Part shown: positions 1 to 32,688 of the stretch, one piece after another
How positions within the stretch are numbered: the stretch's first letter is position 1
How the letters are laid out: each line of letters begins with the position of its first letter
NCBI GenBank assembly: GCA_013001165.1
Contig: JABDNC010000165.1
Location: 1 to 32,688, forward strand
Length of the DNA: 32,688 nt
DNA from: Erythrobacter sp.
GTDB lineage: Bacteria > Pseudomonadota > Alphaproteobacteria > Sphingomonadales > Sphingomonadaceae
Direction: 5' to 3'
Made by a program: the position numbers and the translations under genes
The notes under the pieces: generated by a model
Database searches by the model: none
The model's input: the letters and a program-made list of their open reading frames with translations, nothing else
What the model was told of the DNA's origin: nothing

Positions 1-447
1 GAGGTACACCGCGTTACCGGGTGTCGCGCCATCGCGTGCAGGGATCGGCGTGTATGAAGCTCGGCCGATTGCCGTGCATCCCCAGGATCGGGCACCATCG
101 CCGCGAACCGTGTCACCGCCGCGCAGCGGCACATCGTAGGTCTCGAGAACCTCCTTCAGGCCCGCGACGCACCGGTGATCGTCGCTGCCGAGCATGTGCG
201 ATACGAGCAAGCCGACAGGCTCTGCGCCCTTCCCGGCGAGATCGGACAGGTTCACCGCCACGAGCTTCCAGGCAATATCGGCGGGATCCTGCCCTTCGAG
301 GACATGCACGCCTTCGACCATGGTGTCGTGGGTAAGGACGAGCGTTTCGCTGCCGAATTCGATGACGGCCGCGTCATCCGCGAGCCCCCGGGCCTGAGGG
401 GAAATCGCGATCGCGCGCAAGGCGGATATGAACTCCGCTTCGTTCAG
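1..447 (-). CDS. thiL: Thiamine-monophosphate kinase, partial (C-terminus outside window); apparent non-ATG (CTG) start overlapping the nusB stop
   Basis: Reverse-strand translation reads (L/M)NEAEFISALRAIAISPQARGLADDAAVIEFGSETLVLTHDTMVEGVHVLEGQDPADIAWKLVAVNLSDLAGKGAEPVGLLVSHMLG..., a ThiL-like N-terminus; sits directly downstream of nusB. Confidence 0.85.
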   Translation of the reverse strand, partial: MNEAEFISALRAIAISPQARGLADDAAVIEFGSETLVLTHDTMVEGVHVLEGQDPADIAWKLVAVNLSDLAGKGAEPVGLLVSHMLGSDDHRCVAGLKEVLETYDVPLRGGDTVRGDGARSWGCTAIGRASYTPIPARDGATPGNAVYL

Positions 448-908
448 CGGCCCGCTTCCTTGGCTACAGCGTCTAGGATGCCATTGACGAACTTGGCTTC
501 GCGGTCGTCGAAGAAGGCCTTGGCGACATCGACATACTCGCTGATCGCAGCTGCCTTGGGCACATCTGCGCGGGCGAGCAGTTCGTAGCTGCCTGCGCGC
601 AGGATCTGCAGCATGGTCTTGTCGAGACGGGCCAGCGTCCAGCCGGACGCGAGGCGGGCGGTCAGCAACTCGTCGATTTCCTCGCGGCGGGAATCGACGC
701 CCTTCACGAGGTCATCGAAGAAATCGACGTCGGCGTCGGCATATTCCTCGTCCTCGATCACTTTGCCGAGACGATGCTGGTGAAATTCGTTCAGCAGCTT
801 GGCAGTGGGCGTGCTTTCCATCTGCTGCTGGTACAGGGCCTGCACCGCGCCAAGGCGGGCGGCGCTGCGGGCCGTTGCGCGGGAGTTTGATCGGGGGCTG
901 GCGTTCAT
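444..908 (-). CDS. nusB: Transcription antitermination factor NusB
   Basis: 154-aa ORF: SARLGAVQALYQQQME...FVNGILDAVAKEAGR, typical NusB motifs. Confidence 0.95.
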   Translation of the reverse strand: MNASPRSNSRATARSAARLGAVQALYQQQMESTPTAKLLNEFHQHRLGKVIEDEEYADADVDFFDDLVKGVDSRREEIDELLTARLASGWTLARLDKTMLQILRAGSYELLARADVPKAAAISEYVDVAKAFFDDREAKFVNGILDAVAKEAGR

Positions 909-2194
909 GACAGTCTCTTGGAAATCGAAAGGGCGTGGGCAGGAAGGCCCTCGGCGTCGGCGAGGCGGACGGCGGCAGGACCGATGGCCTTAAGCGCATC
1001 GTCGGATGCGCCGATGAAGCTGGTGCGCTTCATGAAGTCTAGCACCGACAGGCCGCTGGCAAATCGTGCGCGGCGACCAGTGGGAAGGACATGGTTGGGT
1101 CCGGCGATATAGTCGCCGACAGCTTCGGGCGTCATCCGGCCCAGGAAGACGCTTCCTGCGTGGCGAAGTTTTGTGAAAAGGCTTTCCGGATCCTCGGTGG
1201 CGATCTCGACATGCTCCGCGGCGAGGCGGTCCGAGAGCGCAGGGGCCTCGTCGAGGCTATCGACGATCACGATCAGTCCGTGGTCATCCCAGCTGGTTCT
1301 GGCAGTCTTGGCGGTCGGGAGGTTCATCAAGGCGAGGTCGATGGCGTCTTCGACCTGCGCGGCAAAGCCGGCATCGTCAGTGATCAGGATCGACTGGCTG
1401 GTCGGATCGTGTTCGGCCTGGCTCAGCAGGTCGGCGGCGATCCATTCCGGATTGTTGTTGCCGTCCGCAATGACGAGAATTTCGCTCGGCCCTGCAACCA
1501 TGTCGATGCCGACGACACCGTAAAGCTGGCGCTTGGCTTCCGCGACCCATGCGTTGCCGGGCCCCGTGATCACATCGACCCGCTCGATCCGATCGGTGCC
1601 ATAGGCGAGCGCGGCCACGGCCTGTGCGCCGCCGACGCGGTAAATCTCATCGACGCCAGCGATATGCGCGGCGGCGAGGACGAGGTCATTCATTTCGCCC
1701 TTGGGTGTCGGCGTTGTGACTACGAGCCGATCCACCCCTGCCACCTTGGCGGGAATGGCGTTCATCAGCAGCGAGGAAGGGTAGGCCGCCCTGCCACCGG
1801 GTACGTAGAGGCCGGCTGCTTCGACTGCCCCCCAGCGCGCACCGAGGCGCATGCCAATATCGTCGGTGTAGTCGCGATCCTCGGGAAGCTGGCCTTCGTG
1901 ATAGGCGCGAATACGTGCGGCAGCCGTTTCCAGCGCGTCGCGCAGTTCGGCATCGAGCCCGTCATAGGCCGCCTTGCAGGCTTCCTTCGAGATCGACCAG
2001 TCTTCGTCGGTGGAAAGGTTATGCTGGTCGAAGCGCTTGGTGTATTCCACCAGCGCCTTGTCGCCGCGCTCGCGCACTTCGTTGAGAATGCCCGCAACAT
2101 CGCGCCCGACCTGTAAGTCGCTTTCGCGGCGGTCGCGCACGACTTTGGCAAATTTCATCTCGAAATCGGCGTCGCTGGTCCGCAGGAGCTGCAT
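905..2194 (-). CDS. hisD: Histidinol dehydrogenase
   Basis: From [19 protein letters not shown]; contains GGRAAYPSSLLMNAIPAKVAGV, YGVVGIDMVAGPSEILVIAD and SVFLGRMTPEAVGDYIAGPNHVLPT. The ORF-track start at 3112 is an artefactual upstream extension through hisG. Confidence 0.97.
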   Translation of the reverse strand: MQLLRTSDADFEMKFAKVVRDRRESDLQVGRDVAGILNEVRERGDKALVEYTKRFDQHNLSTDEDWSISKEACKAAYDGLDAELRDALETAAARIRAYHEGQLPEDRDYTDDIGMRLGARWGAVEAAGLYVPGGRAAYPSSLLMNAIPAKVAGVDRLVVTTPTPKGEMNDLVLAAAHIAGVDEIYRVGGAQAVAALAYGTDRIERVDVITGPGNAWVAEAKRQLYGVVGIDMVAGPSEILVIADGNNNPEWIAADLLSQAEHDPTSQSILITDDAGFAAQVEDAIDLALMNLPTAKTARTSWDDHGLIVIVDSLDEAPALSDRLAAEHVEIATEDPESLFTKLRHAGSVFLGRMTPEAVGDYIAGPNHVLPTGRRARFASGLSVLDFMKRTSFIGASDDALKAIGPAAVRLADAEGLPAHALSISKRLS

Positions 2195-2847
2195 CAGGCC
2201 GCTTTCCGGTTTTCGCTGTCGGCGCGGAAGGCTTCGACCAGCGCTGCGACACGCGGATCGGTCTTGAGCGCAGCGCGATTTACGATCAGCCGCGCCGTGA
2301 TGTCGAGAATGTGGTCGGTCTCGACCAGCCCGTTTTCCTTGAGCGTACGACCGCTGGAGACGAGATCGACGATCCGTCCGGCAAGTCCCAGCTCGGGCGC
2401 GATCTCCATCGCCCCGTTCAGCTTCACGCATTCGGCCTGAATGCCCTGGCGCTCGAAGTGGCGGCGGGTGAGGTTCGGATACTTGGTCGCAACGCGCAGG
2501 TGGCTTGCGCCATTTGTCGCGCTCGCGCCCTTCGGTTCGGCCACGGCGAGGTGGCAGTGTCCGATGTCGAGATCGACGGGTGCGTAAAGATCGGCGTAGT
2601 CGAACTCTTCGATCACGTCGCTGCCCACGATGCCCATCTGCGCCGCGCCATGTGCGACGAAGGTCGCCACGTCGAAAGCGCGCACGCGGATCAGCCGCAT
2701 GTCGTCTCGCGTCGTCGCGAAAGTGAGCGAGCGGTTGGCCTTGTCGTGGAAGGCATCTTCCGGCACCACGCCGGCACGCTCCATGACGGGAAGCGCTTCG
2801 TCGAGAATGCGCCCCTTGGGAATGGCGAAGGTCAGGCTGTTGGTCAT
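2194..2847 (-). CDS. hisG: ATP phosphoribosyltransferase catalytic subunit (short form)
   Basis: [27 protein letters not shown]...; ATGA-type overlap with hisD. Confidence 0.95.
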
Positions 2848-2891
2848 TGCGGAGCGGCAAATAGGCACGCCAGGCGAAAAGGGCAACGAAT

Positions 2892-3959
2892 ATGGGCACC
2901 AGCGGAGTGATGGATATCGTTTCGGTCCCAGAAGCCATCGAATGGCAGGCAACGCATGCCGAAAAGGCGGGGGCGCCCGGGACCGCGCAGGTGGTGCGTT
3001 CGCTGCTGGCGCTGCAGGAAAGCCAAGCTGCCACTGCGCGCAGGATATTCAATTGGCAGGGTCTCTCCCTGCGCGATGCGATGCCTCTGCGGATTGCAGG
3101 TGGCATCCACAACCTGCTGCTGACGGGCGAGGAGCCGCGCCTGGCCGATGTCTATGCGGGGCGAATGACGGCGCAGGACGATGTCGACGCGCTGGTGCGC
3201 GACATTGTCGAAACGCATGACGCGCGGTTGATGCCGTGGCTCGACGGACCACCACAGACGAATGAAGCCGGGCGCTCGGCCAGCTTTGCTGCGGGCCTGT
3301 TGTGGCTCGCGGACGGGCGGACAACCGGGCAATTCGAGTTCCTCGAGATCGGCGCGAGTGCGGGTATCAACACGATGATGGGCCGCTATCGTTATGATCT
3401 GGGTGGGGTGCACGCAGGACCGCAGGGAAGCCCGATGCAGATCGCGCCCGAATGGCGCGGAAACCCGCCACCAAACGCGGAGTTTACCTTCGTCGCGGCG
3501 AGGGGAAGCGATATCGCGCCGGTCGACCTGACCGATGAAAACGAGGCGATGCGGCTCAAGAGCTATGTCTGGCCCGAGGCGACCGGACGCATGGCGCGCA
3601 TCGATGCAGCGATTGCGCTCGCACGGGACGAGGCACCCGAGCTTGAGCGAATGGATGCGGCAGATTGGGTGGAGCGGGAGCTGGCTCGCGAGCCGCAAGC
3701 GGGTGTGACGCGCGTTCTCGCGCACTCGATCATGTGGCAATACCTGCCCGATGCCGCGCAAAGGAGGATCGAAACGGCGGCCGAAGCGGCTGGCGCGGCG
3801 GCGCCTGCCGAGAGTCCGTTTGCGCATCTCTCGCTCGAAACAAATCGCGAGACTTTCGCGCATGAACTACGGGTGCGCTACTGGCCCGGCGGCGAAGAGG
3901 AGGTTCATCTCGCCAATGCCCATCCGCATGGGGCCTGGGTCGAATGGCTAGGCGGCTAG
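2892..3959 (+). CDS. DUF2332 family protein
   Basis: 355-aa [63 protein letters not shown] resemble DUF2332 proteins; start could also be the Met at 2910. Confidence 0.8.
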
Positions 3960-4855
3960 CCGGTTCGCGAGAAGAATTCCCCCATTGCCGCATTGACCGC
4001 GTCGGGCTTTTCCCAAGGCACGAAATGTCCGCAATCGGGCACCTCGACCAAGGTCAGATCTTCGACGTGATCGGGCAGGGCGGCGGTGTTTTCCGGCGGT
4101 AGCGCGAGGTCGTCCTGCGCCCAGATAACCAAGGTCGGAATGCCGAGCTTGGGGAAAGGCGGTGGTGCCCAGCCTTCGGGTACATCGAAGGGAGCGTCCA
4201 TGGGCGGAATGTCGATCGGGCTTGCACGGTACCAGTTGAGCATGGCGAAGGCTGCATCCCGGTTTTGCCAATCCTCGAGCAAACGGGCGCGTTCCTCGGG
4301 CTCCATCTTGTCTGGGGCATCCCAGTTTATTTCCTGTGCGAGAATGCCATAGAGGCCCTGTTCGCGCACCAGTTCGTCATTCGCGGAATCGCGAAAACCG
4401 CGCATGTACTGGCTCGCCTCGCGCTGGACGGGCGAGGTGTAGAGCAGCTTTTGGAAAACGGCGTGATGCGGCGCGTTGGCGATCACGGCACGCGGCACGC
4501 GCTCCATCTGTTCGCCTGCCATGGCAACGCCCCATGCGATTGCGCCGCCCCAGTCATGGCCCACGATGGTGAAATCCTTCACGCCGAGTGCGTCGGCCAG
4601 CAGGAAAATATCGCCCACCAGCTTGTCGGGCGTATAATTGTCGATCCCCTCCGGCTTCGAGGAGCCGCGATAGCCGCGCTGGTCGGGAGCGATGCAGCGG
4701 AAGCGGTCGGAGAAATGGGCGATTTGGTGCCGCCATGTGCGATGGCTTTCGGGAAAGCCGTGGAGGAAGATCAGCGTTGGCGCATCGCGCGGCCCGACAT
4801 CGACCGTATCGAGCTCGATACCATTGGCGAGCGTGACGCGGGTTTGTTCCATCAA
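3956..4855 (-). CDS. Alpha/beta hydrolase, epoxide hydrolase-like
   Basis: LIFLHGFPESHRTWRHQI, DQRGYRGSSKPEGIDNY, VGHDWGGAIAWG nucleophile elbow, C-terminal DCGHFVPWEKPD. Confidence 0.88.
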   Translation of the reverse strand: MMEQTRVTLANGIELDTVDVGPRDAPTLIFLHGFPESHRTWRHQIAHFSDRFRCIAPDQRGYRGSSKPEGIDNYTPDKLVGDIFLLADALGVKDFTIVGHDWGGAIAWGVAMAGEQMERVPRAVIANAPHHAVFQKLLYTSPVQREASQYMRGFRDSANDELVREQGLYGILAQEINWDAPDKMEPEERARLLEDWQNRDAAFAMLNWYRASPIDIPPMDAPFDVPEGWAPPPFPKLGIPTLVIWAQDDLALPPENTAALPDHVEDLTLVEVPDCGHFVPWEKPDAVNAAMGEFFSRTG

Positions 4856-5667
4856 TCCTCCGACTGCATCTTTTCCATGTATCCGGCCGCGACCATGCCC
4901 GCGACCTGGTCGAAGAGCTGATCGGGCGTGCGGCGCATTTCGCCCATGGCCTCTTCCATTCCGTCGGCGACTATAATTTCGCGCTGGTTAGCCTCGACCG
5001 CGTCGATGATCCGCTTCGCCGCATCTTCGGGCCTGATCCCATTGTCGATGACCTTGTCGCTGCGTCCGCGCGGAGTGCCGTCGGCGGAAAGCGCATTGCG
5101 GCTCACATCGGTGGCGACCGAGCCGGGGCAGATGACATGCACGTCGATCCCGCTTTGCGAGAGCTCACCGCGCAGAGCGTCGGCATAGCCGATCAGTCCG
5201 TGCTTGGCCGCGCAATAGGCGGTACGCATCGGAACGCCGACCTTACCCGCAATCGACGAGATAAACAGCAGCTTCCCGCTACCGCGCTGCGTCATGTGCG
5301 GCAGGAGCGCTTGCGTCGCTGCGATTTGCGACGTGAGGTCAATGTCGATGATGTCGCGATAGACCTGCATGTCCGTGTCGACTGCCGGGCTCCGCTGCGA
5401 AATGCCCGCATTGGCCACGAAGATATCGACCCCGTCCTTCCAGCTTGCAGCTTCCTCGGTCGCTTGCTGCATCGCCTCGTCGTCACGCACGTCGAAGGGC
5501 AGGGTCTTCGTTTCGGTCTCGAGGCGGTCGGCAACCGCGCTCAACCTGCTTTCATCGCGGCCGGACAGGATGATGTTGGCGCCCCTTCTGGCCCATTCGC
5601 CCGCCAGCGCGGAGCCGATTCCGGAAGATGCTCCGGTGATCCATGCAGTCTTGCCTTCGAAACTCAT
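4852..5667 (-). CDS. Short-chain dehydrogenase/reductase (SDR family)
   Basis: AWITGASSGIGSALA cofactor motif, VANAGIS, S...YCAAKHGLIGYADALRGEL active-site YxxxK. Confidence 0.92.
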   Translation of the reverse strand: MSFEGKTAWITGASSGIGSALAGEWARRGANIILSGRDESRLSAVADRLETETKTLPFDVRDDEAMQQATEEAASWKDGVDIFVANAGISQRSPAVDTDMQVYRDIIDIDLTSQIAATQALLPHMTQRGSGKLLFISSIAGKVGVPMRTAYCAAKHGLIGYADALRGELSQSGIDVHVICPGSVATDVSRNALSADGTPRGRSDKVIDNGIRPEDAAKRIIDAVEANQREIIVADGMEEAMGEMRRTPDQLFDQVAGMVAAGYMEKMQSED

Positions 5668-5677
5668 GCTTGTTTCC

Positions 5678-6568
5678 TCACGGATAGGTAACGGTCTTCG
5701 GCTGGCCGTCGGGAAGGGGGATGCGTTCCTCGCTGTCGCCAGGCACTTCGGGGAAGCGTCCCTTCCGCCAGTCTTCCTTGGCCTGGTTGATGCGTTCGCG
5801 GCTGGAACTGACGAAATTCCACCATGCGTGGCGCTGGGTCTGGAACGCCTCGCCGCCCAGCAGCATGACCCGAGCGCCGGTCTTGCTCTCCAGCGTCATG
5901 TCGCGGCCCGGCTGGAGAACGGCCAGCTCGTAGGGCTTGAGTGGGTGACCATCGATCACCGCCTCGCCGTCGACCAACATGACGGCGCGTTCGTCGGCTT
6001 CTTCCTCGACCGGGATGGCACCGCCCGCTCCCAGCACAATCTCTGCATAGATCGTATCGGCATAGGTCGTGGTCGGCGCGCGTTCGCCCCAGAGCTCGCC
6101 CATGATCACGATTGCCTTGGCGCGGCCGTCCTCGATGACCGGCAAGTCGCTAACGGCCTCGAAGGCCGGATCGATCTCTTCGCGCCCGTCGGGCAGGGCG
6201 AGCCATGTCTGCATGCCGAAGAGCTTGGGGCCTGCCTTGCGTTCGGCTTCGGGAGAGCGTTCGGAATGAACGATCCCCTTGCCTGCGGTCATCAGATTTA
6301 CCTGACCCGGACGTATGGTCGAGAAACTTCCGAGGCTGTCGCGGTGGTCGATCGCACCTTCGAACAGCCATGTGACCGTGGCGAGGTTGATGTGCGGATG
6401 CGGTCGCACGTCCATACCGCTGCCGAGGTCGAGTTGCGCCGGGCCGAACTGGTCGACGAAAATGAAGGGACCGACCATGGTCCGTTTCTTGGAGGGCAGC
6501 ACGCGCCTGACCTCGAACTGCCCGAGATCATGCGTCGTCGGCGTCAGCGTGAGGTCGATCTGGCTCAT
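5678..6568 (-). CDS. Pirin family protein
   Basis: MSQIDLTLTPTTHDLGQFEVRRVLPSKKRTMVGPFIFVDQFGPA... DVRPHPHINLATVTWLFEGAIDHRDSLG...GKGIVHSERSP. Confidence 0.93.
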   Translation of the reverse strand: MSQIDLTLTPTTHDLGQFEVRRVLPSKKRTMVGPFIFVDQFGPAQLDLGSGMDVRPHPHINLATVTWLFEGAIDHRDSLGSFSTIRPGQVNLMTAGKGIVHSERSPEAERKAGPKLFGMQTWLALPDGREEIDPAFEAVSDLPVIEDGRAKAIVIMGELWGERAPTTTYADTIYAEIVLGAGGAIPVEEEADERAVMLVDGEAVIDGHPLKPYELAVLQPGRDMTLESKTGARVMLLGGEAFQTQRHAWWNFVSSSRERINQAKEDWRKGRFPEVPGDSEERIPLPDGQPKTVTYP

Positions 6569-6584
6569 GTCATGCCCCTTGTTC

Positions 6585-6857
6585 CTATGGTGTCGGCGCA
6601 GAAGCCTGTATGGCGAGGGCGTGGACCCGCTCTCCGGGAATATCGCCCAGCGCCTTGTTGACCATTCGCTGGCGGTCGAGGCGCGACTTGTCGGCAAAGG
6701 CGGGCGCTTCGATCACGACGGTGAAATGCGATTCACCGCTACCGTCGTCGCCGGAATGGCCGGCATGTTTGGCGCTGTCGTTGATGACTTCGAGCCGCGT
6801 CGGCGCAAAGGCCTCGGTCAGAAGGCGTTCCATCTCCTGTTGGACCGGTCCTGACAT
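6585..6857 (-). CDS. BolA family protein
   Basis: MSGPVQQEMERLLTEAFAPTRLEVINDSAKHAGH...ESHFTVVIEAPAFADKSRLDRQRMVNKALGD. Confidence 0.93.
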   Translation of the reverse strand: MSGPVQQEMERLLTEAFAPTRLEVINDSAKHAGHSGDDGSGESHFTVVIEAPAFADKSRLDRQRMVNKALGDIPGERVHALAIQASAPTP

Positions 6858-6916
6858 ACGCTCGAATCTCCTCTCGCCTCTTTCCATACAGGGTTTGGCT
6901 CCCCATCCTAGAACGA

Positions 6917-7507
6917 ATGCGCCAGTCAAAGTTCCACGGTAGATATGAAGATACGGGCCGCGTGTGCGCCCACCCGGCTTGCGACGAGCCGGGAGAATTC
7001 CGCGCGCCCGGCAGCGGCCACCGTTTTGACGGGCCGGGCGATTGGCGCTGGATGTGCCTCGAACACGTGCGCGAATTCAATGCGGGCTATGACTGGTTCG
7101 AAGGGATGAGCGCGGAGGAAATCCTCGATGCGCAGGGGCCGGCAAGCGGCTGGCGCACCGAGAGCCCGAGCTTCCGGCCTACGGCAGGCGTCGACGGGAT
7201 GCCGCGCTGGGCCGATTTCGACGACCCGCTCGATGCGATTTCAGCGCGTGCGGCCGGCATCAAGAGCCGTGCCCAGCGCGAGGCCGAAATGGCAATGGAC
7301 GGACGCTACAGCCGCGAAGAAGCCGAAGCGCTCGAAGTCATGGGCCTTGGCAGCAACACGGACCGGCGCAGGCTGAGGAGGCGCTATTCGGAGCTCGTCC
7401 GGCGCTACCATCCGGACCGTAACGGCGGCGACCGCCAGTACGAGACGCGCCTCAACAAGGTGGTCGAGGCCTATAACCTGCTTCGCCGGTGCAGGGCGAT
7501 CGCCTAG
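6917..7507 (+). CDS. J domain-containing protein (DnaJ-like co-chaperone, C-terminal J domain)
   Basis: C-terminal RRLRRRYSELVRRYHPDRNGGDRQYETRLNKVVEAYNLLRR with HPD motif. Confidence 0.9.
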   Translation: MRQSKFHGRYEDTGRVCAHPACDEPGEFRAPGSGHRFDGPGDWRWMCLEHVREFNAGYDWFEGMSAEEILDAQGPASGWRTESPSFRPTAGVDGMPRWADFDDPLDAISARAAGIKSRAQREAEMAMDGRYSREEAEALEVMGLGSNTDRRRLRRRYSELVRRYHPDRNGGDRQYETRLNKVVEAYNLLRRCRAIA

Positions 7508-8133
7508 GCCTGCGCCTCGGCGATCAATTGCATGTCTATCGCTTTCGCTTCCTTGTAGGCGTTTCGCTCGCGCAGCCGCGTTGCATAGTCTTCGAATACC
7601 TTGCGTTTCGGGATCGATCCGAATTGCAGCCCCCAGTCGACCTGGCTGCCGACGTAGACATCGGCCATTGTGAAGCGGTCTCCGCAGACATAGTTGCGGT
7701 CGGACAACAGCATGTCGAACGTATCCATTGCGCGTTCATAGCTGCCGAAGCCGACCATGCCCTGTTTTTGCGGATCGTCGACGCCCCAGCCCATGCTTCG
7801 CGCCACGACGGCCTGTTCGACGGGGCCAGACGCAAAGAACAGGCGGCGAAAGTAGGCCGCTTTCTCGTGCGGTTCTGGAAGCAAGCCTGCCTCCGGATGC
7901 ATTTCTGCCAGATAGTGGCAGATCGCCGCAGCCTCGGTCACGACATGGACGTGATCACCGTGATGGTGAACAAGCGTCGGCACCTTGCCGAGCGGGTTCG
8001 CCTTGAGGAAGGCCTCGGATTTCGCCGCCCATTCCACCAGCTCGGTATCGTAGTCGGCACCGACTTCATGCAGTGCCCAGCGCGCAATCTGGCCGCGGCT
8101 CATCGGATTGGTGAAGAAGGTATAGTCGGCCAT
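7504..8133 (-). CDS. Glutathione S-transferase family protein
   Basis: MADYTFFTNPMSRGQIARWALHEVGADYDTELVEW...NPLGKVPTLV...VTEAAAICHYLAEMHPEAGL. Confidence 0.9.
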   Translation of the reverse strand: MADYTFFTNPMSRGQIARWALHEVGADYDTELVEWAAKSEAFLKANPLGKVPTLVHHHGDHVHVVTEAAAICHYLAEMHPEAGLLPEPHEKAAYFRRLFFASGPVEQAVVARSMGWGVDDPQKQGMVGFGSYERAMDTFDMLLSDRNYVCGDRFTMADVYVGSQVDWGLQFGSIPKRKVFEDYATRLRERNAYKEAKAIDMQLIAEAQA

Positions 8134-8492
8134 CAGTCTCTCCCCATCAGATAAAGCGGTTTGAAGCCGCCCCACATCATGCGCATGCCATCGAACGGCA
8201 TCTCTGCCATTTCCTCCATCCAGAAGGGATCGTCCTCCATCTTGGCATGCGCGGCGTCGGCGGTTTCCTTGTCGGGCCAGATCATCCAGCTGAAAACGAT
8301 CTTTTCGCCTTCCTCGGCTTTGGTCGCCTTGCGGAAGTCGGTGACTTTGCCGTCACTCACATCTTCTTCCCAGGCTTCGACGATCTCGGTCACGCCATAC
8401 TCGCGGAATTTGGTCCCGGCCTTTTCGGCGATGGCACGATAGGCCTCTTTGTTGCCCTCGGGCACTGCGATGAGAAATCCCTGCACATACAT
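8133..8492 (-). CDS. DUF1428 domain-containing protein
   Basis: MYVQGFLIAVPEGNKEAYRAIAEKAGTKFREYGVTEIVEAWEEDVSDGKVTDFRKAT...FDGMRMMWGGFKPL. Confidence 0.88.
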   Translation of the reverse strand: MYVQGFLIAVPEGNKEAYRAIAEKAGTKFREYGVTEIVEAWEEDVSDGKVTDFRKATKAEEGEKIVFSWMIWPDKETADAAHAKMEDDPFWMEEMAEMPFDGMRMMWGGFKPLYLMGRD

Positions 8493-8544
8493 GGCTGCTC
8501 TCCTCTCGACAGTGAGGATAGCACCTGAGCAATTCCGTTGCGCG

Positions 8545-9390
8545 TCAATTCTGGCGGAAGGCCCAGCGCAGCGTCTTGCCCATGCCCCATGTCGCCGCAC
8601 GCGCGGGGATCGAGGCGAGGCCGGGACGCTCAAGGCCGAGCATCGAGCGGGCGAATGGCGGAAGCAGCGCGACTGCCTCCGCGCCCAGCATGGCCCGTAC
8701 CGCAGGCGGTGCGCCGGCGGGACGCTGGCTCAGCACGAGATCGGCGATTTCGCGGGCCTGTGCCGACGTGGCAAGATCGCCGCGCAGCTCGCGAAAGATC
8801 GCTTCGGCCTCGCGCCGGTCGGTGGGGACCGGGTCCGCGCCAAGCGCATTCGCGATGATGGCGAACTGGCGATAATATTCGTCCTGCTCACTGCCCGGCA
8901 TGTCGGGCCGGACATGACGTAGGTAGGCAGCGAGGAAACTCGTAGCCTCGGCAACATGGACCCAGGCAAGCGTGCGCGGATCGGTGGCTGAATAGGTCGA
9001 CCCGTCTGGCAATGTGCCCCCCACAGCCGCATGGATTCGGTTCACGCGCTCGATCGCCTGCATTGCATCGTTTCGGTGGCCGAAAGTGGTGACCGCGATA
9101 AACCGCGCCGTCCGGCGTAACCGCCCGTGCATGTCGCTGCGGAAGTTCGAATGATCGAGCACGCCCTGCAATGCGTGCGGGTGGAGCATCTGGAGCAGCA
9201 AACCGCGGATGCCGCCCACCATCATCGCCACGATATCGGCATGAACGAGCCGGATCGGAGTATCTTTCTCGAACAGGGCCTCGTCCGAAACGGGAACCGG
9301 CTTCTCGCCGCTTTCGACGTCGTTGAAGACGCCGCGAACCTTCTCGACCAGTTTGAGCCTGAGCTTTTCGGAAAGGGGTTCTTGCGCCAT
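8545..9390 (-). CDS. Oxygenase MpaB family (DUF2236) protein
   Basis: [46 protein letters not shown]...[20 protein letters not shown]. Confidence 0.85.
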
Positions 9391-9454
9391 CGCCAGCCAA
9401 TATAGGGTTGGCGCGCGCGAGATAAATCCCTACCTCGCGCTCGATATGAACGAG

Positions 9455-10438
9455 ATGACCGACAAGACCTTCGAGCCTTCCGCCAAGACCGTGCTTCCCG
9501 CACCCGACACCGAAGTCGATGTGCGCGAGACTTTCGGGATCGATATCGACTGGAAGGTTCCGGCCTTTTCCAAGCCCGATTCCCGCACGCCCGACCTCGA
9601 CGAAGCCTATGTCTTCGACCCGGACACCACACTCGCGATTCTTGCAGGCTTCGCCCACGACCGTCGCGTGATGGTGCAGGGCTATCACGGCACGGGTAAG
9701 TCGACCCATATCGAACAGGTTGCAGCGCGCCTCAACTGGCCGTGCATCCGCATCAACCTCGATGCGCATATTAGCCGTATTGACCTCGTCGGTCGCGATG
9801 CCATCGTGCTGCGCGACGGCCTGCAGGTCACCGAATTCCGCGAGGGCCTGCTGCCCTGGGCGCTCCAGCACCCGGTAGCTCTCGTGTTTGACGAATATGA
9901 CGCCGGCCGTCCGGACGTGATGTTCGTGATCCAGCGCGTGCTCGAACAGCAGGGCAAACTCACGCTGCTCGATCAGAACCGCGTGATCCGCCCCGATCCG
10001 AACTTCCGTCTCTTCGCTACCGCGAACACGGTCGGCCTCGGCGATACCAGCGGGCTTTATCACGGCACGCAGGCGATCAACCAGGGCCAGATGGACCGCT
10101 GGAATATCGTCACTGCGCTCAACTACTTGCCGGCTGAAACCGAGCAACAGATCGTCGAGGCGAAGAACCCCGACATCGATCCGAAGATTCTCGCCGACAT
10201 GATCAAGGTCGCCGACCTTTCGCGTCAGGGATTCATCAATGGCGATATCTCGACCGTGATGAGCCCGCGTACGGTCATCACCTGGGCGCAGAACTACGCT
10301 ATCTTCAAGGATGTCGGCTTCGCCTTCCGCCTCTCCTTCCTCAACAAGTGCGACGAGGAAGAGCGCATGCTGGTGGCCGAATACTACCAGCGCGTTTTCG
10401 GTGAAGACCTGCCCGAAAGCGTTGTTGGCAAGAGTTAA
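9455..10438 (+). CDS. cobS: CobS-type AAA+ ATPase (cobaltochelatase subunit CobS family)
   Basis: [39 protein letters not shown]...[38 protein letters not shown]...[20 protein letters not shown]...[36 protein letters not shown]; start could be 9446. Confidence 0.92.
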
Positions 10439-10488
10439 GGTGGGAGGGCCTATGCATCGCTGTGTTATTTGTGTAGCACAGTAGGTCC

Positions 10489-12672
10489 ATGGGCGTAATC
10501 GACTCAATTTTCCGCCGCAAAAGGCCCGAGCCGGAGTTCTCCAGCCATCGCGGCTATTACGCGACCCACGACGCATTCGATGATGCGGACTGGGACCGGC
10601 GGCTCGACGGTCTCGATCATGCGCTCGCTGTCGAGGAAAAGCGGCGACAGCGGTTCTGGCAGCGCGACTACTGGCGCGGCCGCCGCAAGCGCTGGTGGGC
10701 TGCGCGCATCGTTGCCGGTATTATCGGGATCTTTATCCTGCTTGTCGCGTGGCTTGCTGTCACGGCGCCGCTCGGCAAGTCGCTTGAGCCGATTGCCCCG
10801 CCGCAGATCACGCTGCTGGCCGCCGATGGCACTCCGATTGCTCGCAATGGTGCGATTACCGATGAGCCTGTCGATGTCTCCAAGCTTCCCCCGCACGTCG
10901 TGGAGGCATTCCTCGCCATCGAGGACCGCCGATTCTACAGCCACTGGGGTGTCGATCCGCGCGGCATTGCACGCGCAGCGATCACGGGTACGGGCGGCGG
11001 CAGCACGATCACCCAGCAGCTGGCGAAATTCACGTTCCTGACGCCCGAACGCACGCTGACGCGCAAGGCCCGCGAGGCTCTCATCGCTTTCTGGCTCGAG
11101 GCGTGGCTGACCAAGGACGAAATCCTCGAGCGCTATCTTTCGAATGCCTACTTCGGTGACAATGTCTACGGATTGCGCGCGGCGAGCCTGCACTATTTCT
11201 ACCGCAAGCCTGAAAACCTGAGGCCCAACCAGGCAGCCATGCTCGCCGGACTGCTCCAGGCACCCAGCGCCTATGCACCGACCCGCCATTACGATCGCGC
11301 CGCCAAGCGCATGCAGCTGGTCGTCCAGTCGATGGTCGCCGCTGGATACATCACTGAGGCCGAAGCCCGTGCCATGCGTCCGCCCGCGCTCGACGTAAGA
11401 ATGAAAAGCGACCTTCCGACCGGCACCTATTTCGCCGACTGGGCGCTGCCCGAGGCGCGCGAGATGTCGGACAGCGGCTATGCGCGGCAGACGCTCACGA
11501 CCACGCTCGATTCCAAGCTGCAGAACATCGCCCGCCGCGTGACCTCGCGCGCTCCGCTTGGCGATGCGCAGGTCGCGCTTGTCGCCATGCGCACCAATGG
11601 CGAAGTCGTGGCGATGATCGGCGGCAAGGATTACGAAAAGTCGCCTTTCAACCGCGCGACTCAGGCCAAGCGCCAGCCCGGCTCAACCTTCAAACTGTTC
11701 GTCTACCTTGCGGCGCTGCGTGACGGCTGGGATATCGACGACCGGATCGACAATCGCGAAATCACGGAAGGTTCGTACCGCCCGGGCAATTCCGGCGGTC
11801 GCTATTCGGACAGCCTCACGCTGGAAGATGCCTTCGCCCAGTCGAGCAATGTCGCGGCAGTGCGCCTGTTTGGCGAAGTGGGCAGCGAGAAAGTCATCGA
11901 GACCGCCCGCGATCTGGGCGTGACTTCCGCCCTCACCAAAGGCGATCCGAGCATGGCACTGGGCACCTCGACGATGAGCCTGCTCGAACTCACCTCGGCC
12001 TATGCCGCGGTCGCCGCCAATGCTTATCCTGTCGAACCCCACGCCTTTGCCCGCCCCGAGCGAGGCTGGTTCGAAAACCTGGTCGATGGTCCTTCCAGCC
12101 TGCCCGGCGATACGCACCGCCAGATGGAGGCTCTCTTACGGGCCGCGATCAACAAGGGCACCGGCCGCGCGGCGACACTGAGCGGCCCGAACTTCGGCAA
12201 GACCGGCACCACGCAGGATAATCGAGACGCGTTGTTCGTCGGCTATGCGGGCGATCTCGTGGTCGGCGTGTGGATCGGCAATGACGACAATTCGCCGCTC
12301 GACGGCATTTCCGGCGGTGGACTTCCGGCGCGTATCTGGCGCGACTTCATGACGCAGGCACTCGGCGTTTCGGCTGGTCCCAGCCAGCCCGGACCGCGCG
12401 AGAATACCGACCCCGGCGGCCCCGTCGAACCGCTCGACGTTCCGGATCTGGAGGACATCCCGCTTGGCGATGGCAACAGCCGCCTCCGCATCCGCGATGG
12501 CGAGGCTGTATTCTCGACCGAGGTCGATGGCATTCCCATCGACATCACGATCACGGAAGACGGTATCGGTATCGACGAGGCAGCGATCGAGGAAGCGCGT
12601 CGCCGCGCGGAAGAAGCGCGCAACCAAGCGATCAGGGAAGAGCTCGAGCGCCGCCGAGAACCGGCGCAGTAA
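10489..12672 (+). CDS. PBP1A family penicillin-binding protein (transglycosylase/transpeptidase)
   Basis: EDRRFYSHWGVDPRGIARA, GGSTITQQLAKFTFL, KRQPGSTFKLFVYLAAL (SxxK), SSN motif (AQSSNVAAVRLF), GKTGTTQDNRDALFVGYAGDLVVGVWIGND; N-terminal TM segment. Confidence 0.95.
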   Translation: MGVIDSIFRRKRPEPEFSSHRGYYATHDAFDDADWDRRLDGLDHALAVEEKRRQRFWQRDYWRGRRKRWWAARIVAGIIGIFILLVAWLAVTAPLGKSLEPIAPPQITLLAADGTPIARNGAITDEPVDVSKLPPHVVEAFLAIEDRRFYSHWGVDPRGIARAAITGTGGGSTITQQLAKFTFLTPERTLTRKAREALIAFWLEAWLTKDEILERYLSNAYFGDNVYGLRAASLHYFYRKPENLRPNQAAMLAGLLQAPSAYAPTRHYDRAAKRMQLVVQSMVAAGYITEAEARAMRPPALDVRMKSDLPTGTYFADWALPEAREMSDSGYARQTLTTTLDSKLQNIARRVTSRAPLGDAQVALVAMRTNGEVVAMIGGKDYEKSPFNRATQAKRQPGSTFKLFVYLAALRDGWDIDDRIDNREITEGSYRPGNSGGRYSDSLTLEDAFAQSSNVAAVRLFGEVGSEKVIETARDLGVTSALTKGDPSMALGTSTMSLLELTSAYAAVAANAYPVEPHAFARPERGWFENLVDGPSSLPGDTHRQMEALLRAAINKGTGRAATLSGPNFGKTGTTQDNRDALFVGYAGDLVVGVWIGNDDNSPLDGISGGGLPARIWRDFMTQALGVSAGPSQPGPRENTDPGGPVEPLDVPDLEDIPLGDGNSRLRIRDGEAVFSTEVDGIPIDITITEDGIGIDEAAIEEARRRAEEARNQAIREELERRREPAQ

Positions 12673-12675
12673 CGC

Positions 12676-13089
12676 CTATTCCTTGGGATCGGCGACGAGC
12701 ACGTTCATGACGGCAGTGGCGATAGGGCGCGAGCGGTCGTCCTGCCATGCCTCCACCGTCAAATTGGCGCTGCGGCGGCCAAGCTTGGTCACACGACCCT
12801 TGGCATAGCTGGTCCGGCTCTTGCCGGCCGAAAGATACTGTACCGTGATGTTGATCGGCTTGAGCAGCGCCTCGCGGTCGCGCTTGGCCAATTCGGCTCG
12901 AAGCGCGGCATATCCCGCCGTTTCCAGAAGTCCGCCGGTGGCGCCGCCGTGAAAGTGTTCGGGCCGGCCCTCGACCGCTTCTTCAAAGGCGACGCTCATC
13001 ACGGGGATACCGTCCTCCGAACCTGCCAGCTCGATACCGAGCGAGCGGGCATAGGGCGTCAGCGCATCGGAATTGCCATTTTCACTCAC
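12676..13089 (-). CDS. PaaI family thioesterase (hotdog fold)
   Basis: HFHGGATGGLLETAGYAALRAE...TVQYLSAGKSRTSYAKGRVTKLGRRSANLTVEAW. Confidence 0.85.
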   Translation of the reverse strand: MSENGNSDALTPYARSLGIELAGSEDGIPVMSVAFEEAVEGRPEHFHGGATGGLLETAGYAALRAELAKRDREALLKPINITVQYLSAGKSRTSYAKGRVTKLGRRSANLTVEAWQDDRSRPIATAVMNVLVADPKE

Positions 13090-13543
13090 CGGGCAGCTCC
13101 CGCTTGTCGGCCGATTGTCCGATTTTCATGAAAACCGCCTGGATATGGGCAACCGGGTCGCTGGCATCGCCATCATGCGCAAGGCCGCGCACGAAGGCGG
13201 CGGAGCGGGTGACGCGATAGCATTGCGAACGTCCGAAAACCGGCGATCCTTCGCGCGCCGGGCGCACATAATCCACACGCAGGTCGAGCGTCGCGATCGG
13301 TTCGAAACGGTTCATCGCCTTCCAGATCGCAAGCCCGCTTGCCATGTCCATCAGGCTGAGGATTGGACCGGAGGCGAGCACGCGCTGTCCGTCCTCGCCC
13401 AAGAGGTCCTCGCGCCAGGGAAGTTCCAGTTCGACCCAATCGTCGCCGTGGTCGGAATATTGGAGGCCCAGCCAGCCGGAGTGGCCGCGGCTGGTCAGGA
13501 ACGGCGTCGCCGTCTTGGGATCGAATGCTGTTTTATCGGTCAT
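13082..13543 (-). CDS. PaaI family thioesterase (hotdog fold), tandem paralogue
   Basis: SGPILSLMDMASGLAIWKAMNRFEPIATLDLRVDYVRPAREGSPVFGRSQCYRVTRSAAFVRGLAHDGD. Confidence 0.85.
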   Translation of the reverse strand: MTDKTAFDPKTATPFLTSRGHSGWLGLQYSDHGDDWVELELPWREDLLGEDGQRVLASGPILSLMDMASGLAIWKAMNRFEPIATLDLRVDYVRPAREGSPVFGRSQCYRVTRSAAFVRGLAHDGDASDPVAHIQAVFMKIGQSADKRELPGE

Positions 13544-13665
13544 AGTGGAGAGCGGCCGATAGCGTCCGGTTCCCGATGATTACAATGTTTTAATTCGATC
13601 GCGTGGCAACAAGCCGCCAGCCTCCTTGCCGGAGCGTGACACCGGGTCGCGCCTCCGACAATCAG

Positions 13666-13671
13666 GAGGAT
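13666..13671 (+). promoter_or_regulatory. Consensus Shine-Dalgarno upstream of the 53-aa peptide gene (position approximate to within 1-2 nt)
   Basis: caatcAGGAGGattacctaATG. Confidence 0.8.
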
Positions 13672-13677
13672 TACCTA

Positions 13678-13839
13678 ATGAACCTACCCAAGTTCGACCT
13701 TTCAAGCCTGCCCGACCTCGACACGGTGACCGGCCTTTTCGGCACGTTGTCGGCATCCGAAGGTCCGACCGTGGATGACCGCGTGGTCGTGATCATGACC
13801 TACATCTACGAAGTCGCTCCGCCCGAAGCGCTGCTGTGA
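13678..13839 (+). CDS. 53-aa small acidic peptide, uncharacterised (candidate peptide/precursor of the cassette)
   Basis: MNLPKFDLSSLPDLDTVTGLFGTLSASEGPTVDDRVVVIMTYIYEVAPPEALL; ideal SD, short spacing to the next co-directional gene; no Cys, His or Trp. Confidence 0.72.
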   Translation: MNLPKFDLSSLPDLDTVTGLFGTLSASEGPTVDDRVVVIMTYIYEVAPPEALL

Positions 13840-13855
13840 TCGGGAACGCGGAACG

Positions 13856-14818
13856 ATGAGAATCGACCCGCAATTGCGCGCGCTGCGGAGCGACACTCCT
13901 CCGCAGCGCAAGGCGCAAGTCGCGCTGGAAGCAGCCCGCGATGCCTGGGCGCAGGGACCTGCGCGCAAGGTGCTCGAAGAGCTGGAGAGCTATGGGGGCG
14001 AGGGCGAGCTCGGCGAATATCCCGCGCTGGCCGGCCTATTCACACAAGGAGGCACCGCCAGGGAGCTCACCGAAGCCCTGATGGTCGGATTGCTGGACGA
14101 GGTAAAGGAGCACCCGCTCGGGCAAGTCCCCTTGCGGCACCAGTACAAGGACGGTTTGTCCGTTCTGCAGATTGCCCAGCGCGGGCGTGCCGCCTTGTCG
14201 TTGATCACGTATGAGGAGACGGAAATCCATCCGACCTCGGTGTGTTTTGCCGGCGGCGAGCGTCACGAGGCGGTGCTGGCAGGATCGGCGGACGTCTGCG
14301 AGTTCGAACTGCTTTCAGAGGGCTCCGAGCGCGCCTCCATCGATTGCCGAACGCGCCGCGCCGTAGCCGGCGAATACCTTTGCTGCGAAGGGCAGGCGCA
14401 TACGCGCCAGATCAGGCAGGTGCATGGCCGCTTCGTGGTCCTGCGGCTTTCGCGCACCGAAGAGGTGCCGCCACAAACGCGCCAGTACAGTCTTGCCGAC
14501 GGTCGCTTGCTCCACTGTGCGAGCGGCTGCCGCGCGGAAAGCCAGCGCGAGATGGCGACGGCGCTGCTGGGCCGGATGGGTCGCAGCGATGTCGCCCCCT
14601 TGCTGGCACGGCTTACGAGGGAGGGCAGCGATCATATTCGCTGGCAGACCCTGCGCGAATGCCTCGCTCTCGATACGGTGCAGGGCTTCGCCGCCCTGTC
14701 GGCCATCGCGCGCGATCCCGCCGATCCGCTCTCGACATCTGCCGGTGCGCTGATGGCGCATTTGGTCGAAGCGCACCCCCAACTCTCTCAAATCGAGGTG
14801 TCCCGATGCCCCGCATAA
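13856..14818 (+). CDS. Uncharacterised protein, cupin-like centre with HEAT-like C-terminal helices (cassette protein A)
   Basis: 320-aa ORF; GEYLCCEGQAHTRQIRQVHGRFVVLRLSR beta-rich stretch followed by SQREMATALLGRMGRSDVAPLLARLTREGSDHIRWQTLRECLALDTVQGFAALSAIARDPADPL helical repeats. Confidence 0.75.
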   Translation: MRIDPQLRALRSDTPPQRKAQVALEAARDAWAQGPARKVLEELESYGGEGELGEYPALAGLFTQGGTARELTEALMVGLLDEVKEHPLGQVPLRHQYKDGLSVLQIAQRGRAALSLITYEETEIHPTSVCFAGGERHEAVLAGSADVCEFELLSEGSERASIDCRTRRAVAGEYLCCEGQAHTRQIRQVHGRFVVLRLSRTEEVPPQTRQYSLADGRLLHCASGCRAESQREMATALLGRMGRSDVAPLLARLTREGSDHIRWQTLRECLALDTVQGFAALSAIARDPADPLSTSAGALMAHLVEAHPQLSQIEVSRCPA

Positions 14819-15716
14819 TCCCGTCCGACGAAACCTCAGCGCATGGCCTCGAGGATTGCCTCGAAATGCTGGACTCGGTGCCCTTCGAACCGGAGGACGA
14901 AGATAGCCTCGGCAATGGTGCTGTTGCGTTGAAGCGGCTTGCCAACAATAGCCACTTCCTAGGCGATTTGCTGATCGAGCAATTGAAGGTCGGCCACAGG
15001 GGTGGCGGGATCGAAAGCGCTTATGGTCCGCAGTCGATCGTGCTCTCGCGCATGCGTGGGCGCAGCTTCCTTCGCGCCAATATCTGGCCCAGCGAGCAGG
15101 AAAGCTGTTTCCGCGCGAGCGGGTCTGATGCTTTCGTCTATGGCGTGCCGCATGACCATAATTTCAGCTTTCTGACCGCGGGCTACTTCGGGCCGGGCTA
15201 CGGAAGCGATTACTATGAGTATGATTACGAGAGCGTCGCTGGATATCGCGGCGAGGTGTGTGACCTGCGCTTCGTGGAGCGCACGCATCTGGAGGAGGGC
15301 AAGCTCATGCTCTACCGCGCCAATCTCGACATCCATTCGCAATTGCCGCCCGAGAACATGTCGGTGTCCCTCAACATAATGCATATCGATCCGGCAAAGG
15401 CGTGGTCGGACCAGTATGGATTCGATCTGGACAGCAATGCGGTGACGGGCGTGCTCAATCCGACGTCGACCGAATGCTCCTGCGCTGTGCGGTGGGCATG
15501 GGCGGCAACGAGGCGCTGGACTTTGCCGAATGGGCGGGGCGCGAACATCCCAGCGACAGGCTCCGGCTGGCGAGTTTCGAGGCGCGCAGCGGGTTGGTGC
15601 GGGGGTCCGCACGCGACGCCCTGTGGCGCGAAGCCGAGCTATCGGGAAGCGTCATGCTTGCAAAGGAAGCAGCGGAGAAGCGCCGCCAGATCGAACGCTC
15701 CTACCAGAGCGCGTAG
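14806..15716 (+). pseudogene. Uncharacterised cupin-like/HEAT-like protein (cassette protein B), reading frame broken by an apparent -1 frameshift near 15465-15475
   Basis: Frame 1: MPRIIPSDETSAHGLEDCLEMLDS...VYGVPHDHNFSFLTAGYFG...LDIHSQLPPENMSVSLNIMHIDPAKAWSDQYGFDLDSNAVTGVLNPTSTE; continues in frame 3 as MLLRCAVGMGGNEALDFAEWAGREHPSDRLRLASFEARSGLVRGSARDALWREAELSGSVMLAKEAAEKRRQIERSYQSA. Length is 911 nt, one short of a 303-aa ORF plus stop. Confidence 0.7.
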
Positions 15717-15841
15717 ACCGTCATCACGAGGAAAAGGACGATGAATGCCATGCCGAGCAGGCGGCCAAGCGCGTTGAAAAGACCTCGCCGTCGCCTGCCG
15801 CGATTAGGCACGGCTTCGAATACGTCCAGAAAATCCAGCAT
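15701..15841 (-). CDS. Small single-pass membrane protein (46 aa)
   Basis: Hand translation: MLDFLDVFEAVPNRGRRRRGLFNALGRLLGMAFIVLFLVMTVYALW; below the ORF-track length cut-off; basic patch plus hydrophobic C-terminal helix. Confidence 0.6.
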   Translation of the reverse strand: MLDFLDVFEAVPNRGRRRRGLFNALGRLLGMAFIVLFLVMTVYALW

Positions 15842-15859
15842 TGCTGCGACCCCTCCCCC

Positions 15860-16345
15860 TTAAAAACCACCTCCTGCGAGCGTATCGATTGCTCCTTGGA
15901 GGATGACCGCAGCTGCATGGCTGTCGATCTTTTCGGCACGCTTTGCGCGGCTCATATCCTGGCCGATCATCGCGCTCTCGGCGGACGAAGTCGACCAGCG
16001 TTCGTCCCATAGAAGCACCGGAAGATCAAGCGCTTGGGCAAGGTTCCTGGCGTAAGCGCGGCTCGCTTGGGCGCGGGGGCCTTCGCTGCCGTCCATATTG
16101 CGCGGTAGCCCCACGACGAGGCCTCTGACGCTGCGCTCAGTCACGATTTCGCGCAGCTTGCCGCAGTCTTTGGTGAACTTGCTGCGAGTGATGGTCTTGC
16201 CTGCGGTCGCAAAGCGCCAGCTCGCATCGCAGGTGGCTACACCAATGGTCTTTGTACCTAGGTCAAGACCCAGCAATGCACCGCCGTCGGGCAGCGCATC
16301 GCCATAATCTAGCGCATTGTCGGTTACGATTGCGTCGGAGCCCAT
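15860..16345 (-). CDS. ruvX: Holliday junction resolvase RuvX / YqgF
   Basis: ALLGLDLGTKTIGVATCD...VRGLVVGLPRNMDGSEGPRAQASRAYARNLAQALDLPVLLWDERWSTSSAESAMI...KIDSHAAAVILQGAID. Confidence 0.95.
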   Translation of the reverse strand: MGSDAIVTDNALDYGDALPDGGALLGLDLGTKTIGVATCDASWRFATAGKTITRSKFTKDCGKLREIVTERSVRGLVVGLPRNMDGSEGPRAQASRAYARNLAQALDLPVLLWDERWSTSSAESAMIGQDMSRAKRAEKIDSHAAAVILQGAIDTLAGGGF

Positions 16346-17565
16346 GCGCTCACGCGCCGCAGCACGTCTTCCTGAAGGTTCTTCCAGAACAGCGGGATAT
16401 CGTAGACGTGGTAATTCCCGCCCGGCAGCAGGCCCGGCCCGATATCGGGCCCGTCGCCGATGCGCAGGATACCGCTGGTATCGCAACTTGCGGGGACCGC
16501 ACCTGCCACGAGCTCGCCGGAGGACACGTCCGCGCTAGGCTTGAGCGTGCCGAGATTGTCTTCGGCGGCAGCGGCGCCACCGGTCATGCCGGTGAGCGGA
16601 TTGACGCAGAGGATCGTATCGTCCGAGCCGCGCGGCTTTCCATCCATCCCGGGAAGAGCGCTGTAGCGCTTGAGGAGCTGGCCGGGATCGCCATCATCGG
16701 TGAAGCTGATGTAGCTCACGACGCAGCGCGCCTGGTCCGGCGCAGCACAGGCAGGCAGGGGATAGGACGGCAGGTCATGTTCGACCGAGATCGGCCAGCC
16801 GGGGGCATAAACCGCGGCGATGCGGCTTTCGACCGGGCTGCCGGGCACTTTCTCGCGCAGGAGGCGCAAGACATGGACAGAGCCCTGGCTGTGACCTGCA
16901 AGCACGATAGGCTTGTCCGGCCCGACGCTCTCGACAAAGAATTCGAAGGCCTTCTCGACATCGGCATAGGCCGCGTCGATGGCCATGGTCGCCTCTTCCT
17001 GGTCGGTCAGGAACGCGCCTACCGCTGCCTGCCGGTATTTCGGGGCCCAGATCTCGTCAGCGCGGTTGAAGGGGCTGGCAAGGCCGCGAAGGAAGACGCG
17101 GGCGAGACGATCGGTTTCCTCGTCATCGAGCGGCGCATTCCATTCGCCCAGCGCGCCCTTGGTGTAGCTGGTGGGCGGGACGAAGAAGACTGCGAAATCG
17201 GGTGTTGCCTGCGCATCGGCAGCCTCGCCGCGCTGCGACCCTGTAGTGTCGAGGATGCCGGGGGCATCGAGGCTCTGTTCCGCAGCGGGATTGTCGGGCG
17301 AGGCATCCTGCGCGGCCGGATCTGCAGCGGGCTGTGCAACGGCGGGCTGGTAGCGCGATGGGTCGCTCGTTCCGATACCGGGCCGCGAATACCACATTGC
17401 CGGATCCTGGTAGGCATTGTCCGCCAGCGCTTGCTGCTCCACGAACTCGCCGCGCGGGACCATGGCGATCTCGGTCGCTTCGCGGGACCAGATCGAAAGG
17501 GCGATTGCGCCCACGATCAGCGTTACGATGATAATGGCAATGAAGTAGAGAAACTTACGCGCCAT
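16324..17565 (-). CDS. DUF3089 domain-containing alpha/beta-hydrolase-like protein with N-terminal TM segment
   Basis: MARKFLYFIAIIIVTLIVGAIALSIW...FFVPPTSYTKGALGEWNAPLDD...IVLAGHSQGSVHVLRLLRE...ALPGMDGKPRGSDDTILCVNPLTG. Confidence 0.85.
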   Translation of the reverse strand: MARKFLYFIAIIIVTLIVGAIALSIWSREATEIAMVPRGEFVEQQALADNAYQDPAMWYSRPGIGTSDPSRYQPAVAQPAADPAAQDASPDNPAAEQSLDAPGILDTTGSQRGEAADAQATPDFAVFFVPPTSYTKGALGEWNAPLDDEETDRLARVFLRGLASPFNRADEIWAPKYRQAAVGAFLTDQEEATMAIDAAYADVEKAFEFFVESVGPDKPIVLAGHSQGSVHVLRLLREKVPGSPVESRIAAVYAPGWPISVEHDLPSYPLPACAAPDQARCVVSYISFTDDGDPGQLLKRYSALPGMDGKPRGSDDTILCVNPLTGMTGGAAAAEDNLGTLKPSADVSSGELVAGAVPASCDTSGILRIGDGPDIGPGLLPGGNYHVYDIPLFWKNLQEDVLRRVSAWAPTQS

Positions 17566-18670
17566 TCTCGGCAGCCTCCTGTTTCTTTGCTTCCGCGTCG
17601 TTCTGTTCGGCGCGGCGTTCCAGCGCGACCTTGATCATGGCGAGTAGCGGATCGGCGAGGAACAGGCCGATGATGCCGAACAGGATACCCATGATCAGCT
17701 GCGCCGCCAGTACCAGCGCGGGTGCAAGATCGACCGTCTTCTTGGCGATCATCGGGATGATCACATAGCCGTCGAAGTTCTGGACGAGGAAATAGACGCC
17801 AATAGTGTAAAGGCCCATGTCGGTCCCGCCGGAGAAACCGACGAGCACCATCAGTACTCCGGAAATGATTGCACCCAGATTTGGGACGAAGGCCAGGAGG
17901 CCGGTCAGGATCGCGAGAAGCGCGGCCATCGGGACCGGATCGATACCGAACAATTGACCGCCGAATGCAAGCAATATGTAAGTGAAAATGCCTTCGAAAA
18001 GCATACCCACCAACCTGCCTGCCATAAGGCGCCTCAGGGTCTGCCCCATCCGGGCGGCGGTGACATAGAATTCGTCGCGACGATGACGCGGTAGCATCCA
18101 AGCGACGCCGCGCTCGTAAAGGGCAGGGTCGATCGCGACATAGATGCCGATAATCGCAATCAGGAAAATAGTCGTAACCCCGCCGACGATCCCGCTCAGC
18201 GCGCGGGTGACGGTGCTGATGCCGCTACCGATGCTGCCCGCATAATTCTCCAGGTGATCCTGCGAAATGGCAAAACCCTGCGAGCGGGCATAGGCGAGCA
18301 GCTCGCCGATTTGTCGTTCGATTATTGCAGGAAATTCAGCCGCATCCTGGGATATCGTCGAACCGGCGAAATAGACCAGCCAGCCGAGGAACATGACTAC
18401 CCCGAGGATGACGATAGCCACGCGCCACGTCCTGCCAATGGGTAACACCCTTCCAAGAAGCCGTGTGCCGCCCTCGATCATGGAGGCGAAGACGAGCGCG
18501 CCGAAAATGACAAGGAGCGGCTGTGCGATATAGACCGCAAGGATGCAGAGGCCGACTACGCCGGCCCAGATGGCCGCCCGCATGATCTCCGTGCGCATCA
18601 GTGGATCGCCGATACGCGACGGGCTGGTGCCGAGATCCTTGCTGGCGATTTCGAGCTTGTCGTCGGCCAT
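17555..18670 (-). CDS. AI-2E family transporter (permease)
   Basis: Multiple TM segments; ILTGLLAFVPNLGAIISGVLMVLVG and PMIAKKTVDLAPALVLAAQLIMGILFGIIGLFLADPLLAMIKV motifs. Confidence 0.92.
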   Translation of the reverse strand: MADDKLEIASKDLGTSPSRIGDPLMRTEIMRAAIWAGVVGLCILAVYIAQPLLVIFGALVFASMIEGGTRLLGRVLPIGRTWRVAIVILGVVMFLGWLVYFAGSTISQDAAEFPAIIERQIGELLAYARSQGFAISQDHLENYAGSIGSGISTVTRALSGIVGGVTTIFLIAIIGIYVAIDPALYERGVAWMLPRHRRDEFYVTAARMGQTLRRLMAGRLVGMLFEGIFTYILLAFGGQLFGIDPVPMAALLAILTGLLAFVPNLGAIISGVLMVLVGFSGGTDMGLYTIGVYFLVQNFDGYVIIPMIAKKTVDLAPALVLAAQLIMGILFGIIGLFLADPLLAMIKVALERRAEQNDAEAKKQEAAENGA

Positions 18671-18681
18671 CTATATCCCTG

Positions 18682-19566
18682 TTATTGTGCCTCTTCCGAA
18701 GGCTTTGAGGGGCGCAGGGTGGTCCAGGCGCGGCCTTCGCGCAAGCTCGTAAACCAGGTTACCGGATTGAGCGTGGTCGTCCCGTCGAGCGAGAAGGTAA
18801 TGAATTCCGCGCGCCCACCGATGTTTTCCAGCGGTACAGGGCCAAGCAGTCCGCGCGAATTGTTGAGTTCGCGGCTGTCGGAAGAATGATCGCGGTTGTC
18901 GCCCATGACGAAGACATGGCCTTCGGGGATGATCATCTCGTCGAAGTCGTCCAGCCGCTGGTTCATGTGATCGATGATCAGGTAGCTGGCGCCATTCGGC
19001 ATGGTTTCACGATAGACGGGTACGCGGCAAAGCTGCTCGCCCGCATCGTTGGTGACGAGGAAGCTGGGATCGTAGAAGCCCATGCAGGTGGAGTTTGCAT
19101 CGACCGGCAGGTCGAGCGGCGGCTCGGCTTCCTGCGGCACTGGTTCACCGTTCAGGATGATCTGGCCATTGCTTACCGCAAACCGGTCACCGGGCCGGGC
19201 GACGACGCGCTTGATGTAATCCTCGTCCCGTTCAGGATGTACGGGGATGACGATGTCGCCATATTCGGGCGTCGATCCGGCAACCCGCCAGTCGCCGCGC
19301 GGCGCAAGGTGGAAGCTGACCGAAGACCAGTTCCAGCCGTAGGGATATTTGCTCACCACCAGCCGGTCGCCCACCAGCATATTGGGCAGCATGCTTTCCG
19401 AAGGGATGTAGAACGGCTTCGCCACGAAGCTGTGGAAGGCGAACACTGCCAACAACATCAGGGCGAGGCCGCGGATTTCCGCCAGCCAGTCGACCTTTTT
19501 GTCGTCGTTGTTCGTGTCGGTTTTTTCGGGGGTCGGTTCTGTCACGGCCGCGGTATCTGAGCTCAT
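18682..19566 (-). CDS. lepB: Signal peptidase I
   Basis: [71 protein letters not shown]. Confidence 0.96.
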
Positions 19567-19964
19567 GCGGGGTGGGCCTCGATGATTACGAATGCCTGTG
19601 CCCATGGGTGATCGTCTGTGAGGGTGAGATGAATGCTGGCCTCATGGCCGTGTGGCAGCATTTCGGCAAGCCTTACTGCAGCGCCGCCGGTGAGCGCCAG
19701 CGTTGGCGCGCCCGACTTGGCGTTCACCACGCCGATATCGCGCATGAAGACGCCGCGCCTGAAGCCGGTACCTACGGCCTTGGAGAAGGCCTCCTTTGCT
19801 GCGAAGCGCTTGGCGTAAGTGCCGGCGATGGTGAAGGGGCGGCGGCGTGCCTTGGCTCGCTCGATCTCGGTGAACACGCGGTTCTCGAAGCGTTCGCCAT
19901 AGCGGTCGAGCGAATTGGCGATGCGCTCGATATTGCACAGGTCGGAACCGAGGCCGATGATCAT
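19563..19964 (-). CDS. acpS: Holo-[acyl-carrier-protein] synthase
   Basis: [39 protein letters not shown]...[32 protein letters not shown]. Confidence 0.96.
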
Positions 19965-20233
19965 AGAACCCTCGCGAAGATGGCGATCAGGATGACGAAC
20001 ATCATCCAGTGGAGGACGACCTGCGCCTTGACCAGCGGATGATCGATCTGCCCGCCTGAACGTTTGAGCGCGCCTGCGTATCCGAACATCTGGAGCAGGG
20101 GCCAGCCGATGGCGAAGGCAAGCAGCACCTGACGCGAGAAGGCCATGCCGAGCAGGGCGAGGCTGAGCAGGAAGGGAATTGCCGCAGCCAGCGCCCACAA
20201 TTGCGCGCCGCGCGAAAGCCCGGCCTCGCTCAC
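19961..20233 (-). CDS. Small integral membrane protein (90 aa), uncharacterised
   Basis: [54 protein letters not shown]...; 4-nt overlaps with acpS and pdxJ. Confidence 0.8.
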
Positions 20234-20970
20234 CGCGCTTCGTCCATCAGCTCGCGCATGTGGCGCACAGCCTGTTCCAGCCCGACGAAGACAGCCTCGC
20301 CGACGAGGTAATGGCCGATATTGAGCTCGGCGATCTGCGGGATAGCCGCAATCGGCTGGACGTTCTCGTATGTGAGGCCGTGTCCTGCATGCGGTTCGAT
20401 ACCGTTCTTGGCGGCAAGCGCGGCCATGTCGGAGATGCGCTTCAACTCGCGCGCGACCTTCTCGCTATCGCCGTCGAGATGGGCATGGGCATATTCGCCG
20501 GTGTGGAATTCGACGACCTCGGCGCCGAGCTTGAGTGCTGCATCGAGCTGGCGCTCGTCTGCCTCTATAAAGAGCGACACGCGAATGCCGTTGTCGCGCA
20601 GTTTCCACACGATCGGCGCGAGTGTGTTGTGCTGGCCCGCCGCATCGAGACCGCCCTCGGTCGTGCGCTCCTCGCGCTTTTCGGGAACGATGCAGGCGGC
20701 GTGCGGAGAATGCCTGAGTGCAATCTCAAGCATTTCCTCCGTGGCTGCCATCTCGAGGTTGAGCGGCAGGTCGGTCGCATCCTGAATTCGTTTCAGGTCA
20801 GCGTCGCGGATATGCCGCCGGTCTTCGCGCAGGTGGGCGGTGATCCCGTCGCCGCCGACACTAGCAACGATTTCGGCCGCGCGGACCGGGTCGGGATGGT
20901 CGCCGCCGCGTGCATTGCGGATGGTGGCAACGTGATCGATATTGACGCCGAGGCGTAAGGGTAGGGTCAT
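20230..20970 (-). CDS. pdxJ: Pyridoxine 5'-phosphate synthase
   Basis: [58 protein letters not shown]...[42 protein letters not shown]. Confidence 0.97.
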
Positions 20971-22004
20971 TCGGTACACACCGCTGCGGACAGGATTTCG
21001 TAGCTCAGTCCCTCGCGGCTCCAGACTTCGCCGAAAGGGTATTGCTCTTCGCTTTGCCCGATGAAAGCGGCAATGGCTATATTGCGTTCCGGCATCATGA
21101 AATTGCGCGCCTGGTAGCCGCCTATGGCGCCGCGTCGCTCGATGATGCGTATCGGCTCGTTGCAACCATCGAGAGGCAGGGTTGCTTCCCACTGGCCCAG
21201 TGCGGTGTAGCCCAGTTCCGGCACACCGTCCCACATCTCCTCCCGAGCTTGGCTCGACAGCAGGCGGCCGTCCATCAGGGCTTCGTCGAAACGGACGAGA
21301 TCCCACGCTGTGCCGGCAATTCCTCCCGCTGCGCCATGGGCCGCGATCCTGCTTGCGCTGGTCTCGTCTCTGTCCGGAGCGAGGCGGGTGTCAGCTTCCA
21401 CGAAGCGGGCCTCGAACAAGCCTGCTGGTTCCGCGATGCGAGATTGGAAAAGCGCGTCCAGCGTCCGCCCATTCACCTGTTCGAGAATCCGTCCAACGAG
21501 AAGGAAATCGCAATTGGAGTAATTGAACGAGCCGCCGGGCTCCTTGGTTCGACGTTCGACACACGACATTGGATCGAGATCAGTGGCGCTGTGCGGATCG
21601 TAGTCCTTTTCGTCTTCGGGATCGTAAAGCCCAGACTGGTGCCGCATCAATTGCCTGAGGCTTGGGGCCGCAGGGCCGGTTGCGGGCCAATTCTCGAGAT
21701 ACGTGCTCACCGGTTCATCGAGCGACAGACGTCCAGCCTCGACGTCTTGAATGACGAGGGTGGCGACCACTTGCTTCGTCACCGACGCCCAGGGCCAGAG
21801 CTCACCCCTGCCCATTTTTGCTCCGTCGAGCGGACCCCCGGATATCCGGATCGCTCCGTCAAAAGCATATGCGTCGACAATGGGCTGCAGGCGTTCCTGC
21901 ACGAGCTCGGAGGCCCGGGGCGAAGAGACGCTGTAGACCATGCCGTCGGGGGCAGGGCAGCCGGTCAGCAGGACTGCTGCCAGAGCTGCCCCGAGTGCCC
22001 TCAC
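20967..22004 (-). CDS. Serine hydrolase (beta-lactamase/class C PBP-like), predicted lipoprotein
   Basis: [16 protein letters not shown] lipobox; [17 protein letters not shown] (SxxK); [17 protein letters not shown] (YSN); [23 protein letters not shown]. Confidence 0.88.
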
Positions 22005-22579
22005 TTACGGCTCCCCGGCTTCGTGATCTCGATCGCCGCGAGTTCTTCCGGGACCTCGTCATCGGCATAGGTCGGGAAGTTGATGTCGATCAGCGGGAAG
22101 AAGGGGACGCCGAGGTCGGCTGCGCCATTGCTGCGGTCGACGAGCGAGACTTCGGCGATGACCTCGCCGCCCTCCCGCCTGACGGCCGCGATCGCTTCGC
22201 GGCTGGATAGGCCGGTGGTGACCACGTCTTCGACCATCAGGACCTTGGCACCCGGTTCGAGGCGGAAGCCGCGACGCAGGTGGAACTCGCCTTCGGGCCG
22301 TTCGAGGAACATCGCGTCCTTGCCGAGCGCACGGCCCATTTCCTGACCGATGATGATTCCGCCCATCGCGGGGCTTACGACCACATCGATCTGGCTACGG
22401 ATGTCGCGCGGGATTTTCTGGGCGAGGGCAAAGGCGAGCCGTCCGGCCCGCTCGGGGTTCATCAGTACGCGCGCGCACTGGAGGTAGTGTCCGCTGTGGC
22501 GCCCGCTGGAGAGGAGGAAATGGCCTTCGAGCAGGGCTTCGCTGGCGCGGAATTCGGAGAGGATTTCGTCTTCTGTCAT
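22001..22579 (-). CDS. pyrE: Orotate phosphoribosyltransferase
   Basis: MTEDEILSEFRASEALLEGHFLLSSGRHSGHYLQCARVLM...VVSPAMGGIIIGQEMGRAL...VLMVEDVVTTGLSSREAI. Confidence 0.95.
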   Translation of the reverse strand: MTEDEILSEFRASEALLEGHFLLSSGRHSGHYLQCARVLMNPERAGRLAFALAQKIPRDIRSQIDVVVSPAMGGIIIGQEMGRALGKDAMFLERPEGEFHLRRGFRLEPGAKVLMVEDVVTTGLSSREAIAAVRREGGEVIAEVSLVDRSNGAADLGVPFFPLIDINFPTYADDEVPEELAAIEITKPGSRK

Positions 22580-22656
22580 GGTGCGCACGCTCAAAGCGCC
22601 TCGCGCGCGTTTGCGCAAGAGGCAAAGGTACTTGCACATTTTTATCCCTCTGGCGC

Positions 22657-22685
22657 TTGAGGCGCGCGGATTCCCTGCCTATAGG
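22657..22685 (+). promoter_or_regulatory. Putative sigma70-like promoter for ctaC (TTGAGG-N17-TATAGG)
   Basis: cgcTTGAGGcgcgcggattccctgccTATAGGgcg in the pyrE/ctaC divergent intergenic region, 17-nt spacer. Confidence 0.45.
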
Positions 22686-22700
22686 GCGCACGCAATCGGT

Positions 22701-22714
22701 CCTCGCATGCGAGG
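22701..22714. repeat. Perfect 14-nt palindrome CCTCGCATGCGAGG, candidate operator or 5'-UTR hairpin
   Basis: cctcgcatgcgagg is identical to its reverse complement; lies between the putative promoter and ctaC. Confidence 0.5.
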
Positions 22715-22790
22715 TAGGGTCCGCGCGCGCCCGAGGCGTCAGAGGCTCCCGAATCCGATAATCGAATACGACACGAAAGAGCTCGACCAA

Positions 22791-23876
22791 ATGCAGACTC
22801 TCGGAATTCACCGGATCGTAACCAGCCTCGCGATGGCATTCTCGCTCATCGTCGGATCCTCGGCTGCCATGGCGCAATCGACCCTCGACGAAGGCGATCT
22901 CGTCGGCCCCGTTCCCGCAGCGACTCCTGCTGAGGTTCTGGAAAACGTCGACCCGGCACAGGCGGCAGACGTTGCCGATCCTGAAGCGGTTGCCGCCGGC
23001 AGCGGTGCCTATACGCCAATGGCTCCGACCGAAGGCAAGGGCATGCCGATCCCCGGCGGCTTCGATATCCAGGACCAGTATTCGGAAACCGGTGAGTATG
23101 CCTATGGCCTGCACATCGGGCTGTTCTGGGTGATGGTCGCTATCAGCCTGTTCGTTCTGGTGCTGATGCTTTACGTCGTTATCCGCTTCCGCAAGTCGGC
23201 CAACCCGGTGCCTTCCAAGACCAGCCACAACACGCTGATCGAAGTTGTCTGGACGGTCGTTCCCGCACTTATCCTGCTGGCCATCGCGGTCCCCTCGATC
23301 ACGCTGATTGCCAAGCAGTACGAAACGCCGCCGAAGGATGCGATCACCATCAAGGCGATCGGTTACCAGTGGTACTGGGGCTATGCCTATCCCGACAATG
23401 GCGACTTCGAGATCATTTCGAACATGCTGACCAACGAGGAAGCGCGTGAAAGTGGCGAGCCTTACCAGCTGGCAGTCGACAACCGCATGGTCGTCCCGGT
23501 CGGTGTGCCGATCCGCCTGCAGGTCACCGGCGCCGACGTGATCCACTCGTTCGCCGTCCCGAGCCTCTGGTTCAAGATGGACGCCGTTCCGGGCCGCCTG
23601 AACGAGAAGATCTTCCAGGTCGATGAACCGGGCGTCTACTACGGCCAGTGTTCGGAACTGTGCGGTGCACGCCATGGTTACATGCCTATCGCGGTCGAAG
23701 CACTGCCGATGGACCAGTATAATGCATGGGTCCTTGCACAGGGCGGCACCATTGCCGGTGCCGACGAAGCCGGTGTCGAAGCCGATCCTTCGCTGCCCCC
23801 GGTGCAGGATCCCGAAAGCTCGGCTCCCGGTGCTCCGGGTGCAGGCGCTCCGCCGGTCGAAAATCCGGCTGCCTAA
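22791..23876 (+). CDS. ctaC: Cytochrome c oxidase subunit II
   Basis: Signal peptide; two TM segments; GYQWYWGYAYPD; CuA site CSELCGARHGYMPI; Pro/Ala-rich C-terminal tail. Confidence 0.97.
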   Translation: MQTLGIHRIVTSLAMAFSLIVGSSAAMAQSTLDEGDLVGPVPAATPAEVLENVDPAQAADVADPEAVAAGSGAYTPMAPTEGKGMPIPGGFDIQDQYSETGEYAYGLHIGLFWVMVAISLFVLVLMLYVVIRFRKSANPVPSKTSHNTLIEVVWTVVPALILLAIAVPSITLIAKQYETPPKDAITIKAIGYQWYWGYAYPDNGDFEIISNMLTNEEARESGEPYQLAVDNRMVVPVGVPIRLQVTGADVIHSFAVPSLWFKMDAVPGRLNEKIFQVDEPGVYYGQCSELCGARHGYMPIAVEALPMDQYNAWVLAQGGTIAGADEAGVEADPSLPPVQDPESSAPGAPGAGAPPVENPAA

Positions 23877-23907
23877 ACAGATACGATAGACGCGAGAGAC
23901 TGACATC

Positions 23908-25623
<1,716 letters not shown>

Positions 25624-25650
25624 GCGCGCTAATCACTGGACAGAAACAAG

Positions 25651-25685
25651 CGGCCGGTTCCACAAGGGACCGGCCGTTTTCTTTT
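25651..25685 (+). terminator. Rho-independent terminator after ctaD
   Basis: CGGCCGGTTCC-ACAA-GGGACCGGCCG followed by TTTTCTTTT; 11-bp stem with one G-T pair. Confidence 0.88.
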
Positions 25686-25705
25686 GCGCATTGCAAGGAG
25701 TGACC

Positions 25706-26665
25706 ATGACCGAAATGAGGACCGTCAGCGTCGGAGAGCTGAGCCTTCGGTGCGCGATCGAGGGAGAGGGGCCGCTGGTGATCTTGGTCCACGGCTTTCC
25801 CGAAAGCTGGTACAGCTGGCGCCACCAGCTCGGCCCTCTGGCCGAAGCCGGTTTCACGGCCTGCGCGATCGACGTTCGCGGCTATGGCGGTTCGGGCAAG
25901 CCGGAGGCGATCGATGCCTACGCGATGGAGCATATCGTCGGCGATCTGGTCGGCCTGAGGAAAGCGCTGTCACCCAACCAGCCCGCCATCGTTGTCGGGC
26001 ACGACTGGGGTGCCCCCATCGTGTGGAATTCGGCGCTGACCCATCCCGAGCACTTCCGCGCCGTCGCCGGCCTGTCGGTGCCCTTCGCTGGTGTCCCGAG
26101 CCGTCCCTTCACCGAGGTCTTCCACGAGCACTTCACGAGCCAGGGCAAGTTCTTTTACCAGGAATATTTCCAGGAACCGGGCGTTGCCGAGGCCGAAGCG
26201 GAAAAGGACCCGCGCGACTGGGTTGCCCGCATGATGTATTCGATCAGCGGAGACGTGCCGCCCGGCGAATACTGGACCAAGCCCTATGGCGCGACATTCC
26301 TCGAGGGACTGCCCGATCCGCAGCCGGTCGATTGGCTGACAGAGGAAGATCTCGACTTCTACGAGGCGGAGTTCAAGCAGTCGGGCTTTCGCGGCCCGCT
26401 AAACCGCTATCGCAACCACGTCGACGACTATGAATGGCTAAAGACATGGCAGGGCAAGCGCATCGAACAGCCCGCTCTTTTCATCGGCGGGACGCGTGAT
26501 CCGGCGACCTACCTGTTCGGCGCGGTCGAGGATCCGATCGCCCTGATGCGGATGTTTGCCCCGAAGGTCGAAGGGCACATTCTCGAAGGCGTGGGCCACT
26601 GGACGCAGCAGGAGCGCCCGGATGAGGTGAATCGCTTGCTGATTGACTGGATTCAGCGGCTCTGA
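25706..26665 (+). CDS. Alpha/beta hydrolase, soluble epoxide hydrolase-like
   Basis: LVHGFPESWYSWRHQL, DVRGYGGSGKPEAIDAY, VGHDWGAPIVWN, VGHWTQQERPDEVNRLLIDW. Confidence 0.9.
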   Translation: MTEMRTVSVGELSLRCAIEGEGPLVILVHGFPESWYSWRHQLGPLAEAGFTACAIDVRGYGGSGKPEAIDAYAMEHIVGDLVGLRKALSPNQPAIVVGHDWGAPIVWNSALTHPEHFRAVAGLSVPFAGVPSRPFTEVFHEHFTSQGKFFYQEYFQEPGVAEAEAEKDPRDWVARMMYSISGDVPPGEYWTKPYGATFLEGLPDPQPVDWLTEEDLDFYEAEFKQSGFRGPLNRYRNHVDDYEWLKTWQGKRIEQPALFIGGTRDPATYLFGAVEDPIALMRMFAPKVEGHILEGVGHWTQQERPDEVNRLLIDWIQRL

Positions 26666-26693
26666 CTGACTATATGGCGCTCAAGCGAATCCC

Positions 26694-27617
26694 ATGACCG
26701 AAGCAACCACATCTTCCACCCAGCTCCCCGCGGACTGGCGCGACTTCTTCGCGCTGACCAAGCCGCGTGTGATGAGCCTCGTGATTTTCACCGGACTGTG
26801 TGGTCTGCTTGCCGCGCCTGGTAGCATCCATCCCGTCATCGGTTTCACCGCGATACTCTGCATCGCGCTTGGTGCTGGCGGCGCTGCTGCGCTCAACCAG
26901 TGGTGGGAAGCCGACATTGACGCTGGCATGAAGCGCACGTCCAAGCGCCCGCTTCCCGCCGGGCGGATGAACCGCACCGATGCGCGCGATTTCGGCATCC
27001 TGATCTCGGCCGCATCGGTGGTGATCATGGGGCTGGGGGTGAACTGGCTCGCAGCTGCGATCCTTGCGCTATCAATCGTTTATTATGCAGTCGTCTACAC
27101 CATCTGGCTCAAACCCCGCACGCCTCAGAACATCGTTATCGGCGGCGGTGCAGGGGCGTTTCCGCCCATGATCGGCTGGATCGCTGTGACCGGCGACATC
27201 ACGCTGATGCCGGTCCTGCTGTTCGCGATTATCTTCTTCTGGACTCCGCCGCACTTCTGGGCGCTCGCCCTGTTCGTGCAGAGCGATTACGCCAAGGTCG
27301 GCATTCCGATGATGCCGGTGGTCAAGGGCGAGCGTTCGACGCGTCGCCAGATCCTTGCCTATTGCATCTTGCTGGTTCCGATCGCTGCCGCGCCATGGTT
27401 CATCGGCGGTACCGGCGCATTTTACGGCGTTACCGCAATCTTGCTGTCGCTTGTCTTCCTACTGATGAGCGTGCCGGTCGCCCTGCGCACGGCGGTCGAA
27501 GGTGACAAGATGAGTCTCGAGAAACGTCTTTTCGCCTTCAGCGTTTTCTACCTGTTCGCCCTGTTTGCGGCGCTGGTTGTCGACCGTGTCGCAGCCCAAT
27601 ACGGAGTTTTCGGATGA
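26694..27617 (+). CDS. ctaB: Protoheme IX farnesyltransferase
   Basis: [79 protein letters not shown]. Confidence 0.97.
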
Positions 27618-27733
27618 CCCCCGAAGAGGAAAAGGAATTACGCCGCCGCCAGAAGAGCCGGAATCTCGTTCTCGGCGGAATCCTGCTGTTCATGGCGATC
27701 CTGTTCTACGCAATTACCATCGTGAGGATGTGA
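27614..27733 (+). CDS. Small membrane protein (39 aa) between ctaB and ctaG (CoxF-like)
   Basis: Hand translation: [43 protein letters not shown] overlap with ctaB; too short for the ORF track. Confidence 0.82.
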
Positions 27734-27740
27734 GGGACTT

Positions 27741-28304
27741 ATGACCACCGCGACTTTGCAAGACCGGAAGAACCGCACGGCGATGCTCGCCCTCCTGGCG
27801 GCGGCGGGCATGCTGGGTCTCGGATATGCGGCAGTCCCGCTCTACCAACTGTTCTGCCAGGTCACCGGTTTCGGCGGCACCACCCAGCGCGCGACCGAAA
27901 GCGAGGCGGCCATTGCCGAGCGGATCGGACAGGCAGCGGGCGGCCAGCAGATCTCGATCCGTTTCGATGCGACGACCGCGCCCGGCCTCGGCTGGACCTT
28001 CAAGCCTGAGCAGGTGACCGATACCGTCACCATCGGGCAGCGCGACATGGCGATCTACCTCGCCAAGAACAATTCGGACCGCCCGGTAACCGGCACCGCG
28101 ACCTTCAATGTCGAGCCGGAACAGGCAGGTGCCTATTTCAACAAGATCCAGTGTTTCTGCTTCACCGAGCAGACGTTGCAGCCGGGTCAGGAAGTACGCA
28201 TGCCGGTGCTTTATTTTGTGGATCCCAAGGCGCTGGAGGATCCAAACATGGAAGGCGTGGAGCAAATCACGCTGTCCTACACCTTCCACGAAGCGATCGA
28301 TTAG
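27741..28304 (+). CDS. ctaG: Cytochrome c oxidase assembly protein CtaG/Cox11
   Basis: GYAAVPLYQLFCQVTGFGGTTQ; AYFNKIQCFCFTEQTLQPGQEVRMPVLYFVDP. Confidence 0.97.
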   Translation: MTTATLQDRKNRTAMLALLAAAGMLGLGYAAVPLYQLFCQVTGFGGTTQRATESEAAIAERIGQAAGGQQISIRFDATTAPGLGWTFKPEQVTDTVTIGQRDMAIYLAKNNSDRPVTGTATFNVEPEQAGAYFNKIQCFCFTEQTLQPGQEVRMPVLYFVDPKALEDPNMEGVEQITLSYTFHEAID

Positions 28305-28399
28305 AACGCGAACGCAAGAATAACCTCGGCTGCCCCCTAGACCCGCGCGTTCTTGCGCATTAAGGGCACCCGCATAGCGAAACCCAGGACACAGGTACT

Positions 28400-29221
28400 A
28401 TGGCTGGTAACGTCAATCACGAATATCACATCCTCGAACCCGATATCTGGCCGCTGATCGGCTCGCTGTCGGCGCTGACCTTCACCAGCGGCATGGTTCT
28501 TTACATGCATGAAATGGGCAGTGCCCATCTCGTGCTTGGCCTCGGTATCGCAGGCCTCATCGCCACCTTCTTCGCCTGGTTCTCGAACATCGTGAAGGAA
28601 GCAGAGCGCGGCGATCACACGCCGATCGTGCAGCTTCACATGCGTTACGGCATGATCCTGTTCATCGCTTCGGAAGTGATGTTCTTCGTCGGCTGGTTCT
28701 GGAGCTGGTTCGATTTCTCGCTCTTCCCCTCCGAAATCTCGGAAGTCGTAGGCGGACAGTTCCCGCCCGCCGCGATCGAGGAGGTCATCAATCCGTTCAG
28801 CCTCCCGCTGCTAAACACGCTGATCCTGCTGTGCTCGGGCACAACCGTCACCTGGGCGCACCACGCGCTGATCCACGGTGATCGTGATGGCCTGAAGAAG
28901 GGTCTGTGGGCGACGGTGCTTCTTGGCGCGGTCTTCACCGCGATCCAGGCCTACGAATACGCTGTTGCTCCGTTCGCATTCGGCGGCAACACCTACAGCT
29001 CGGCATTCTACATGGCGACCGGTTTCCACGGCTTCCACGTGCTCGTCGGCACGATCTTCCTGATCGTCTGCCTCGTGCGCGCTTATGCCGGCCACTTCAC
29101 GCCGCGCCAGCACTTCGGTTTCGAAGCTGCTGCATGGTACTGGCACTTCGTCGACGTGGTGTGGCTGTTCCTCTTTGCCGTCGTCTACGTCTGGGGCGGC
29201 TGGGGCGCAGAGTTCCACTGA
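28400..29221 (+). CDS. ctaE: Cytochrome c oxidase subunit III
   Basis: HEYHILEPDIWPLIGSLSALT; MILFIASEVMFFVGWFWSWF; TGFHGFHVLVGTIFL; AAAWYWHFVDVVWLFLFAVVYVWG. Confidence 0.98.
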   Translation: MAGNVNHEYHILEPDIWPLIGSLSALTFTSGMVLYMHEMGSAHLVLGLGIAGLIATFFAWFSNIVKEAERGDHTPIVQLHMRYGMILFIASEVMFFVGWFWSWFDFSLFPSEISEVVGGQFPPAAIEEVINPFSLPLLNTLILLCSGTTVTWAHHALIHGDRDGLKKGLWATVLLGAVFTAIQAYEYAVAPFAFGGNTYSSAFYMATGFHGFHVLVGTIFLIVCLVRAYAGHFTPRQHFGFEAAAWYWHFVDVVWLFLFAVVYVWGGWGAEFH

Positions 29222-29250
29222 TACCTTCCGGCTTTCCCGCCGGACCACAA

Positions 29251-29285
29251 AAAGGGCAGCCCGGCATCGTCCAGGCTGCCCTTTT
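29251..29285 (+). terminator. Rho-independent terminator after ctaE
   Basis: AAAGGGCAGCC-cggcatcgtcca-GGCTGCCCTTTT. Confidence 0.88.
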
Positions 29286-29310
29286 CGCTATCTGATCCTG
29301 GGCCAATGAG

Positions 29311-29895
29311 ATGACCGTACGCATTCCCATCATCCCGACCATCATCGTCGGCGGCGCGATTGCCGTGATGATCGCGCTCGGGTTCTGGCAGCTGGGACGG
29401 ATGGGCGAAAAGGAGGCGCTGGTCGCTCAGGCGGAAGAGAACCTGCAGATGTCGGCTGCTGTGGCCTATCCGCTGGAAGCCGGTCAGTTCGACCAGGTCA
29501 TGTATCGCCGGACCACGATCGACTGCCTTGAGGTCCTTTCGGTTTCCCCGCGCGCAGGGACGAGTTCCAAGGGCGCGAAGGGCTGGGCCCAGCGCGCATC
29601 CTGCACCTTGCAGGGCGTCGATGCGCCGGTCGATGTCGATATTGGTTGGTCGGTTCGCCCCGAAGCAGCAAGCTGGCAAGGCGGCGAAGTCAGCGGCATC
29701 ATCGCTCCGGGTGGAAGGGTCGTGGCAACCGAGCCGCTCGCGGGGCTCGAAACGCTTGCCACGCCAGATCCGCGCGATCTGCCCAATAACCACCTCGCCT
29801 ATGCCGGGCAGTGGTTCTTTTTCGCGCTCACCGCGCTCGTCATCTACATTCTCGCGCTCCGCCGCCGTCCTGCCACCAAGGCTAGGGACGACTAA
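29311..29895 (+). CDS. SURF1 family cytochrome oxidase biogenesis protein
   Basis: GGAIAVMIALGFWQLGRMGEKEALVAQAEEN; C-terminal NNHLAYAGQWFFFALTALVIYILALRRR; located in the cta cluster. Confidence 0.88.
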   Translation: MTVRIPIIPTIIVGGAIAVMIALGFWQLGRMGEKEALVAQAEENLQMSAAVAYPLEAGQFDQVMYRRTTIDCLEVLSVSPRAGTSSKGAKGWAQRASCTLQGVDAPVDVDIGWSVRPEAASWQGGEVSGIIAPGGRVVATEPLAGLETLATPDPRDLPNNHLAYAGQWFFFALTALVIYILALRRRPATKARDD

Positions 29896-29946
29896 ACACC
29901 CGCTTGCTTGCCCGTATGGGCCAGCGCGGCTAACCGCATGCGCGCA

Positions 29947-31338
29947 ATGAAATACGTCTCGACACGCGGTGAGGCCCCGAGCCTCGATTTTGCTGGAGTC
30001 ACGCTGGCAGGGCTTGCCAGCGATGGCGGCCTTTACGTGCCCGAAAGCTGGCCACAGTTCTCTCCGCAAGAGATCGCGGCCATGCGCGGGCTTCCCTATG
30101 CCGAGTTGGCCGCACGCGTGATGGAGCCCTTCGTCGGCGATTGCCTGACGCCCGAGTGCCTGCGCGAGCTCACCGCCAAAGCCTATGGCCGCTTCGCTCA
30201 CAAGGCAGTCACCCCGCTGGTGCAGCTGGACGAACAGCACTGGGTGCTCGAACTGTTCCACGGCCCCACGCTCGCCTTCAAGGATGTGGCGCTGCAGATG
30301 CTCGGTCTCCTTTTCGAGGAATTTCTGAGTCGCGAAGAAGGCAGCCTGACCATTGTCGGTGCAACCAGCGGCGATACAGGTAGTGCTGCCATCGATGCGG
30401 TCGCGGGTCTCGAGAACGTCGAAATCTTCATGCTCCATCCCAAGGGGCGGGTGAGCGATGTCCAGCGCCGCCAGATGACCACGGTGCGCGCACCCAACGT
30501 CCACAATATCGCGATCGACGGCAGCTTCGACGATGCGCAGGCGATGGTGAAGCGCATCTTCGCCGATGCCGATGTCACGGCGAAATACCGCATCGGTGCG
30601 GTCAACTCGATCAACTGGGCGCGGCTGATGGCGCAGGTAGTCTACTACTTCGCCGCCGCACTCCAACTTGGCGGGCCCGAGCGCAAGCTTGCCTTCAGCG
30701 TTCCGACCGGCAACTTCGGTGACGTGTTCGCCGGCCACGTTGCGGCGCGAATGGGCTTGCCGATTGAAAAGCTCATCGTCGCGACCAATGTGAACGACAT
30801 TCTACACCGCGCTCTCGCTGAGGGCGATTATTCGACCGGCACCGTTACCCCCACTGCCGCGCCGAGCATGGATATCCAGGTCAGCTCCAATTTCGAGCGC
30901 TTGCTGTTCGATGTGGGCGGCCGCGACGGGGTGGCTCTTGCGCAGCAGATGCGCGATTTCGATGCGGCGAAGGCAATGCGCCTGACCAATTCGCAGCGCG
31001 AGGGCGCTTCGGCCATGTTCGCCAGTGCCCGCGCGGACGAGCACGATACGCTCCAGGCCATGCGCTGGGCGTGCGAGGAATGCGGCGAAATGCTCGACCC
31101 GCACACCGCGATCGGTCTCCACGCTGCGCGCAAGGCCGGTATCGATCCGACCACGCCTGTGGTGACACTGGCGACGGCGCATCCGGCGAAGTTCCCCGAT
31201 GCGGTGGAGCGTGCGACAGGACTTCGCCCCGGCCTGCCTTCCCGCGTAGGCGACCTCTTTGCGCGCGAGGAGAGCTACATCGAACTGCCCGGCACCTATG
31301 AGGCAGTGCGGAATCACATCATGGAGAGGGCGTCCTGA
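29947..31338 (+). CDS. thrC: Threonine synthase
   Basis: MKYVSTRGEAPSLDFAGVTLAGLASDGGLYVPESWP; LELFHGPTLAFKDVALQMLG; GATSGDTGSAAIDAV; FSVPTGNFGDVFAGHVAARMGLPI. Confidence 0.97.
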   Translation: MKYVSTRGEAPSLDFAGVTLAGLASDGGLYVPESWPQFSPQEIAAMRGLPYAELAARVMEPFVGDCLTPECLRELTAKAYGRFAHKAVTPLVQLDEQHWVLELFHGPTLAFKDVALQMLGLLFEEFLSREEGSLTIVGATSGDTGSAAIDAVAGLENVEIFMLHPKGRVSDVQRRQMTTVRAPNVHNIAIDGSFDDAQAMVKRIFADADVTAKYRIGAVNSINWARLMAQVVYYFAAALQLGGPERKLAFSVPTGNFGDVFAGHVAARMGLPIEKLIVATNVNDILHRALAEGDYSTGTVTPTAAPSMDIQVSSNFERLLFDVGGRDGVALAQQMRDFDAAKAMRLTNSQREGASAMFASARADEHDTLQAMRWACEECGEMLDPHTAIGLHAARKAGIDPTTPVVTLATAHPAKFPDAVERATGLRPGLPSRVGDLFAREESYIELPGTYEAVRNHIMERAS

Positions 31339-32225
31339 TGGCCGAGCTTGTCCGCAATCCGGTCTTGATGGTCGGCGAAGGCTGGGACGGCTACCGCCTG
31401 CTCGACAGCGGGCATGGCCGCAAATTCGAGGCCTATGGCGACTATCGCTTCGTGAGGCCCGAGCCGCAGGCCATGTGGACCCCGCGCATGGAAGAGTGGG
31501 ACGCCCATGCCGAATTCGTGCCCGGCAGCGACGAGGACGGCGGCGGCCGCTGGCAATACTTCCGTGAAGTCCCGCGCGATGGCTGGCAGCTGGGTTGGGG
31601 CGACGAGGTCCGCTTCACGGCGCAATGTACGCCTTTTCGCCACCTCGGTTTCTTCCCCGACATGGCGCCTGTCTGGACGTGGATGGGCGAGCAGCTTGAA
31701 GGGCGCACCGATGCCGAGACGATGAACCTGTTCGGCTATACCGGCGTCGGCACGCAGGCGCTGAGCAGATATGGCCGCGTGACCCATGTCGATGCGAGCA
31801 AGAAGTCGGTCGCACGGGCGCGCGAGAATGCTGCGCTGGCAGGGCTCGACGACCGACCTATTCGCTGGCTGGTCGAAGATGCGATGAAATACACCGCACG
31901 CGAGGTTCGTCGCGGACGTCGCTACGACGGCATCATCCTCGATCCGCCCAAGTTCGGCCGCGGGCCGGATGGAGAGGTGTGGCGGCTCGAACAGGGCCTG
32001 CCCGATCTGGTGTCGGATTGCCGACAGCTGCTCGACAAGGACAGCAGCTTCCTGTTCCTGACCGTCTATGCCGTTCGCATGAGCAGCCTGGCGCTCGGCG
32101 GGCTGTTGCAGGAGGTTTTCGAGGGCCTTCCGGGCAAGATCGAGCATGGCGATCTCGCCGTGCAGGAAGAGGGCGGGCGGATGCTGCCTACGGCGATCTT
32201 CGCGCGCTGGTCCAATCCGCGCTAG
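31338..32225 (+). CDS. Class I SAM-dependent rRNA methyltransferase (RlmI/RlmK-like)
   Basis: MNLFGYTGVGTQALSRYGRVTHVDASKKSVARARENAALAGL...YDGIILDPPKFGRGPDGEVWRLEQGLPDLVSDCRQLL. Confidence 0.9.
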   Translation: MAELVRNPVLMVGEGWDGYRLLDSGHGRKFEAYGDYRFVRPEPQAMWTPRMEEWDAHAEFVPGSDEDGGGRWQYFREVPRDGWQLGWGDEVRFTAQCTPFRHLGFFPDMAPVWTWMGEQLEGRTDAETMNLFGYTGVGTQALSRYGRVTHVDASKKSVARARENAALAGLDDRPIRWLVEDAMKYTAREVRRGRRYDGIILDPPKFGRGPDGEVWRLEQGLPDLVSDCRQLLDKDSSFLFLTVYAVRMSSLALGGLLQEVFEGLPGKIEHGDLAVQEEGGRMLPTAIFARWSNPR

Positions 32226-32234
32226 GGAACCTTC

Positions 32235-32606
32235 ATGACCGATTCGCTGATCCTCGAAGTCGCCGATTTCGAACATGATGTCCTGACCGGCATCTATTCC
32301 GAAGAAACAGGCAAGCCGCAGCCGCTGCGCTTCACCATCCAGGTGCGGATGAAGCCGCTGCGCCACTACGACGCCGACACGCCGCTCGAAGATTCGAAGA
32401 ATTATATGGACCTCAAATTCGCCGCGTCTCAGGCGCTTCCCGAAGGCGTCCATTTCAAGCTGATCGAGGCGGTCGCCGACCACGTTTGCGAAACGCTGTT
32501 CTTGCAGGACAAGCGCGTCGAGGCGGTTACAGTGAAGATCGTGAAGCTTGCCATTGCCGAGGCGGGCGAGAAAATCGGGATCACACTCCATCGCGAGCGT
32601 CGCTGA
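32235..32606 (+). CDS. folB: Dihydroneopterin aldolase family protein
   Basis: DSLILEVADFEHDVLTGIYSEETGKPQPLRFTIQVRMKPLRHYDADTPLEDSKNYMDLKFAASQAL...HFKLIEAVADHVCETLFLQDKRVEAVTVKIVK. Confidence 0.82.
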   Translation: MTDSLILEVADFEHDVLTGIYSEETGKPQPLRFTIQVRMKPLRHYDADTPLEDSKNYMDLKFAASQALPEGVHFKLIEAVADHVCETLFLQDKRVEAVTVKIVKLAIAEAGEKIGITLHRERR

Positions 32607-32688
32607 TGAAACGTATCGAGGTCGAGGGACTGCCGGAGGAACCCCTCGCTGCGGCGGGGCTGTTCCACCAGAACTGGCTCGACCCGAT
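32606..32688 (+). CDS. Hypothetical protein, partial (5' end only)
   Basis: Hand translation: MKRIEVEGLPEEPLAAAGLFHQNWLDP...; ATG overlaps the folB TGA and the frame is open to the window edge. Confidence 0.5.
   Translation, partial: MKRIEVEGLPEEPLAAAGLFHQNWLDP

Follow-up and report, generated by a model that had tools for sequence, protein, structure and literature searches.

A conserved cassette of a 53-residue peptide and two predicted cupin-HEAT-like proteins in Erythrobacter and its relatives: a candidate core of a small-peptide maturation system

The three-histidine site of the thiol dioxygenases is exemplified by Av3MDO, in which it comprises H90, H92 and H142, and these enzymes carry an outer-sphere Ser-His-Tyr motif (PMC8050391; PMC10966181). 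The cupin fold serves in addition in a biphenomycin-like pathway, where the JmjC-related hydroxylase PbsQ works together with MNIO and B12-rSAM enzymes (PMC12257519). YknWXYZ, a four-component transporter of Bacillus, protects against the SDP peptide toxin (PMC4887032). Here we describe a cassette of three genes, encoding a 53-residue peptide and two larger proteins, A and B, within a 32,688-nucleotide stretch of Erythrobacter sp. DNA (GCA_013001165.1, contig JABDNC010000165.1; the whole stretch is hereafter the window). We propose, with a probability of about 0.5, that these genes form the central part of a RiPP- or bacteriocin-like system for maturing a small peptide, pared down in Sphingomonadales to that part.

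The peptide ORF (13678-13839, plus strand; 53 codons plus stop) lies behind a perfect AGGAGG ribosome-binding site (13664-13669, plus strand), eight nucleotides upstream of the ATG at 13678, and this site or a shorter purine-rich one precedes most homologues. After a gap of 16 nt comes the gene for protein A (13856-14818, plus strand; 320 aa), with a helical N-terminal domain, a cupin domain and HEAT-like C-terminal helices, which overlaps the start of B by 13 nt (14806-14818, plus strand). The same 13-nt overlap is found in nearly all members of the genus, and again in an Alteromonas plasmid homologue (9001-9013 of L174); A and B may thus be translationally coupled through it. To the left lie a class A PBP gene and two 4HBT thioesterase genes, the latter on the minus strand; to the right, in convergent orientation, are a 46-aa TM ORF (15701-15841, minus strand), which meets the end of B tail-to-tail in a 16-nt overlap, ruvX (also on the minus strand), and genes for a DUF3089 protein and an AI-2E-type transporter. 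The layout given in a first-pass annotation of the window, from the Shine-Dalgarno-like hexamer through the 13-nt overlap to the opposite-strand neighbours on either side, holds throughout. The 46-aa TM ORF was considered as a fourth member of the cassette and rejected, as homologues of it persist beside ruvX in some trio-less genomes. Promoter and terminator scans of the locus, and a search of Rfam, returned nothing above chance.

The window peptide begins with FDLSSLPDLDTVTGLFG, ends with DDRVVVIMTYIYE, and contains no cysteine, such that it cannot serve as a cysteine-thiol substrate; a small-molecule thiol may still be used. M1, L11, G19, F21, G22, D34 and Y42 are invariant among its homologues, and conservation runs the whole length of the peptide, including a well-conserved C-terminus. 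Between close relatives its dN/dS is 0.06-0.23, and this constraint, together with the recurrence of the 13-nt overlap in nearly all genus members, establishes that neither the peptide ORF nor the trio is a product of chance. The corresponding ratio lies at 0.09-0.34 in A and at 0.06-0.19 in B, indicative of purifying selection on all three genes.

The three genes are also present and absent together. Peptide, A and B each occur in the identical 40 of 61 genomes of the genus, and all three are missing from the remaining 21; in 16 of the 19 trio-less genomes that were inspected, the site is empty, with the thioesterase gene abutting the ruvX side across a gap of 51-274 bp. Mapped onto a tree of two neighbouring proteins, absence requires 13 changes, nine of them forced by well-supported branches, and each change covers all three genes. 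Beyond the genus, one scan of GTDB genome contigs representing 84,980 species returned 283 loci encoding relatives of B. From these, 80 loci in named genomes of Erythrobacteraceae and other Sphingomonadales (Qipengyuania, Erythrobacter, Altererythrobacter, Novosphingobium and others) were kept, and peptide, A and B stand in order at 79; in the sole exception the sequence starts within B, at the edge of a contig. At several of the 80 one flank has changed and the trio is still whole. Peptide, A and B are therefore real genes that form one unit, as the first-pass annotation had surmised: co-conservation of the kind whose lack it had named as fatal to the proposal is complete within the genus, and its other proposed objection, clear homology of A and B to a characterised, unrelated family, did not materialise either.

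Protein B was annotated as the gene following A, and its 13-nt overlap stands, but a single-nucleotide frameshift was missed and the end assigned to it, 15716, is that of an intact gene. In the window B is not an open frame of 303 aa: relative to L032, L033 and L034, one T is absent near 15478 (15478-15479, plus strand), where these relatives read TGY-TTC-CTG/ATG-CGC and the window reads TGC-TCC-TGC-GC. The first 224 residues of B, which hold the entire cupin domain, are encoded upstream of this lesion (14806-15477, plus strand); the HEAT-like tail follows in a frame that differs from that of the B start (15480-15716, plus strand), where translation in frame 3 yields an 80-residue match to the B C-terminus. 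Left uncorrected, B stays open as far as 15744 and acquires a foreign tail of 88 aa. The missing T may mark a real pseudogene, or an assembly error in what is a draft of 289 contigs. Programmed frameshifting was rejected, because close homologues of B read straight through and need no shift. Elsewhere in the genus, A and/or B have decayed independently by stop codons and frameshifts at L052, L053, L054, L057 and L039 (genomes G002, G008, G047, G010 and G018), and in G010 a deletion fuses A with the second half of B. The peptide ORF remains full length despite a broken A or B in the window, G008, G010, G018 and G047, and is shortened in G002.

The survival of the peptide beside damaged partners bears on the idea of a toxin-antitoxin or defence module, in which the peptide would be a membrane toxin and A and B its antitoxin. 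A small peptide with a hydrophobic tail, tight coupling, gain and loss as a unit, and a homologous pair that neighbours restriction-modification genes on a plasmid of Vibrio would all suit such a module. If full-length peptide ORFs outlive A or B, however, the peptide alone is not lethal; this argument is a weak one, since lesions would be expected mostly in A and B by length alone. PADLOC models match neither the peptide, A and B of the window nor A and B of the Alteromonas plasmid, and we regard the module as very unlikely.

In keeping with the first-pass annotation, which recognised none of the three as a named family, no Pfam or NCBIfam model scores above cut-off against the peptide or B, and for A the same libraries yield a weak, sub-threshold match to HEAT_2 and no other family. 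Searches of PDB sequences likewise returned no family for the peptide or B. Of five AlphaFold2 models of B, for which an intact homologue (L032) was used, the best has a mean pLDDT of 86 and the other four have 73-75; the model of A reaches 88.8. With Foldseek, the nearest structures to the B model are 3-mercaptopropionate (E 3e-7), mercaptosuccinate and cysteine dioxygenases, with TM-scores by target of 0.5-0.67, and the A model retrieves assorted cupins in the PDB. Both proteins are thus predicted to consist of a cupin domain followed by HEAT-like repeats, which bears out their description in the first-pass annotation as cupin/HEAT-like partners. In an alignment of 17 diverse Pseudomonadota homologues of B, the predicted metal ligands H116, H118 and H177 are invariant, as are R90, W94, F120, G129, G131, Y132 and Q179, and the histidines fit the known three-histidine pattern of cupin dioxygenases. 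B is probably an iron enzyme, judging from this pattern and the modelled fold, although we infer both iron binding and oxidation from the histidines. Comparison of wide A- and B-family profiles with hhalign (probability 96.4, E 1.3e-9, 246 columns) indicates that A is a degenerate paralogue of B across both the cupin and the HEAT-like parts, having lost the three histidines; profiles built from the genus alone do not show the paralogy (E 0.09), which emerged with the broader profiles only.

The proximity of these folds to enzymes of small-molecule thiols would suit a housekeeping pair acting on such a thiol or another metabolite, in which case the peptide would be a small protein that is linked but unrelated. 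Such a pair would not account for a peptide that is lost and conserved together with A and B, or for the recurrence of the pairing at other genomic sites, and we consider it highly improbable. The loss of the metal site in A suits a non-enzymatic complex, in which the cupin folds would be scaffolds and A and B a binding platform, either carrying the hydrophobic peptide as a third subunit or shielding the cell from it. HEAT-like repeats are protein-binding modules, and conservation of the peptide at full length is as expected of a structural subunit. A scaffold would, however, have no need of the three histidines of B, nor of R90, W94, F120, G129, G131, Y132 and Q179, all of which are held invariant phylum-wide; such a complex is unlikely, in our estimation, yet it stands with a domesticated sensor as one of the two main rivals to maturation of the peptide.

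Searches of other groups recovered scattered homologues of B outside Sphingomonadales, including the copy on the Alteromonas stellipolaris plasmid (L174), which is 39% identical across 99% of B. There and at L185 the genes run Yip1, HlyD, a MacB-type ATPase, an FtsX/MacB permease, small peptides, A, B, an ABC ATPase and an ABC-2 permease, and these transporter genes resemble those for bacteriocin export or immunity. Such transporter sets recur, in whole or in part and in different arrangements, at L231 and L233; L186 has a divergent HlyD-ABC-FtsX set, and L232 only a Yip1 gene, downstream of B. As the transporter queries were drawn from L174 and L185, only L186, L231, L232 and L233 count as independent cases. 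Most loci outside Sphingomonadales (14 of 20) have no such transporter. Among the 80 Sphingomonadales loci, which served as a control, no Yip1-, HlyD-, MacB- or ABC-2-type gene lies near the trio, and none does in the window. The transporter-associated relatives lend independent support to the resemblance, noted at first pass, of a small acidic peptide and its two partners to a precursor peptide with modifying or sensing proteins. L233 (G1082) is a multi-copy version of the cluster, in which three A-B pairs and sets of the ABC/ABC-2 and Yip1-HlyD-MacB-FtsX kinds fall within 15 kb.

A short ORF ahead of A and B is also kept in the distant relatives. These ORFs encode 36-56 aa and are usually acidic, and in 21 of 22 hydrophobicity is greatest within the C-terminal half, a count that is descriptive because the ORFs were selected by position and by eye. 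Conservation among them is seen for some pairs only (L191/L234 and L236/L237). The L191 and L234 ORFs are credible, since they belong to different genera and have GNFD and LDPVFVIPIII in common. L185 carries three tandem peptide ORFs (6298-6798), two with the N-terminal motif I-x-x-[IV]-P-x-L-[DE], whose counterpart in the window peptide is LSSLPDLD, and a third with a close variant; the last two also have DSTVGGVC in common and look like duplicates. The peptides of L236/L237 and L171 include leader-like LTLxEAxxVSxG stretches. More divergent arrangements occur as well. At L187 and L189 (G826 and G870), shorter B-like copies are paired with an unrelated-looking partner of 228 aa, near long genes that by eye have the look of adenylate-cyclase-type regulators. 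A short A/B-like pair on a Vibrio plasmid (L175, 8255-9823), accompanied by a small ORF containing EGRCGGATLRWN, sits between Tn3/recombinase and restriction-modification genes.

The confinement of transporters to distant loci admits a reading in which the Sphingomonadales cassette is an intracellular sensor or regulator, of oxygen, redox state or the envelope, with oxidation of the peptide by B as its switch and the export-linked loci as its ancestry. A fixed chromosomal site, the lack of an exporter and purifying selection would all be compatible with such a role, for which there is precedent in cysteamine dioxygenase, an enzyme that oxidises N-terminal cysteine of proteins and to which an oxygen-sensing role is ascribed (PMC8503633). 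Repeated loss within a single genus, however, would suit an accessory trait better than a core regulator, and no DNA-binding or signalling domain was found; we consider a sensor distinctly improbable.

Under the maturation model that we favour, the 53-aa ORF would be a precursor, with a recognition segment in its N-terminal part and a functional segment in its hydrophobic C-terminal part. A and B, paralogous cupin-HEAT proteins, would act as a pair: catalysis would fall to B, as a mononuclear non-haem iron enzyme whose ligands are three histidines, and A would be a pseudo-enzyme that positions the peptide. B would oxidise a residue in the C-terminal half of the peptide, for which the invariant D34 or Y42 are candidates. 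In distant Pseudomonadota, neighbouring transporters would export the modified peptide as a bacteriocin-like agent, and the ABC-2 pump would provide self-protection. In Sphingomonadales the core alone would be kept at a fixed site, so its product would use unlinked exporters or act inside the producing cell. We infer, then, the metal, the oxidation, the modification of the peptide and an antibacterial role. Weighing against the model, neither the window nor the 80 Sphingomonadales loci have an exporter or immunity gene, which is unusual for a RiPP cluster, and the peptide C-terminus is conserved, whereas many bacteriocin cores vary.

If the model holds, this would be a widespread peptide-maturation system, with 283 loci in a single scan of 84,980 species, and a new use of the three-histidine cupin fold, on a cysteine-free peptide. 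Given that no Pfam or NCBIfam model covers the cassette, and that no known RiPP enzymes accompany it, genome mining based on such models would probably miss it. A simple set of three genes would be testable in E. coli, and a pair of active and inactive paralogues would offer a clean case of pseudo-enzyme specialisation. More tentatively, and as a claim that we think somewhat likelier to fail than to hold, the cassette may define a new class of ribosomally made, modified peptides: a cysteine-free hydrophobic peptide oxidised by a heteromeric cupin-HEAT pair, of a three-histidine non-haem iron enzyme without Ser-His-Tyr and a pseudo-enzyme. Such a system would be mobile, together with genes for export and immunity, in distant Pseudomonadota, and stripped to its core in hundreds of Sphingomonadales.

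Set against the systems outlined at the outset, B resembles the thiol dioxygenases in its predicted cupin fold, with an H-x-H pair and a third histidine (H116, H118 and H177), but has no significant sequence match to them, and differs in its extra N-terminal helices, its C-terminal HEAT-like repeats, its paralogous partner A and the adjacent cysteine-free peptide. At the sequence level, the 17-homologue alignment has no conserved His or Tyr after the third histidine, where SVSLNIM stands, such that the Ser-His-Tyr motif is missing and B was not assigned to the thiol dioxygenase family. With that His and Tyr lacking in B, and no cysteine in the window peptide, the known chemistry cannot apply. 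The window locus showed no recognised class of RiPP enzyme, recognition element, protease or exporter, and the cassette differs from the PbsQ pathway in having no MNIO or B12-rSAM enzymes. The peptides of L236/L237, with ELTLEDAEFVSGG, and of L171, with LTLDEADVVSAG, have what we take to be a resemblance to double-glycine bacteriocin leaders. GG/GA leader sites were seen, by eye, in these three peptides only, and not in that of the window, which further departs from bacteriocins of this kind in lacking such a transporter nearby and in having no NCBIfam match. The transporter-linked relatives resemble YknWXYZ in carrying Yip1, an HlyD-type fusion protein, an ABC ATPase and an FtsX/MacB-type permease, a set that is found in distant relatives and not in the window; a link between YknWXYZ and cupin-HEAT pairs is not described in PMC4887032. 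Among open-licence papers we found none on a cupin-HEAT pair or such a cassette, which is no proof of novelty. What the cassette has in common with RiPP clusters is a short, precursor-like ORF immediately 5' of tightly coupled partner genes, the presence of a cupin protein and, at several distant loci, putative exporters. A small precursor with modifying proteins is a known kind of system, to which the cassette appears to bring new enzymes in a new pairing.
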